Assembly: GCA_013306675.1 (NCBI GenBank)
Contig: JABLUY010000210.1
Location: 1 to 64,000 of the forward strand
Source of the DNA: Thraustochytrium sp. TN22
Lineage: Eukaryota > Sar > Bigyra > Thraustochytrida > Thraustochytriidae
DNA length: 64,000 nucleotides
Reading direction: 5' to 3'
The notes below the pieces were generated by a model. That model was not told the origin of the DNA. It was given only the letters and a program-made list of their open reading frames with translations, and ran no database searches. Each line of letters starts with the position of its first letter. Within the stretch, counting starts at the first letter, position 1. The translations under genes and the position numbers were made by a program. Below are positions 1-64,000 of the stretch, piece after piece.

Positions 1-739
1 CGCCGCACATGAGCGCGTGCGTGATGCCGCGGTGCGTCATGACCACGCCCTTGGGATGGCCCGTCGTGCCGGACGTGTACATGACCATGACGTTGTCATC
101 CTTGTCCGCCGTGAAGGGCGGCATCGCCTCGCCCATGTGTTTTTGCACGGCCGCATCGTACGAGGACACCTTGGCGTGCGGCTTGAGCTTGTCCGCGCCC
201 GGCCCGCTCAGCACCAGGACCTTCTCCAGCCCGGCCAGCTTGTCCAGCAGCGGCTCCGTGTCCATGTACCGCTCCACGTCGCAAATCATCACCTTGGTCT
301 GCGAGTTCTCCAGGCCGTACTCCAGCTCCTGCGTCTTCCAGTACGAGTTCATCGGCACGGCCGCGGCGCCCACACTCGTGATGGCGATGAGCGCCACGCA
401 GTACTCGAGCCGGTTCTTGGAGCACACCGTCACGCGGTCGCCGTTGCGCACGCCAAAGTCCTTCACCAGCGCGTTGCCCAGCGCCGCCGCCAGCTCGAAC
501 GTCTGCCCAAACGTCAGCCGCTTGCCCTCAAACACCAAGAAGTCGTTGCCCAGCACGCCCTTGGCCTCGGGGATCTTGTACAGGTCCGGCAGCACCTGCG
601 GCGCGTTGGGGAACACCTTCACCTTGAAGCCCGCATGGTGCGGCGCGTGGTTCTCCTTGAACTTGATCACCTCCTCGCGCACCTCCAGCTCCGTGCCCGG
701 CAGCAGCACCAGCTTCTCCGCCTCCTCCAGCAGTCCCAT
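1..739 (-). CDS. Acyl-CoA synthetase (AMP-forming), N-terminal part, cut by window edge
   Basis: The frame reads from an ATG at 739 to base 1 without a stop, so the C-terminal half lies outside the window. The first residues (MGLLEEAEKLVLLPG) align with the N-termini of the three complete paralogues in this window. The adenylate-forming P-loop motif YTSGTTGHPKG is present near residues 228-238. Family knowledge: ATP-dependent conversion of a carboxylic acid, probably a fatty acid, to its acyl-CoA through an acyl-AMP. The missing C-terminus means that the peroxisomal tail seen in its neighbours cannot be checked. It is followed on the same strand by a second copy, which suggests tandem duplication. 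Confidence 0.9.
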   Translation of the reverse strand, partial: MGLLEEAEKLVLLPGTELEVREEVIKFKENHAPHHAGFKVKVFPNAPQVLPDLYKIPEAKGVLGNDFLVFEGKRLTFGQTFELAAALGNALVKDFGVRNGDRVTVCSKNRLEYCVALIAITSVGAAAVPMNSYWKTQELEYGLENSQTKVMICDVERYMDTEPLLDKLAGLEKVLVLSGPGADKLKPHAKVSSYDAAVQKHMGEAMPPFTADKDDNVMVMYTSGTTGHPKGVVMTHRGITHALMCG

Positions 740-1547
740 CTTTCCGAGTCCGTGTGCGCGCCGCGAGCAAGGAGGGCAAGCGACCTGACGGTTTGCGGCA
801 AGCGAGGAGTCCTGCTCGAGCCCCGTGCGTGCGTCGCGCCACACGTTGGCGCTTTGCCGCTGCAGCCCGCTGCGCCGCAGGACTTCGACCTCTGACCGCC
901 CGCAGCCGCAGCCCGGCCGTCGCAAACCTCGGCGTCGCGCACGGCTCACGCCTGCCTTCGCACCCGCCGCGCAGACATCGTCCGACCAACCGCACGGGTT
1001 CCTGACTTGCGGTGCGCGGGCGTGCGCGCGATCACCGACACGACACGCGCCAAGAGCGGCTTGGCGGCGCTTGGCGCGCTTGACGTACAGCCCAACAACG
1101 CAGCCGGGCCAACGCAGGCCGCAGCAACCTTTGCAAACTTGACGGGCGCCAAAGCGCGCCAGAGCGCGGCGTAACTATCTGGGTCCAAGGCGGTCCAAGC
1201 TTCTCTCTGCGCGCGGCTTTGAGCGGCTTTGCGGCGGCAACCGGGTTCTGACTGTGATGAGCATGGATCGGGGCTTGCACTGGCGGAGTAGGAAGGGCAA
1301 CCTGAAGTTGAGTCGAGGCGCCGCGCTTTGCTTGGGAAGCCTTGTGAGAGAGAGCTTGGGAGAGAGACTGGGAGGGCATGCGCGAGCGAGCGGGACGAGC
1401 AGACTCGATGTCTTCTCGCCTTGGCTCGCTCGGTGTCTCGTGCGTGTCTCAAATCGAACAAACAAATCGAATCGAATCGAACCGCGCCAGGCTCGTTCGT
1501 GGTCTGAGCACGTTTGTTCTTCTTGCAGTTCGTTATTGACAACTCAT
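740..1547. other. Intergenic, no gene seen
   Basis: This holds the 5' flank of the first acyl-CoA synthetase and the 3' flank of the second, both on the minus strand. An AT-richer stretch near 1440-1555 (many aatcg/acaaa words) lies just beyond the stop of the second gene and may be its 3' UTR. Open frames here are short and look like chance GC-rich frames. Confidence 0.5.
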
Positions 1548-3344
1548 TCAAAGCTTTGCGCGAGGCTTCTGCTGCTCGGAGAGCAAGTTCTGCTTCTCGA
1601 TCATGTCGCGAATCTCGCGCTTGACGATCTTGCCGGTGGGACCGCGAGGGAGCGGCTCGGGCCAGAGGTAGAGGTGCGTGGGCTGCTCGAACTTGCCGAG
1701 GTCATCACAGTGAGAGAGAATACTGTCGAGGTCGACGCGCGCCCCGGGCTTGGGAAAGACCACAACGCCAACCTCCTCGCCAAGCGTCTTGTGCGGCACC
1801 GGGATGGCGGCCACCTCGGACACGCCCGGGTCGAGGTAGACGGCGTTCTCCACGGTGACGCAGGAAATGTTCTCGCCGCCACGGATGATGATCTCCTTGG
1901 TGCGGCCACCCAGATGCAAGTAGCCGTCCTCATCGAGGTGGCCCACGTCGCCCGTGCGCAGCCAGCCGTCACGCGTGACGGCCTCGGCCGTGGCCTTGGG
2001 GTTGCGCCAGTACTCCTTGAGAATGCCGGCACTGCGCACCATGACGCCGCCCTTGGTGCCCGGCGGCACGGGCTGGTCGTTCTCGTCCCAAATGGCGAGT
2101 TCCACGGAGGGCGCGGCGTGGCCTGTGCTCGTGGGCCGCGAGCGGTAGGCCTCGCCGTCCGTAACGGCAGCTACGGCGTTGGTCTCGGTCATACCGTAGC
2201 CCTGGTGCGGCGAGGCGCGCTTGAACTTCTTGCTCATGTCGCCCAGCATGGTGCTGGGCGGCGCGGCGCCGCCACCGCCCACGACCTCAAAGGAGCTCGT
2301 GTCGTACTTGTCAAAGTTCGGGTGGTTCATCATGTCCAGCACCATGGTTGGCACGCCCGTGAAGTTGGTGATGCGCTCGCGCTCCACGAGCTGCAGCGCG
2401 CGCTCCGGCTCCCACTTGCTCATCATGACCACCTTGCGACACGCGATGATGGACGCGATCACCACCGCGTGCATGCCGGTGGCGTGGAAGAGCGGCACGT
2501 TCAGGAGCACGGCCTTCTTCGGGTTCGCGCTCGCAGGCGCCGCCTCGCCGCGCGCCTCCGCCAGGGCACGGTCCAATGCCTTGTGCGCAGCGCCCGCCGT
2601 CAGTGCGTGTGCAATGCCGCGGTGCGTCAGCACCACGCCCTTGGGGTGGCCCGTCGTCCCGGACGTGTACATGATGAGCGCGTTGCCGTCCTTGCCCGCC
2701 GTGAACGGCGGCATGGGGGCGCCCGCGTGCCGACGCACCACCGCGTCGTAGTCCGCCCGCTTCGCGTGCGCCGCCGCCTCCGCCGCACCCGGCCCGCTCA
2801 GCAGCAGCACGCGCTCCACGCACCGCGCCTCGTCGAGCACCGGCAGCAGAAGCTTGTACCGGTCCGCATCGCAGATCACCACCTTGCTGCCCGAGTTCTC
2901 CAGTCCGTATAGCAGCTCCTTGGGCTTCCACCACGAGTTCATCGGCACGCACGTCGCGCCCACGCTCGTGATGGCCACCATCGCCACCACGTACTCATTC
3001 CGGTTCTTGGACACCACCGTCACGCGGTCACCCGTGCGCACACCGTACTCCTCCACCAGCGCCGCGCCCAGCGCCGCCGCCTGCGCGAACGCCTCGCGGA
3101 AGGTCAGCCGCTCGTCCTCGAAGACCAAAAATTCCTCGTCCGCAGCGCCCTTTTGCATCGGCAGCGCGAAGATGTCCACCAGCGACTGCGGCGCGTTCGG
3201 GAACACCTTCGCGCGGTACCCCTCGTGATGGGGCGACGTCCTGTCCGGGAACGCGATCACCTCCTCGCGCATCTCCAGCAGCGACCCGGGCGCGAACACC
3301 TTTTTCGAGACCCGCTCCACCAGTTGCCCGTAGCTCTCCGTCAT
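1548..3344 (-). CDS. Acyl-CoA synthetase, predicted peroxisomal (PTS1 AKL)
   Basis: This is a 598-residue adenylate-forming enzyme. I start it at the ATG at 3344 (MTESYGQLVERV), because the longer frame begins at a TTG and the paralogues start at the equivalent place. Visible motifs are YTSGTTGHPKGVVLTH (residues 226-241), GYGMTE, the TGD motif, GRTKEIIIRGGENIS and a C-terminal PTGKIVKRE with the catalytic lysine. The protein ends RAKL; AKL is a recognised type-1 peroxisomal targeting tripeptide. Inferred role: activation of fatty or related acids for peroxisomal beta-oxidation. Chain-length preference cannot be read from the sequence. All core motifs are intact, so it is probably active. Confidence 0.95.
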   Translation of the reverse strand: MTESYGQLVERVSKKVFAPGSLLEMREEVIAFPDRTSPHHEGYRAKVFPNAPQSLVDIFALPMQKGAADEEFLVFEDERLTFREAFAQAAALGAALVEEYGVRTGDRVTVVSKNRNEYVVAMVAITSVGATCVPMNSWWKPKELLYGLENSGSKVVICDADRYKLLLPVLDEARCVERVLLLSGPGAAEAAAHAKRADYDAVVRRHAGAPMPPFTAGKDGNALIMYTSGTTGHPKGVVLTHRGIAHALTAGAAHKALDRALAEARGEAAPASANPKKAVLLNVPLFHATGMHAVVIASIIACRKVVMMSKWEPERALQLVERERITNFTGVPTMVLDMMNHPNFDKYDTSSFEVVGGGGAAPPSTMLGDMSKKFKRASPHQGYGMTETNAVAAVTDGEAYRSRPTSTGHAAPSVELAIWDENDQPVPPGTKGGVMVRSAGILKEYWRNPKATAEAVTRDGWLRTGDVGHLDEDGYLHLGGRTKEIIIRGGENISCVTVENAVYLDPGVSEVAAIPVPHKTLGEEVGVVVFPKPGARVDLDSILSHCDDLGKFEQPTHLYLWPEPLPRGPTGKIVKREIRDMIEKQNLLSEQQKPRAKL

Positions 3345-4997
3345 CTTGTCCCTTCCCGCGACAGACGCAAAGAAACAACGCCAGTCGCGACCGAGCTTCT
3401 GCCAACCCAAGGCCGCGCCACGCCAGCTACGTGCTTGCTAGCTCGCACGAATGCACTGCCTGCTGGTCGTCTTGCCCCTGCCTGGCGGCTCGCTCGCTGC
3501 AGGTGGGCGGGCGTGTGCAAAGCAGTTCGTGGTCTGCCCGGCGCGCTTGCGACCACGGCCCTGCCGCGCGCGATCTTCGAACCTCTGAGTCAGCTCCAGT
3601 GGCGCCACCAACGCGCTGCGCAGTCTAGCCGAGGTAGTAGAACTATCATGTGCATTCCGAGTCATGCTCGTCCGCCAGGTCCTCGCCGCCGTGCCGCCCT
3701 CGCTCGTGCTCGTCGGGTCCAACTCGCTGCGCGCCCTGTCGGACCAGGCGGCGGCTCCTGGTCCGCCACCCTGGCCTCCGAGTCGTCCCGCGTGCGCAGG
3801 TCCGCTCGCCGCCGCCGCCGTGCAGCCTACCTCGGCGGCGTCCGAGTCCGAGCCTGTCGGAGGCGTCGCGCGCGCGAAGTTCGCGCGACTCAGAGTTCAA
3901 GTTGGGCGACTCAGTCAGGAACTCCAGCTCGCGCACGAACCGCACGAAGCGCCACGAACATGCTCAGGCCGCCAGTGTGAGGAACTTGAACTTGATCAGC
4001 TGTGAGCAGCTAGCTGTGAGGTCGGGTCCGAGTCGTCCTGGCCGGTCCGGGCGGAGGCGGCCGGAGGCGGGCGGAGGCGGCTCGACCGCGGCACATTGGC
4101 ACTGGTGCCACGTGCAGCCGTCACTGATCACGGTCGCCTCCCAGTGGCAGGACTCGGAGGTGCGGCGGCGGCGCCATGGGTCAGAAGCGACCGGCCCTTG
4201 AAGCGCCGTGACTCAGACTTGGGACTTGGAATCGGATTTGGACTCGGACTCGGACGCGAGCGTCATGGTGACGCGGTCCTAGGCCGCGCATTTCGCTGCA
4301 GTGGGTGGGCTGTGGTCGTGGGAGGCCCAGCCACTGCCGCGCGTGGAGATAGATGCTCGAGCACCTTGCTCATGATCAGAGACAATGGAAGACGTGCGTC
4401 CCAACACTATACCTGGCACGAGAACGGCGCACGAGGCGCTGCAAGCAAGGCCAACCCGAGTCAACAAAGTGTTTGCGACAAGCTGGTGAAGAGAGAGACG
4501 CTCGCGGAGCTCACGTTCGCTATGCTTCTTGAGAGTCCAACGCTAAGCTCCGCGTCTCCAGTCAGTGTACGAGCCAGCATTTGCTTGGAGCGTGGCAGCC
4601 GCATCTGGATCAGAGCTAAGGGACCCTGGCGCCCTGACACCCGTGGCTTTGGTTCAAGTCTTGTTTGCAGAAGCCAGCTACGGACCACCAAGAGAAAGTC
4701 TGGCTCATTCGCAGCAGTTCATGGTCCGCTTGTCCTGACGCCCGTGGCTCAGGGTTCAAGTCTTGTTTGCGGAAGCCAGCTACGGACCAGCAAGAGAAAG
4801 TCTGGCTCATGTCACATCAGGTCATGGTCTGCTTGTCCTGACACCCATGGCTCAGGCTTCAAGTCTCGTTTGCGGAAGCCAGCTACGGACCAGCAAGAGA
4901 AAGTCTGGCTCATGTCGCAGCAGTTCATGGTCCGTATGTCCTTCCATAATCAGGATTTTCGTCACCGCACTGTGAGCTGGCTTTCTGTCGCTCGCAG
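3345..4997. other. Intergenic, no gene supported; contains a 102-bp tandem repeat
   Basis: This lies between the start of the second acyl-CoA synthetase and the stop of the WRKY19-like gene, both on the minus strand. Several open frames cross it but none shows a domain or consistent codon pattern. The main structure is the tandem repeat at about 4630-4940, listed separately. The rest is GC-rich single-copy DNA. Confidence 0.5.
4630..4940. repeat. About 102-bp tandem repeat, three copies
   Basis: The word ttcaagtct(t/c)gtttgc recurs at 4653, 4755 and 4858, giving a 102-103 bp period. Copies share the core gaagccagctacggaccancaagagaaagtctggctca. The unit sits 60-370 bp past the 3' end of the WRKY19-like gene. 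A 102-bp unit keeps frame, but copy spacing is not strictly 102 and no product is recognisable, so I treat it as a minisatellite. Confidence 0.85.
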
Positions 4998-6039
4998 TCA
5001 CGAAGTTCCAGCCACCGGACCCCGGAAGCAATCGGCCGGATCACAGCGCTTGCCGCCACCGTGTGCAAAACACAGCTGAAGACTGCCACTCCTGGCCCCC
5101 TTGCCACAATTCGGATATTTGCAGCGCCTCCCACCCCCATGAGAAATGCAAAAGGGGCCTCCACCGCACGGAGCTAACCTGCCGCAGCCTGCGTATTGGC
5201 AGCGCCGGCCGCCTCCATGCGCGCCGCACAACGAAGGGTCTCCGGCCATGGCGCCCTTGCAGCAGCCAACGTGCTGGCAGCGTCGGCCGCCTCCATGCGC
5301 GATGCAAAAGGGAAAGCCAACCTTTATGGCGCCTTTGTTGCAGCCTTCATGCTCGCAGGGCCGTCTGCCATCGCGCCTGGGGCGCAGAGTACGGCGGCCA
5401 TCCACGGCGGCGCTCTTTTCGCTTTCTGCATGCTGGCAATCGCGCCCGCTGGCACGCGCCTTGGAGCAGACAGCTCCACATGCCTTGCTACAGACGTCAG
5501 GCTTGCTACCCCGCCTGGCTCTGTGCGCGCTGCAGAGCCGGTTACCGTGTTGGACGATTGCGTCGCAGCCCGCTTGGCGGCAACGTCGCCCAAATGCATG
5601 CATCACGCAGAGCCCCTTCAATGCGACGGACCTGATGCACCCAGGCGACCTGCATCCCTTTGCAGACGGAGCTGGCGCCCTTCGACTTTGTCCGCTTGCA
5701 GTCTCTGCGCCCGTCGTCAACCTTGCATCGTCTACCGCTGCCAGCTCATCCATCTTGACGACATCGTTGTCCGGCACGCTGTACCACAGAGAGGCGTCCT
5801 GCTCAATATCGACAAAGTGCTCCGGCAGCTCGAACTTCATCGCGGGCATCTCCACGTCGATGCGCCTCACTTTGCCGCGGGGCCCAGATTCGGCCGAGCC
5901 TTCCTCCGGTGTCTTGCGCTTGCCCGTCCTCACGTGCGGGTTTGCGCAACTGCCGGTAGCGACCTCAGGTAGCGCGGATGTAGGGCCGCATCCGGCAACA
6001 CGTCCCGTCCTCGAGCGCGGCGAGTCCTGGGCGTTAGCA

Positions 6040-6071
<32 letters not shown>

Positions 6072-6248
6072 TTCGAGGACGATCACCTCGACCTCGGCCT
6101 CGTCCTCATGAGGCCCGTATGGAGCGTGTAGCATCGTGGCGCCCCTCGTTGCCTGCTGGTCGCTGCGCGACTGGCGTGCGGCCGCCGCCTCGTCCTCCGC
6201 CTGGCGCCTGCGCGTGCGCAGCCAGGCCACGAGGCCGCGTGGCGCCAT
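4998..6248 (-). CDS. WRKY19-like zinc-knuckle repeat protein
   Basis: A 416-residue protein with an ATG at 6248. The N-terminal third is charged, with an 11-residue aspartate run (encoded by a GTC/GAC microsatellite near 6040-6072) and basic KRK/KVRR patches suggestive of nuclear import. The C-terminal half carries about seven to eight Cys/His units of the form RRCQxxGCxKGAxxGxPxCxxHGGG (for example RRCQHVGCCKGAMAG). This repeat is known from proteins annotated WRKY transcription factor 19-like in plants, oomycetes and other protists. There is no WRKY domain here. The likely role is zinc-dependent nucleic-acid or protein binding in the nucleus. It lies inside the acyl-CoA synthetase cluster, but nothing shows that it regulates those genes. 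Confidence 0.85.
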
Positions 6249-6636
6249 CTCGCCTCGCAGTGTCGCGGTGCGCGTAGCGCGCGTGTCGCTCGCCTCGCCT
6301 CGCCTCGCGTCGCGTCGCGTCGCCTCGCCTCGCCCCGCGTCGCCTCGCGTCGCGTCGCCTCGCGCGCAGTGCCTGCCCGGCCGGTGCTGGCCGCCGCGCC
6401 GCGCCGCGACTGCCGCGTCGCGCCGCGTGGCCTCGTGATTGCGGTCTGCAGGTCAGGCTGCCCGCGTCGATTTTTCCCATGGGCGCCCGACGCTCCGAGT
6501 CGGGTCGAGCCCAGAGAAGCAACGAAGTCGAATCGCGAAGGCTAAGTTAGTTATTTCTGTGCGCGCGTGGCGTTACTACTTTACTGCTGGCAAGGCGGCC
6601 CCTCTCCACTGTGCGCGCGGCGGGCAGAGGACGACA
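6249..6636. other. Intergenic with CGCCT/CGCGT pentanucleotide ladder
   Basis: This is upstream of the WRKY19-like gene and downstream of the third acyl-CoA synthetase. Bases of about 6288-6365 are an imperfect ladder of cgcct/cgcgt units, 40 bases 5' of the ATG at 6248. No gene is seen. Confidence 0.5.
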
Positions 6637-8484
6637 TCAGAGCTTGGCCTGCGGGCGCTTCTGCTGCTCGGAGAGGACGTTCTGCTTGGCGATAATGTCG
6701 CGGATGTCGCGCTTCTGGATCTTGCCGGTGGCGCCTTTGGGGAGGGGGTCGCGCCAGAGGTAGAGATGGGTGGGCAGCTCGAACTTGGCGAGGTCACCGC
6801 AGCCGTGGCGCACGTCCTCGAGGGTCATGTTCTCGAAGCCAGGCTTCGGGTACACGACAATGCCGACCTCCTCGCCGAGGGTTTCGTGGGGGACGGGGAT
6901 GGCAGCGGCCTCGGCGACGCCCGGGTGCTGGTAGACGGCGTCCTCGACGGTCACGCAGGAGATGTTCTCACCGCCGCGGATGATGATCTCCTTGGTGCGG
7001 CCGCCAATGTAGAGATAGCCGTCCTCGTCGAGGTGGCCGACGTCGCCGGTGCGAAGCCAGCCGTCGCGCGTGACGGTGGCGGCCGTGGCTTCCGGGTTGC
7101 GCCAGTACTCCTTGAGAACGGAGGCACCGCGCAGCAGCACGTTGCCCTTGGTGCCGGCCGGAACGGGCTTGTCATCGTCGTCCCAGACGGCGACCTGGAT
7201 CGAGGGCACCGGGCGGCCGCAGCTCGTGGGCTTGGCGCGGTACGACTCGCCGTCATTCATGGTTCCAAAAGCGTTGGTCTCGGTCATGCCGTAGCCCTGG
7301 AGCGGCGAGGCCTTCTTGAACTTGGTGCCCATGGTCTTGAGCATGGAGCTGGGCGGCGCAGCGCCGCCGCCGCCCACCGCCTCAAAGGAGCTCGTGTCGT
7401 ACTTGTTAAAGTTCGGGTGGCTCATCATCTCCATCACCATGGTGGGCACGCCCGTGAAGTTGGTGATGCGCTCGCGCTCCACGAGCTGCAGCGCGCGTTC
7501 CGCGTCCCACTTGCTCAGCATGACGACCTTGCGGCACGCCAGGATGCTCGTCAACGAGACGGCGTGCAGGCCGGTTGCGTGGAAGAGAGGCACCGCCAAA
7601 AGGATGGCCTTACCGCCGCCCACGGTCTTGGGCTTGCTCGTGGCTGGCGCCGCCTTGGTCTTCTTGGGGGCGGTCGCGGCGCCAGCGCTCTTTTTCTTTT
7701 CCTCTGCGATGGCGCGCGTCAGCGCGCTATGCGCGCCTGCCGACGTCAAGGCGTGCGCCACGCTGCGGTGCGTCAGCACGACGCCCTTGGGGTGGCCCGT
7801 CGTGCCCGAAGTGTACATGATGATGGCGTTGTCGTCCTTGCTCCCCGGGAACGCCGGCATGCTCGCACCGGCGTGCCGCCGCACTGCCTCCTCGTACATG
7901 GTCATCTTCGCGTGCGGCCGCGCGCTGTCCGTGCCGGGCCCGCTCAGCAGCAACACGCGGTCCAGGCCGCTCAACGCGTCCAGGATAGGCTCCATCAGCG
8001 CGTAGCGCTCCAAGTCACAAATGACCACCTTGGAGCCCGAGTTGTCCAGGCCATACTGCAGCTCCTTGGTCTTCCACCACGAGTTCATGGGCACGGCCGT
8101 GGCGCCCACGCTCGTGATGGCCACAAAGGCCACGAGGTACTCGTTGCGGTTCTTGGACACGATCGTCACGCGGTCGCCCCGCTGCACGCCATAGTCCTCC
8201 ACCAGCGCGGCGCCCAGGGCCGCCGCCTGCTCGAACGCCTGCCTGAAGGTGAGGCGATCATCCTCGTAGACCAGGAACTCCTCGTCCAGCGCGCCGCGCG
8301 TGCGGGGCACCGCGAAGATGTCCAGCAGCGTCTGCGGCCCGTTCGGGAACACCTGCACCTTGACGCCCTCGTGGTGCGGCGTGCTGCCCCCGGGAAAGGC
8401 GATCACCTCCTCGCGCAGCTCCAGCCGGGTCCCGGGCGCGAACACCTTGCGCATCGCCGCCTCGAGCGCCGCCGCATCTGCCAT
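6637..8484 (-). CDS. Acyl-CoA synthetase, predicted peroxisomal (PTS1 AKL)
   Basis: A 615-residue adenylate-forming enzyme with an ATG at 8484. It has YTSGTTGHPKGVVLTH, GYGMTE, TGD, GRTKEIIIRGGENIS and the C-terminal lysine motif ATGKIQKRD, and ends in AKL, a PTS1 tripeptide. A Lys/Ala/Thr-rich insert (EEKKKSAGAATAPKKTKAAP and following, around residues 267-295) separates it from its paralogues and probably forms a surface loop. Predicted role: ATP-dependent formation of acyl-CoA in peroxisomes. Its upstream region (8485-9640) is shared head-to-head with the fourth paralogue on the plus strand. Confidence 0.95.
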   Translation of the reverse strand: MADAAALEAAMRKVFAPGTRLELREEVIAFPGGSTPHHEGVKVQVFPNGPQTLLDIFAVPRTRGALDEEFLVYEDDRLTFRQAFEQAAALGAALVEDYGVQRGDRVTIVSKNRNEYLVAFVAITSVGATAVPMNSWWKTKELQYGLDNSGSKVVICDLERYALMEPILDALSGLDRVLLLSGPGTDSARPHAKMTMYEEAVRRHAGASMPAFPGSKDDNAIIMYTSGTTGHPKGVVLTHRSVAHALTSAGAHSALTRAIAEEKKKSAGAATAPKKTKAAPATSKPKTVGGGKAILLAVPLFHATGLHAVSLTSILACRKVVMLSKWDAERALQLVERERITNFTGVPTMVMEMMSHPNFNKYDTSSFEAVGGGGAAPPSSMLKTMGTKFKKASPLQGYGMTETNAFGTMNDGESYRAKPTSCGRPVPSIQVAVWDDDDKPVPAGTKGNVLLRGASVLKEYWRNPEATAATVTRDGWLRTGDVGHLDEDGYLYIGGRTKEIIIRGGENISCVTVEDAVYQHPGVAEAAAIPVPHETLGEEVGIVVYPKPGFENMTLEDVRHGCGDLAKFELPTHLYLWRDPLPKGATGKIQKRDIRDIIAKQNVLSEQQKRPQAKL

Positions 8485-9640
8485 GGCTTCGCCGCTGCTG
8501 CTCGCGAGCCTTGCTAGCTAGACCTTTGCCAGTTTGCGAGCAGTGCCCTGCGTGCTTGGTGCTCTGCTGCGCAGCGCTAGCTAGCTAGAGGCGAGGCAAG
8601 GCAAGGCAAGGCAAGACAAGGCAAGGCACGAGGCAAGACAAGACAAGGCACATCTGGACCGTGAGTCCGCCCGACCCTTCCTTGCGGCGGACTCGACGCC
8701 CGGCGGTTCGGCGCCCCAGCGGACCCGCCCACAAATGCGCGGCGGCGCGGCAGGAGAGGGGGGGAGCGGAGCGGAGCGGAGCGGACTCGGAGCGGAGGGG
8801 AGGGGACTCACTGTCAGGCGAGGACGAGTGTGTGGCGGTGCTACGTTATTGCAGTGTCAGTGGTCGCACAATCCGTTCGCAAAGAGGCGCTGCAGTGCGT
8901 ACGCTTGAAGGCCTGGGCCTACTGCATGATCGGGCTGCGCAGCGTTCGTACTATACATTGTACAATACAATTAATATGCCCCATGCTCTCGCTCTCGCTC
9001 TCGCTCTCGCTCTCGCTCTCGCTCTCGCTCTCGCTCTCGCTCTCGCTCTCGCTCTCGCTCCCGCTCTCGCTCTCGCTCCTGCTCCTGCTCCCGCTCTCGC
9101 TCCATGTCCCGCTCCCGCTCTCGTTCTCGCTCTCGCTCTCGCTCCCGCTCCCGCTCTCGCCCTTGCTCTCATGTCGCTCGTTGTCGCTGGTTGTCGCTGG
9201 CTGCGGCGTTCGCTCCCCTCCTCGTGCTTCCGCCAGTCCACCCGAGCGCTCCAAATCTTCGATCTTTGTACGAGCCAAAGTTGCCAAACCACCCCAAGCC
9301 GGGGCTTGCTAGAGCTTGGCGTCGCAGCCGCGCAGTGGCCGTGGCGGGCCAAGGCTTGACACAGGCTTCGCGCAAAAGCATTGATCGCGCGGCAACTTGA
9401 CTCTGGCAATGGTCGATTGGCAACGTCCGATCCCCCCCTCACGCTCAGGCTCAGTCCCATCATCGGCTGCGGCGACGTCGCCTGCCCGTGCCAAAGCGCT
9501 CACTGCTCTGCACGCACTGCACTGACGGTGAAAGGCGTGGCGCGCGGCGCGTGGGCGCAGCAGGCCGGCAGAATCAAAGCTGGAACCGGCGCGGGTGACG
9601 GGCCGTCGCGGGATTGACAGTGAGACACCGAGCCGGCGAG
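8485..9640. other. Divergent intergenic region between two acyl-CoA synthetases, repeat-rich
   Basis: Both flanking genes read outward from here, so it should hold two promoters. It contains GCTAGCTAG words at 8513 and 8576, a ggcaa pentamer ladder (8589-8650), and a tctcgc hexamer ladder (8984-9180). TGAC(N)GTGA-like words occur at about 8813 (reverse), 9525 and 9615. The open frames across the hexamer ladder are repeat artefacts. Confidence 0.5.
8984..9180. repeat. (TCTCGC)n hexanucleotide repeat
   Basis: About 190 bases of ctctcg units, near perfect from 8988 to 9060 and then interspersed with ctcctg/ctcccg variants. It lies in the shared 5' region of two divergent acyl-CoA synthetase genes. 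Confidence 0.9.
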
Positions 9641-11443
9641 ATGGGCGTGTACGAGGACGCGGACGCCAAGGTGCTGCTGCCCGGGTCGCTGCTGGAGCTG
9701 CGCGAGGAGACGGTCTCGTTCCCGGAGCGGCATGCCCCGCACCACGAGGGCGTGACGTACCCGGTGTTTCTGAACGGGCCGCAGACGCTGCCGCAGATCT
9801 ACGGCATCCCGGAGGCGAACGGCAAGCTGGACAACCTCTTCCTGGTGTGCGAGGATGAGCGGCTGACGTTCCGGCAGGTGTTCAAGGCGGCGGCGGCGCT
9901 GGGCGCGGCGCTGGTCAAGGACTACGGCGTGCAAAAGGGCGACCGCGTGACGATCGTGTCCAAGAACCGCAACGAGTACGCGATCGGCATCATCGCGTCG
10001 ACCAGCGTGGGCGCCACCTGCGTGCCCATGAACTCGTGGTGGAAGACCAAGGAGCTGCAGTACGGCCTGGACAACTCGGGCTCCAAGGTCGTGCTCTGCG
10101 ACCTGGATCGCTACAAGCTCATCGAGCCCATCCTGGACCAGCTCGGCAGCCTCCAGCGCGTGCTTCTATTCGACGAGGCTGGCGTCGAGAGCGTCAAGCC
10201 ACACGCCAAGCTCACGCCCTACAACAAGGCGGTGCAGGCGCACGACGGCGAGGCCATGCCGCCCTTTCCGGCCGGCAAAGACGACAACGCGCTCATCATG
10301 TACACTTCCGGCACGACCGGCCACCCCAAGGGCGTCGTGCTGACGCACCGCTCCATCACGCACGCACTGCTGGGCGGCGTTGGCTTCGGCTTTCGCCAGA
10401 AGGCCTTGGCCGCGCTGCAGGCCGGCGAGCCGTTCGATCTGACCAAGCTGCCGCAGGAGGACCCGGCCACCAAGGGTATTCTGCTCAACGTGCCGCTCTT
10501 CCACGCGACCGGCCTGCACTCGGTGTTTCTGCTCTCCATCGTTGCCAACCGCAAGCTCGTCATGATGAGCAAGTGGGAGCCTGAGCGCGCGCTCCAGCTC
10601 ATCGAGCGCGAGAAGCTTACCAACTTTACCGGCGTGCCCACCATGGTGCTCGACATGATGAACCACCCTAACTTCAGCAAGTACGACACCAGCTCGCTCG
10701 AGTCCGCTGGCGGCGGCGGTGCCGCACCGCCCTCCACCATGGTGGCCGACATCGACAAGAACTTCAAGAAGTCCAGCTCCATTCAGGGCTTTGGCATGAC
10801 GGAGACCAACGCGCTCACTTGCCTCAACGACGGCGAGACCTACCGCCAGCGCCCCACGAGCTGCGGCCGCGCCGTGCCTGGCATGAAGATCGCCATCTGG
10901 GACGACAACGACAAGCCCGTGCCCACCGGCACCAAGGGCAACGTCATGGTCCATGGCGCCGCAATCCTCAAGGAGTACTGGAACAACCCGGAGGCCACCG
11001 CCTCCACCATTACGGCTGACGGCTGGCTGCGCACCGGTGACGTCGGTCACGTGGACAGCGAGGGCTACCTCTACCTCGGCGGCCGCACCAAGGAGATTAT
11101 CATCCGCGGTGGTGAGAATATCTCCTGCGTCGCCGTGGAGGACGGCGTCTATCAGCACCCTGGCGTCGCCGAGGTCGCCGCCATTCCCGTGGCCCATCCC
11201 ACGCTCGGCGAGGAGGTTGGCATCGTCGTCTTCCCCAAGCGCGGCGCCAAGCTCACGCTCGAGGAGATTCGCACCAAGTGCGAGGACCTCGCCCGCTTCG
11301 AGCAGCCCACGCACCTCTACATCTGGCCCGAGCAGCTCCCGCGCGGCGCTACCGGCAAGATTGTCAAGCGCGAGATCCGTGACATCATCGAGAAGCAGGG
11401 CATTCTGTCGGAGCAACAGAAGCAGCTCAAGTCCAAGCTCTAA
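9641..11443 (+). CDS. Acyl-CoA synthetase, predicted peroxisomal (PTS1 SKL)
   Basis: A 600-residue adenylate-forming enzyme. I start it at the ATG at 9641 (MGVYEDADAKVLLPG), because the longer frame begins at a TTG at 9614 that a eukaryote would not normally use. It has YTSGTTGHPKGVVLTH, GFGMTE, TGD, GRTKEIIIRGGENIS and the lysine motif ATGKIVKRE. It ends in the canonical PTS1 tripeptide SKL. Predicted function: peroxisomal activation of fatty acids. It is the only copy of the four on the plus strand, so one duplication must have been inverted or followed by an inversion. A TGACAGTGA word lies 27 bases before the ATG. Confidence 0.95.
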   Translation: MGVYEDADAKVLLPGSLLELREETVSFPERHAPHHEGVTYPVFLNGPQTLPQIYGIPEANGKLDNLFLVCEDERLTFRQVFKAAAALGAALVKDYGVQKGDRVTIVSKNRNEYAIGIIASTSVGATCVPMNSWWKTKELQYGLDNSGSKVVLCDLDRYKLIEPILDQLGSLQRVLLFDEAGVESVKPHAKLTPYNKAVQAHDGEAMPPFPAGKDDNALIMYTSGTTGHPKGVVLTHRSITHALLGGVGFGFRQKALAALQAGEPFDLTKLPQEDPATKGILLNVPLFHATGLHSVFLLSIVANRKLVMMSKWEPERALQLIEREKLTNFTGVPTMVLDMMNHPNFSKYDTSSLESAGGGGAAPPSTMVADIDKNFKKSSSIQGFGMTETNALTCLNDGETYRQRPTSCGRAVPGMKIAIWDDNDKPVPTGTKGNVMVHGAAILKEYWNNPEATASTITADGWLRTGDVGHVDSEGYLYLGGRTKEIIIRGGENISCVAVEDGVYQHPGVAEVAAIPVAHPTLGEEVGIVVFPKRGAKLTLEEIRTKCEDLARFEQPTHLYIWPEQLPRGATGKIVKREIRDIIEKQGILSEQQKQLKSKL

Positions 11444-11642
11444 CTTCAAAAACAAGTTTTCCAGTACTCCAAGACTCGACATGAGCAACCAACCTGGCAG
11501 CTTCTTAGTTGTCCATGCAGTGGAATATGTCGTCGCCGAGACGGGCAGGACGAGGACGCGACCAAAAGCCAATGACTTTCTGACGTCACATTCTTTTTGC
11601 GGCTCCAATCGTGGCGCCGGCTTTGTACTGACTGTTTCCTTC

Positions 11643-14600
11643 TTACAGCAGAGCCTTGTCCTGGTCGGAGAGTGACACCCGCGCCGCCGAGTAATACGGC
11701 GCCATAATGCCCGACACCGTGTGCTGGAGCCCAAGCACATGGCCCACCTCGTGCAAGCAGACCGCCTTGAGCACGAAGCGGCGCGCGCCGGGACGGGGAC
11801 GCGGGGCGTGCCGCACAGACGAAGACGCGCAGACCCAGCGCTCCGCAGCATCAAAGGTGATGGACCGCGCATCGGCACGGGCCAGCTCGCCACCCGGCCC
11901 GTCAAAGACCATGGCGTTGGCAGCCGTGTGGTCGGCCCAGCCAATCACCACGTCGGCGGCCTCGCGGCTCGCAGCCACCTCAAAGGCCACCTTGCCAGAG
12001 CTGGACCACTCCGCCAGCGCCTCCTCCACGTCACGCTCCACGTCGGCGCGCGCCAGGTATCCGGGGCTTGGGCCGAGGTGGTACGTGAGTTGCTTCGGGC
12101 AGGTCTCGAGCGCGGCTGCCACAGGTTCCGCCACATCCGCGCGCGCGTCAAAGCGTAGCGCTGCCAGCGACGCCCTCGTGACCGGACCCACCACGCCGTC
12201 CTGCCGAAGACCGGCAAAGCGCTGCACATCAGCGATGGCCGCGCCCGTCTTGATACCCGCGTCGCCGTCCAACGCGCCGCCGTAGAACCCGCGCCGCGCC
12301 AAGAGCGACTGCACGCCAGTCACGGCGGCCGCCGCCGTTTTGGGCGCGCCCTGCACAATGGAGGTGGCCCTCACCGCGGCGTCCTCGGCCGGGCCGACCA
12401 GCTCGGGCGCAGGGATCTCCACGTCTGGCCCGAAGACCGCCTGCACGTCCTCCAGCATCACAAGCTGGCCGCACTCGTCCTCGCAGACCGTGGCCAGCAC
12501 AACCGCCTCGTGTCGGCTTGCCAGCCCAAGGCGCGCCAGCACGGCGTGCAGCTCGACGCGCGCGTCCACCACGCGGTTCTCGCGGCAATTTGCGCACGCA
12601 GGGCCCTTGCCCCCGAAGAGCGAGCAGGCCCCCGCGTACGCCGCGACCTCCTCGGCCCATGCGCCAAAGGCGTCCGCGTCGCCGCGCTCCACGGCGGCCT
12701 GCACCTCGGCGCGCCGCGCCGACACCTCCTCGTCGCCTAGCGCCGCCGGCCGCAGAAACACGTGCAGGTCGAAGCTCTTCATCTCGCCGCTGGGGTCGCG
12801 CAGCTTGGTCGCCACGTCCACGGCGCGGAAGAGCGCGAACGCCGGCCGCTCGCGCAGCTGCTGCTTGGGCCGCGCTGGCAGCGCGTCGTACGCGTAGCCC
12901 AGCTCTGCCAGAGGCAGTAGCGTGTGCTCCAGCATGAAGGGCCCGCCGCCCAGCGCCTCCGGCAACGCAAAGGGCGCCAGCTCCTTGAAAAAGAGGTTCT
13001 CGCGGGACGTCTCGGCTTCCGCCGCGGCCGCCTGATGCGCGCGAAGCTCCGCCATGCACTCCTCACGGCCCTCCATCTGCAGGTACTTTTCGTACTGCCG
13101 GTCTGCGTTGCAGTGCAGCAGCCAGAACATCGGGTGGAAGGCCGCGAACCGCAGCGACGTTAACGGGAAGCCGAGGCAGTTGTGCGTCGCGTTGTGCGGC
13201 GACTCCACCGACTCGCCCGCGCGGTTCTCCGTCGACGCGTGCTGCCAGTGCTCCGAATTCTGCACCGCGTCCAGGCACGCGCGCGACTTCTCGCGCACCT
13301 CGCCGCTCTGCAGCTTGCGCAGCACACGCCGGTCCGAGTTCAGTCGCGAGAATTGCGTCTCCATGAACATTTTCACGCGCCCGGACGGCTCCTCGTCGCT
13401 CTCGTCGGAGGGAGGAAAGAAGTTCTCCGGGAAACGAAAATCTTCCCCAAATGCCTTGCGCACGCAGTGTGGCACCACCTGCCCGCGCACCTCGTACCGC
13501 GCAAAGTCCCAGTATGGCAGCGCCATGCGGCCGTCGCGCCCCAGCGCGCGGTCTGCCTTTTGCAAAGCCACCTCCATCTCCAAAAGGTATGCGCGATGCC
13601 AGCCAGGAAAGGCCTCTGCGCGGTGCACGCAGTACCCGCGTCCCGCGTTGCTCGGCCACCCATGGTACCCGGCCAACCGCAGCCATTCGGATCCGCCCGT
13701 CTCGTCGCTCTTCATCAGGTGCTGCACCGCCTCCACGAAGCGCATCTGATCCTCGTCGCCCATTTCACGAATCTCCCGCCGCACGACAGCCGCCTTGGCA
13801 GGCGGGGGCAGTTGCAGGAGCTGCTCGATCTGTGAAACTTGCTGCTGCTGCTGCTGCTGTTGCTGCTGCTGCGGTAGCTGCTGCGGTAGCTGCTGCGGTA
13901 GCTGTAGCTGCGGCTGTTCCTGCTGCTCCTGCGGTAGCTGCAGCTGCTCCTGATTTTGCTGCAGCTGCTGTGGCATCACCATCATCTGCGCAAGCGCCTG
14001 CTGCCGTCTCTGCGCAAGCTGCTCCAGGCCATCGGGACTTGCCAAGGAGCACAGCTCCGCAAGCAGGGTGTCCAGCTCACCGGCCCGCACGCTCGACCAT
14101 AGACGATGCAGAAGACTAGAGTGCTCACCTTTTTCTTTGAGCGCGAACTCGACTGGGTTCGCCACCTGTGCTGCCGCAAACTCGCGGATCAACTGAAGCG
14201 CACCCTTGAGCACACGGATGCAGTCCTCACGCGGGCCAGACGTAGGCATCTCCTGCAGCAGCTCCGCAACCGCGGCCTCCGCCTCGTGCATTCCAGCATT
14301 CTGGAGAGCGGCGTCGCTCGTTGTGTCACGAGGTTCCAGCCATGGCGCGGAACCGTCCACGCTCACCAGGAGGCGCGCAGCGAAGGGCAACGACCCAGCC
14401 GCAGCCAGGTCCAGCAGGGCCGAGTGGCCCCAGTTCTCGTCTGCAAGGACGGTAGCGCTACCCACGATTGCATCCTCGTCAGGGGACGCCTCGGCGCGGC
14501 CCTTGGAGTCCATAAGCTGCACGACCACCTCATCCGCCAACCTGACCTTGTCTAGCACCAGCTCCTCGCCGCCCCACGACGGCACCGTTGTATCATGCAC

Positions 14601-14870
14601 CACGGCCGAGACCGCGCGCGCCTCGCTGCCCGCGCGCGCGAGCACATACAGCCCGGGCTCAGGCCCGCTCAGCGCGCTCGACATGACCTCGAGCGCGCCG
14701 TACAGCTTCACGCTCCAGCGCGCCGTGGCAGCCTCGCGTGCCAGCACATCCAGCAAAAACGTCTCGGCGGCGTCCATCAGGTCGGCGTGCTCCAACGCAC
14801 GCACCTCCTCCGCGAGTGTCGCCAGGTCGGCATTTTGCTCGCGCAGGGCCACGGACGCCGACGCGCCCAT
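11643..14870 (-). CDS. C2-like / tyrosinase / peptidoglycan-binding-like / matrixin fusion protein
   Basis: A 1,075-residue protein with an ATG at 14870. Residues 1-9 (MGASASVAL) fit an N-myristoylation site. Residues 50-180 look like a C2 domain (inferred). Residues 300-345 are Gln-rich. Residues 399-600 form a type-3 copper (tyrosinase) domain: CuA candidates H403, H416 and H425 (HRAEAFPGWHRAYLLEME); CuB H559, H563 (HNATH) and H586 (FWLLHCNADR). A Cys-bearing tyrosinase C-terminal region follows. Residues 845-905 match a peptidoglycan-binding-like helical domain (LLARRGFYGGALDGDAG). Residues 925-1075 are a matrixin zinc protease with HEVGHVLGLQH (1040-1050) and Met-turn GIMAPYY. PGB-like plus matrixin is the usual metalloprotease arrangement; its fusion to a tyrosinase is unusual. 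No signal peptide is seen, at odds with a secreted protease. All catalytic ligands appear intact. Confidence 0.88.
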   Translation of the reverse strand: MGASASVALREQNADLATLAEEVRALEHADLMDAAETFLLDVLAREAATARWSVKLYGALEVMSSALSGPEPGLYVLARAGSEARAVSAVVHDTTVPSWGGEELVLDKVRLADEVVVQLMDSKGRAEASPDEDAIVGSATVLADENWGHSALLDLAAAGSLPFAARLLVSVDGSAPWLEPRDTTSDAALQNAGMHEAEAAVAELLQEMPTSGPREDCIRVLKGALQLIREFAAAQVANPVEFALKEKGEHSSLLHRLWSSVRAGELDTLLAELCSLASPDGLEQLAQRRQQALAQMMVMPQQLQQNQEQLQLPQEQQEQPQLQLPQQLPQQLPQQQQQQQQQQQVSQIEQLLQLPPPAKAAVVRREIREMGDEDQMRFVEAVQHLMKSDETGGSEWLRLAGYHGWPSNAGRGYCVHRAEAFPGWHRAYLLEMEVALQKADRALGRDGRMALPYWDFARYEVRGQVVPHCVRKAFGEDFRFPENFFPPSDESDEEPSGRVKMFMETQFSRLNSDRRVLRKLQSGEVREKSRACLDAVQNSEHWQHASTENRAGESVESPHNATHNCLGFPLTSLRFAAFHPMFWLLHCNADRQYEKYLQMEGREECMAELRAHQAAAAEAETSRENLFFKELAPFALPEALGGGPFMLEHTLLPLAELGYAYDALPARPKQQLRERPAFALFRAVDVATKLRDPSGEMKSFDLHVFLRPAALGDEEVSARRAEVQAAVERGDADAFGAWAEEVAAYAGACSLFGGKGPACANCRENRVVDARVELHAVLARLGLASRHEAVVLATVCEDECGQLVMLEDVQAVFGPDVEIPAPELVGPAEDAAVRATSIVQGAPKTAAAAVTGVQSLLARRGFYGGALDGDAGIKTGAAIADVQRFAGLRQDGVVGPVTRASLAALRFDARADVAEPVAAALETCPKQLTYHLGPSPGYLARADVERDVEEALAEWSSSGKVAFEVAASREAADVVIGWADHTAANAMVFDGPGGELARADARSITFDAAERWVCASSSVRHAPRPRPGARRFVLKAVCLHEVGHVLGLQHTVSGIMAPYYSAARVSLSDQDKALL

Positions 14871-15309
14871 CCCCCCGCGCCCTTCTCGCTTCAGTCAATC
14901 CCTGGACCGCGCAAGCAAGCCCAGCTCGCGCAGGCCCACGAGACGTTGACACGACTTTGGTGTTTGCTCTGCTCGACAGGTCCCACCGAGGTGGCAGGCC
15001 GGGGTGGGCTTGCCGAGCGAAGGGACGCTCATCCGCGGCGCAGGTTGCGCCTCTCCGCAGCGGGTCGAAGGCGCGGCCGCGCGCGAGCGAGCGCTGGGAC
15101 GCCGCGGCGCGTCGCTGCGGCGTCCGGGACTGTCTGAAACATTCTGGACGCGCGCCAGGACTTCGGACCTCGCTCCAAACCTCTCTGGCAGGGCAGGCTC
15201 CCGGCGCGCTCTCGCAGGCGCAGCGGTCGTGCGCGCGGCGCAGGCGGCGGCGAGGCGCGGCGCACGGGGTCGCGCGCTGCGCACTGACCGTGAGGCGGCC
15301 GCTGGCACG
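14871..15309. other. Divergent intergenic region, no gene seen
   Basis: This is the shared 5' region of the tyrosinase-matrixin gene (minus) and the phosphatidylinositol synthase gene (plus). A ctgaccgtgag word lies about 23 bases before the start codon of the latter. Confidence 0.5.
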
Positions 15310-15924
15310 ATGCAGGTGCCCGTGGTGCTGTACGTGGCAAACATCATCGACTATGTGCGCGTGGCCTTTCTGTACCTGGCGTACGTGGCCTTCGAGGAGG
15401 GCGATGGATGGCGCTTCGCCATGTGGTACTCGCTGAGCTACGTGCTGGACGCTTTTGACGGCATTGCGGCGCGCGCGCTCAACCAGACGTCCAAGCTCGG
15501 GTACTACTTGGACATGATCATCGACCGCGTCAGCACGTCGCTCTGCCTGCACCTGGCCGCGCAGCGCGTGCTACAGGACCTCGAAAAGCCATATGGCACC
15601 TTCGCCGCGGCTGGCTTCTACGCCTGCCTCGTCATGGTGGAGATTGTTGCGCACGGTGTTGTCATGTACCTGTCCGAGGTGCGCAACATCCACCAGAAGG
15701 AGATGCCCGGCAGCGCCATTGTGCGCCTCTACCTTGGCAACAAGACTATCCTCTTTTGGGCCTGCGTCAGCTTCGAAGGCGCGCCGCTTGCGCTCATCAT
15801 CGGCGAGCCGCTCTGGGGCCTGCCCTTTGCGCCAGGCTTTATCTTCCGCGCCCTCGCCAACCTCGCGCGCCTGCGCGATATCATGTTCTGGAAGCCACAG
15901 GAGGCCGCCGTCAAGCAGGACTGA
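15310..15924 (+). CDS. CDP-diacylglycerol-inositol 3-phosphatidyltransferase (phosphatidylinositol synthase)
   Basis: A 204-residue integral membrane enzyme with an ATG at 15310. It carries the CDP-alcohol phosphatidyltransferase signature DG-x2-AR-x8-G-x3-D-x3-D (residues about 50-72: DGIAAR, then KLGYYLD and MIID), with all four aspartates. It has several hydrophobic segments and ends in a short charged tail, close to the usual 200-220 residues of eukaryotic PI synthases. Family knowledge: it makes phosphatidylinositol from CDP-diacylglycerol and myo-inositol on the endoplasmic reticulum. The N-terminal VxLYxxNIIDYxR pattern is typical of PI synthase rather than of choline- or ethanolamine-specific relatives. 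Confidence 0.92.
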   Translation: MQVPVVLYVANIIDYVRVAFLYLAYVAFEEGDGWRFAMWYSLSYVLDAFDGIAARALNQTSKLGYYLDMIIDRVSTSLCLHLAAQRVLQDLEKPYGTFAAAGFYACLVMVEIVAHGVVMYLSEVRNIHQKEMPGSAIVRLYLGNKTILFWACVSFEGAPLALIIGEPLWGLPFAPGFIFRALANLARLRDIMFWKPQEAAVKQD

Positions 15925-15990
15925 TCAATTGAATCCCTTTATCAATGCTAAGAGCACCGTGTGCGCGCTCCCCGCGCGCCGCGAATGCTG

Positions 15991-15993
<3 letters not shown>

Positions 15994-16032
<39 letters not shown>
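15994..16032. repeat. (CT)n dinucleotide repeat
   Basis: About 19 ct units in the short convergent gap between PI synthase and the first sulfotransferase-like gene. Confidence 0.9.
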
Positions 16033-16038
<6 letters not shown>

Positions 16039-16119
16039 TTGGTTCCTTTCAGAAGCTAATGACAATGAGTCAACGTCCTCTCAGCTTTCAAGTCCCCAAG
16101 GACTTTTTTCTCTCCAGGC

Positions 16120-17685
16120 TCACAAAGGGTCCCAGGCTTCCATGTCCCGAAGCTCCTCCTTCCCCAGGCTGAGAAAGTCGACCAGGCGCGACCACTCGAA
16201 CGCCGGCACCGCATTGATGCTCTCCTGCTCAATATGGAGCGCACGGCCCCGATCCTTCCACTCGGTCAGCGCATCCACAACGAGACCGAGTGCCGTCAAC
16301 TCTTCTTGCGGACCGAGCAGAGGGTCTTGGCAGGGCCGTGCCCAGCGCGGGTCGCGGAGCGCGCCATGGTGCTCGCGGGTAACAAAGACGCCGCGCACGC
16401 CAGCTTGCTCGCGCAACATCTGCGCCGGGCTCGCAAACCACCTCCCGGGGGGCAGCATGGCGTCATTGCAAAAGTCTACGCTTGCATTGAGTACCCGGGG
16501 GACCTCGCCACCCCGCTGGCAGCGCTCGCCAAAGGGAAGAGCCACGTGCTGCACGGTGATGGTCCTATTGGCGCTCGTCCTCACACCGATGCAGTTGGGC
16601 CGTGTCTCGTCCCATAGTGCGTCGCGCTGGATCGCCTTGGCAATGCTCCGCGCCACGAGCTGAGCCCCGGAGGCCTCTGTGCCGAAGACAAGAACGCCGC
16701 CAAGCGGTGCCCTCTCCGTAAAGATAGCCGACTTGGGCGCGTGCCTCCGTACAGCCGCACTCCCCTTCCCGTCAAAGCTTGCCGTATGTGCCTTGGTGGG
16801 CGCCTGCGTCGGCCGCGCTTTAACAGTGCGCTTCGCGTGGGCCAAGATCAACTGGACGATGCGCGTCCACTCGAAGCTGGGCACGGTTGAAAGGCTCTCT
16901 TCCTGGATGTGCAGCACGCGCTGTGCAATGTCGGGCTGAGAAAAGATTTCCTCGACGAGCGCCAACGCCGTCTTCTCCTCCGCGAGGCCAATCTCCACAT
17001 CCTGGCACGGGCCCGGCATGGTGCGGTCCCTCAGCGCCGCGGGCCGCTCGCGCGTCATCACGATGGCGAGCGCCGACGCGTCGCGGCGCAAGAGCTGCGT
17101 CACATTCGGGAAGATGCGACCCTGCGGCAAGTCGCCGCACGCGTCCACGTCGTCCACCACCGTGGCTGTCGTCGCGCCGGCCTCTTCGCACGAGAGCCCG
17201 AGCGGCAGCGACAGGTGCTGCACCTGCGCGCGGCGCCCAGACCCGTACTCAAGTTCCATGCAGGCCGGCCGCTTGGACTCCCAGAAGACCGCCTCGCCCT
17301 GCAGAGCCGCGCCCACGCGCTCCGCGAGCTTGCGCGCGCCCGAGGCCTCGGTGCCGGCGACATAGACCACGCCGCCGTGCGCCTGGCGCACGAGCCCGAC
17401 CTCGCCGCTGGCGGCCACGGCAGAGTCAAGCAGCGTCCACGGGTCGATCAGCGACGCCAATTTGAGCCGCTGGTGGCGCTTGGTCTTCATGGCCTCAAAG
17501 AAGGCGCGCTTCGTGCGCACGGCCAGTAGCATCACCGTGCACACCACCGCCAGCGTCAGCATCTGGGCCGAGCGGGTCCGCGGTGGCCACCAGCGCCAGG
17601 CTTGGGCCTGGCCTGGGGCCCGCCGCCGCCCGTCGCCGCCGTGCTGCCGCCGCGCCGTCGCCGCCGCCGCCGCGCGCCGCGCCAT
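16120..17685 (-). CDS. Tandem-domain sulfotransferase-like type II membrane protein (TEASGA subfamily)
   Basis: A 521-residue protein starting at the ATG at 17685; the longer frame starts with a GTG. A basic N-terminus precedes one membrane anchor (about residues 41-57, MLTLAVVCTVMLLAV), which suggests a Golgi/ER lumenal type II protein. Two homologous P-loop domains follow, each with GTEASGA (5'-phosphosulfate-loop position), QHxxLPxG, a conserved Cys before the distal loop, and a TRExxxALRD motif. In typical sulfotransferases, and in the paralogues here, the last position of this 3'-phosphate motif is Ser (ALRS). Here it is Asp in both domains. Family assignment rests on these motifs only. 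Loss of the Thr and Ser positions suggests altered or lost cofactor binding. Confidence 0.75.
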   Translation of the reverse strand: MARRAAAAATARRQHGGDGRRRAPGQAQAWRWWPPRTRSAQMLTLAVVCTVMLLAVRTKRAFFEAMKTKRHQRLKLASLIDPWTLLDSAVAASGEVGLVRQAHGGVVYVAGTEASGARKLAERVGAALQGEAVFWESKRPACMELEYGSGRRAQVQHLSLPLGLSCEEAGATTATVVDDVDACGDLPQGRIFPNVTQLLRRDASALAIVMTRERPAALRDRTMPGPCQDVEIGLAEEKTALALVEEIFSQPDIAQRVLHIQEESLSTVPSFEWTRIVQLILAHAKRTVKARPTQAPTKAHTASFDGKGSAAVRRHAPKSAIFTERAPLGGVLVFGTEASGAQLVARSIAKAIQRDALWDETRPNCIGVRTSANRTITVQHVALPFGERCQRGGEVPRVLNASVDFCNDAMLPPGRWFASPAQMLREQAGVRGVFVTREHHGALRDPRWARPCQDPLLGPQEELTALGLVVDALTEWKDRGRALHIEQESINAVPAFEWSRLVDFLSLGKEELRDMEAWDPL

Positions 17686-18639
17686 CTTCGGTTGCAGTCT
17701 GCGCGAGGCGGCGGGCGTCCAAACAGCGCCAAGGTGAACGGCGTACAACACCGCCACCACTGGCACTCCCACCGCCACTCGGCTCTAGTTAACGTTAAGG
17801 ACGGGACAGTGACATTCACTGCACAGCCTGAGTCAAGTGCTGCCGTGCTGCGACTCGCAGTGCCGCGAAGCTGCTGCGAATCGAGGGAGGCCGGGCCCGC
17901 CGGCGCGCGAGGGCGTGGAGGCGCCGACCCGGAGTCAGGCTGTGATGATGACAGTCTGCCAGTCACAGTGAGCACTGAGCTGCACGCGCAACGGGCAGGA
18001 CTTGACTTGCTTGCAGTGCAGGCGGCTGTGGCCGCAGAGCGCCGTGACTGGCCCGGCGGCAGGCTGGTGATGAATGTCTGACCGAGGCCGACGCTGGCAG
18101 GGCTGCGGTCGAGGATGCCTGCTTCAAGCTGCGGCTGGCTGCGAGGACAAAAACGAGGAAAGAAGCTTTCGCGGCGTCTCGTTGGCGACGGCAGCACGGG
18201 AGACCTGCAGGTGGGCGCAGCGTGGCAGTACAGAGCACCTACGCGGGCCTCTCGATGAAGGTGAAGGTGCTGGCTACGGAGCGCTACGAGTCCTGTGCTT
18301 TTCAATTAGCGAAAGGAGCCCTGACTCATGTCAGGACTGGGAGCGGAAGTTCTGCACAGTGCTGCATATGAGCGCGACGAAAGCGCCTTGACCGTGAGCG
18401 CAGACCGCAATCGCAGTCGCCGACGCTTCGCTTCGTCGTAAGCGCAACGTCGCGCAGGCGCAAGGGTTTCGTGGCCGCTCTGTCACAGGACGACGTGGAC
18501 GCGGACTCCGAGCCACAGTCAGACAACGACCGCGGCACGCTCGCGGCGCGTTGCCGCAGAACGCGAAAGTCAGCCGCTGGGCTGGCCCGGCCACGGCTGC
18601 AGCAGGGCGCGGGCGCGGGCCGGCGCCGCCACCGCGGCG
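17686..18639. other. Divergent intergenic region between two tandem-domain sulfotransferase-like genes
   Basis: Both neighbours read outward. GACAGTGA (17805) and TGACCGTGA (18391) words are present. The open frames here carry no recognisable domain. Confidence 0.5.
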
Positions 18640-20383
18640 ATGCTGGAAGCGGCGGTGCCAAGGACGAGCACGAGCTCGCGGGGCTGGATGATCCTGCTGT
18701 TCGTCTTGGCGGCCGCCGTGACTGTCGCTGGCCTCGTGGTCAACTTCGGCGGGCTCGAAGCTGGAGCGGCCACTGCGGCGAACGTCGCAGCGACGGGACT
18801 CAAGTTGAGACGAGGCCAGGGCGCTGCGGCGGGCCTGGGCGGCCTCGGCACGAGCGAGGTCGCGCAGGCCGCGTCCCAGGGGGACACTACGACCATGGTG
18901 GCTCGCGCGGAGGTGCTGTCGGCCTCGCGATCACCGCCTCCGTCGCTGCCACCGTCGCCGCCGCCTCCAGCGCTATCGCAAGGTGAGCTGCTGGCGCCAA
19001 CGTCGCCGGAGCTGGTCGTTGTCTTTGTGATGGGCACGGAAGCATCTGGCGCGCAACTGGTCGCAGAGCACATCGCAGGGGGGCTTCAGGGCGAGGCCGA
19101 GGAGAAGGCATCATTCACTCAGGGCTGCGTCGCGGTGAAGCACGGCACGCGGTCTGTCATCGTCCAGCACGTGCCGATGCCCTTTGGCGAGACGTGCACG
19201 GAGGAGCGCGGCGTGCCCAGGGTCGTGCACGAGATGGACTTGTGCGATCGCGGCGGCAGCGGCGAAAATAAGACCGATGGGCGCGTCCTCCCGAGCGTGG
19301 TGAGCCTGTTGCGCGCGCGGGCAGACGCCCGCGTCGTGCTCGTGACACGGGAATCGGCGACGGCCCTGCGAGATGCGACGATGGGCCCCAAGTGCGAGGT
19401 GCCTCTGCTCGCGAGCCGAGAGCGCGATGCGGCGCATGCGCTCATGGTGGAGGCACTCGATGACGATGAGATCTCCAGGCGTGTGCTGCACGTCTCCTAC
19501 GAGAGTATTCTCGCTCTTCCCGACTACGAGTGGGGCCGCATCGCCACGTTCGCGAGCACGGCGCCGCAGGTGATGAGGGGCGGGAACCTGACGGGGAAGA
19601 CGCCCGGCGGTATCTCGGCTGCCAGGCTGCATGAGAACATGGAAAATGCGCAGTCGGTCTCGGGCCAGCCTCGGCCAGTAGCGCTCGGATTTCGGTCGGA
19701 GAAGTTCCAAGTACTGTACGCATCGCGCGTCCTGACAAGGCGCGTCGAGACCTTCAGGAGAAAAGTCGAGAAGGGGTGGCCCCGCCCCGTGGTGAAGAAG
19801 ATCTACGTGATGGGACCGGAGTCCAGCGGCACACGGTTCATGAGCCGCGCTGTGGCGCACATTTTCGAGCCGAACACGACGTGGGGGGGGCGAGACTCCC
19901 CCTTGCTTCGTGTACAAACATTTGGACCGGGCGAGCACATACACCACCATCCAGCACGTTTCCATGCCCACGAACTCTCAGTGTCAAGACAAAGCGCGTG
20001 TCATCAGGGACGGCGACACCTGCTCGAACCCGCTGAGCGGGCGTGTGCAGCTCGATATCAGCTCGCTTATGCGCAAGCACAAAGACGCCCTCGTGATTGT
20101 CGTCACTCGTCATCCAGCCTTTGCGCTCCGGTCTGTCAACCAGCGCCTCCATTGTACCATAGAGGAACGCGCCATTGCAGAGCGTGACAAAGCGCTACAG
20201 CTCATTCAAGAAGCGCTCGCGGACACGGACATTGCCCCGCGGCTACTGCACATACAGTATGAGACCCTTGGGATACTTCCCGAGGTTGTATGGAGCCGCA
20301 TCTTGCGGTTCATCCGCGCCCAAGTCCCAGACACCTTTGTGCCGGACATCTTCGAATCCGGCAACTTCCGCTTGCTGCGTTGA
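18640..20383 (+). CDS. Tandem-domain sulfotransferase-like membrane protein, hybrid of two subfamilies, frame broken in a G8 run
   Basis: ATG at 18640; membrane anchor near residues 16-34, then a proline-rich spacer and two P-loop domains. Domain 1 is TEASGA type (GTEASGA, QHVPMPFG, TRESATALRD). Domain 2 is PESSGTR type (MGPESSGTRFMSR, then QHVSMP, TRHPAFALRS, LLHIQYETLGILPEVVW). The frame changes in the run of eight G at 19883-19890: before it the first frame is coding, after it the next frame carries the remaining conserved motifs to a stop at 20383. One G fewer would restore one frame. This may be an assembly or sequencing error at a homopolymer, a polymorphism, or a recent pseudogene. All motifs beyond the break are well conserved, which favours an error or a very young lesion. 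Confidence 0.7.
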
Positions 20384-20807
20384 CTGCGGCGCCGCCCAGA
20401 GTCGCAGCTTTCCGCAAGCTGTCACACGTTCGCGGACCAAGAGGGACGATGATGACGGCACGCACGCCACGCTCTAACTTAGGCTAGGTTAGGGCTTGTG
20501 AGGACTTGAAGAGCACAACGGCCTGTGAGCATCCTTCTCCCACCGTGACCGTGACGTGGAGGAGGTGGCTCCGTGAATGTGAGCGGCCCAGGCGTTGGCG
20601 GCTTTGGCAGCGGCCTGCAGGGAGGCCAAGCGAGCGAGCATGGATGGCCATGCCATGGGCATGAGCAGCGCAGTGCCGCGAAGCCTGGCAAGCTTCCACG
20701 TGTGGCATCGTGCCACACCGTGACGAAGACTAACTTACTGTTGACACAATTGGTTTCCTGTGGAGAAGGACGACCGACGCTTCCCACCAAAGCGCGCGAC
20801 GACTTCT
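20384..20807. other. Gene-free 3' flank of a segmental duplication
   Basis: Bases from about 20395 are repeated at about 26960-27300, including a block reading ggcggctttggc and catggatggcc. Indels between the copies are not multiples of three, so this is not coding. It is 3' flanking DNA of the duplicated sulfotransferase-like gene. Confidence 0.6.
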
Positions 20808-21665
20808 CTACAGGAGATGGTTGCCGGACTTGAAGTTGGGAGGCACGTAATCCGCAGGGATGGGAATCTTGGCGAAGTTGAGGATGCGCTTCCAAATCAT
20901 CTCAGGGAGCACACCGAGACTCTCGTACTCGACATGCAAGACCTGGTCAGCAATGGCCGGGTTCTTGACCGCCGTGCGGATGATCTCGAGCGCTGTGTCG
21001 CGCTCCTCAACGGCCAATGTCTCATTTCTGCAGTGCCCCTTGAGCACGGAGCGGAGTGCAAAGGCCGGGTCGCGCGTGACGAAGACGACGCGCGCATTTG
21101 GCCGCTTGAGCAGGAGCTTCTCGACGTCGATAAACCAGCGCGCGTGACCCGGGCGCTTGCTGGAGCACAGGTCCACGTCGTCGATGATGTTGAGGCTACC
21201 GGTACACCAGTAGCCCCACGGCAGCGAGATATGCTGAATTTGCGTGTATGTATCGTCCTCATGCTTGTACGAGTAGCAGGGCGGGTCCTCGCCAACCCAC
21301 CCGGTGGAGTCTTCGAGCGCCCGCGCCAGACTACGGCTCAGAAATCGCGTGCCGGAGGACTCAGGGCCCACCACGTAGATCGTCTTTGAAACCGTAGCGT
21401 TTGACGAGAGTACGAGCTTCATGCGAGCATTTTGCTCCCGCTGCGCGCGAATCTTGCCGGACGCCTTCATCGAAGAAGACGGGGAAAATGGATTCACCCT
21501 CGTCGTCTTCTTACTCGTCCTCCCCAGGGGCGACGTCACGTCCTTGAGCTCAGTGCGTAGCTTGCCCGCGTTGAAAGGCAGCGTGGGCGCTGCCTGCAGG
21601 ACGTCCGCCACGACCAGGCCCACCAGTGCCATGAATATCATCTCGTAGCATCGCCGCAGCTCCAT
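20808..21665 (-). CDS. Single-domain sulfotransferase-like type II membrane protein (PESSGTR subfamily)
   Basis: A 285-residue protein. I start it at the ATG at 21665 (MELRRCYEMIFMALVGLVVA), because its paralogue at 27337-28230 begins with the same residues and the frame upstream runs through repeats. A short anchor or signal segment (8-24) is followed by a basic linker, then VVGPESSGTRFLSRSLA (5'-phosphosulfate loop), PPCYSYKHEDD, QIQHISLPWG, DLC, VVFVTRDPAFALRSVL (3'-phosphate motif) and LHVEYESLGVLPEMIW. Conserved cysteines and an NAT sequon fit a lumenal, disulfide-bonded enzyme. Predicted PAPS-dependent sulfotransferase-like fold; the acceptor is unknown. It is the product of a local duplication. 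Confidence 0.8.
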   Translation of the reverse strand: MELRRCYEMIFMALVGLVVADVLQAAPTLPFNAGKLRTELKDVTSPLGRTSKKTTRVNPFSPSSSMKASGKIRAQREQNARMKLVLSSNATVSKTIYVVGPESSGTRFLSRSLARALEDSTGWVGEDPPCYSYKHEDDTYTQIQHISLPWGYWCTGSLNIIDDVDLCSSKRPGHARWFIDVEKLLLKRPNARVVFVTRDPAFALRSVLKGHCRNETLAVEERDTALEIIRTAVKNPAIADQVLHVEYESLGVLPEMIWKRILNFAKIPIPADYVPPNFKSGNHLL

Positions 21666-21789
21666 GCTGCCTGCCTGCCTGACGAATTCAAGCCGTAGAT
21701 GAGCGAGGGAGTTGGTGAGCGAGAGCCTGAGGCGCAGCGCGGCAGGAGAGCGCGGCGGGCCGGAGTGCTGGAGGGAGAAGAGATGGAGC

Positions 21790-21915
21790 GAGGCGGTGGA
21801 GACGAGGCGATACGAGGCGAGGCAAGACGATACGAGGCGAGGCGAGACGAGGCGAGGCGAGGCGAGGCGAGGCAAGGCGAGACGAGGCGAGGCGAGGCAA
21901 GGCGAGACGAGGCGC
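21790..21915. repeat. Imperfect GGCGA/GACGA pentanucleotide ladder
   Basis: About 120 bases of ggcga, gacga and ggcaa units, 130-250 bases upstream of the sulfotransferase-like start codon at 21665. It corresponds to the longer, purer array at 29080-29231 in the duplicate. Confidence 0.85.
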
Positions 21916-22919
21916 CGCCTGCCTGAACCGCCTGGAGACGAACAGGAGCCCCCCCCCCTCCCCGTGCAGGAGAAGCTGCACTGCCTGGCGTGCTCGCCGT
22001 GCCGCGAGCGCCGCGAGGCGGCAATGCCGGCCTGCGTGCCCTCCCTGCGGCGGCGCGACGAGGCCGCCACCCGCGGGCGCCGCGGCCTGCGTAGGCTGTT
22101 TGCAGGCGCACCGGTCCCGACGCCGGGCCGCCTCCTCTCCTCTCCTCTCCGCACGCGCGTCCGAGTCGCGCGGGTGCGCGGCGCGCGCTACCCAAGCGCC
22201 TCCGCCCCGCCAACTTGAAGCGCGCCAAGCTCGGACGCCGAGGCGGCCTGCTCTGCCCGCCTGCCACCTGGCAGCCTGCCTTCGCCCGCGGCGCGCGAGC
22301 CCGGCGCAGCGCGGCAGGACGGGGCGCGCGGCGCGCCGCGCGCGAGGGAGGAGCGACGGGCGGGCGGCGGGGCGGGGCGAGGCGAGGCGAGGCGGGGGCG
22401 AGCGCGCCGCCTGGAGACGAGGACGCTGAGCGCCCCCCGCTCGGCACGCGCCACGTGGCGGTGCCCGGCCCGGCCGGCCGGCCAGCCGCGCGGCGCGCGG
22501 GCGCGCGGCGCGGGCGCGGGCGCGGCTGCGCGGCGACCGCAGTGCAGACGGGGAGCTGCTGCGCAGGCCGGCGGGCTGGTGGAAGGGCTGCCACGGGGCG
22601 ATGAGAGGCACGCGGGGCGACGGCCACTGCAGCCTTGGTGGAGGGCTACACCACGAGAGCCACAGCCACGGCCACTGTCTGGACGCCGAGGGCCGCGGCC
22701 GCGGCGGCCTCGCGCTGCTGCCGGCCAAGGGCCCGAGGCGGTCGGCTTCCGGCCGGGCTTGGGCGTCTCGTAGGCAGGGTAGGGTCACTGACGTGTGGTT
22801 GATCTCTCTGTGAGATCAACGACACGCACCCGTACTCAGGCGCACGGCACTGCCCTGCAGTCTGCAGACTCTGCACGAAGCCGAGAGTCGCGATTGAGAC
22901 GCCGCTCAGCCGCGATGTA

Positions 22920-23640
22920 ATTAGCGCTTGAGCGCTCGTGATCGGGCTGCCCAGCTGAAGGGAGCCGAGGCGCTGCGGGTGCGAGGCTTCAGGGTTGATG
23001 GCCTCCCTGATAGTGGCCTCGTGGAGAGGGTTCATGCCTTGACCCGGTGGCGTGGTGAGCGGCTTGTCATCCTTCTGAAGGCGAAACAGCCGAGGGAGCT
23101 CCGTGTTGATCTTGGCCTCGCCCGGCAGGTCCATCCTGAATGGAACACCAGCTCCAGATCCTCGAGGATGGCAGAGGCGGAGCGCTTCGCGTCCTTGTTC
23201 TTGACACCCGCTTCAAAGGCTTTGCGCATGTGCTCGCGCCAGGGCTCTATGTTCGTCTTGACCCCGTAGAGCTGGCCGTGTTTTGGCCTGCGTGCCCACC
23301 CACGCTCCTTGCGCCGCGCGTCCATGCACCGCTCAGCGGCCATAGTCTCGGCACCTCCCGAACTCTTTTCAGCCCTGTGCAGCGCGTACTCAAGCATCGA
23401 CATCTTGTCCTCGTCGCGCGCCAGCTCACTGAGATCGAAAGTTGAGTTCCTCTCTTCTTCATCGTCGTCCTCGGCAACAGTGTCGGCTTCTGCGTTAGGT
23501 TAGGCATTCGCCGCAGGCGCTGTAGCGCTTCTTCTTGCACGAATACGTTTTAGAGCAGGCACGTTTCTGCGTGATGGGCAGCATCCGCATGCCCGGCACG
23601 CGTCGCAGCCGCACGCCATGCTTGAGCCCGACGTGCTATG
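22920..23640 (-). pseudogene. Degenerate coding remnant, family not recognised
   Basis: On the minus strand, amino-acid-like sequence with plausible composition appears in more than one frame. One stretch reads LDALHRAEK-like acidic/helical text, with LYGVKTNIEPWREHMRKAF near 23215-23275 and SASAILEDLELVF just after. A second, in another frame, contains INTELPRLFRLQKDDKPL. A Cys-rich short frame (CGCDACRACGCC) lies at about 23585-23620. It looks broken and I recognise no family. It could be a decayed host gene or part of an old mobile element. It lies between the two sulfotransferase-like duplication blocks. Confidence 0.3.
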
Positions 23641-23959
23641 AGGCGGCTTGCTCAGCCTATAACCATCTGCTCCCGACCAGGATGCCGCCCAGACCTCGCA
23701 AGACGCTCCCTACACCAAGCAGAAGTGCTAGCTAGCTAGGCACTGCCAAGGGCACGCTCGGAGGTCGCACACGCCAGAGCACGCCTCCCCAGCACCGCGC
23801 GCGCACGCACGCGGGACGTCAATTTCAGGACATCTTCAGGTCGGGCAAAAAGGTTGTCGCCTCATGGCCGCCAGACCTATTGTTCTCAAATGGCATAGGA
23901 GATGCATCGCTGGGCCCGGGTGCCGCCACCGGTGGCGGGATCGTCGAGCGCCACTGGCA

Positions 23960-24207
23960 TGTCTTTCTTCGACTCCACTGTGACAACTGAGGAATCGGCC
24001 ATTGCGGAGCGCGATACAGCGCCCCAGCTTGTCCATGAAGCGCTCGCGAACTCAGAGATCGCCCCACGACTATCGCACATCCAGAACGAGAACCACGGCG
24101 TTCTTCCCGCCATCGAATGAAGCCGGCTCTTGCCGTTCATCAGCTCAGATGTCCCGGACACCTTTGTGCCGGACGTTGTCGTGTCTGGCAATAAGCCTTC
24201 GCTCTGA
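23960..24207 (+). pseudogene. Sulfotransferase-like 3' fragment
   Basis: The plus strand encodes EESAIAERDTAPQLVHEAL and IAPRLSHIQNEN, matching the last 70 residues of domain 2 of the tandem-domain gene at 18640-20383 (EERAIAERDKALQLIQEAL, IAPRLLHIQYET). A TGA at 24118-24120 stands where the paralogues have a conserved Trp codon. The same frame continues with VPDTFVPDVVVSGN to a TGA at 24205. No P-loop precedes it. It is a truncated, non-functional copy. AATAAA follows at about 24235. Confidence 0.75.
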
Positions 24208-24284
24208 AGCCGCCCATTTTCTTGGTATTAAAATCAATAAAGGTCATCATGGCCCGTCTTCATCATGTTGAAGTGCCACCGCGG

Positions 24285-24402
24285 GGGCTTGAAGGTTGGT
24301 GGCGTCCGGAACCGTCAAGTCGACGAAGTGGAAGATCCCTCCGTCCACACGGTTAAGAGGCACCGAGCCGTAAAAGTCCTCATGGACCACTCGTCGCCGT
24401 CC
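24285..24402 (-). pseudogene. Partial duplicate of the 3' end of the next sulfotransferase-like gene
   Basis: Bases 24285-24370 match 24438-24530, the C-terminal coding part of the neighbouring gene (gaagatc, ccgtcca, gaggcaccnagccg). Bases 24380-24402 match 24405-24427 (atggaccantc(g/a)tcgccgt). The copy begins exactly where the intact gene ends, so it is a local tandem duplication of the gene's 3' end, now decayed. Confidence 0.65.
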
Positions 24403-25221
24403 TTATGGACCATTCATCGCCGTGTCGCCTCTGCCAGGCATGAAGGCTGGGGGCAGAAAGTTGTCTGGAATTGTCAAGCCAACGAAGCGGAAGATCTCCG
24501 TCCAAACGTGGAGAGGCACCAAGCCGAGCGCCTCGTACTGCACGTGAAGCACGCGGCTCGCGAGGCCAGTATCAGCCAGCGCCTCTCGTACGATGTCGAA
24601 CGCCTGGTCCTGCTCGCCGCGAGCAATTTTATTGTCTGCGCAGTGCGCGCCAATCACGGACCTGAGCGAGGACGTTCGGCCGCGCGTGAGGACGATGGCG
24701 CGGGCAGAGGACCGCTCGTGGAGCGCAGATGTGAGGTTCAAGAACCACCGCCCTGGCCTCGGGAGCCTCTCGCACAGGTCCACGACTTCCAGGACGGGCT
24801 CGTCCATACTGCACGCCACCCTGCCCCAGGGCAGCGACACATGCTGAATTTGCACCTCGTCGGCGACGGACCTGAAGCACGGCGGGTTATCGCCGTCCCA
24901 CGATGTTGACCCTAGCTGCAGCGCTAGGCTGCTCGCGACGAAGCGCGTGCCGGACGACTCCGGCCCCACCACGTACAGGACGAGCGGCTGCAGCTCCTCT
25001 CGCGCTTCGGCCGGCGGCTCGGCCTGGTGCGCTACGCGAGCCTCCGGTGCCGCCGTGACCACGTCCGTTTGCTGCAGCACGGGTGCCTCGCGCAGGACCG
25101 CAGCCTCCGGCGCGGCGCCGCGGCTCGCGCTGGTCGACAGCAGCGTGAACAGCAGCACCGCCGCCACGAGGACCGGCTTCGCCACGGCCGCCGCGCTCGT
25201 GCCGAGGCTGCCGCGCGGCAT
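24403..25221 (-). CDS. Single-domain sulfotransferase-like secretory protein
   Basis: A 272-residue protein with an ATG at 25221. A hydrophobic segment (about residues 15-32, VLVAAVLLFTLL) acts as signal or anchor. Then come VVGPESSGTRFVASSLA, PPCFRSV, QIQHVSLPWG, VVDLC, RWFLNL, a modified 3'-phosphate motif TRGRTSSLRS that keeps the final Ser, and LHVQYEALGLVPLHVW. The proline of the usual RDP is missing (RGR). It is shorter than its paralogues because the linker is short. Acceptor unknown. The protein ends in a divergent tail (GRGDTAMNGP). Confidence 0.78.
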   Translation of the reverse strand: MPRGSLGTSAAAVAKPVLVAAVLLFTLLSTSASRGAAPEAAVLREAPVLQQTDVVTAAPEARVAHQAEPPAEAREELQPLVLYVVGPESSGTRFVASSLALQLGSTSWDGDNPPCFRSVADEVQIQHVSLPWGRVACSMDEPVLEVVDLCERLPRPGRWFLNLTSALHERSSARAIVLTRGRTSSLRSVIGAHCADNKIARGEQDQAFDIVREALADTGLASRVLHVQYEALGLVPLHVWTEIFRFVGLTIPDNFLPPAFMPGRGDTAMNGP

Positions 25222-25784
25222 ACGTGGCCGCTGGCTCTGAGCGGGCCTGGCCTCGGCCGTCGCCGCTGCCGCCGCCGCCGCTGCCGCCGCCGAGGGCGAG
25301 CGTGGCAGTCTGCCGATGGTACTGCGTGTCGGCCTCGGCGGCGCCGCGCCGGTATTAAAAAAGTAGTAAAGCCGGGTGCATTGCAGAGGCAGGCTCGATC
25401 GGTGTGCAGTGTGTCACTGTGTCGCGTCGCGCCTTCGTGTGGTGACTGCTGTGAACCTCGCCGTGAGAGAGGCTGTTGACAGCAAGTGCCAGTTTAGTGA
25501 GCTTTAGGCCTCGGCCTACTTGTGGGCCGGTCCCACAAGTGCGTTATCTTGGGGAGAGCCCGCGTGGAGCCTTTTTCAGAGAGACGGCGCTGCCGAGGGG
25601 GGAAAGGCGCCGGGGGAGAACCTCTGATTCGTAGCAAAGGCGCGCAAAGGTTTTCAGCCGGCAGCCAGGCGGCTCGGCGAGACAAGAACGCGGGTAACTA
25701 TCATCAGAAAAAAAAAGAAGAAAGCAAATTGTGTACCAGGGGTACCACCAAGGGTACGGTGGGTGGTAGAAATCAAAACTTCAG
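25222..25784. other. Intergenic, no gene seen
   Basis: This lies between two minus-strand sulfotransferase-like genes. It has an AT-rich patch at 25352-25370 (ggtattaaaaaagtagtaaag), 130-150 bases 5' of the ATG at 25221, and a purine-rich patch at 25708-25730. No convincing coding sequence. Confidence 0.4.
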
Positions 25785-26738
25785 TCAGTTGCCGGGGCCC
25801 ACTGCGCGGCGCGGGGACCAGCGCAAGGTGTTGCCGGAGACAAAGGGACGCGGCGTGAAGCCGGGCGGCGGGACAATCCCGGTGAAATCAAGCAGGCGCT
25901 GCCACTCGTAGCTAAAGACCGAGGCGAGGCTCTCGTACTGGACGTGCAGCACGCGGTCGGCGATGGACTCGTCGGCAAGCGCCTCGCTAATAATCCAGAG
26001 CGCGGTTGCCTGCTCGGCGCGGGCGCGGTCCTCCATCTGGCAATGGTGTTGAAGAGCGACGGATCGCAGCGCAAAGGCCGGCTCGCGTGTTAGCAAGACG
26101 GCGCGGGCACGAGGGAACTCGCCCAGGAGCGAGCGCACGTGCACGAACCAGCGCTCGTATTGGAAGGAGGACGCCTCACACAGGTTCACAGACTCCACAA
26201 TGTACATGTTGTCCTGCGTCTCGCAACGACCGCCCCACGGCAGCGAGATGTGCTGGACCTGCGTTGCTCGCTGCGCCGAGGCGTTCACGTACGTGAAGCA
26301 CGCCGGGCGCTCGCCGTCCCAGGTCATGTTGGGCTCCAGCGCGCTCGCCAGGCTCCTGCTCAAGAAGCGCGTCCCGCTCGACTCGGGCCCCAGCACGAAG
26401 ATGGTCTCGGTGCTCCCCAGCTCGTGCGCCTTGCCCCTGCGCTTGTGCTGGCGCCACAGGTCGTCCTCGTTCATCACCCCGGCGCGCTCGCTGCTCTCGC
26501 CGAGCCGTTTCGACTCGCGCATCCAGGCGCGCAGGTTGGAGGCCCACTCTTCGCCGCGGTCCCTCTGCTGCGCCGCAGCCGCGGCCTCGCGCGCGTGGCC
26601 CACGAGCGCCACCACGAGCGTGATGGCTGCCGCGACCACGACGGCCTTGCGCGCCAGCGGCGCCAGCCGCGCGAGCGGTGACGGGCATGGCCGCGCGAGC
26701 GGCGACAAGGCCGCCGCCGACGACCGCGCCCGCGACAT
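25785..26738 (-). CDS. Single-domain sulfotransferase-like type II membrane protein
   Basis: A 317-residue protein. I start it at the ATG at 26738 (MSRARSSAAALSPLA), because the longer frame begins with a GTG. The membrane anchor is near residues 30-48 (VVVAAAITLVVALV). The lumenal domain has VLGPESSGTRFLSRSLA, PACFTYV, QVQHISLPWGGRC, VNLCE, RWFVHV, LLTREPAFALRSVAL and LHVQYESLASVFSYEW. All 5'-phosphosulfate and 3'-phosphate motif positions are intact, so it is one of the best candidates for an active enzyme in the cluster. Confidence 0.8.
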   Translation of the reverse strand: MSRARSSAAALSPLARPCPSPLARLAPLARKAVVVAAAITLVVALVGHAREAAAAAQQRDRGEEWASNLRAWMRESKRLGESSERAGVMNEDDLWRQHKRRGKAHELGSTETIFVLGPESSGTRFLSRSLASALEPNMTWDGERPACFTYVNASAQRATQVQHISLPWGGRCETQDNMYIVESVNLCEASSFQYERWFVHVRSLLGEFPRARAVLLTREPAFALRSVALQHHCQMEDRARAEQATALWIISEALADESIADRVLHVQYESLASVFSYEWQRLLDFTGIVPPPGFTPRPFVSGNTLRWSPRRAVGPGN

Positions 26739-27336
26739 CGCGCTGCCCGCGCGCGCCCCGGCGCCGCGCCGGCGACCCGGAGCGGGTTTGTAGGCACGGT
26801 TCGCGAGCAAAGCTACTAGTAGACTACAATGACGAACGAGGACAACAAGAGCACCGCGGAGTGACGCGGCGATTGGCACCGAGGCCTGACGCGGAGGATG
26901 TTAGTCGCAGTTGGCCACTCTAGCTAGCTAACCTAAGTGGCGAGAGAGAGCTACTCGAAGCTGGCTTCGCGACTTGCCGCAGCTTGCCGCAAGCATTCAC
27001 AACACAAAGTTCGCGGTCCAGATGACGACACGCACGACCTGAAGAGCACAACGGCATGCGTGCATCCTTCTTCGATGACCCCGTGACCGTGACCGTGACT
27101 CTGACCGTGGAGGAGGTGGCCCCGTGAATGTGAGCGGCCCAGGCCTTGGCGGCTTTGGCTGCGGCCAGCGAGCGAGCATGGATGGCCGTGCCATGGGCAT
27201 GAGCAGCACAGTGCCGCGAAGCTTGGCAAGGTTCCACTTGTGGCATCGTGTCACACCGTGACGGTATTAGGTTACAGATTTAAAGGAGTGGAGAAGGACG
27301 ATCGGGGGTTCCCACCAACGCGCGCGCACAACTTTT

Positions 27337-28230
27337 CTACAGAAGATGGTTGGCGGACTTGAAGTTGGGAGGCACGTAATCCGCGGGGATAGGGATCTTG
27401 GCGAAGTTGAGGATGCGCTGCCAAGCCATCTCTGGGAGTAGACCGAGACTCTCATACTCGACATGCAAGACCCGGTCAGCAATGGCCGGGTTCATGAGCG
27501 CCGTGCGGATGATCTCGAGCGCCTTGTCGCGCTCCTCAACGGCCCAGGATTCCTTCGTGCAGTGCGACTTGAGCACGGAGCGGAGTGCAAAGGCCGGGTC
27601 GCGCGTGATAAAGACGACGCGCGCATTTGGCCGCTCGAGCAGGAGCTTCTCGACCTCGACGAACCAGCGTGAGTGAATCAAGCGGGCGTCGGAGCACAGG
27701 TCCACGTCGTCGATGATGTTGAGGCGACCGTTACATGTGGAGCCCCACGGCAGCGAGATATGCTGAATTTGCGTGTATGCATCGTCCTCATGCTTGTACG
27801 AGTAGCAAGCCGGGGTCTCGCCGTCCCAATTTGTGGAGTCTTCGAGCGTCTGCGCCAGACTGCGGCTCAGAAATCGCGTGCCGGAGGACTCAGGGCCCAC
27901 CACGTAGATCGTGCTGGAAACCGTAGCGTTTGACGAGAGTACGAGCTTCTTGCGAGCATCTTGCACCTGCCGCGCGCGACTCTTGGCGGACGCCGTCGTC
28001 GGAGAAGACCCGACCTTCGGCATCACCGGCGTGCTGCCAACCGAAATCCCCCTCGTCGTCGGCCTGCTCGCCCTCCCCAGGGGCGACGTCACGCGCTTAA
28101 GCTCAGTGCGTAGCTCGCCCGGACTGTAATGCGTGGCGCGCAGCATGGGCGCTGCCTCCGTCGCGGCTGCCGCCACGGCCAGAACCATCAGTGCCATCAC
28201 TAGGATCTCGTAGCATCGCCGCAGCTCCAT
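27337..28230 (-). CDS. Single-domain sulfotransferase-like type II membrane protein (duplicate)
   Basis: A 297-residue protein starting at the ATG at 28230 (MELRRCYEILVMALMVLAVA). It is the closest paralogue of the gene at 20808-21665, sharing its start, the NATVS sequon and the C-terminal FAKIPIPADYVPPNFKS. Motifs are VVGPESSGTRFLSRSLA, ETPACYSYKHEDD, QIQHISLPWG, DLC, RWFVEV, VVFITRDPAFALRSVL and LHVEYESLGLLPEMAW, all intact. The linker between anchor and catalytic domain is longer than in the other copy. Retention of every motif after duplication suggests that both copies are under selection. Confidence 0.8.
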   Translation of the reverse strand: MELRRCYEILVMALMVLAVAAAATEAAPMLRATHYSPGELRTELKRVTSPLGRASRPTTRGISVGSTPVMPKVGSSPTTASAKSRARQVQDARKKLVLSSNATVSSTIYVVGPESSGTRFLSRSLAQTLEDSTNWDGETPACYSYKHEDDAYTQIQHISLPWGSTCNGRLNIIDDVDLCSDARLIHSRWFVEVEKLLLERPNARVVFITRDPAFALRSVLKSHCTKESWAVEERDKALEIIRTALMNPAIADRVLHVEYESLGLLPEMAWQRILNFAKIPIPADYVPPNFKSANHLL

Positions 28231-31200
28231 CCTGCCTGCCTGATAAATTAAAGCCGAAGATGAGCGAGGAAGTTGGTGAGCGAGCGAGCGAGCGAGCGAG
28301 TTCGCTTTTCCAGCGATGCAGCTTTGCGTGCCACGCGCTCGTCCGAGCCTCACAATGGGCCCGGGCCCCGAAAGCTAGGCGACTATGCGTTGAAAGCCAC
28401 CTGTACACGTGCGGCGGTTTCACCGGTTTCTAACAAAGGCGCCCGCAAGGCGAGGCCGAGGCAAGGCCGAAGAGAGGCCGAGGCAACACGAAGGAGCAAG
28501 CAAGCGCTTTAGCTCCTGCGAGCGAAGCTAGCTAGCTAGCTCTGGCTTGCTTGCCGTGTACCGGGTCGCAGTCTCCAACGTCCACCCCAGTGGCGGACGC
28601 CACAGATCGTGTCCCCTAGCGAGACGAAGCGTGCAGAAAACCAAGCCGCCCTGGGAGTCAGGGCCAGTAGCTCCGCCAGCCTGCCGCCAGCCAGCGTGCC
28701 TGCCGCAGCCTGCACTGCCTGCCGTGCTCGCCGTGCACGCCGTGCTCGCCGTGCTGCGAGGCGGCGCGACGAGGCCACAGGCGCGGCCGTGTCGGCCTGC
28801 AGTGCGTAGGCTGTTTGCAGGCGAAGCAGCCAGCACTGCGGTGCAGGTCTCCCGCGGGCCGAGCCGAGCGAGCGAGCGAGCGGGTTTCGACGCCGAGCCC
28901 GCCTCCTCTTCGCACGCGCGTCGCGTCGCGCGCTACTCCGACGCAGCCGGCGCCAGCTGAGGGAAGTGCGCCTCCGCCCCTCGCCCGGCTCCGGTCCCGG
29001 ACAGCCTTCCCGCTTCGCGCCGCGGCCGAGAGGCGCAGCGCGGCAGGAGGGGGAGCGCGGCGGGCCGACGCGCTGGAGGAGGCGAGGCGAGGCGAGGCGA
29101 GGCGAGGCGAGGCGAGGCGAGGCGAGGCGAGGCGAGGCGAGGCGAGGCGAGGCGAGGCGAGGCGAGGCGAGGCGAGGCGAGGCGAGGCGAGGCGAGGCGA
29201 GGCGAGGCGAGGCGAGGCGAGGCGAGGCGAGCAAGGCGCGCTTGCCTGTACCGTCTAGAGACGAACAGGAAGTGTCCCGCGCCACGAGAAGCGCCTCGCG
29301 CGCGGCGGCGCCGGGCGGCGGGGGCGGGCGGGCGGGCGCGCGGGCGGGCGCGCGGGCGGGCGGCGGCGCGGCCCGGGGCGCCCGGCTGCGCGGCGACCGC
29401 AGAGTCGCAGACGATGAGCTGCCGGCTGGTTGAAGGGGTGGGGAGATGAGGTGCACGCGTGGCGACGGCCAGCCCTGTCGAATGGCCACTCCACGACGGC
29501 CACAGCCACGGCCACGGCCACCAGCCAGGACGCGCTCGCGGGAGCGGCGGGGGCGTGCGGCGCCCGGCCGCGCGTGACGGCGCCGCGGCGGCCTCGCGGC
29601 GCGCTGCTGCCGGCAGCGGCCCCGAGGCGGGTCGGAGAGACGGCTTCGCTGGCTTGGGTGTCTGGTTGGCACGGTCTCAGACTCTTGTGGCACTTGTAGC
29701 ACACAGTGTGCTGCACTGCAGTCTGCACGAAGCCGAGAACCCCGAGACTGTCAGTCGCGGTGCAGTGATGCACCGATACAGTGATCGTGATCGTCAACTT
29801 GAAGAAGGAGGCGCACTGGAAGGAGATGGGGAACTGCGAGCACGAGCGAGCGTGCCCAACTCGTCGAGACTCGAGACCCGAAGACGAGCGCTTCAGAGTC
29901 AGCGATGCAACAAACGCAGTCCTGGCCTGCCAGGCACCGCCAGCAGCTGCGAACCGCAGGCTTACGGCGCGGCGCCTTGCAAGCAAAAGGCGGCGGGAGA
30001 CCGCGGAGTCGGCCGCGTGCTGAGCGCGGAGCTGGCCGAGCGTCAGGCCGGGTCAGACCAGGCGGTTGGCGACCGCACGGCCTGTAGCTGGCGCCGCAGC
30101 AGCGCGGACGCACTGGGAGTGCCAGTGGGTCCGTGCGAGTCAGGATGATACATCTGCACGGGCCCGTGCGAGAGCGACACCGTTGAGTTAGAGCGACTCC
30201 GAGCAAGCCAAGCGTCCGGAGCCGAGCCAAGCCGAGCGGGTCAAGTCCCCCTATGGGCGGGCTGAATACGTAGATAGCAAATAAAGTTAAAGCGCGCGAG
30301 GACGTTGGCGGAGGACACGCGGGCGGGCGGCCGCGCAAGCGCAACCTTGCGGGTCTTGACAAGTGCTTGGGACATGATCATGATGACTTGATCTGACCAC
30401 GCGGCGAGCAAGATGAAAAGCGAACCACCGATGCTCGTGCACTTGCCGAAGCGTCGGATCGTGCTCGTGGCCCTCGCGGCTGGGGAGGGTTAAATGAATG
30501 GGAGTCCGCAGTTCACCAAGATCCCATCACACAGGCTCACGCCCGGACCAGCGTCGCCGCCGCGAGGGCCTTCGCGCGGCGCGCTGGGCCCCGGCGTCGC
30601 CGGCCAGGTCAACGGCGGCGTAGTCTCGAACCGTGGAAGTCATCGAGCGCATCAGGCCCCCCGTGGCAACGAGCAAGCCCTCGCTCGCGACGCGCGAGTC
30701 CTCTGGCTCAGACAAGCAAGCCCAGAGCGGAGCAGCAGCTTTACGTCCCGTCCGGCCCAGGGCCCGCCCGGGCTGCAGCGCTGCGCGCTGGAGGGAGTGG
30801 CGCGGCGGCGCAGAGCGGTAGGCCCTTTTGAGGCGGCTCATCGTGAGGAGCATCACGCCATGGCGTGGCGGCGCCAAGGGCGGCGCCAAGGGCGTTCCCA
30901 AAGCGCCACTGCGCACGTCAGCGCACCTGGGTGAGATATGAGCAAGGGCCGCCTTGCGTGGCTTGCGCGCGACATGTCGCTGGCGCTGCCGCAAGCCACA
31001 AGCCGCAAGCCGCGCGGCGAAGTGATTGGCCTCGATTCTGCTGTCTTTGTCAACACGATGCGGCGCGGCGTGACTTGGACGGCACCTTCGTAAGCCTAGC
31101 TCAGCTGATAGCTGATGACAGTCAGCAGCCAGCCTGTCAGACAAGTGCTCACGAGCAGGGCGCGCCACTGACACACAGCGTCTCATCTCGCGTTTGCCAG

Positions 31201-32007
31201 TGCCCCTTGGGCGGCGCCGGCCGACAGCGACGGCGAAACAAGAATGACGAAAGGGGCGTGCAGGCGTGCAGGCCCTCGGCACCCCCCCACAATACATGCG
31301 GCGTGCAGGCCCTCGACGACGCAGTCCAGATCCACCTCCGCTTCGGCTTTCCGTCCGCGTCCGCTTCGGTGGCGAGGCTGACCAGCAGAGGGCTCAGCAC
31401 TGCACCCGGTGCACCGGCCAATGATCTCAAGCAGCGTCTCTCCTCCACCCGCTGCCGCCGCCGCCCTGCCACGGTCTGACTGCCTGGCACTCGATCCCGC
31501 TGCGCACGCGTGCGCTATCTTTCACCCCTCTTGATCCCTTCCAAGGCTTCCTTCCACACAGCCCGTGACCGCGCCAGGACCACTTCAAGTACATCGCCCG
31601 CTGCCCCGTACTGTCCATCGGCTGCGCGAGCCTCGCCTCGCCGTGGCCGCCAGGACGAGAGCGCCGGCCCGCAAGCGATGGCGAGCAAGCCTTGGCCAAG
31701 GCCAGTCCTGGCCTTCTGTCGCTGGTGCTGATGAAGGACAGCAGGGAAGAGATGGACAGGTGTGCGCCGGGTGTGGGAAAGACGCGCGGACCCCGCTCGC
31801 CCGTCTGCAGGATGGACGGGATCGCCGTTGGCCTCCGAGGCTTGAGGTTGCCCGCTTCGTCCAGGCCAGCAAACCCGCGGCTGGCGCGCCTCGCGCGGCG
31901 GACCCGGGCGCGGCGCGGCGGCGCGTCGCGGCGGCGGCGCGCAGCGGCGCGCGGCGGCGCGGCGCGCGGCGGGCGCGCGAGGCGGCGACGCGGAATTTTG
32001 AAAAATC
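28231..32007. other. Longest gene-poor stretch, repeats only
   Basis: It holds the 5' flank of the duplicated sulfotransferase-like gene, GCTAGCTAGCTAGC at 28527-28541, the ggcga array (29080-29231), and then about 2.2 kb of single-copy DNA. Small AT-richer patches occur (for example 30270-30295, containing aataaag). Open frames crossing 29.4-31.9 kb lack domains, start signals and consistent codon use. A 51-residue ATG frame at 30938-31093 is too weak to call. Bases 31900-31985 are a gcgcggcgg ladder just 5' of the TPR gene. Confidence 0.5.
29080..29231. repeat. Near-perfect (GGCGA)n pentanucleotide array, about 30 copies
   Basis: About 150 bases of uninterrupted gaggc/ggcga units. On the minus strand this is (TCGCC)n, about 850 bases upstream of the sulfotransferase-like start at 28230. 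It is open in several frames, which creates spurious Arg/Gly/Glu- or Ser/Pro/Arg-rich frames. Confidence 0.95.
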
Positions 32008-35000
32008 ATGGGCGCCGGGACGAGGGCATGGGGCATGATGCCGCGCGCGCGCGGGGGCAGGACCAGAAGGACGCGCGCGGCGCTGGCCGCGGCGGTCGTG
32101 GCGGCGCTGGCCGCGGCCGCGGCCGCGGCGACGGCGCTGGCCGCGCAGGACGCGCACGCTGCAAGGCCGGCAGCGAGGGACGCGCTGCGGGACGTGTGCG
32201 GCGCGCTGGACGGGACGACGCCCTTCCCGGGCCACGAGGTGGACGAGGCGCTGCGGAGCGCGAGGGAGAGCGCCAGGGAATGGCAAATCGCCGTCGAGAG
32301 GGAGCCGAGCGACGCCAGGGCCATGGAGGCCCTGGAACGCGAGGCGCAACGCGCCGAGCAGGGAGCACGAGCCAAGGACGAGCTGCAGCGCGCCGTCGCG
32401 GCAGCGGCGCGCGGCGCCTGGTCCGACGCGCTGCGCGCCGCGCAGCACTTCGCGGCGCTGGCACCGGCGCTGGCGCCCGCGCAGGAGCGGCGGCCGCCCG
32501 CCGCCGGCGCGCGCTTCGTGGAGTGCGTGCGGGCCGAGTCGCTGCGGCACATCGGCGACAAGGCGCGTGCGCAGCGCGCCTTCCAGGACCTCCTGGACGC
32601 GAGCGCGCACGCCAGCGCGCCGTGGCAAGAGGCGCGCTTTCGGGAGCGTCTCGCCGTGGCGGCTGGCCGCCTCGCCTTTGAGCGCGGCCTCCTTCTCGAG
32701 GCGCTGCACCTGTACGAGCGCGCGCTGCGCGAGGTGCCCGCCTCGCGCGAGGCGCACAAGGGGCTCGGTCTGTGCTACGATGCCCTGCTGGCGCTGCGCG
32801 AGCCGGGCGACGACTGCGACCCCGCTACCGCTGCCGACGCTGCCGAGGCCGCAGCGCAGGACGCGCATGCCGAGGACGGGACCTTGGCGCCGACGGCCTG
32901 CCACCTGCGCCGCTTCGTGCGCCGCAATGCGCCGGCGCCCGGTGGCGCCCACCACCGCGAGGACGCGCCCGCGCCCGGCCTGCTCTCGCAGCGCGCGCTC
33001 GAGCACCTGCAGCGCGCCATGGCGGCCGGGTGCAACGACGTCCACGTCATGGTGCGCGTCGGAGCGCTGCTTGCGCAGCGCCAGGAGTGGCAGGAAGCCG
33101 CGCGCAGCCTCTCGCGCGCCGTCAAGCTGTGGCCCAACGCCGCCGCCGCGCACCTGCAGCTGGCGCGCGTGCTCCGCGCCAGGAGCCACGTGCTGCGCCA
33201 CGAGGCCGCCGCCGGCCTGCCCGGTGGCGCCGCGGCCGCGGCCGCCACGCGGGAGGCCGACGCGCTCATGCGCCGCGCGCTCTCGCACCTGCAGCAGGCC
33301 GTCTGGCTCGAAGACGCCCCGCTCGCCGAGGCCGCGCGCCTTGACCTCGCGCGCCTGCTTCTCGACATGCACCGGCCGGCCGAGGCTGCGCAGGCACTCG
33401 AGCACGCGCAAATGCACGCTCGAGCGCACGCACATGACCATGGCCCGGCCATCTCGAACGACGTCCGCGTGCTCTACGCGCGCGCGCGCCTCGAGCAGGG
33501 TCTCGTGCGCGAGGCCGCCGACCTCGTGCAGAGCCACCCTCGCACCGGCGGCCTGGACCCCAGCCTGCTGCTCCTGCGCGCCGACGTGCTGCTCGCGCAG
33601 GCCGAGCCGGCCAAGGCTCTGGCCGCCTTCCAGGCTGCGGAGAAGGAGGCGGTCGAGGCCGAGGCGGCCGGCGGCGGCGGCCTCGCGCTCCTCTTGCGTG
33701 CGCGCGCCGGCCAGGGCCTGGCGCTCCTGCGCTCGGGCGCGCCCGACCAGGCCGCCGAGGCGTTCCGCGGCGCGCTTCGCCTCGCCGAGGACGACGCCCA
33801 GGCCAACCTGGGGCTCGCGCAGGCGCTCGCCGCCCACGGCGCGTCGGCCCAGACTACGGCCAGCTTCTACTGGGCCGCCTTCATCGGCCAATTCGCAGGC
33901 CACCTCGGCAGCGCGCGGGTGCACATGGACGCGGCCGACGCGCTCGCGCGCGCCGGGATGCATGCCGAGATGCGCGCCGTGCTGCACGCGGCCGCGGCGC
34001 TTTGGCCGGCCGACGCCGCGCCCATGAAGCTGCTCGCCAGGCTCGCCACGGACGAGGCCGAGGTCCAGGCCGCCTGGCAGCGCGCGCTGCACGCCGACCC
34101 GCGCTGCGTCGATTGTCTGCTTGCGCTCGGCCGCCTGCATCTCGCGCGCGGCCGCCTGCACCGCGCGCTCGAGAGCTTTGCGGCCGTGCACCACCTCGAC
34201 CCGAGCCGGCCCGAGGCGCACCTGCTCACAGCGCGTGCCCAGGCACGCCTCGACCAGGTCGACCAGGCGCAGGACAGCCTGCGCCTCGCCATTCATCTGG
34301 CCGCCGACCATGAGGACGACCGTGAGGTCGCCCTCGAGGCGCGCATCGAGCTCGCCACGCTCCAGGTCCGCCTCGGCGCCGCCGCCACCTCGCTGCGCAC
34401 GCTGCAGGAAGCCGAGGCGCTCGCGCCGCGCAGCCCCATTGTCCACCGTACGCTCGCGCTCCTGCTTGCGGCGCTCGGTCAACCGGCGCTCGCCAAGGAG
34501 CATGAGACCGCCGCCGCGCGACACTTCGGCCCGCTCTCCGGCCCGCATTCGTCGTCGTCGTCATCGTCATCGTCATCCTCGCCATCCATGCCGCTCCCGC
34601 CTTCGCCGCGCCTGCCGGGCGTCCCCGCGGGAACGGTCTGGCCCGACAGCGAGGCGGCATCCGCAGCGTCGGCGGCGGCCTCGACGACGTCCTCGTCCGC
34701 TACTGCGGCCGGGAGCAATCGCACGCACGCGCGGGGCCCGCCGGCCAACGACTCGCGCGTGGCGCGCGCAGCCAAGGCCGGCGTGCCGCTCTCGCGCGAC
34801 GTTGGCGGCCTGCTCAGCCTCGGCCGCTTGTTCGCCGCGCAGCGCGCGCTGGACGCCGCCGCCGACTGCTTTGAGCATGTCATCGCCCACGAGTACTCGC
34901 CACTCGTGCCGGTGGCCGAGCTCGAGCTTGGCGTCGTGCTGCTCTCCATGGGCGACCGCCACGCCGCCATGGACCACCTCACGCGCAGCCTCGCGCACCT

Positions 35001-37830
35001 GCCAGAAAACCATGCCGACCACCTGCGCGCGCTGCTCTGGACGGCGCACGCCGAGGGCGACCTGCGCCGCCTCGAGCTTCTGCAGCGCGCCGTGGCGCTG
35101 CACAACCACGACGCGGCGGCCCACCACGCGTTCGCCGTTGAGCTGCTCAGCCGCAGCGCCGGCGCCTACGCCGGGGGCACCGCCGCCGCCGCCTCGACCA
35201 GCAGCGAAACCGACGGCGACGGTGCCGAGGCCGCTGCGCTCGAGGCGCTCGAGGAGGCCACGCTGTGCACCGTCAACAACATGACGCGTGCCGCCGCCGA
35301 CACCTACTACCGCTTCGCGACGCTCACGGCGAAACGCCGGCCGGACCAGACGGAGGTCGTCGTGGATCACCTCACGCGCGCGCTCGCGTTCACCACCGCG
35401 CACCGCTCCGGTCTGCCGCGCGACGCCATCGCCGGCGGCGCTCCCGACGTCGAGGATGGCCTGCCGTGGAGGTGGGCCTTCGACACCACGGATGCCATGC
35501 ACGCGCAGGTGCTGCTGGCGCTCGGCCGCGCCAAGCGCGCGCAGCGCCGCTTCCAGGACGCCTCTGACCTTCTTGTCGACGCCATTGACGCCGGCGCCGG
35601 CGTGCCGGCGCTGCGTGAGCTCAGTCTCGTCTACGCCGCCAACGACCAGGTCGGGCCCGCGCTGTGGTTCGCGCGCGTCTCTTCGGTCTCGGACGCGGCC
35701 TTTGCTCACAGCGACGAGCACCTGCTTGCCGCGCTCCGGGCAGGCGGCCATCTCGACGCGGCCGCAGTGGCGCGGGGCGACGTCGACGACCTCGTGAACC
35801 GCGGGCTCTACGACGAGGCGCTGCGGGTCGCGCAAAAGGACGAGCGACAGCGCGCCGCCACACCGCGCGTGCTCACGGCGCGCACCAAGGCGCGCGCTGC
35901 CGCCGACTACGCCGTGCAGCTCGCGGCGGTCCCGGAGGACCGCGCCCGCGCCGTCGAGGCCATCGACCAGGCGCTCGAGGGGCGCGGAGCACGCGCCTAC
36001 GCGGTCGCACGTGCCGTCGAGGCTAGCCCCGACGCCGCTCACGCGCTGGCGGCCACCGCGCGCGACCTGCAGGACCACGCGCAGGTGGCCCTGGCTCGTG
36101 GCCGGGCGCTCGCGCGCGACGGTGCGCCGGACGCCGAGGTGGTCACCGCGCTCGGCGCCGGCCTCGGCCTGGAGTTTGCGGACTACTTTGACCAGGACGA
36201 GACGGCGCGCGACAGCTTCGTGGCGCACGTGCTCATCGCGGAGCAGGTTCTGCGCGGGCCGGCGGCGTCCGGAACCCCGGCCGCCTCGGTGGTCAAGCAG
36301 TCTCGCGTGGAGGCGGCGCTCCACGCCGACCTGGCCCGTGCCCGCATGCGCCAGGGCATGGCCATGCGGGCGGCCATGCACGCGTGGTGGGCGCTCATCC
36401 TGCAGATGCAGGACACCGCGGCGCCGCGCGAGGCGCACGCGCTCGCGGGCTGGGCCTGTCTGGCGGTCTCCAAGAGCGCTGCGGCCGACCTGGCCGCCCG
36501 CGTGCGCGCACTTGCGCTCTGGCACTTTGGCGCGGGCGACGTGGCGGCCGGCCGCGCCTATGCGCTCCAGGAGGAGGGCCGCGCGAGCGAGGCGCTCGCG
36601 GTCTTCGAGCGTGGCGAGGCCGGCGTGACGAGGCCTTGCGACCTTGCCGCCCGCGGCGCCGCGTTGCTGCAGACCGGCCGCCTCCAGGAGGGCCAGGCGA
36701 GTGTGGAGCGCGCCTCGCTTGCGCTCGCGCGGGCGAGTGGCGACTTCGACGCGGAGGTCTTCTTTTGCCCCGCGGACAACTTCTTGGAGCACGCGTGGCG
36801 TCTGCAGCGCGAAGGGGCGCCGGCGGCTGCTGCGGCCGCGCTGGACGTCCTGCAGCGCAGGGTGCACCTGAGCGAGCCGCAGCGCGCCACCGTGCGGTAC
36901 GCGAAGGGCAGCCTCGCGTTTCATCTCGGGCGGTTCGCGGAGGCGGTCGAGGCGCTCGGGCACCCGAGCCTGGACGAGCACATCGGCGCGGCCAACAACC
37001 TGGGCGCGGCGCTCATCAAGCTGGAGCGCTACGAGGACGCCGTGACCTGCCTGGAGCGGGTCCTGGCTCTCTGCGACGCGCGCGCCACGCAAGTGGACCT
37101 CTGCAAGCAGAGCGCGCGCGTGAACCTTGCGCTCGCGCTGGAGGAGCTCGGCCGCATCGAAGACGGCCTCGTGCACGCACGCGCCGCGGAGATTGCGCTG
37201 CAGAGGGACGCCGCAGTTATTGCTGCGGGCTCGTCAGCCGCTGCCGCGAACGGGGACGACGCTGGTGTGGGGCTGCAGTCGCAGCCGGAAGGCGAGGGCT
37301 CGGCGCAAATGCGCGCCGCGCTCGCGCGCCAGATGGCGCGGCTGTACCGCGCATCGAAGCGCGTCGGCCTCGCAGTGCGCGCGCTGCGCGAGCACCCCAA
37401 GGACGTGGAGGCCATGCGGCTGCTGGCCACCATCCTCGCGGACTCGGGCCAGGATGAGGAGGTCGTGCGCGTGTACCGCCGCGTCCTGCTCTTACACTTG
37501 AACAACACGGCGCTCGCGGTCGTGGACGCGCTCCCGTCGCGCGCCGTCCTGCGCGCCGAGGTGCGCGAGGCGCGCGTCCTCCTGGACCTCGCCAATGCCT
37601 ACTTTCGCGTCGGCCGCTACGACGAGGCTGTCTCCTTGTACGAGATCGTCACGGATGCTTTTCCGACGCACGCCTCGGACGCCGAGAACAACCTAGGCGT
37701 CATTGCCTATAGCCGCGGCCGCCGTCGCGACGCTGAGGATCATTTTGCGCGCGCGCTCCGCCTCGATCCTACCAATGAGGCTGCCGGGGCTGCGCTCGCC
37801 CACCTGCACGCCAAGCCTGGCGTAGCCTAA
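32008..37830 (+). CDS. Giant TPR-repeat protein
   Basis: A 1,940-residue single-exon protein with an ATG at 32008. Residues about 22-46 are a basic stretch followed by an Ala/Val-rich hydrophobic segment (signal peptide or anchor), so the repeats are probably lumenal or extracellular. Most of the rest is helical tetratricopeptide-like repeat: for example ALHLYERALREVPASREAHKGLG (N-terminal), ALGRLHLARGRLHRALESF (middle), AANNLGAALIKLERYEDAV and ANAYFRVGRYDEAVSLYEI (C-terminal). A Ser-rich linker near 848-861 and a low-complexity segment to about 910 split it into two solenoids. No catalytic domain is seen. Family knowledge: TPR solenoids scaffold protein complexes. It has no recognised named orthologue. 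Confidence 0.85.
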   Translation: MGAGTRAWGMMPRARGGRTRRTRAALAAAVVAALAAAAAAATALAAQDAHAARPAARDALRDVCGALDGTTPFPGHEVDEALRSARESAREWQIAVEREPSDARAMEALEREAQRAEQGARAKDELQRAVAAAARGAWSDALRAAQHFAALAPALAPAQERRPPAAGARFVECVRAESLRHIGDKARAQRAFQDLLDASAHASAPWQEARFRERLAVAAGRLAFERGLLLEALHLYERALREVPASREAHKGLGLCYDALLALREPGDDCDPATAADAAEAAAQDAHAEDGTLAPTACHLRRFVRRNAPAPGGAHHREDAPAPGLLSQRALEHLQRAMAAGCNDVHVMVRVGALLAQRQEWQEAARSLSRAVKLWPNAAAAHLQLARVLRARSHVLRHEAAAGLPGGAAAAAATREADALMRRALSHLQQAVWLEDAPLAEAARLDLARLLLDMHRPAEAAQALEHAQMHARAHAHDHGPAISNDVRVLYARARLEQGLVREAADLVQSHPRTGGLDPSLLLLRADVLLAQAEPAKALAAFQAAEKEAVEAEAAGGGGLALLLRARAGQGLALLRSGAPDQAAEAFRGALRLAEDDAQANLGLAQALAAHGASAQTTASFYWAAFIGQFAGHLGSARVHMDAADALARAGMHAEMRAVLHAAAALWPADAAPMKLLARLATDEAEVQAAWQRALHADPRCVDCLLALGRLHLARGRLHRALESFAAVHHLDPSRPEAHLLTARAQARLDQVDQAQDSLRLAIHLAADHEDDREVALEARIELATLQVRLGAAATSLRTLQEAEALAPRSPIVHRTLALLLAALGQPALAKEHETAAARHFGPLSGPHSSSSSSSSSSSPSMPLPPSPRLPGVPAGTVWPDSEAASAASAAASTTSSSATAAGSNRTHARGPPANDSRVARAAKAGVPLSRDVGGLLSLGRLFAAQRALDAAADCFEHVIAHEYSPLVPVAELELGVVLLSMGDRHAAMDHLTRSLAHLPENHADHLRALLWTAHAEGDLRRLELLQRAVALHNHDAAAHHAFAVELLSRSAGAYAGGTAAAASTSSETDGDGAEAAALEALEEATLCTVNNMTRAAADTYYRFATLTAKRRPDQTEVVVDHLTRALAFTTAHRSGLPRDAIAGGAPDVEDGLPWRWAFDTTDAMHAQVLLALGRAKRAQRRFQDASDLLVDAIDAGAGVPALRELSLVYAANDQVGPALWFARVSSVSDAAFAHSDEHLLAALRAGGHLDAAAVARGDVDDLVNRGLYDEALRVAQKDERQRAATPRVLTARTKARAAADYAVQLAAVPEDRARAVEAIDQALEGRGARAYAVARAVEASPDAAHALAATARDLQDHAQVALARGRALARDGAPDAEVVTALGAGLGLEFADYFDQDETARDSFVAHVLIAEQVLRGPAASGTPAASVVKQSRVEAALHADLARARMRQGMAMRAAMHAWWALILQMQDTAAPREAHALAGWACLAVSKSAAADLAARVRALALWHFGAGDVAAGRAYALQEEGRASEALAVFERGEAGVTRPCDLAARGAALLQTGRLQEGQASVERASLALARASGDFDAEVFFCPADNFLEHAWRLQREGAPAAAAAALDVLQRRVHLSEPQRATVRYAKGSLAFHLGRFAEAVEALGHPSLDEHIGAANNLGAALIKLERYEDAVTCLERVLALCDARATQVDLCKQSARVNLALALEELGRIEDGLVHARAAEIALQRDAAVIAAGSSAAAANGDDAGVGLQSQPEGEGSAQMRAALARQMARLYRASKRVGLAVRALREHPKDVEAMRLLATILADSGQDEEVVRVYRRVLLLHLNNTALAVVDALPSRAVLRAEVREARVLLDLANAYFRVGRYDEAVSLYEIVTDAFPTHASDAENNLGVIAYSRGRRRDAEDHFARALRLDPTNEAAGAALAHLHAKPGVA

Positions 37831-38033
37831 ACTTTTGTTACGAGACGAGACGCACTGCAGCCGGGACATTTTCCTCACTCGACTCACTGTCAGGGGCGGG
37901 AGACACCGTGACCGAGACTGGGCCCAACACCGACAAAGGACGGCCCTTTCTGGGATTCCGCGTCTGATCGTTGCGATAAGTGCGAGCCGTCCTCATGGGC
38001 CGGGGACTGCTCACGCGCCAACCGTAACGACAA

Positions 38034-38072
<39 letters not shown>

Positions 38073-38140
38073 GACGCTCTGAAATAAGGTTTGAAATAAA
38101 AAGATCACGGCTCGTGTGTGCTTTACAAAACTTTCCGACC
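37831..38140. other. Convergent intergenic region with (GA)n
   Basis: This lies between the 3' ends of the TPR gene and the Asteroid-like gene. It contains a (GA)n run at 38036-38068 and AT-rich gaaataaaaag at 38089-38101, a possible 3' processing region. Confidence 0.5.
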
Positions 38141-39619
38141 TCACTGGCAGGATTTGTCCTCGACAAGACATGCAGCGGGCAGCTGCAGCTTCGACGCATC
38201 AAAGAGCAGGTGCAACGGCACGGCCGGGCGGCCTGCCGTCGCAGCGAAAACGGTGTGCAAGACGCCTTGGAGTACATTGACCAAAGTCGCGGCTCGAAGC
38301 GTTGGCAACGAAGAGGACGAGACCGGGCCAGGTGCTGGTCGCCACAGAGCGCGCAGCGCCGCCGACTCGACCGTGCTGAGGCAGTCCGAGCACGTCGACA
38401 CTTCGGCCTGCGCCGAGCAGCTCGCTAGGTGCAGGCACACGTGAGCGAGCGCGATGGCGGCCTCGCCACCCGTCGCCGCGTCTTGGGCCGTCTGGACACG
38501 AGCCGCAAGCTTGCAGATGCGGTCCAAGGTCGCTGGGTCAGAGACGCCTGCATCGCGCTTCGTTCGCTCGTAGCGCGGCGGCACGCGCTCCGCCGTGCCT
38601 TGCGACGGCGAGAAGACCGCGGCACGGAGCGGAAGCAGGACTGCGCCGATTCCCGGGCCATCCGGGTCGTCCACAACGGGGCGCGGCCACCAGTAGCAGT
38701 GGGCCGCATCGACGTCCTCTGCGGTCTCCGTCTGGGTCGGCTCGCGAGCGCGGTACCAGTCGACTGACTGGCGCGAGGCGGCGCGCCAGGACTTGCCGAG
38801 ACGGTCGTGCAGGCCGCCCTGGCGAACCTTCTTGGCGAGCGCGACGAGCATCTGCGCGGAGTTGTGCGTGTTGACGTTGACGCGCAGCTGCGCATACCAC
38901 GTTTGTAGCTGGCCGCGGTCCGCGTAGTCGTTGCCGGCGAGGCAGGCGAGGCGTGGCAGATCGTCCGCGTCGATCCCGAGCGAGTGGGCAACCTGGTCCC
39001 GGCCGAAGACGCGCACGACGGCCAGGCCGGCGTCCACCACGAGCTGGTCAAAGAAAGCCACAGCGCGCACGGACGCGAAGACGAAGAGGTCGCTGTCATT
39101 GGTTAGAACGATTGCGTCCGAGTCGCCCGCGGCGGCCCTGGCCAGGTAAGGGTCCGCCTCCGCGCCGAGGGCGCCGGCGGCGGCGGCCAGGACCACCTTG
39201 ACGCCGGCATCGGCCAGGGCGCTCTGCGCGGCGTCAAGGGCCAGCAGCGGCAGCAGCCAGGCCCCGCGCGGCGGCTCCTGCGCGCCGGTCTGCAAGCTGT
39301 GCGCCACGGCCCTCACGGCGCGCACGTCCGCGAGCCGGCGCTCGAGCGTGCAGGCGACCTTGTCCTCGTTGACGGCCTCAGCGCGGTCAAAGTACGCCTC
39401 CACGCGGACGCCGCTGCGCAGCAGATCATGCGCGAAGGCCCGAGTACGCGCCGCGAAGGTCGCCAGCTCGCCGCCCGCCGCCCAGTCCAGCCCGAACTCC
39501 CTGTACAGGTGGTACGTCAGCCCCGGCCCGTCCACCAGCAGCCTGTGCTGCGCGCCCAGCTCCACGCGCTTCGCCGTGCATCGCGTCCGGGCGTGCCGCG
39601 TCAGCCCGCGCACGCCCAT
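38141..39619 (-). CDS. Asteroid/XPG-type nuclease-fold protein
   Basis: A 492-residue protein with an ATG at 39619. It opens with MGVRGLTRHARTR, the conserved N-terminus of Rad2/XPG and Asteroid family proteins (MGVxGL). It has LLVDGPGLTYHLY (first metal Asp region), then EADPYLARAAAGDSDAIVLTNDSDLFVF (about residues 153-180, cited in part: EADPYLA, TNDSDLFVF), the XPG-I acidic cluster. The C-terminal half is Ala/Leu-rich and lacks the usual helix-hairpin-helix and PIP box of FEN1, which favours an Asteroid-like protein over FEN1 or EXO1. Role: structure-specific nuclease or a related signalling protein. Activity cannot be confirmed, because Asteroid proteins often lose catalytic residues. Confidence 0.75.
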   Translation of the reverse strand: MGVRGLTRHARTRCTAKRVELGAQHRLLVDGPGLTYHLYREFGLDWAAGGELATFAARTRAFAHDLLRSGVRVEAYFDRAEAVNEDKVACTLERRLADVRAVRAVAHSLQTGAQEPPRGAWLLPLLALDAAQSALADAGVKVVLAAAAGALGAEADPYLARAAAGDSDAIVLTNDSDLFVFASVRAVAFFDQLVVDAGLAVVRVFGRDQVAHSLGIDADDLPRLACLAGNDYADRGQLQTWYAQLRVNVNTHNSAQMLVALAKKVRQGGLHDRLGKSWRAASRQSVDWYRAREPTQTETAEDVDAAHCYWWPRPVVDDPDGPGIGAVLLPLRAAVFSPSQGTAERVPPRYERTKRDAGVSDPATLDRICKLAARVQTAQDAATGGEAAIALAHVCLHLASCSAQAEVSTCSDCLSTVESAALRALWRPAPGPVSSSSLPTLRAATLVNVLQGVLHTVFAATAGRPAVPLHLLFDASKLQLPAACLVEDKSCQ

Positions 39620-40362
39620 CCAGCCGTCGCGTTGCGTCGCGTCGCCTTGTCGCTACGCGTCGCTGGGCACTGGCCGTGCAGTGATTGATTGCCACAAGTC
39701 ACTGGCGAGGTCGCTCGACAGGTTCACCCCGGCATGCTTTCACCCGCTGTCAGTGTGCCAGTGGCAGACCGCCACCGAAGGCCACGCCGTCACGCGCCGC
39801 GCCGCGCCGCGCTGACCTCGCAGGCTGCTGGCACTGGCAGTGGCACTGCAGCCAGTGCTGGAAGTCGGGCCGCGTCGTAGCCGCCTTCCACGGCAAGGTC
39901 GGCTCGGCTCTGCCTCCGCCGCACGTGCCGAGCACGAGGCCAGCCCTGCGCCGTCGGCGTGAGCACGGCGTCGCGCGGCGTCGCTGCGGCTGAGTCCGAG
40001 ACGTGCAGAGCGCTCCCCTTTCGCTTCGCGCGACGCGACCACGGGGCTGGCTGATGCTTGGATGCTTGGATGCGCTCGGATGCGCTCGGATGCGCTTGAG
40101 ACGCTTGGTTGAGCCTTGATCCTGAGTCCGGGTCCGAGCACGGTGCGCACCGGGTCCGCGCGTGTCGACGATAGAGAAACGCCGGCCGGCCGGCCACGCG
40201 CGCGCATCAAGTAGAGCAAAGCGTCAAAGTCAATTTGTCAATCGCGCGGGCGCGAGCGCGCGCTCGGGGCGGCGCGGCGCTGGAGCGCGGCGCTGGAGCG
40301 CGGCGCTGGAGCGGCGCGGCGAGGCGCGGCGCAGCGCGGCGCGCGTGCGGCGAGGCGACGCG
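39620..40362. other. Divergent intergenic region, no gene seen
   Basis: This is the shared 5' region of the Asteroid-like gene (minus) and the protease gene (plus). Bases of about 40262-40340 form a ggcgcggcgctggagc ladder just 5' of the protease ATG. Short tandem words at 40060-40110 (gatgcttg, gatgcgctcg) are also present. Confidence 0.5.
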
Positions 40363-41949
40363 ATGGCGGGGCTGGTGGCCCATGGCGAGCATGTGCAAGG
40401 CGCGCGCCGGGGGCGGCTGCGGCGCGCGCTGACGGCAGGCGCGCGCGAGGAGGCGTCGCCCTTCGCGGACGCAGCGTTCAGGGCTGAGTTCGCCGAGACG
40501 CACCGCCACGGGTTTCGCAAGGTGCACGTGAACGTCACCGCGAGCGCGGGCGCGACGAGGACGATCTCGTCGGCGACGAAGACGACAACGGCGACGGCGG
40601 CGACGCGCGGCGGCGCGGCGAGCCGCAGCGGCGAGGTGGCGGACGCGGTGGACTGGCGGGACCAGGGCGTCATCACGGATGTCAAGTTCCAGGGCTCGTG
40701 CGGCACGTGCTGGGCTTTCGTGACGACCGGCCTGGTGGAAGCGCGGTACGCGATCGACTTTGGCACGCTCGTGTCGCTCTCGGAGCAGCAGGTCATGGAC
40801 TGCTCGCGCAACGATATTAACCAGGCATGCCTGGGTGGGAACCAGTACACGGCGCTCGTGGGCTGGCAAGGTAGCTTTTACACGGAGGCGGCGTACCCGT
40901 ACCTCCTCACGGCGTCCGAGCAGAGCTCGCGCTCGGACGAGGCAGACGAGGACTCCTTTTGCTCGGGCCACTACACGCGCCAGGCTGTCTTCTCCTACAA
41001 CAGCACTGCTGTCTCGGTGATTCGCACCGCGCAGACGGAGGACGCGCTCGTGACGGCGCTTCAGCTGGGGCCCGTTGCGGTGGCTGCGGCCGGCTACAAC
41101 GACGCGTTTTTGAACTATGCCGGGGGCATTCTGGATGACGAAGCCTGCGACTCGGATGACACCGTCGACCACGCGCTGCTCATCGTGGGCTACGGGTCGG
41201 AGGACGGAGCGGACTACTTCATCGCCAAGAACTCCTGGGGCACGTCCTGGGGCGAAGACGGCTACGTGCGCCTCGCACGCGGCGTGCAGTCCACCTCGCG
41301 CCCCTATGGCGCCTGCAACATCCTCTACCAGGCAGACTACCTGGCACCCTACTCGATCAAGTGCAGTCTCGCGTACGGGGCGTCCTGCTCCTCCATGGCC
41401 AACTCGGAGTTCTGCACCGAGGAGTACGGCTGCCGTTCGGAGGACTACTACGCGGACCTTTTTGAGATCGACCCCTCGTCGTTTTTGGGCACGGCCTCCG
41501 GCTCCAGCGATGGCTTGAGCTCCCAGGAGAAGCTTCTGGTCGGCCTCACTGTCACGTTCTCGCTGCTTATTGTCGCCGGTGTCATCTTCTTCATCCGCAA
41601 GATTCGCCGCGAGCGCGAGGCCGATGAGTCTCTCGCGGCTGGCAAGCTGGCCATGTTCACCAACGGCTTCTCCGGTGCCGGCGCCGGCGCCGGCGCGGCC
41701 AGCCCTTCCTCGCGCAAGGGCTCGCGCAAGGGCTCGCGAGCGGCTGCCGCGCAGCGCTCTGCAAGGGATGAGTACCGCGAACTTGTGCCGGAGTTCCGCC
41801 GCCGCCTCCACACTGTACCGGAGTTTCGCCGCCGCGCCGAGTTCATGCGCGATTCTATCCTGCTCGACTACCTCGAGGACCACCAGGGCAACCTCGAGAG
41901 TGCGCTCCACGAGTTTCTGGACCATGAGGGTGGCCTGCAGACGCGATGA
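40363..41949 (+). CDS. Papain-family (C1A) cysteine protease with C-terminal transmembrane tail
   Basis: A 528-residue protein. The ATG at 40363 is used, because the longer frame starts with a GTG. The catalytic domain has GSCGTCWAF (nucleophile Cys, about residue 116, with the oxyanion Gln in KFQGSCG), VDHALLIVGYG (catalytic His, about 270) and NSWGTSWGEDGYV (catalytic Asn, about 290). After the protease domain comes a Cys-bearing segment, then one transmembrane helix (about 390-411, LLVGLTVTFSLLIVAGVIFF) and a basic, Gly/Ser-rich tail with the repeated motif VPEFRRR. A membrane-tethered papain-like enzyme with a cytoplasmic tail is uncommon. No convincing signal peptide is visible, so an upstream exon or start may be missing. 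The last codons and stop lie in the first unit of a 47-bp tandem repeat. Confidence 0.88.
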   Translation: MAGLVAHGEHVQGARRGRLRRALTAGAREEASPFADAAFRAEFAETHRHGFRKVHVNVTASAGATRTISSATKTTTATAATRGGAASRSGEVADAVDWRDQGVITDVKFQGSCGTCWAFVTTGLVEARYAIDFGTLVSLSEQQVMDCSRNDINQACLGGNQYTALVGWQGSFYTEAAYPYLLTASEQSSRSDEADEDSFCSGHYTRQAVFSYNSTAVSVIRTAQTEDALVTALQLGPVAVAAAGYNDAFLNYAGGILDDEACDSDDTVDHALLIVGYGSEDGADYFIAKNSWGTSWGEDGYVRLARGVQSTSRPYGACNILYQADYLAPYSIKCSLAYGASCSSMANSEFCTEEYGCRSEDYYADLFEIDPSSFLGTASGSSDGLSSQEKLLVGLTVTFSLLIVAGVIFFIRKIRREREADESLAAGKLAMFTNGFSGAGAGAGAASPSSRKGSRKGSRAAAAQRSARDEYRELVPEFRRRLHTVPEFRRRAEFMRDSILLDYLEDHQGNLESALHEFLDHEGGLQTR

Positions 41950-42121
41950 CCGCACCCGTTGCTGTGCAAGTAAATGCGCGCCTGCAGACGCGATGACCGC
42001 ACCCGTTGCTGTGAAAGTGAGTGCGCGCCTGCAGACGCGATGACCGCACCCGTTGCTGTGAAAGTGAATGCGCGCCTGCAGACGCGATGACCGCACCCGT
42101 TGCTGTGAAAGTGAATGCGCG
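41934..42121. repeat. 47-bp tandem repeat, four copies, overlapping a stop codon
   Basis: The word cctgcagacgcgatgaccgc starts at 41934, 41981, 42028 and 42075, giving an exact 47-bp period. The first unit encodes the final LQTR of the protease and its TGA. Units differ at a few positions (caagtaaatg, aaagtgagtg, aaagtgaatg). Confidence 0.97.
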
Positions 42122-43114
42122 CTTCGCGCTGCTGACGTTTACCTACCGCCATCCGAAAGGGAGCACTTGTGTGTGATGAACGCTCCTCATGGCCTCTACT
42201 AACTTCGCTGAGTAGGTTGAACTCTGACATCATGTTCCAAGTCACTTGCCCTCGTGAGGAGGTCTGTGCGACGTCACGGAAGGCGCGAGCACTCGCTCGT
42301 ATGCGGCCTCGCCAGCTGTGGCAGCCGTACGACAGTACCGAGCTCGCCAGCATCCCCGCCCTGATTTCGCACGCAGACCCGCAACTGCATCTCTCCGTTC
42401 GCGGCGCGGCAGCCACGCACCTCTGCACGCGCACGCGAGCGCCCCCGCGCTCTTGCGCGCTCTTGCACGCTCTTGCGCGCGTCGCGCCTTCACCCTGCCC
42501 GATGTCCCCACCTCCATAAGAGTGGCCGGGCGGCGTCCATCTTCGCCGGACCCCGACCAGGCCAGCTCGCTCGCCAGGCGCCCATGGGCCCAGCCAGCCC
42601 GCTCGGCGCCCAGAGCAGCGCGAGGCCTGCTCGCTAGCTCGCGCGCGCCGCCCCCCGCGCGCGCCCGCGCGCGCCCTCGCGCGCCCGCGCGCGCCGCGCT
42701 CTCCTCCTTGCCCGCCTTGCGGGTCTGCCTCAGCTCGCTCGCTCTGGCGCCTTCTTCTTCTTCGGGTCACGGTGCGCGGCGCGTGCACGGCGCGGCGCGC
42801 GCGGCGGCGGCGCGGGCGCGGCGGCGCTGGCGGCGCGCGCCGCCGCCCGCGGCCCGCCGCCCGCGGCCCGCCGCCGCGGCCCGCCGCCCGCGGCCCCGCC
42901 GCCCGCGCGCGAGCGGTCGCGGCGGCGCGGCGCCGGCGCGCGAGGACGAGGCCACCGTGGAGCAGCAGTACCCCTTGCAGCGCGACGGCGACGACGGCGA
43001 CCGCAGGGACCCGCGGCGGCGGCGGCGGCGGCGGGCGCGCGGAGGGCGGCGGAGGAGCCCGCGGCGGCGCGGCGGCGCCCAGCGGCGCGCGGCGAGGCCA
43101 GGTCTGGCCTGGGA
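42122..43114. other. Intergenic, no gene supported
   Basis: This lies between the protease 47-bp repeats and the Cys-rich secreted protein gene. From 42640 to 43110 it is very GC-rich (cgcgcgc, ggcggcgg runs) and open in several frames without domain signal. Confidence 0.5.
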
Positions 43115-44161
43115 ATGGGGATGATGGCGATGACGCGGCACGCGTGGTGGCGGCGCGGCGCGGCGCTGGCCACGGCGGCGCTGGCAGCGGCAGCGGCCGC
43201 GCAGCGCGGCGAGGCCGCCGTGCAGGTGACGCTGGCGGACTACATCGTGGAGATTTTGTCCAGAGAGGGCGACGGGCCGACGCTGCAGGGGCTGGACGGC
43301 CTGTTGCAGGTTCTGGAGGAGTCCGAGTGCGTGAACTGCGAGGAGGAAGGCCTCTTGGAAGAGCTCAAGGTGAACCCGTACGCGATGGTTGACATTGAGA
43401 ATCACGCCGTGCAGTTGCAGGAGGGCGTGGACTGCTACGTGGAGGTGCTGAGCCGCGGCAACGAGACGAACCCGAAGCTGCGGTACCGCGTGGTGACGGA
43501 CCTCAAGAACACCGAGGACGAGAGCGGCGCGCTCTCGGACGGCAGCTACATCGGCAAGTACGCCACGCATATAGGCCAGTGCGGCGCGTGCTCGCCGGTG
43601 CAGGCGCTGGCTGTTTACGTGCGCACGCGCAGCACCATGACGGAGCTGGCCAAGGCCTGCGCCATGTCGTCCTTCATCGATTTCCTGACCTTTGGCCTCA
43701 GTGACGTCGAGATTCGCAACGGCAAGGACTGCATGGCCGGGATCGGCCTGCAGGGCAAGTGCCGCGACATTTGGTTCTGGAACACCATCTCCACTGCGCA
43801 GGGCTGCGCGCTGACCTGCCTCAGCTACCGCAACAGCTTGCCGAACGAGCTCGAAAAGGTCACCTGCAGCGTGCTGGACCCCTTTTGCAACAACTTCAAC
43901 GTCAATCACTGCGAGCTCTGCCAGAACACTATGAACGGCGAGAATGTGTGCAAGCCCTTTCAGTACGAGAACGGCCCCTTTCGCCTCAACCCGTGCATCC
44001 AGTGCGATGAGTGCAAGTCGGGCCCGCTGTTCCAGGCCGTAGCTGCACGGACGCGCCGCGCCTCCGCCATCAAGTCCGCTATCAACCGTCCCTTTAGCGA
44101 GGCTGAGGCCGCCGACCTGCTGCGCGTCTCTTGGACGTATGGCTACAATGTGCAGCTCTGA
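43115..44161 (+). CDS. Secreted cysteine-rich protein, function unknown
   Basis: A 348-residue protein with an ATG at 43115. A basic N-terminus and Ala-rich hydrophobic segment (about 14-29) look like a signal peptide. The mature part has about 20 cysteines in clustered pairs: CVNC, IGQCGACSPVQALAVYV, CALTC, CELC, CIQCDEC. The segment YIGKYATHIGQCGACS resembles sequences I associate with uncharacterised algal and protist proteins, but I cannot name a family. There is no transmembrane helix after the signal and no catalytic motif. It is probably an extracellular or lumenal disulfide-rich protein. Confidence 0.75.
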   Translation: MGMMAMTRHAWWRRGAALATAALAAAAAAQRGEAAVQVTLADYIVEILSREGDGPTLQGLDGLLQVLEESECVNCEEEGLLEELKVNPYAMVDIENHAVQLQEGVDCYVEVLSRGNETNPKLRYRVVTDLKNTEDESGALSDGSYIGKYATHIGQCGACSPVQALAVYVRTRSTMTELAKACAMSSFIDFLTFGLSDVEIRNGKDCMAGIGLQGKCRDIWFWNTISTAQGCALTCLSYRNSLPNELEKVTCSVLDPFCNNFNVNHCELCQNTMNGENVCKPFQYENGPFRLNPCIQCDECKSGPLFQAVAARTRRASAIKSAINRPFSEAEAADLLRVSWTYGYNVQL

Positions 44162-44885
44162 CCGCGAGCGAGTGAGCTCGTGTGAACCAGTCATGCGAAC
44201 GACCCGAATCTCGGGCCTGCCGTCGTGATATGTTTTACCCAACCCCCTGTAGTAGCCTAGTATTCTGCTCCTCTGAGCCGTTAAGGATTTCGCTGTGTGT
44301 TCTTCTGGCCGAGCTAGGCCTACCGCATGCACGCGTTCCTGCCACCGTCCCAAGCCGAGCCTGGCGTGCGCCCCGCAGCCGGACCCGGACGTACGGACGC
44401 CCGCCTGCATTCCTGCCTACCTACATCCCTCCCTGCCTTGCTTCCCTGGTCTTTTCAGGTGTGTTGGCGCAGCCTTGCGCCTCGCATTGACAGCCCTGTT
44501 CGCCTCTTCTCCTCGCCTTTTCTTGGTTGCTTTCGCCACCTGCGAGATTCACTCTGCGCGTTTTTTTCCTGGTACGCGGCGCAATGCCACGATCCGTTGC
44601 AAAGTTGCAAAAGCGCACAAGGTGACGCGGCGCCTCGGCCAACCCAACCAACATCTTCCGAGCGGAGTCGAGGAGCCTTGGCATCGATCGCGTAGGGAGG
44701 AAGGGAGCTCTCGGCGGCCGGTTAATTGGCAGCGGCAGCCGGCCGGCAGAGGCAAGCCGCCCGCGAGCGTGCGCGGCGCGGCGCGGCAAGCAGGACGGGC
44801 ACTCGCTGCACGAGCCAGAGCTCCACAGTGGCAGCCTCAGCGCGACTCGACGCTGCGTCAGGCTTGTTTCCTTCGCTGAGGCAAC
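44162..44885. other. Intergenic, no gene seen
   Basis: This is the 3' flank of the Cys-rich protein gene and the 5' flank of the CFAP96 homologue, both on the plus strand. Moderately AT-richer words occur at 44220-44300. No repeats or genes stand out. Confidence 0.5.
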
Positions 44886-45941
44886 ATGGCGGCGGCAGGC
44901 GCGCGCCTCTCTCGCACCAAGGACACCGCCTGGATGGAGCGGCGGCGCAAAGAAATCGTGGACGAGGCGCAGGCTACCTCGCAACAGATGCGCGGCAAGA
45001 ATGGCCTCTTTCATGAGATCACGCCCGTGTGCGTGGGCGATCCGTACCAGGACCCGGTGCGCGTGTCGCGCAGCTTCGCCAAGAACAAGCCGAACTTCAA
45101 GGCGGGCAAGGCGCCGCCTCGCATGGACCACACTGCGCAGCTCGTGGCTGACGAGCGCGACGAGGACTCGCGGCGGCCGGCAGGCGGCAAGGAACAGGAC
45201 GCTCGCAAGACCAAGGCCGAGCGCCTCACCCTGGCGCCCTTCCGCGCGGGCGCGGGCCGGTCGGACGGCTTCGGGAGCCATCCGGCGGCCTTCTCCAGCA
45301 CCGACAGCAGCATGACGCGTGACGAAATCAAGGCGCTCGTCCGCAAGACACGCGAGGACACCCTGGCCGCCGACCGCCGGCGAATCGAGGCGATCCGCGC
45401 CAAGACCAGCACGACCAAGCCGAACTTCGTCACGACGCCCATGAAGAAGGGCTCCTACGGCACGCCGGGCGTGCTGCTCTCCGAGATCTATTTGACGAGC
45501 GAGCTGCCCGAGGGCGGGCGGCCACGGCCCGCCTCCGCGGCGCCCGCCGCACGCCGCGGGTCCAATGCGCGCCGCCACGCCGCCGCCAACGCGCGCCCGC
45601 CCTTTTGCTCTGCTGCGCCCAACGTTTCCGGCATCTTCGGCAAGGACGCCGAGACCTTCATCCACGCGCCCATCGACGGCGGCGAGCGGCTGCCTCGCTC
45701 CCGCATCCGGGTGTCCAGCGCCCGTCCTTTTCGCCCTGCCGGCTCTGCGCACGAGATCGGCGGCCAGTACCCATGGATGCCGCAGAACGAGACATCATCC
45801 TCACAGTCAAGGCAGCCGGCTGGCATCCATGCTCAGGCCGACAAGTGGCGTCCGTCCAGCGCTTCTCAGACGCGCCCGGTCCGCAGTGTCATGCTCAACG
45901 CCAACGCCCTCAAGCACGCCTTTGCTTCCAAGACGATGTAA
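44886..45941 (+). CDS. CFAP96: CFAP96 (C4orf47-like) cilia- and flagella-associated protein
   Basis: A 351-residue protein with an ATG at 44886. It matches the order of motifs of animal CFAP96: KNGLFHEITPVCVGDPYQDP (animal IGLFSEMEYITVGDKY), a Gly/Ser turn block (GRSDGFGSHPAAFSS), KPNFVTTPMKKGSYGTPG (animal NLYTNPGKKGTGYG), and a C-terminal NVSGIFGKDAETFIHAP and RPVRSVMLNANALKHA (animal NISGKDDKIFHPP, RPVESIMTLNVRRAL). This comparison is from memory of the family. CFAP96 is an axoneme-associated protein of cilia, so the organism or a life stage is flagellated. The protein is basic, low in hydrophobics and has an extended central region. Confidence 0.8.
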   Translation: MAAAGARLSRTKDTAWMERRRKEIVDEAQATSQQMRGKNGLFHEITPVCVGDPYQDPVRVSRSFAKNKPNFKAGKAPPRMDHTAQLVADERDEDSRRPAGGKEQDARKTKAERLTLAPFRAGAGRSDGFGSHPAAFSSTDSSMTRDEIKALVRKTREDTLAADRRRIEAIRAKTSTTKPNFVTTPMKKGSYGTPGVLLSEIYLTSELPEGGRPRPASAAPAARRGSNARRHAAANARPPFCSAAPNVSGIFGKDAETFIHAPIDGGERLPRSRIRVSSARPFRPAGSAHEIGGQYPWMPQNETSSSQSRQPAGIHAQADKWRPSSASQTRPVRSVMLNANALKHAFASKTM

Positions 45942-46741
45942 GAAGTTGCACCCGAAGCTTGACGATGACTGCATGAGAGAACAGGCCTGCCTGCGATGTG
46001 GGGTTCAAGGCGGCAGAGGCCCAACGTATTGTCAATGAGAGACGTCTTCTGTCAATGTATGCCATCTTCGTTTCATCAGAAAAGAGCTTGACGAGCACGA
46101 CCTCATCTTGACATCCCGACGGCCATTTCCTCCTCGTCTCCAAATCGCCTGGTCATCATCAGGACACCAACTCCCCGTCTGTGCCCTTCAGCAACGCCAC
46201 ACGCCTCGCATTCTCTCGCCTCACTTGCCGCGAGCACGAGCGTGAGCACGAGCTGGAGCACGAGCTGGAGCACGAGCTGGAGCACGAGCTGGAGCACGAG
46301 CTGGAGCACGAGCTGGAACACGAGCTGGAGCACGAGCTGGAGCACGAGCGTGAGCACGAGCGTGAGCACGAGCTGGAGCACGAGCGTGAGCACGAGCTGG
46401 AGCACGAGCGCTCGTCTCCCAGCGCCAGCCCGCAGCGCTCGCTGGTCCTGATGGAGGTCTCCACTGTCGCGCAACCTCCACACCACAGAGCAAGCTCTAG
46501 CTAGCTAGCTAGCTCGCTCTAGACGGAGGCCTCGACTTGGTGGGCTCTGCTTGCCCGGCCTGCGCTGGTAGCGCAGGTGCAGCTGGCGCAGGTCGTGGCC
46601 GGCCGCCGCGTCCAGGTCGGCCCGGGAGTGCGAGTCGCGCCCTCGTTCACGCCGCGCTCGGCGCGAGCAGACCCGGACGGCGCGCGCGGCGCGGCGCGGC
46701 TTGGCGCGGCGCGGCGCGGCCAGGCGCGGCGCGGCGAGGCG
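45942..46741. other. Intergenic with a 12-bp minisatellite
   Basis: This lies between the CFAP96 homologue and the PHD protein gene. It holds the gagcacgagctg array (46229-46417), GCTAGCTAGCTAGC (46496-46512) and, immediately 5' of the PHD start codon, a ggcgc ladder (46680-46741). Confidence 0.55.
46229..46417. repeat. 12-bp minisatellite (GAGCACGAGCTG)n, about 15 copies
   Basis: Units of gagcacgagctg alternate with gagcacgagcgt. All frames are open through it. The plus frame would encode (EHEL)n, but no ATG precedes it in frame, so I call it a repeat and not a gene. Confidence 0.9.
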
Positions 46742-48850
46742 ATGCGCGCGGAGGTGGCGGACCTGCTGCCGCCGGCCGGCGCGGTGCCGGAGGCCGTGCG
46801 GCTGGCGCTGGCCGGGTCGGCGCGCGGAGCGCGGGATGGGGCCGGCGGCGCGCGCGGCGCGGGCGCGGGCGGCGACGCGGCGCGCGGCGGCGGCGGCGGC
46901 GGCGCGCGGCGACGGCGCGAGCTGGAGCACCTGCTGGGGTTTGACTTCGAGGCGTGCCCCAAGTTCATGACGTCGCACTTCAAGCCCAACTCGAAGAACA
47001 TGGAGGAGAACGACAGGCAAAAGAGGATGGTGACCGAGTCCATGGCCGCCGCCAAGCAGCGCGTGCGCAGGGGCATGTGGTTCACCAAGGCCCAGGACAA
47101 CGCCCTGGTGCGCGGCGTGGCGCGCTACGGCCTGGGCGACTGGGGCGCCATCGTCGAGTCGGAGCCGAGCTTCGCCTCGCTCGAGGACGCGCTGCAGGTG
47201 CTGCCGCGGCGGCTGCAGGTGCTGCAGGCGGCCTTCCACGCGGACGACGAGCTGTGCGTGGCGCAAAACATCGACGGCGACGAGCTCGTGGTGCTGCGCG
47301 TCAACGCGCCCGCGGGCGCGCGCGCCCGCGCCGGCCGCGGCGAAGCCGCGGCGGCCTTCAAGAGCGACAACGAGGACATTTGCGGCGTCTGCGAGCAGCC
47401 GGGTGAGCTGCTGTGCTGCGACGGTTGCCCGCGTGCCTTCCACCTGGCCTGCATCGGCCTCGAGGCGCCCCCGGAGGACGATGAGTGGTTCTGCAATGCC
47501 TGCTTGGAGAAGGCGCGCGACATCGTCGACGACTCGGGACTTGACGACCGCGCCTGGCGCGACTACATTAAGGTCTTCATGGACGTGGGCACGGCCAAGG
47601 CCTCCTCCGAGGAGCGCAACGCCGAGTTTCTCGCCTCGCAGGACGGCGAGGAGGTCGAGGGCATCGTCACGCAGACGCTCAAGCGCATGGTGCAGGCTGC
47701 CGACGCCGACTTTGAGAAGATCACGCGCGAGATCGAACGAGGCACCGGTTTCGTTAGTGAAAACATCCCCAAGGCCGAGAGCAAGCTCCTCCAGCAATTC
47801 GTTGACCGCTACGAGGCTGAGATCAAGGGTCGCAATGAGAAGCGTAACGACGACAAACCCGGCGAGGAAGGCGCGCACGACGCCGAGGACGAGGATGACG
47901 ACGAGGACGACGATGAGGACGAAGATGACGACGAGGACGAAGAGGAAGACGAGGAGGAAGACGACGACGAAGAAGAAGAGGACGACGATGACGACGATGA
48001 CGACGAAGAAGAGGAGGAAGACGACGACGACGACGAGGAAGACGACGACGACGACGACGACGAGGCCGAGGAGGACGCTGAGGACGGGCCGCTGCATTTG
48101 CGCGGCGGCGAGGACGAGGACGAGCTCGACGCGAGTCAGGACGAAAACAGCAACGACGCCAAGGCGCTGCGGGTGGAGACCGATGCATCGGCGCGCAAGC
48201 GCGATCCCGAGGACGGCGGTGCTCGCACGACCCCGAAGCGGCGCAAGACCAGCAAGCGCGCGCGAGTTGGCTCGCCGGCCGCCAAACACGCCAAGTCTGG
48301 CGGCGGCTCAGCGGCCGAGGCTGACACAAGCACAAGTGTCAACACGCTGCAGGCGCGGCCCAAGCCCAAGGCCGCGGTCACCACGCTGCAGGCGCGACCC
48401 AAGCCCAAGCCCACGGTCAATACGCTCGTGCCGCGCGCCAAGTCTGGGCCTGCGTCCAAGGTCGGCAACAGGGCGGGTGCGACCAGGTCGCGCTCGCCGT
48501 CGCCGGCACTGCAGGCCGACAAGATGGACGGGAACCTCTTTGGCTCGGCCGCTTCCGCCGTTGTGACGCCCCAAGCCAATGTCTTGGTGCCCCGCAAGAA
48601 GGCTCCCGCCGGCAAGACGACGACGACAACGACGACAACGACAACGACGACAACAACAACGACGACGACGTCGACGTCAACGTCGACGGCGACAACGGGG
48701 GGATCCAAGAAGTCGCCCGCGGACAAGCGCAAGCTGGAGGACGCGCCCGATGCAGAGCGTGTACCCAAAACGCCCAAGCTGGAGGAAATCTTGGACGACA
48801 TCAAGGAGGAGGACCACAAGCCGTCGACCGACAGCGATGGTAAGCAGTGA
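46742..48850 (+). CDS. PHD-finger and SANT/Myb-like chromatin protein
   Basis: A 702-residue nuclear protein starting at the ATG at 46742; the longer frame starts with a GTG. A Myb/SANT-like helix set lies near 110-145 (RGMWFTKAQDNALVRGVARY, GDWGAI). The PHD zinc finger spans about 213-256 with C4HC3 spacing (CGVC, CCDGC, FHLAC, WFCNAC). A long Asp/Glu run follows (about 379-446), then basic patches (KRRKTSKRAR) and three copies of a NTLQARPKPK-like repeat. A Thr run (about 625-645, from ACG/ACA repeats) precedes the C-terminus. PHD fingers of this kind bind histone H3 tails; acidic tracts bind histones. Likely a chromatin reader or remodeller subunit; exact orthologue not recognised. Confidence 0.85.
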   Translation: MRAEVADLLPPAGAVPEAVRLALAGSARGARDGAGGARGAGAGGDAARGGGGGGARRRRELEHLLGFDFEACPKFMTSHFKPNSKNMEENDRQKRMVTESMAAAKQRVRRGMWFTKAQDNALVRGVARYGLGDWGAIVESEPSFASLEDALQVLPRRLQVLQAAFHADDELCVAQNIDGDELVVLRVNAPAGARARAGRGEAAAAFKSDNEDICGVCEQPGELLCCDGCPRAFHLACIGLEAPPEDDEWFCNACLEKARDIVDDSGLDDRAWRDYIKVFMDVGTAKASSEERNAEFLASQDGEEVEGIVTQTLKRMVQAADADFEKITREIERGTGFVSENIPKAESKLLQQFVDRYEAEIKGRNEKRNDDKPGEEGAHDAEDEDDDEDDDEDEDDDEDEEEDEEEDDDEEEEDDDDDDDDEEEEEDDDDDEEDDDDDDDEAEEDAEDGPLHLRGGEDEDELDASQDENSNDAKALRVETDASARKRDPEDGGARTTPKRRKTSKRARVGSPAAKHAKSGGGSAAEADTSTSVNTLQARPKPKAAVTTLQARPKPKPTVNTLVPRAKSGPASKVGNRAGATRSRSPSPALQADKMDGNLFGSAASAVVTPQANVLVPRKKAPAGKTTTTTTTTTTTTTTTTTTSTSTSTATTGGSKKSPADKRKLEDAPDAERVPKTPKLEEILDDIKEEDHKPSTDSDGKQ

Positions 48851-49150
48851 GAGGAGCAGCAGCGGGGCACGGAGTGGGGCAAGCAGCCAGAAAGGGATCG
48901 GGACAAGGAGCGGAACATGAAGTTCAAGCTGTGAGAGTGAGCGGAGAAGGAGTGGGACAAGGAGCTTCCTGTGCTAGCTAGCTAGCTAGCTCTCCGCCCT
49001 CTAGCTAGCTCGCAACGCTCGCATGTTCGCTCTCGCGAACGGATACGTGTGTTTTTTGTTAGTTGTACTACGAAGTAATATCTATCAGGGCCCACCGGAC
49101 GGCGATGCCAAAACGCGTCCATGGACCTCTTGGCTCGGCGGTGAGCTCGC
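48851..49150. other. Convergent gap with GCTAGCTAG palindromes
   Basis: This separates the 3' ends of the PHD gene and PUS10. It contains GCTAGCTAGCTAGCTAGC at 48973-48990 and CTAGCTAGCT at 49001-49010. Confidence 0.6.
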
Positions 49151-50482
49151 TCAGGTGTCATAAATGAGCTGTTCCACGTCAAGCTGCAGAATGTCGGCCT
49201 CGCAGTCAAGAAGCGAGCCAACGTTGGGCCGTGTGCGGCCAAAGTCGCCATGCACGAACTCCTTAATGTAGGTGCCGGCCGAGGCGACGAGACGCAGGAT
49301 GAAAAAGTGCTCGTTCACGTACTCGCAGGCGCAGGAGTGGATCATCTTGTCTCGGTCCAGCGCGGAGCGGCGGTGCAGCACGCGAACCGGCGTGCGCTGC
49401 AGCAGGGCCAGGTCGCGCACCTGGTCGAGCTTGCGCAGGTCGCTGGGCCGCAGCACGCGCGAGGTCCAAACCACGCAGGTGTACTGCTTCTTCTTGCTCA
49501 GCGCGCCCTCGCGCAAGCGGTCCATGCACGTGCGGTCGGCGATCTGCAGGTCGAGCGCCTCGACGCGGCCCTCCGGATCCGCGTTGATGCGCTCCGCGGC
49601 GCGCGCGAGCGCCTCGGCGCTCGGCACGCGGCGCGCGTTCTCCAGCTCCACGACGAAGGGGCGGCCATTGCCGAGCATGCGCACGTCGATGTCCTCGCGG
49701 CCCGCCGAGTGGAACTTGGTCTGCGCCGCGCCGGCCAGCTCCGTGAGCGCCGGCGCGATGAGCGACTCCACCGACGGCCGCACCGCGCCCTGCAGGTTCC
49801 ACGGCGTCTGGCTCAGCCCGCGCGTCAGCTTGCGGTAGCGGCCCGTCACGAAGACGGGCGCGCGTACGACCTCGGCATGCACGGTGCAGGCCTCGTCCCA
49901 GGCCTGCGGCAGGCGCGCCTCGAGCGCCGCGCCAGCGCCGGCGTCCTCGCGGCACTTGCGCTTGAGCACGGCAATCAGGTCGCTGACGCGCGCGCGCGAG
50001 AGCGGCGGCGCGGCGCCCTCATTGCGCCTGCGCTTGCGGCTGGGCGGCTCGCAGAACTCGCGCAGCAGCTCCTCGGCCAGCGCCTCGCTCGCCGCGTGCG
50101 CGAGCGAGACCCTGACCGCGAGCGGTGCGGCGGCCTCGGGCCTGTCCTCCAGCCGCACGCCCTCCGGCAGGTCCTCGCGCACTGCCTCGCGCACGGCGGC
50201 CTTGAAGCTGCCTGCCGCGTCCTCCTCGCCGCCGCCGCCTCCCGCGCCGGCCTGCGCCAGCCACGCGCACAGCGGCAGCGCCGCCGGCACGCTCAGCTCG
50301 AGCGCCACGCGCTCCTCGCCGCGCACCTCCGCGCCGCGCAGCGCCGCCGCCGCCGCCGCCGCCGCCGCGCCGCGCGACGCCGCCAGCCCCAGGCACGCGC
50401 CGCACGCGCCGCGCGCCGGGCGCCGCGCCGCACCGCGCGCACGCCATCCCGCGCGCGCCGCGCGTTGCCGCTCTGCCGCCAT
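49151..50482 (-). CDS. PUS10: tRNA pseudouridine synthase Pus10
   Basis: A 443-residue protein. I start it at the ATG at 50482 (MAAERQRAARAG); ATGs a short way upstream in the same frame could add a few residues. An N-terminal CGACLGL is part of the zinc knuckle seen in Pus10. A THUMP-like middle region follows. The catalytic domain has FVTGRYRKLTRGLSQTPW, then SAGREDIDVRMLGNGRPFVV (about residues 256-275), where the Asp of the RxDxDVRMLG block is the expected catalytic residue. The C-terminal block is ASAGTYIKEFVHGDFGRTRP. Family knowledge: it makes pseudouridine 54 (and 55 in archaea) in the tRNA T-loop and acts in microRNA processing in animals. It is head-to-head with STRAP. Confidence 0.9.
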   Translation of the reverse strand: MAAERQRAARAGWRARGAARRPARGACGACLGLAASRGAAAAAAAAALRGAEVRGEERVALELSVPAALPLCAWLAQAGAGGGGGEEDAAGSFKAAVREAVREDLPEGVRLEDRPEAAAPLAVRVSLAHAASEALAEELLREFCEPPSRKRRRNEGAAPPLSRARVSDLIAVLKRKCREDAGAGAALEARLPQAWDEACTVHAEVVRAPVFVTGRYRKLTRGLSQTPWNLQGAVRPSVESLIAPALTELAGAAQTKFHSAGREDIDVRMLGNGRPFVVELENARRVPSAEALARAAERINADPEGRVEALDLQIADRTCMDRLREGALSKKKQYTCVVWTSRVLRPSDLRKLDQVRDLALLQRTPVRVLHRRSALDRDKMIHSCACEYVNEHFFILRLVASAGTYIKEFVHGDFGRTRPNVGSLLDCEADILQLDVEQLIYDT

Positions 50483-51259
50483 GCCAGGCCAGACCCAGCC
50501 GCGCCGTGCCGCGCCGCCATGCCGCATGCCATGCCGCCATGCCGCGAGCGGGTGGACGCGGGCGCGGCGCGGCGCGGCGCGGCGCGGCGGCCGCCGCCGC
50601 TCGGCCGCCGCCGGCTCCGGGCTGCGCGGGCCGAGCGGGCGCAGGACCGGCGGGCGGCGGCGGGCATGTGGACTGGGACGCGCCGAGCGCGGCGGACCAC
50701 GGCGACGGCGAGCGCGCCGCGAGCGCCGTCGTCGAGCTAGCTCGGCGAGCTGGCGCCGCGAGGGAGGGGCTTGCTGGTCAATGCTGGAGGCGCGAGCGAG
50801 CGGACGGGCGGGCACCTGAGCGTGGGTCGATCGCGAGGTCGGAGACATAAGTTGCTGGAGTTCGAGCACCGCCACCGGCCACGAAGCGAGCCAGAGCCGA
50901 GGGCCCTCCTCGACGTCGGCCAGCGCTTGAGCTTGAGCTTGAGATCTCCTGTGATGAGCTAGATCTCCTGAGCTTGGACCTCCCGAGCTACGATCTCCAG
51001 AGCGGAAAGTTGTAAGATCTCCAGAGCTTGATCTGCTGATGAGGTGACTACTAAGTACTAACTTAGCGAGCTCGATCTGACGCGTCGCCCTGCGCCACCG
51101 CCTCGGCGTCCTCGTCGCCGCCCCCGCGCGCCTGCGCTGCGTACATCCATGATCCAGCTGGCGGACCCCGACGCTGATGATGACTTGCCAAGAGCGTTGA
51201 TGAGGTGATGACGGGGATGATAGCAGTTGATAGGGTAGTGTGGCGACGACTCGGAGACG
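50483..51259. other. Bidirectional 5' region of PUS10 and STRAP
   Basis: Both genes read outward. Next to PUS10 it is very GC-rich with a cgcgg ladder (50560-50600). The STRAP side is AT-richer, with repeated gatctcc/gagctt words at 50930-51030. No gene is seen. Confidence 0.5.
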
Positions 51260-52315
51260 ATGAGCGGCTGCGGCGGCGCGGCGCGCGGCGGCGAGCAGAG
51301 CGGAGACGCGCGCGCGGGCGGGAGGATGTCGGCGGCGGAGGAGGGCGCGGCGGAGGTGACGTACCCGGTGGTGTGCCCCGGGCACCTGCGGCCGGTGGTG
51401 GACGTGCGGTTTAGCGGCGCGACGGAGGATGGCGTGTTCCTGGTGAGCGGGTGCCACGACAAGAGCCCGATGCTGCGGTGGGCCGACAACGGCGACTGGA
51501 TTGGGACGTTCGAGGGCCACAAGGGCGCGGTGTGGAGCGCGGCGTTCAACTCGGACGCCTCGCGCGTGGCGACGGGCGGCGGCGACTTCTCCGCGAGGCT
51601 CTGGGACGCCGTCAACGGCGAGGAGCTGCACCAGTTCGACCACAAGCACGTGGTCAAGACCGTGGAGTTCTCGCCCGAGGACGACCGCCTGCTCACGGCC
51701 GGCAGCGAGAAGAAGCTGCGCGTCTTCAACCTCAAGGCCGTGGACATGCCGGTGGAGTGCGAGTTCGACGCGCCCTCGCCCATCCGCAAGGCCAGCTGGC
51801 TGCCGGCCGCGAGCGGGCCCGCGCACCGCATCATCCTCGGCTGCGACGACGGCACCGTGCAGGTCTGGGACACGAGCAAGCCGGCCTCCGAGGGGCCCGA
51901 GCGCTCCTGGGAGGCGCCCGGCGGCCGCGTCAAGGACCTCGAGGTCTGCGTCCCGCAAAAGACCATCACCATCGCCGGCGGCAAGCAGGTTAGCTTCTAC
52001 GAGCTCGACTCCTTCGAGCTGCGCAAGACCGTCGACCTCACCATCGACGTCGAGGGCGCCTCGCTCCACCCGCTCACCGGCGAGCACTTCGTCGCTGGCG
52101 GCTCCGACCTCTGGGTCCACTTTTACGAGGTCGCCACTGGCAACGAGGTCACTGCCTTCAAGGGCCACCACGGCCCGGTCTTTTGCCTCCGTTACCGCCC
52201 GGACGGCGAGGTGGTGGCCAGCGGCTCCGAGGACGGCACCATCCGCCTTTGGAAGTTTGATGCCGCTGCCGCTGCGACCAACGCCGACGCCGACGCTGCC
52301 GCCACCGAGGAGTGA
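51260..52315 (+). CDS. STRAP: STRAP-type WD40 protein (serine-threonine kinase receptor-associated / unr-interacting)
   Basis: A 351-residue WD40 protein with an ATG at 51260. A second ATG at 51326 (MSAAEEG) would also give a complete domain. The first repeat shows the STRAP-specific pattern CPGHLRPVVDVRFS, PMLRWADNGDWIGTF and GHKGAVWSAAF. Later blocks HKHVVKTVEFSPE, GGSDLWVHFYEVATGNE and GHHGPVFCLRYRPDGEVVAS, then GSEDGTIRLWKF, match the family in order. Seven blades are present. STRAP assists SMN-complex snRNP assembly, translation control and TGF-beta receptor signalling in animals; the first two are the likely roles in a protist. The tail is short and Ala-rich. Confidence 0.9.
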   Translation: MSGCGGAARGGEQSGDARAGGRMSAAEEGAAEVTYPVVCPGHLRPVVDVRFSGATEDGVFLVSGCHDKSPMLRWADNGDWIGTFEGHKGAVWSAAFNSDASRVATGGGDFSARLWDAVNGEELHQFDHKHVVKTVEFSPEDDRLLTAGSEKKLRVFNLKAVDMPVECEFDAPSPIRKASWLPAASGPAHRIILGCDDGTVQVWDTSKPASEGPERSWEAPGGRVKDLEVCVPQKTITIAGGKQVSFYELDSFELRKTVDLTIDVEGASLHPLTGEHFVAGGSDLWVHFYEVATGNEVTAFKGHHGPVFCLRYRPDGEVVASGSEDGTIRLWKFDAAAAATNADADAAATEE

Positions 52316-53181
52316 CGGGCCCATGCGACCGCCGAGTCGGTGCAACAACCAGGAAAAGAAAAAAGAAAAAAAAGAAAAACACCCACGGTGCAGCGACGCC
52401 ATGCTGCGGCATTGACAGTGAGCGAGCGGCTTTTCGTGTCCTGGTGGCGCCCAGGCGGTACACCCGAGCGCCCAGCCTTTGTAGAAGGCGCACGACGAAA
52501 CGAGCCATTGATCAACCTCTCCCCTTTTAAAAGTCAGCACACAGCGATCTTCTGTTGATTCTGTCTGTCTCAGAGACTCACACTGCTCAACAAGTCAGTT
52601 GTTGTTGAACTCTGCCGAGCGGCAGCTCCTATCATTTGTAAGTTCGTGGCTGGTGCCGCGCAGTACGTCCCGCTCTTGGCCTTCGATCCCGCGACTTGCT
52701 TGTACCGTACTGCAGGTCAGCTCGGAGAATGTACAAGACCCGGTCCCCCACCATCCTCCTGCACGGACCTGCAGCCGTGGCCGGCCGAGATTCCGAGAAC
52801 TTGAAGGGCGCGACTCGGAGGCTACTACCACTTTCCTCCGCCGCGAGTCTCCTCCGCACCAGGCTGCCTGCCTGGCCAGGCTGCCTTGCGCTGCAAGGCC
52901 ACAAGCGCGGTCCGTGCGTCCGCCCGGCACTGGCACCGGCGCCCACGCCGCCACGCGCCTGTTCACCGCCCCGCCGGTGTGGAGATCACTCAAGAATCGT
53001 CGCACTCTGGCGACTGGCATGGCACGTCGCGCCCCGCTTCCGAATCGCGCAGCCTGCGAGGCAACGCGTGGACCTCTCAAGGCTCGTGGCCAATCTGCGC
53101 GGGCGGCAGAGCTCAGAGTCAACATCCTGACGTAAAGCCCGCGGCGCGCTCTGCTCGGTCGGCGAAGGGGACCCACCGACC
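52316..53181. other. Intergenic, no gene seen
   Basis: This lies between STRAP and the multi-pass membrane protein gene, both on the plus strand. A purine-rich gaaaagaaaaaag stretch lies at 52351-52380 just past the STRAP stop, and a TGACAGTGA word at about 52414. Confidence 0.5.
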
Positions 53182-54447
53182 ATGGCCGGCGCGGGCGCGG
53201 GCGTCGGCGAGGCGTGCACGTACGACTTTGACTGCGCAGCAGCCCTCGTGTGCTACCCGGACAGCGTGGACTGGCTGGACGCGGACGGGTCCGCGTGCTA
53301 CTACGTGGGCTACTACGTGGACCCGCTCACGGGAGAGCGCAATGCAACCACCTACTTCGTGGTGCTGGCCTGCGCGGTCATGGCGCTCGGGGCCGCCGTC
53401 GTGACGGCCGTGGGATGCGCCGACCTGGCAGCGATGGCCTTCGTGTTCCGGCAAAAGATCAGGCTCAACTCCGCCACGATGACGAGCGCGGCCACCACCC
53501 TGGCTGCCTTCTGCCACATGTTCTGGCAGCTCTGCCTGCTCGGTTCGACCCTGGACCAGGACGCCTTTCAACAGCGCGTCTCGGACGACGAGGACGCTGA
53601 GAAGCTGGGCCGATTCGCCGTCGAGCAGCGGCCCTTCATCTTTTTCTGCGTGCTCATGCTTGTGGCCGCCTCTCTGCAAGTCTCCGTGCTCTGGGTGGAG
53701 ATCGCCTGGCGCGCGCGTCGCATGAAGGTGCGCGGCATCAGCAGCGTGCGCTACTACCGGCGCGTCGTGCGCGCTTTTCAGTTTCTCTTTGTTGTCGCCA
53801 TGCTACCCCTCGCCATCCTCGGCCTCTGGTCGCTCGCCGTCCCGGTGGCCGCGCCCTTTATACTCGTCATCGGAATCACCTTCTCCATCGGCCGCGCCCG
53901 CATGGTGTATGTACTCAAGAGCAACATCAGCCTCGCCGAGAGCGGCCAGGTCTCGGACGCCATGGATGCCAGCGCGACGCCGGCAACACAGCAGCAGACC
54001 AAGTCCACCCAGGAGGGCCGCAGCGTGGCCGCGCGCAAGACGCGTCGCGCCATGATCGTCATCGAGCGCACCGCGCTGCAGGTCACCGTCGGCCTCTTCC
54101 TCGTGCTTGTCGCCGGCCTCATCTACTTTGTGCTCAACACCAAGGGGGTCGCACACCCGGCCGGCGGCCGCGCCTTTATGACGCCCGGCTTCTCCGTGCT
54201 CACCTTCTTCCAGTTGCTCATCAACATCACCCTACTCTACATCCTCGCCGTCATCCAGCGCTACACGCATCGCAATGCGCGCAAGCTCATCCGCCACGAA
54301 AGGCGCGCGCGCCAGGGCCTCTCGCCCTCCTCCAACCCGAGCAAGTCTGACATGGAGGCGCCCTCCGCCTTTACTTCCGTACAGCCGCCGCAGTACCCGC
54401 CCAGCGGCAGCGCCCTTCCTGCCAGCACCTTGGAAGACGAGCTCTAA
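53182..54447 (+). CDS. Multi-pass membrane protein, unknown family (about 6-7 TM)
   Basis: A 421-residue protein with an ATG at 53182. A short Cys-containing N-terminus (CTYDFDCAAALVCYP) precedes hydrophobic segments near residues 58-90, 99-121, 151-176, 198-238 (long enough for two), 297-318 and 335-360. The C-terminus is cytosolic-looking, rich in Pro and Ser, and ends in EDEL. The layout resembles a seven-helix receptor or a small transporter-like protein, but no diagnostic motif is seen and I do not assign a function. The last 21 codons and the stop are part of a 129-bp tandem duplication. Confidence 0.75.
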   Translation: MAGAGAGVGEACTYDFDCAAALVCYPDSVDWLDADGSACYYVGYYVDPLTGERNATTYFVVLACAVMALGAAVVTAVGCADLAAMAFVFRQKIRLNSATMTSAATTLAAFCHMFWQLCLLGSTLDQDAFQQRVSDDEDAEKLGRFAVEQRPFIFFCVLMLVAASLQVSVLWVEIAWRARRMKVRGISSVRYYRRVVRAFQFLFVVAMLPLAILGLWSLAVPVAAPFILVIGITFSIGRARMVYVLKSNISLAESGQVSDAMDASATPATQQQTKSTQEGRSVAARKTRRAMIVIERTALQVTVGLFLVLVAGLIYFVLNTKGVAHPAGGRAFMTPGFSVLTFFQLLINITLLYILAVIQRYTHRNARKLIRHERRARQGLSPSSNPSKSDMEAPSAFTSVQPPQYPPSGSALPASTLEDEL

Positions 54448-54645
54448 TGAGCCCCATGATGGAGGCCCCGGGCCGCTTCCGGGTCAGTCACTTCGCCACG
54501 ATGATCGATGTTTCCGCCGCAGTACCCGCCCACCGGCAGCGCCCTTCCTGCCAGCACCTTGAAAGACGAGCTCTAATGAGCCCCCCATGATGGAGGCCCC
54601 GGGCCGCTTCCGGGTCAGTCACTTCGCCACGATGATCGATGTTTC
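54385..54645. repeat. 129-bp tandem duplication across a stop codon
   Basis: The word ccgccgcagtacccgccca starts at 54385 and 54514. Each unit contains the end of the coding sequence (ctgccagcacctt, gaagacgagctctaatgag), the stop and about 65 bases of 3' flank. The copies differ by a few substitutions and two extra C bases in the second. The second copy is outside the coding sequence. Confidence 0.95.
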
Positions 54646-54935
54646 CTAAGTTATGTCTTCTCTCCTTGCTTTGCACACGGTTGCACACGGGACACTCGCG
54701 CCGTGTCTTGGGACTTTTTCGTCCCACCAAGTTGAACTGCCAGTGGCGGTGGTGGCGATACTGCATCAGGAGTAAAAACCGTTGGGCCCGAGCCCTTTTC
54801 ATGTCAGTGGCAGCAACTTGTTAGGCCTGGACATCATCTGGCTTCTGCTCACACTGCGCTGTCGCGCGCGCGGCGCGTAGTCGGGCATCATCCGTCTGAG
54901 CGCATCGGCGCTGGACGCCAACGTCGCTTGCCACG
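54646..54935. other. 5' flank of the Frizzled-CRD-like gene
   Basis: Single-copy DNA after the tandem duplication. No gene or repeat is seen. Confidence 0.4.
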
Positions 54936-57929
54936 ATGGTCATGGCGCTGGCGCTGACGAGGGCGCTGGCGGCGCTGGCGGCGCTCGCAGCTCTGGGGCC
55001 CGCAGACGCTGCGCCAGTGCTGGAGGCGCACGAGTGGGGGCGCTGCGAGCGGCGCGAGACGAACAATGCCTGCGACGGCCTCATTGACTACGACTATGTC
55101 TGGGTGTACACGCCCGACACAACGCAGGCAGACCAAATGGCGGACGTCCTGCCCGGTTTGCAAGCCGCGAACGACGCCACTGCGGAGGACGAGGATGCCC
55201 ACTGTCGACGCCAGTGGAAGCGGAAGCTCTGCACAGGCGCGCTGCCGCCTTGCTTCATCAATGTGGAGGAAAAGGTGGAGGCGCCGCGCGCCATGTGCGA
55301 AGGCGAGTGCTACGCGGTCTGGGATGTGTGTTCACGCGTCTTCAAGGGCCTCAAGGAGAGCAACAACGACGCCTTGGCCTCTCTCGTTCTGAACTGCGGA
55401 GGAGCCATCGGCGAGACGGCCGCCGCCAAGCAGTACCTCTACTCACACCACCTCGAGCAGTGGGTTGGCAAACCTCTCTTCAGCGACGCCAGAATCTTTC
55501 TGCAAGATCCGAACGCGGACCACGGCTACAGCATCCCGTGCTGGGGAGTGTCCGCCTCAGGCGGCAGCAGCGACAGCAACGACGACTACACGAGCGAGGA
55601 CGGTGGTTTCTTCTGGAGCGACGACTACCTGGATGACGAGACTTTCGAGGATCGATGCGAGGCGAGCGGCGGCACCTACGTGGAGCACGAGTACCAGAAC
55701 GAAGATGACTCCTGGCGCGAGTGTAGGTACACGACGCGCAAGGCGTGCGAGGCCAACGGCGGCATGTGGGAGGTGACAGACAAGAACGAAGACGGCTCCG
55801 TGGTCGCTGAGTGCTTTCTCCCGTACCTGGAGGACTACTACTACTCGAGCGGTTCTTCGGACGCGCGCGAGTCCTGCAGCGTGCCCCGGGCCGTCTTTGG
55901 CAGCGCGACGACCGAGGTCGAAACCGGCCGGTGGAGCCTCCCGCTCGAAATTCAGCTCGTCACGTCTCCGGAGTGCGACCTGCTGCTCACGCACGGCGCG
56001 GCGCTCGCCGACAGCTGCGACGCGAGCTGCGTGCCAGAGGCCTCCAAGGCCAATTTCCCCGCGCACGCCGAGATGGTGGCCAACGGCAAGTGGCTCAGCA
56101 TCGTGCGCGCCGGCCGCCACATCATCCGCGCGCGCGCTGTGGGCCGCGACCGGGAGCCAAGCGCAGAATTCATCCTGGACCTGCGCGCCGTGGCGGAAAA
56201 GGTGCGCCCCGCGGACAGCAGTACCGTGTACCTGCGCACGACCATCCTCTTTGCGATCCCCAACGTTGACAGGCTCGACGTGTACGCCTTCCGCAGCGCC
56301 GTGGTGGCGGCCATCAACGGCGACCTGAGCGTTGGCCTCGTGCTCTCCAACGTCCACGTGCTGCAGATCTCGACCACCGGCGTGGACATTGAGCTGCGCG
56401 TGTCCACGGCCATCTACGCCCTCGTGGAGCCGCGCCTGCGTGACGCGCTCTTCGTGTACCCGCTGGCGCAGGAGCTGCACGAGGCGGGCCTCGTCAATGC
56501 GACGGACAGCTGCGATGCGGTGGCCCAGGTTCGCATCGACACAGACTCCTTCGAGACGCTGGAGAGCGAGACGGTCACCACGCAAATTAATACGGCGGCC
56601 ATCGCGGGCGCGGCCGCCGCGGCCGCCGTTCTTTTGCTCGTGGTGGGTGTGGCGATCCGCTTCAAGCTGAAGCGGATCCGCGCGCGCGAGGTGCAACTGG
56701 ACGAGCAGGAGGCTAGCGTCGGGCGCAAGGCCGCCTCGCTCGATGCGCGCGAGAAGGAGCTCGAAGCCAAGGTAAAGCAGATGGAGGAGCAGGAGAAGGA
56801 GCTGCTCATGGAGAAGGAGGGCCTGGATCAGGAGAAGCTCGCGCTCGAAAAGGAGGCCGAGGAGGCCCGCAAGCAGGTGGAGAACGTCGAGCGCGAGGAG
56901 CTGCGCGAGCTCGACCCGGACGCCGCCAAGGAGCTCGAGGACGAAGAGGCTGCCTTCGAGACGGAGCTTCAGGCGCAAGCGCAGACGCAGACCGAGGCGC
57001 TCCGGGAGCGCTTCGCTGGCCAGATGTCCGAGGAGGATCTCCAGCGCGCCGCGGACCGCGTGGCGGCCACAGCCGCGGCCGACCCGGTCGAGCTGCGGCG
57101 CATGTCGACGCGCGGCGGCGTCGCGCCTGCGGCGGCCGGTGCCGGCGATGTCGCATCGGTGCGCGCCTTCTTGGACAAGCTGGGCGAGCCCGGCGACCGA
57201 GACGCCTTCGCGGACCTCATCGACCATCTCGTGGAGAAGGGCGCTCTCCGCGACTTGGACGACGACCCGCGCGTACGCGTGCGCCAAGAGTACGAGGACT
57301 CGCTCGCGCGCCTGCAGACGGAGCTGGTCGACCGTAGGAAGGAGCACCGCGCCATGATTGCCGATCGTCGCAAGCGCCGCATTGCGCTGGTTGTGGAAGA
57401 CGCCAAGGTGGAGGCCGAGGCCGAGGCCGGCGGCGACGCGGGCGAGGACACGGCCGCTGGCGGCAGCGCGCTCGCAGCCGAGGTCGTGGCCAGCGTCGAG
57501 CGCGACTTCGAGGCGGAGAAAGAAAAGCTGCGCGCCGAAGCGCCTTCGCAGGAGGAGTACGAGCAGGCGTTGGCGCGACTGGAGACGAAAAAGGCCGACG
57601 ACCGCGCCGCGCGACTCAAGGCGCTGCAGCAGCGGCGCGCCAAGGTGCGCCAGCAGCTGGCCATGTCTGAGGCCAAGCACGAGCGCGAGCGCGAGGCGGC
57701 CGAAGCGCGCCAGCGTGAGGTCGCCACGCGCGTGGCGGCCGTCTTCAAGAAGATCTCCTCGGTCGACTCCAAGGTGAACCGGCTCAAGGCGGAGCATCAC
57801 TCCGCGCAGGAGCAGCTCAAGAACGAGCTCGCCGCGCAGCGGGACCGCCAGCGCAAGAAGATTCTTGAGAAGAAGCGCAACAAGAAGCCCAGCAAGCAGG
57901 TCACGCCGGAGAACGTCCTGGACGGATAG
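54936..57929 (+). CDS. Frizzled-CRD-like single-pass receptor with cytoplasmic coiled coil
   Basis: A 997-residue protein with an ATG at 54936. A signal peptide (about 1-25, Ala/Leu-rich, ending PADAAP) is followed by a Cys-rich region (37-135) with Frizzled/CRD-like spacing: CERRETNNAC, LPGLQ, CRRQWKRKLC, PPC, MCEGECYAVWDVC. Asp/Tyr/Ser-rich linkers and more Cys pairs follow, then a SEA-like segment (about 427-495). One transmembrane helix lies at about 553-575 (AAAAAAVLLLVVGVAIRF) with a basic stop-transfer. The cytoplasmic part (580-997) is mostly highly charged coiled coil with a break near 700-760. Fz-like CRDs bind lipidated or sterol ligands in other receptors. The combination with a long coiled coil is not a family I know. 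Confidence 0.8.
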   Translation: MVMALALTRALAALAALAALGPADAAPVLEAHEWGRCERRETNNACDGLIDYDYVWVYTPDTTQADQMADVLPGLQAANDATAEDEDAHCRRQWKRKLCTGALPPCFINVEEKVEAPRAMCEGECYAVWDVCSRVFKGLKESNNDALASLVLNCGGAIGETAAAKQYLYSHHLEQWVGKPLFSDARIFLQDPNADHGYSIPCWGVSASGGSSDSNDDYTSEDGGFFWSDDYLDDETFEDRCEASGGTYVEHEYQNEDDSWRECRYTTRKACEANGGMWEVTDKNEDGSVVAECFLPYLEDYYYSSGSSDARESCSVPRAVFGSATTEVETGRWSLPLEIQLVTSPECDLLLTHGAALADSCDASCVPEASKANFPAHAEMVANGKWLSIVRAGRHIIRARAVGRDREPSAEFILDLRAVAEKVRPADSSTVYLRTTILFAIPNVDRLDVYAFRSAVVAAINGDLSVGLVLSNVHVLQISTTGVDIELRVSTAIYALVEPRLRDALFVYPLAQELHEAGLVNATDSCDAVAQVRIDTDSFETLESETVTTQINTAAIAGAAAAAAVLLLVVGVAIRFKLKRIRAREVQLDEQEASVGRKAASLDAREKELEAKVKQMEEQEKELLMEKEGLDQEKLALEKEAEEARKQVENVEREELRELDPDAAKELEDEEAAFETELQAQAQTQTEALRERFAGQMSEEDLQRAADRVAATAAADPVELRRMSTRGGVAPAAAGAGDVASVRAFLDKLGEPGDRDAFADLIDHLVEKGALRDLDDDPRVRVRQEYEDSLARLQTELVDRRKEHRAMIADRRKRRIALVVEDAKVEAEAEAGGDAGEDTAAGGSALAAEVVASVERDFEAEKEKLRAEAPSQEEYEQALARLETKKADDRAARLKALQQRRAKVRQQLAMSEAKHEREREAAEARQREVATRVAAVFKKISSVDSKVNRLKAEHHSAQEQLKNELAAQRDRQRKKILEKKRNKKPSKQVTPENVLDG

Positions 57930-58001
57930 CCAGTAGGAAGAAGCGCCATGGGGCCGAGAGAAGAAGAAGGCAAAGCTCATGTAGGGTACACGAAAAACAA
58001 A

Positions 58002-58054
<53 letters not shown>

Positions 58055-58225
58055 CTCATTGAGTATCCTCAGGGCTTCGGCCCGGTGCCCTTCACGAGCA
58101 CCTGCAGCCAGTAGAAGAAGCGCCATTGGGCCGAGAAGAAGGTAGAGTACAGGGAAATACACTCATGATTTGCTGAGGAATCCTCAGAGCTCCGGCCCGG
58201 TGCCCTGCACGAGCACCTGCGCAAA
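57930..58225. repeat. Duplicated 3' end of the AcpS gene with a (CA)n tract
   Basis: The order is A, (CA)n, B, A', B'. A (57930-57995, cagtaggaagaagcgccatgggg) recurs as A' (58110-58165, cagtagaagaagcgccattggg). B (58070-58106, ggcccggtgcccttcacgag) recurs as B' (58193-58220, inside the AcpS coding end). The (CA)n run is 58004-58052. B is a decayed copy of the AcpS C-terminus. It fills the convergent gap between the coiled-coil receptor gene and AcpS. Confidence 0.75.
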
Positions 58226-58603
58226 GGCATACTCGCCGTCGTGCGAAAGCGAAAGGAAGACCTCCTGCACGCCGCGCGCCGCGGCGCAGCGCGCCGCTGC
58301 GCCGTGCAGCACGAGGCGCGGCGCGGCACCTCCGCCGGAGACCACCTCCATCTCCGGGAACAGCAGGCGCGGCTCCCAGGGCCCAAGTGCCTTGAAGGCA
58401 GCCTCCTTGGCCGCCCAGCGCGACGCCAGGAAGCGCGCCCGCGCCGCCTCCTCGTCGCCGCGCGTGGTGGCGACGAGCGCCGCCGCCGCCGCGGCCTCGC
58501 GCTCGTGCATGAACTTGCGCTCGAAGCGCCGCCCGAACCGGGCGAAGGCGCGCGCGAACCGCGGCACGTGCGCCACGTCCACGCCCACGCCCAGCACGCG
58601 CAT
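58184..58603 (-). CDS. acpS: Holo-[acyl-carrier-protein] synthase (4'-phosphopantetheinyl transferase, AcpS type)
   Basis: A 139-residue protein with an ATG at 58603; the longer frame begins with a GTG. It shows the AcpS signature VLGVGVDVAHVPRF (Mg-binding Asp, residues about 3-16), RFLASRWAAKEAAFKALG (Mg-binding Glu and Lys) and a C-terminal VFLSLSHDGEYAFAQVLV. Length fits the small, trimer-forming bacterial-type AcpS. It transfers 4'-phosphopantetheine from CoA to acyl carrier protein, in eukaryotes usually of mitochondrial or plastid fatty-acid synthesis. No targeting peptide is obvious with this start. It is head-to-head with a WD40 gene. Confidence 0.9.
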   Translation of the reverse strand: MRVLGVGVDVAHVPRFARAFARFGRRFERKFMHEREAAAAAALVATTRGDEEAARARFLASRWAAKEAAFKALGPWEPRLLFPEMEVVSGGGAAPRLVLHGAAARCAAARGVQEVFLSLSHDGEYAFAQVLVQGTGPEL

Positions 58604-58936
58604 CGCGCCGAGCGGCCTTGCGCCTCTGCCGCTGCTGGCTGGCAGCGCGCCGGCGCTGCTGCCGCGTTGGACTCGGACTTGATCTGGCTGGTCACTGGCG
58701 CTGGCACTGAGCCACTGGCACGTGCGCGCTCGCACACCGTCACTCCGTCGCCAAGGCGGTCGTTAGGCTGTGTCCTCGAAGCCCGCCGCGCGGCGCGACG
58801 CGGCGCGACGCGACCAAACCCCTCGCGCGGCCGCAGGCGGCCGGCGCGCAGCCCGCGGCGGGCCGGCGGCCGGCGTGAGCGGCATCTCGCCCCCGCGCTC
58901 GCTTCGACGCGCTTCGTCGACTTGCGTGGCGTGGCG
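58604..58936. other. Bidirectional 5' region of AcpS and the WD40 gene
   Basis: 333 bases between divergent start codons. It contains the word caccgtcac at about 58735 (TGACGGTG on the AcpS strand). No gene is seen. Confidence 0.5.
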
Positions 58937-59088
58937 ATGACGGGAAGGCAGGATGTGATGAGGACTTGGCTCGAGGGGCCAAGCGTGCTCAAGCGCAGGC
59001 GCACCGAGGCGGCGCACGAGGACGCGCGAGAGCACGCGTGGACGGAGGTGCTGGCGGTCCCGCCCGCTCCGGGAGAACAGCAGAAACT

Positions 59089-59138
<50 letters not shown>

Positions 59139-60748
59139 AGCAGGAGCAGGAGCAGAGCAACCGCCCCAGCTTCGACGGCGACGTGGTGAGCCGCTTTACG
59201 GCGATAGAGCGCGAGCAACAGGCCAAGGAGGCGCGCAGAAAGGCTACGCGCTTCGACGGCCTGGCCGAAGTGTCGCCTTGGAACGCAGCGCGCAGCATCC
59301 TGCAGCGTGAGCTTCGGGGGCTGGGGGGAGCCGGCAGAGGTCCCGTGCCGCCCTCGGCGCTGCAAATGTGGCGCTTTGCGCTCTCTCGGATGGAGCCGCT
59401 CCCTGTGGTACTCTCGCAGCAAAAGCGCGTGCAGGTACGCGGCCGGCACAGCGGCGGCGCGCCCACCGTGCGCTGCGTACCGGAACAGCCGGGTCGCGTC
59501 AACGCGCTGAGCTTCCACCCGCGCGGCGACCTCCTGGCCTCGGTGGCCTCCGACGGCGGCGTCTGCGTCTTCTCCATGCGCAAGATCATGGCCGCCGCAG
59601 CACAGCGCGGCAACCAGGTACGAACGATGGTGAGCAGCATGCGTCGGCGCGACCCGGAGGCACACGCCCACAAGGACTACCATTACGACCTCTCCAAGGT
59701 GCGCGCCAAGACGCACACGGTATGGAAACGCATCCAGGGCGGCAGGGAGCTTCTTGCGGTCACGTGGGACCCGGCGCACTCCTCCAAGATTGTCGTCGGC
59801 GGGCGGACTTCGGGCAAGGTGAGCTACTTCGACGTGACGCGCGCGGACGGCAACACACGCCGCTTCTCCTCGCACGCGTGCCCCTCCATTACGGCGCTCG
59901 ACCTCAGCGAAGACGGCTCCATGCTGGTGGCCGGCTCGCACCACGGCCGACTCGCTGCCTGGGACCGCCGCGCCCCGAACCGCGAGCTCTGGAGCGCGCG
60001 ACTGCTCTCCGAGCAGCGCGAGCGGGGTGCCGTCGGCGCGACCACGGTGTCTGGTCTGGTGCGCGCGGCCGACGGCCGCCACCTGGTGGCGTCCTCGCAG
60101 AACGGCTACGTGCTGGTGTATGACCTGCGCAAGCTGCAAACGCCGGCCTTTTCCGCACGCCGCGAGCCCACACAGGTTTGTCAGTGGAACTTCGCGTACT
60201 CGGGCCCGGTACACTATGCGCGCCGCACCCCACAGACGGCCGGCTGCGCGCCCTTGGACGGCGTGGTGGCCATGCGGGCGGTCGCTGACACCGCGCGCCT
60301 CGAGGTTGTCATCCAGCTGCAGTCTGGCGCCCTTCACCTGTTCGATCCGCTCACCGGCCAATCGCGCAACAAGGCCGTTTGCGAGCGTGCCATGGTGGAC
60401 CTCAACGCCGACGACACCACGCAGCGCGCCACGGAGCGCGTCTGGAGCGGCCAGTCGGCGCGTCGCAATTGTCTGGCGACACTGCAGACGCGGGACGCAC
60501 ACCTCATCTGCGCGGGCTTTCCCGGCGTGTCGTCGCTCCAGGTGTTCAACTTTCGTGACGCCGCCTCCCCGTCCACGGCGTCTTCCAAGAACTGGACGGT
60601 TCCCAACGGCGTCGCCCCGGACTCCAGCCAGGTCCTTTCGCACCGCATTCGCCTCTCCGGCGCTCCGCTCGCCGTCGCCACAAGTCCGGTCTCCAGCTGC
60701 GTTGCCGTCGCTTCGGACGCTGACGCCGACATTCGCATCTGGCGCTGA
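58937..60748 (+). CDS. WD40-repeat protein with N-terminal polyglutamine
   Basis: A 603-residue protein. The start is the ATG at 58937 (MTGRQDVMRTWLEG), because the upstream frame is antisense to AcpS. A charged N-terminus with KRRR is followed by an 18- to 20-Gln run encoded by CAG repeats (59087-59148). WD40 blades follow: VNALSFHPRGDLLASVASDG, LLAVTWDPAHSSKIVVGG, ITALDLSEDGSMLVAGS, then a Ser/Thr loop, LVRAADGRHLVASSQNGYVL, VVIQLQSGALHLFD and a final VSSCVAVASDADADIRIW. This is a beta-propeller scaffold, probably nuclear or cytoplasmic. I do not recognise an orthologue. Confidence 0.82.
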
Positions 60749-61406
60749 CTGTCGTGAGCTTGTGCCACCTGATTGATGTCCACGTTTTTGCAACCTTTTC
60801 TTGCTCTTTTTTTTTTTGCTCTCATGCCGTGCTCTCATGACTTGCTCTCATGCCTTGCTTTCATGCCTTGATTTCGAGCTGGCCACATATGTGGGAAGGA
60901 TCAAGCTGGTGAGGACAGCACCCAAATCGATTAACTAAGTTAGTGCACGCCGCGTGCCACTTGAACCTCTTCATACGCATCATCTTGAACACGCAGAAGA
61001 TCGATGTCTTCCTTCTCCCAGATACTATACCCGCAAGCAGAGCACCATCACTTGTGCAAATTGCTCGATACATGGGACTTTGGCCGACAGTGATTGCGGT
61101 GCCCAAGCGGCCCTGATCGCCGCCGACTGCCCAGGCAGACTCCGACTCGCCGACTCGCCGAGTGGGGAAAAAAAAGCGAACCTTCGAGTTGGCCGCGAGG
61201 ACACACACCCCGATACGCGTGAACGGAAATGCAGCGCGGAGGCGAATCTGAGGCAGCCAGCACGAAGCCGCGTGAGATTGGTGAGAAGCGCGGGCAGAGG
61301 CCAGGGGCCCGCGGGGGCAGCGGCGCCGCCGTAGACGCGGCAGGCGCAGAGGCGGCGCAGAGGCCTTGTGGCTGGTGGTCTCGGGCAAGTCCGAGTTCCA
61401 GAGAGC
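60749..61406. other. Intergenic with a short 13-bp repeat
   Basis: About 60818-60870 contains four units of tgctctcatgcct-like sequence (one with tgctttcatgcct), 70 bases past the WD40 stop. The remainder is single-copy. A run of ten T lies at 60809-60818. Confidence 0.6.
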
Positions 61407-63728
61407 ATGACCGGCTTCGACGCCGCCGCGGTGGCGGCCGTCTTGGCCGGGTCGACCAAGCACGAGTACGCGCACCGCAAGGTGAGCAAGGAGAACCTGG
61501 CGGACGCGTTGCGCACGCTGAGCAGCGCGGTGGAGACGCTCTTCAGCAAGGCGGAGGAGCAAAAGTCGGTGCTGCAGGCGGAGCGTAAGCTGCGCGAGGA
61601 CCTCGAGGAGGCGCAGCGCGTGCTGAGCAGGCGCATGATGGAGGCGGAGCAGGGGCTCAAGCAGGCCAACAAGAAGATGCAGGACCAAAAGCAGGACCTC
61701 TTGCGCGAGCAACGCAAGAACGCGGACCTCATCGCGGAGCTCGACGCGGCGCGAGCCGAGATGCGCGCGGAGATTGCCGAGCACGAGTCGGAGCTGCAGC
61801 GCGTCTTGCGCGCCTCAGACCGCCACCAGTCCATGTTGCAGGTGCTCAAGCTCGACGTCGCCACCGCCACGGACATGGCGCGCCAGGCTGCGACGGAAGC
61901 GCAGACCGCGGCAGCCGGCGTGGCGGCGGCGGCGGCCAACGACGAGTCGGACGAGGAGGACGGCGCGCCCAGCGGCGCCCGACGCGGAGCCCAGGGTCGT
62001 GGAGGTGCAAGGGGGGGCGCTGCGCGCGGGGGTGGCGGCGGTGGCAGCGGCGGCGGCGGCGGTGGTGGTGCAGCCACGGCTGCCGGAAGCGGCGGCGGTG
62101 GAATGGCCATGGCAGCGGTGGATGCGGGCTCGCTGCGCGTCTCATCAGAGCAGGTCTTCTGTCAGAGCGTTAACCTCAGCACCGGTGAGCTGGGAGAGGA
62201 CCTAGTGCCCCTGGCCAAGGTGCTGCAGAGCGTGGCTGCCAAGATGTCCTCACTTGAGAAGAGCAAGAATGAGAACGTGGACGCGATGCTGGACGTGCGC
62301 AGCGAGCTGGCGAAGCGCGCCTTCGAGGATGACATGGTGGAGCTAGGATCTGAGCTCAAGACCACCTGCACCAACCTGGACGGCCTCCTGCGGAGCTTTT
62401 ATGAGGCTGGGGTTCTCGCGGACGCACCGCCCGCCACCAGCATCTGCGCCGCCGTTGTTCAGCCGCGCGCGCCGCCCTCGCCGTCGGCCAAGGCTGCCGA
62501 CGCGACCGCTGGCCAGGCAGACGCGTCGGAGCACGCTGGCAAGCTGCGCGACATTCGCGGCAACTACCCGTCCGCGCCCTCGGGCGCCTACCGCGTGAAC
62601 CGCGCGATGCGTGACCTGCCGCAGCGCTTCGAGGCGGAGGTGAACGTTCTGAGCGACGTGCTTGACGCGACGCAGACGCGTCTGCGCAAGATGCAGGAGG
62701 ACATCGACACGAAGCTGGACGCGGATGGCGTGGACAGCAAGATCGAGGTCAAGTTCGACGAGGTCATCGAAGAGCTGGACCGCGCCATCGCCAGCGCGGG
62801 CGCGGACGAGGAGGAGTTCAAGCGCGCCGCGCAGGAGCTCCAAGACATGTGCACGGCGCTCTCGCAGAGCAAGGCGGACCAGTCCGACGTGCTGGACATC
62901 CGGAAGAAGCTCGAGCTCGACGCACGCATGCGCGACAAGGTGGAGGCTCTGCAAAAGTTCATGGAAGAAAAGGTCAGTCGCGCCGAGGCCGACGACCTCG
63001 TGGCGAGCCGCGTCGCCAAGGATGAGCTCGGCATCAAGCTCGCCATGCTGCACCGCCGCCTCAAGGCCGAGATCGGCCTGGCCATCGACGAGCGCTCCGG
63101 CGTCAAGCCGTGGGTCATCGGCCGTCCGCTCAGCCCCACGGCGCCGCCGCAGTCTCCCAAGGAGCCGCTCACGTGCCTCGCATGCAACCGCAAGATCACT
63201 CCGGGGCAGATGGACCTCTTGCGCCGCGCGCCGACGCAGCACAACGCCGCCATGAATCGCCAGGACGGCCGCGCCATTCCGGGCATGCACCATCATTCGC
63301 ACGATGGCAAGAAGCGGCCGCGGGCCGGCGCCAAGCCCGCGCGCCGCGACCAGCGCCGCGGCCCAGGCGAGGACCATGTTGGGCCCTTTGTCAATGACGC
63401 CGTGGACGCCGGCCACGGCGACTGGGAGCCGCTCCAGAGCCCGACGACCATGGCCAATCAGGCCGAGCCGGGCCGTGCCACGCTTCCAGCCCTGGTCGAC
63501 CGGCCCAAGACCGTGGCCGCGATCGGCAGCAACCTGCGGCCGGCCGTCGACGCCAGCGCGACGAGCGCGCCACCGCAGACGGCGCCCGGTAAGCAAGGCA
63601 TCGCGCCGCTCTGGCCGGACGATGGCGAGCACAAGGACCCTGCCGCACACAAGGAGGTGGTCCAGGTTATCGATGACAGCGGCGACCCGGTCCTCGAGCA
63701 GGTCCGGATTCGAACCTTTCAATTCTGA
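61407..63728 (+). CDS. Long coiled-coil protein with DUF4795-like C-terminus (flagellar type)
   Basis: A 773-residue protein starting at the ATG at 61407 (MTGFDAAAVAAVLAGS); the longer frame begins with a GTG. Two coiled-coil blocks (about 25-165 and 270-560) are split by a Gly-rich linker (about 205-245). The C-terminal region has IDERSGVKPWVIGRPLSP, then LTCLACNRKITPG, a CxxC motif close to the CxxCDR motif near the end of DUF4795 in QRICH2-like sperm-tail proteins. The assignment is from remembered motif similarity only and is tentative. The protein is probably structural and may be flagellar, fitting the presence of a CFAP96 homologue in the window. Confidence 0.72.
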   Translation: MTGFDAAAVAAVLAGSTKHEYAHRKVSKENLADALRTLSSAVETLFSKAEEQKSVLQAERKLREDLEEAQRVLSRRMMEAEQGLKQANKKMQDQKQDLLREQRKNADLIAELDAARAEMRAEIAEHESELQRVLRASDRHQSMLQVLKLDVATATDMARQAATEAQTAAAGVAAAAANDESDEEDGAPSGARRGAQGRGGARGGAARGGGGGGSGGGGGGGAATAAGSGGGGMAMAAVDAGSLRVSSEQVFCQSVNLSTGELGEDLVPLAKVLQSVAAKMSSLEKSKNENVDAMLDVRSELAKRAFEDDMVELGSELKTTCTNLDGLLRSFYEAGVLADAPPATSICAAVVQPRAPPSPSAKAADATAGQADASEHAGKLRDIRGNYPSAPSGAYRVNRAMRDLPQRFEAEVNVLSDVLDATQTRLRKMQEDIDTKLDADGVDSKIEVKFDEVIEELDRAIASAGADEEEFKRAAQELQDMCTALSQSKADQSDVLDIRKKLELDARMRDKVEALQKFMEEKVSRAEADDLVASRVAKDELGIKLAMLHRRLKAEIGLAIDERSGVKPWVIGRPLSPTAPPQSPKEPLTCLACNRKITPGQMDLLRRAPTQHNAAMNRQDGRAIPGMHHHSHDGKKRPRAGAKPARRDQRRGPGEDHVGPFVNDAVDAGHGDWEPLQSPTTMANQAEPGRATLPALVDRPKTVAAIGSNLRPAVDASATSAPPQTAPGKQGIAPLWPDDGEHKDPAAHKEVVQVIDDSGDPVLEQVRIRTFQF

Positions 63729-63820
63729 TGAAACCCGTAAATGTATCATGTACTTCCACAACCACCTCACGCTCAAACAAAAAGGGAAAAGGCTGCCTCT
63801 CTGCAGGCTAGCCTAGGCCT

Positions 63821-64000
63821 CTAGCTGTCGAAGACTCCGTTCACCAGGGCCTTGAGCTTTCCCACCGCCACGCCGTCTTGCTCGCGCTCCTCGCGCGGTA
63901 CCTCCGAAGCACCAGCGTCCAGCGCGCAGCTTGACTGCAAAACAAGTGTCACTGCGCGCAGCTTGCCAATGGCATCTCGGTGCGCCAGGCTCAAGAGCGC
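63821..64000 (-). CDS. C-terminal end of an unidentified gene, cut by window edge
   Basis: The minus strand is open from base 64000 to a TAG at 63821-63823, giving 59 residues (helical, starting LLSLAHRDAIGKLRAVTLVL, ending VGKLKALVNGVFDS). Composition and codon use match neighbouring genes. It is convergent with the coiled-coil gene, 92 bases apart. The protein family cannot be told from this piece. Confidence 0.6.
   Translation of the reverse strand, partial: ALLSLAHRDAIGKLRAVTLVLQSSCALDAGASEVPREEREQDGVAVGKLKALVNGVFDS

Follow-up and report, generated by a model that had tools for sequence, protein, structure and literature searches.

One gene in the window, the 64,000-nucleotide stretch of DNA that was analysed, encodes a tyrosinase core, a peptidoglycan-binding-like (PGB-like) domain and a matrixin metalloprotease within a single unbroken frame, and a paralogue on another contig carries the same domains in the same order (Table 1). 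A probable shielding domain follows the tyrosinase core, which makes the tyrosinase likely to be a zymogen adjoining a protease. Tentatively, and with somewhat less than even confidence, the protein is read here as a self-contained pro-tyrosinase, probably recruited to a membrane, that carries its own protease. The shielding domain, which was absent from an earlier note on this DNA, bears most on the function of the protein.

Table 1. Features of the tyrosinase-matrixin gene, ordered from the N-terminus; positions are those of the window.
Feature	Residues	Position	Strand	Remark
Whole coding frame		11643..14870	minus	1,075 aa + stop; no intron required
Candidate N-myristoylation start MGASASV (G2, S6)		14850..14870	minus	paralogue start MGSGQSV
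Degenerate C2-like domain	about 53-140	14451..14714	minus	weak alignment to the paralogue's Pfam C2
Gln-rich linker	about 300-345	13836..13973	minus	read from sequence
Tyrosinase core	394-597	13080..13691	minus	Pfam E 1.7e-26, above gathering cut-off
Probable C-terminal shielding (beta-sandwich) domain of a type-3 copper unit	666-826	12393..12875	minus	model of the paralogue's equivalent region
Conserved loop F752-GGKGxxC759xNC762		12585..12617	minus	invariant in both copies
PGB-like domain PF01471 (PG_binding_1)	849-902	12165..12326	minus	Pfam 6.1e-11, above gathering cut-off
Conserved RxDARxDxAxP loop	906-916	12123..12155	minus	at the cysteine-switch place
Matrixin catalytic domain (Peptidase_M10)	926-1073	11652..12095	minus	Pfam match 926-1072, E 7.6e-25, above gathering cut-off
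Zinc-binding motif HEVGHVLGLQH, then Met-turn M1056	1040-1050	11721..11753	minus

On the minus strand, the frame is open from position 14894 to its stop at 11643, corresponding to 1,083 codons from stop to stop, with 14870 as the first in-frame Met (MGASAS...). The earlier note had read tyrosinase, PGB-like and matrixin domains in this one frame, and this reading was borne out by three Pfam domains above their cut-offs and by the identical order in the paralogue, whereas a C2 domain (PF00168), for which profiles were searched as well, received no Pfam call at E ≤ 1 in the window protein. The copper ligands named in the same note (H403, H416 and H425 at CuA; H559, H563 and H586 at CuB), together with HEVGHVLGLQH and the Met-turn, were all found at those residues, and the six copper-binding histidines, arranged in two motifs, are also present in the paralogue. 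Within the tyrosinase core of the window protein, Cys414-x-His416 constitutes a thioether-capable pair. In both proteins, the PGB-like domain lies directly N-terminal to the matrixin catalytic domain. Every NCBIfam profile match of the window protein fell below its curated cut-off, and matches to PHROGs were confined to the PGB part and its edges.

Exon-by-exon six-frame searches of the assembly (37.9 Mb, 453 contigs) recovered at least two tyrosinases, at least two matrixins and at least two PGB domains above cut-offs, counts that are lower bounds because introns can hide matches. All tyrosinase, PGB and matrixin matches found fall in the window gene or in its paralogue, a 994-residue protein encoded in one unbroken frame on contig C225, in which Pfam gives the order C2 (67-157, E 5.8e-17), Tyrosinase (324-509), PG_binding_1 (755-809) and Matrixin (841-990). 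In the locus of the paralogue (L007), the C2 domain spans 2509-2781 and the matrixin 4831-5280. Overall identity between the two proteins is 39%, with 44% in the tyrosinase, 40% in the middle and 37% in the PGB-matrixin region. The window gene is flanked by genes for an AMP-binding enzyme and a CDP-alcohol phosphatidyltransferase, and the paralogue by genes for a BSD-domain protein and a WD40 protein; the eukaryotic-looking neighbours at both genes make contamination unlikely.

The high G+C content of the window (about 68%) favours long antisense frames, which are frequent in it, and makes frame length alone a weak argument. Long frames of this kind could allow two separate genes to be read as one, through mis-joined neighbours or an assembly artefact. 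Third-position G+C along the frame is 0.73-0.92 (600-base steps). Against such an artefact, the 1,083 stop-free codons compare with longest frames of 429-752 codons in 20 null sequences from a third-order Markov model of the window, and the paralogue, on another contig and among different neighbours, keeps the same order in one frame. In addition, the region between the tyrosinase and PGB-matrixin halves is conserved in both copies, and its probable fold is one that belongs after a tyrosinase core. Mis-joining of neighbours can hardly account for the same domain order in two genes, and because all tyrosinase, PGB and matrixin matches found in the assembly sit in these two genes, an artefact is very unlikely, with a probability that we consider negligible. 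A single transcript is the likely product, since neither this frame nor that of the paralogue is interrupted.

A bacterial or viral origin of the window gene was rejected after scans of phage, prokaryote, viral and plasmid sequences. Phage records contained no match to the window protein. In prokaryote contigs, scanned with six peptide patterns that capture close relatives only, a single relative emerged among 26 candidate stretches, its similarity being confined to the PGB part. The whole-protein and tyrosinase scans of viral contigs, which used the same two patterns, yielded no relatives among 20 candidate stretches, and the PGB-matrixin scan yielded seven among 170, all within the PGB end. 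Plasmids provided 16 records, and all 15 of the 15 matches listed lay within residues 363-664, with a query coverage of at most 23%.

Elsewhere in the window, a 554-residue open frame (16120-17784, minus) with an apparent internal duplication, seen by eye (GTEASGA...VQH..LP.G twice), has no Pfam match at E ≤ 0.01. A 1,942-codon frame (32002-37830, plus), located where the window is richest in G+C, is overlapped by two opposite-strand frames, one of 991 and one of 886 codons. On two separate contigs, the assembly also contains near full-length PfaD (PUFA synthase) domains above cut-off (C124:42424-43761 and C415:117114-118451), the open frames around them being 2,083 and 1,719 residues long. 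Together with the eukaryotic gene content and the size of the assembly, the PfaD matches suggest a thraustochytrid-like labyrinthulomycete; the 68% G+C of the window speaks against this, being well above the values met for labyrinthulomycete genomes (43-47% and 57%).

For the region between the tyrosinase core and the PGB-like domain (residues 666-826), sequence searches against Pfam and PDB returned no match. Its fold was assessed with a predicted model of the paralogue's equivalent region (pLDDT 64.6, moderate), which matched the C-domains of haemocyanins and pro-tyrosinases in a fold comparison, the top six matches all being haemocyanin units; Foldseek gave an E value of 0.25. Judging from this model, the region probably corresponds to the shielding domain that type-3 copper proteins have at the C-terminus. 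The phenylalanine of its conserved loop (F752 in the window protein, F659 in the paralogue) is retained in both copies, as is a CXXC motif (C759/C762 and C666/C669, respectively), and the spacing between the two resembles that in the mushroom enzyme abPPO4, for which Phe454 and Cys462-Cys465 are given (PMC4157443). By analogy, F752 is a candidate substrate placeholder and C759/C762 a candidate CXXC motif for copper loading. Eukaryotic tyrosinases are described as being made in a latent form and activated when the C-terminal shielding domain is lost (PMC6563526). Given the modelled fold, the tyrosinase half of the window protein is probably a latent zymogen of this kind.

In the protease half, the conserved RxDARxDxAxP loop contains no Cys in either the window protein or the paralogue. 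The cysteine switch motif of matrix metalloproteases is PRCGVPD, and an aspartate-type switch occurs in some bacterial matrixins; by analogy, an aspartate-type switch is possible in the two proteins described here. The matrixin of the paralogue has an extra residue before the third zinc His, so that this His comes one residue late (HELGHVLGLRTH), and the His-to-Met spacing of the window matrixin is two residues shorter than that of the paralogue. The structural-zinc His of animal matrixins, at the positions that we take it to occupy, is presumably not conserved in these copies. The displaced third His, the difference in spacing, the missing cysteine switch and the apparent absence of the structural-zinc His would all suit a matrixin half that serves mainly for regulation or binding and, in the paralogue at least, does not function as a protease, with activation of the tyrosinase left to other proteases, lipid or acid. 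However, the zinc motif of the window copy is complete and its Met is present, and the scores of both matrixins lie far over the Pfam cut-off; we regard this explanation as unlikely. For the paralogue, the altered zinc motif makes self-cleavage less likely.

At the N-terminus, the earlier note had proposed a possible myristoyl site and a C2-like domain. The MG...S starts of both copies fit the N-myristoylation consensus (MGxxxS/T), and an N-myristoyltransferase match is present in the assembly. The first ~50 residues of the two copies show no significant similarity overall (195 of 1000 shuffles reach the score of the real pair), and their shared MG...SV start may or may not be constrained. A C2 origin of the N-terminal domain in the window copy is likely but weakly shown, and is reached through the paralogue alone: in the comparison of the C2 regions, 13 of 1000 shuffles score as high (blastp E 0.067), and an assembly search with window residues 1-289 returned the window gene itself only, without recovering the paralogue. 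Measured against the C2 consensus, the paralogue keeps the calcium-loop Asp ligands (DADAFSPSD, DDDRYSEDD), and the window copy is without the first set.

No signal peptide was seen by eye at the predicted starts of either copy, in the N-termini or in the upstream DNA, and no hydrophobic leader was seen by eye in three frames of the 460 bp that precede the window gene. A gap of 439 bp (14871-15309) separates the window gene from the divergent CDP-alcohol phosphatidyltransferase gene (15310-15924, plus), and the two could share a bidirectional promoter. Upstream of the paralogue lies a short hydrophobic Met-containing stretch, which is in another frame and ends in a stop. This stretch, and the usually extracellular location of matrixins, would accord with a different role, in which both enzymes act on a shared outside target and the matrixin does not activate the tyrosinase; after non-classical export, or with an unseen upstream exon, the protein would reach the wall, scales or ectoplasmic net and remodel the matrix there, through proteolysis together with cross-linking by quinones. 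We consider such a role somewhat unlikely, as the stretch is closed by its stop and nothing comparable was visible by eye ahead of the window gene, the first Mets of both copies begin MG...S, and C2 domains are mostly cytosolic. The earlier note had regarded attachment to the cytosolic side of a membrane as a real puzzle for two enzymes that are usually secreted. The puzzle is smaller than stated, since the lack of a signal peptide characterises a recognised class of type-3 copper proteins, the beta subclass (PMC3658974).

Under the tentatively preferred reading as a pro-tyrosinase with its own protease, the chain would run from a possible myristoyl and C2 head through the Gln-rich linker, the tyrosinase core and the shielding domain to a PGB-matrixin module that resembles a matrix metalloprotease with its own pro-domain. 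The Phe loop of the shielding domain would lie over the copper site and make the tyrosinase latent, and the N-terminal lipid and the C2 domain would select the membrane on whose cytosolic face the latent protein is kept. The matrixin, after release from its own inhibition, would cut the exposed linker or the shielding domain, and a cut at the tyrosinase-shield junction could occur in the same molecule (cis) or in a neighbouring one (trans). The freed tyrosinase would then make quinones at the membrane, which may serve defence, sealing or cross-linking. The matrixin in cis is proposed as a candidate activating protease of the tyrosinase. A more elaborate scheme, a one-chain membrane-tethered zymogen relay in which the matrixin is a dedicated cis activator and the controls are split between the copies, appears quite improbable. 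The window copy would contribute a full protease site and a degenerate C2 domain, and the paralogue a calcium-type C2 domain and an altered protease site; trans-activation of the paralogue may follow, with the calcium-recruited copy activated by the protease-competent one.

The architecture had been considered undescribed in the earlier note, a claim that is doubtful, since a 2016 study shows proteins with a tyrosinase domain in its Fig. 1a, and the legend counts PG and ZnMc among the domains depicted on them (PMC4707469). The combination of tyrosinase, PGB and metalloprotease is probably not new. The proteins in that figure have a tyrosinase domain with PF01471 and/or a zinc metalloprotease, a comparison that extends as far as the legend, which names no species, domain order or shared chain (PMC4707469). 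A literature search on tyrosinase-matrixin fusions found none at the level of titles and abstract openings, and no discussion of the three-domain combination, of the C2/myristoyl head or of the adjacency of shield and protease was found in the portions of the literature searched. The origin and type of the protease that activates abPPO4 are reported as still unknown (PMC4157443), and how polyphenol oxidases (PPO) are activated in vivo is said to be widely unknown, with three insect enzymes as the exceptions (PMC6563526). With a probable pro-tyrosinase and a metalloprotease on one chain, the activating-protease question becomes testable with one recombinant protein. The window protein may also represent a membrane-addressed quinone source in a protist.

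Among known systems, the latent pro-tyrosinases of Agaricus (abPPO4) and Aspergillus oryzae have the same core and a beta-rich shielding domain with the Phe placeholder and CXXC loop, features for which the window protein has an equivalent core and candidate counterparts; we know of no matrixin, PGB or C2 domain in either of them. The Cys-x-His thioether pair of abPPO4 (PMC4157443) also has a thioether-capable counterpart in the window protein. Molluscan haemocyanin functional units, which have the same core plus beta domain, gave the best fold matches and the best single-unit sequence scores (about 41 bits), with fungal PPO4 almost level by sequence (39.7 bits). Unlike the window protein, molluscan haemocyanins are oxygen carriers of repeated units without a protease, and they are placed in the alpha subclass (PMC3658974). 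In that classification, alpha type-3 copper proteins have signal peptides, whereas beta proteins have none and are listed without the Cys-His bond, and chromalveolate tyrosinases are likewise tabulated without it (PMC3658974). The window protein resembles the beta subclass in having no visible signal peptide, but has the Cys of Cys-x-His in both copies, and on sequence grounds its tyrosinase appears to fit the rules of neither subclass.

Matrix metalloproteases (M10A) have the same arrangement of a PGB-like pro-domain followed by a matrixin with HExxHxxGxxH and Met, and the PGB-like domain of the window protein is of the same type as their pro-domains. However, the window protein has no signal peptide or cysteine switch that could be seen, and bears an N-terminal copper oxidase. 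Among stramenopiles, the oomycete Saprolegnia parasitica has tyrosinase domains in species-specific domain combinations, an enrichment that concerns predicted secreted proteins (PMC3681718). Apple MdPPO1, whose C-domain is among the fold matches, is a self-cleaving pro-PPO that needs no external protease to become active; cleavage depends on a linker peptide and not on a protease domain (PMC6563526).
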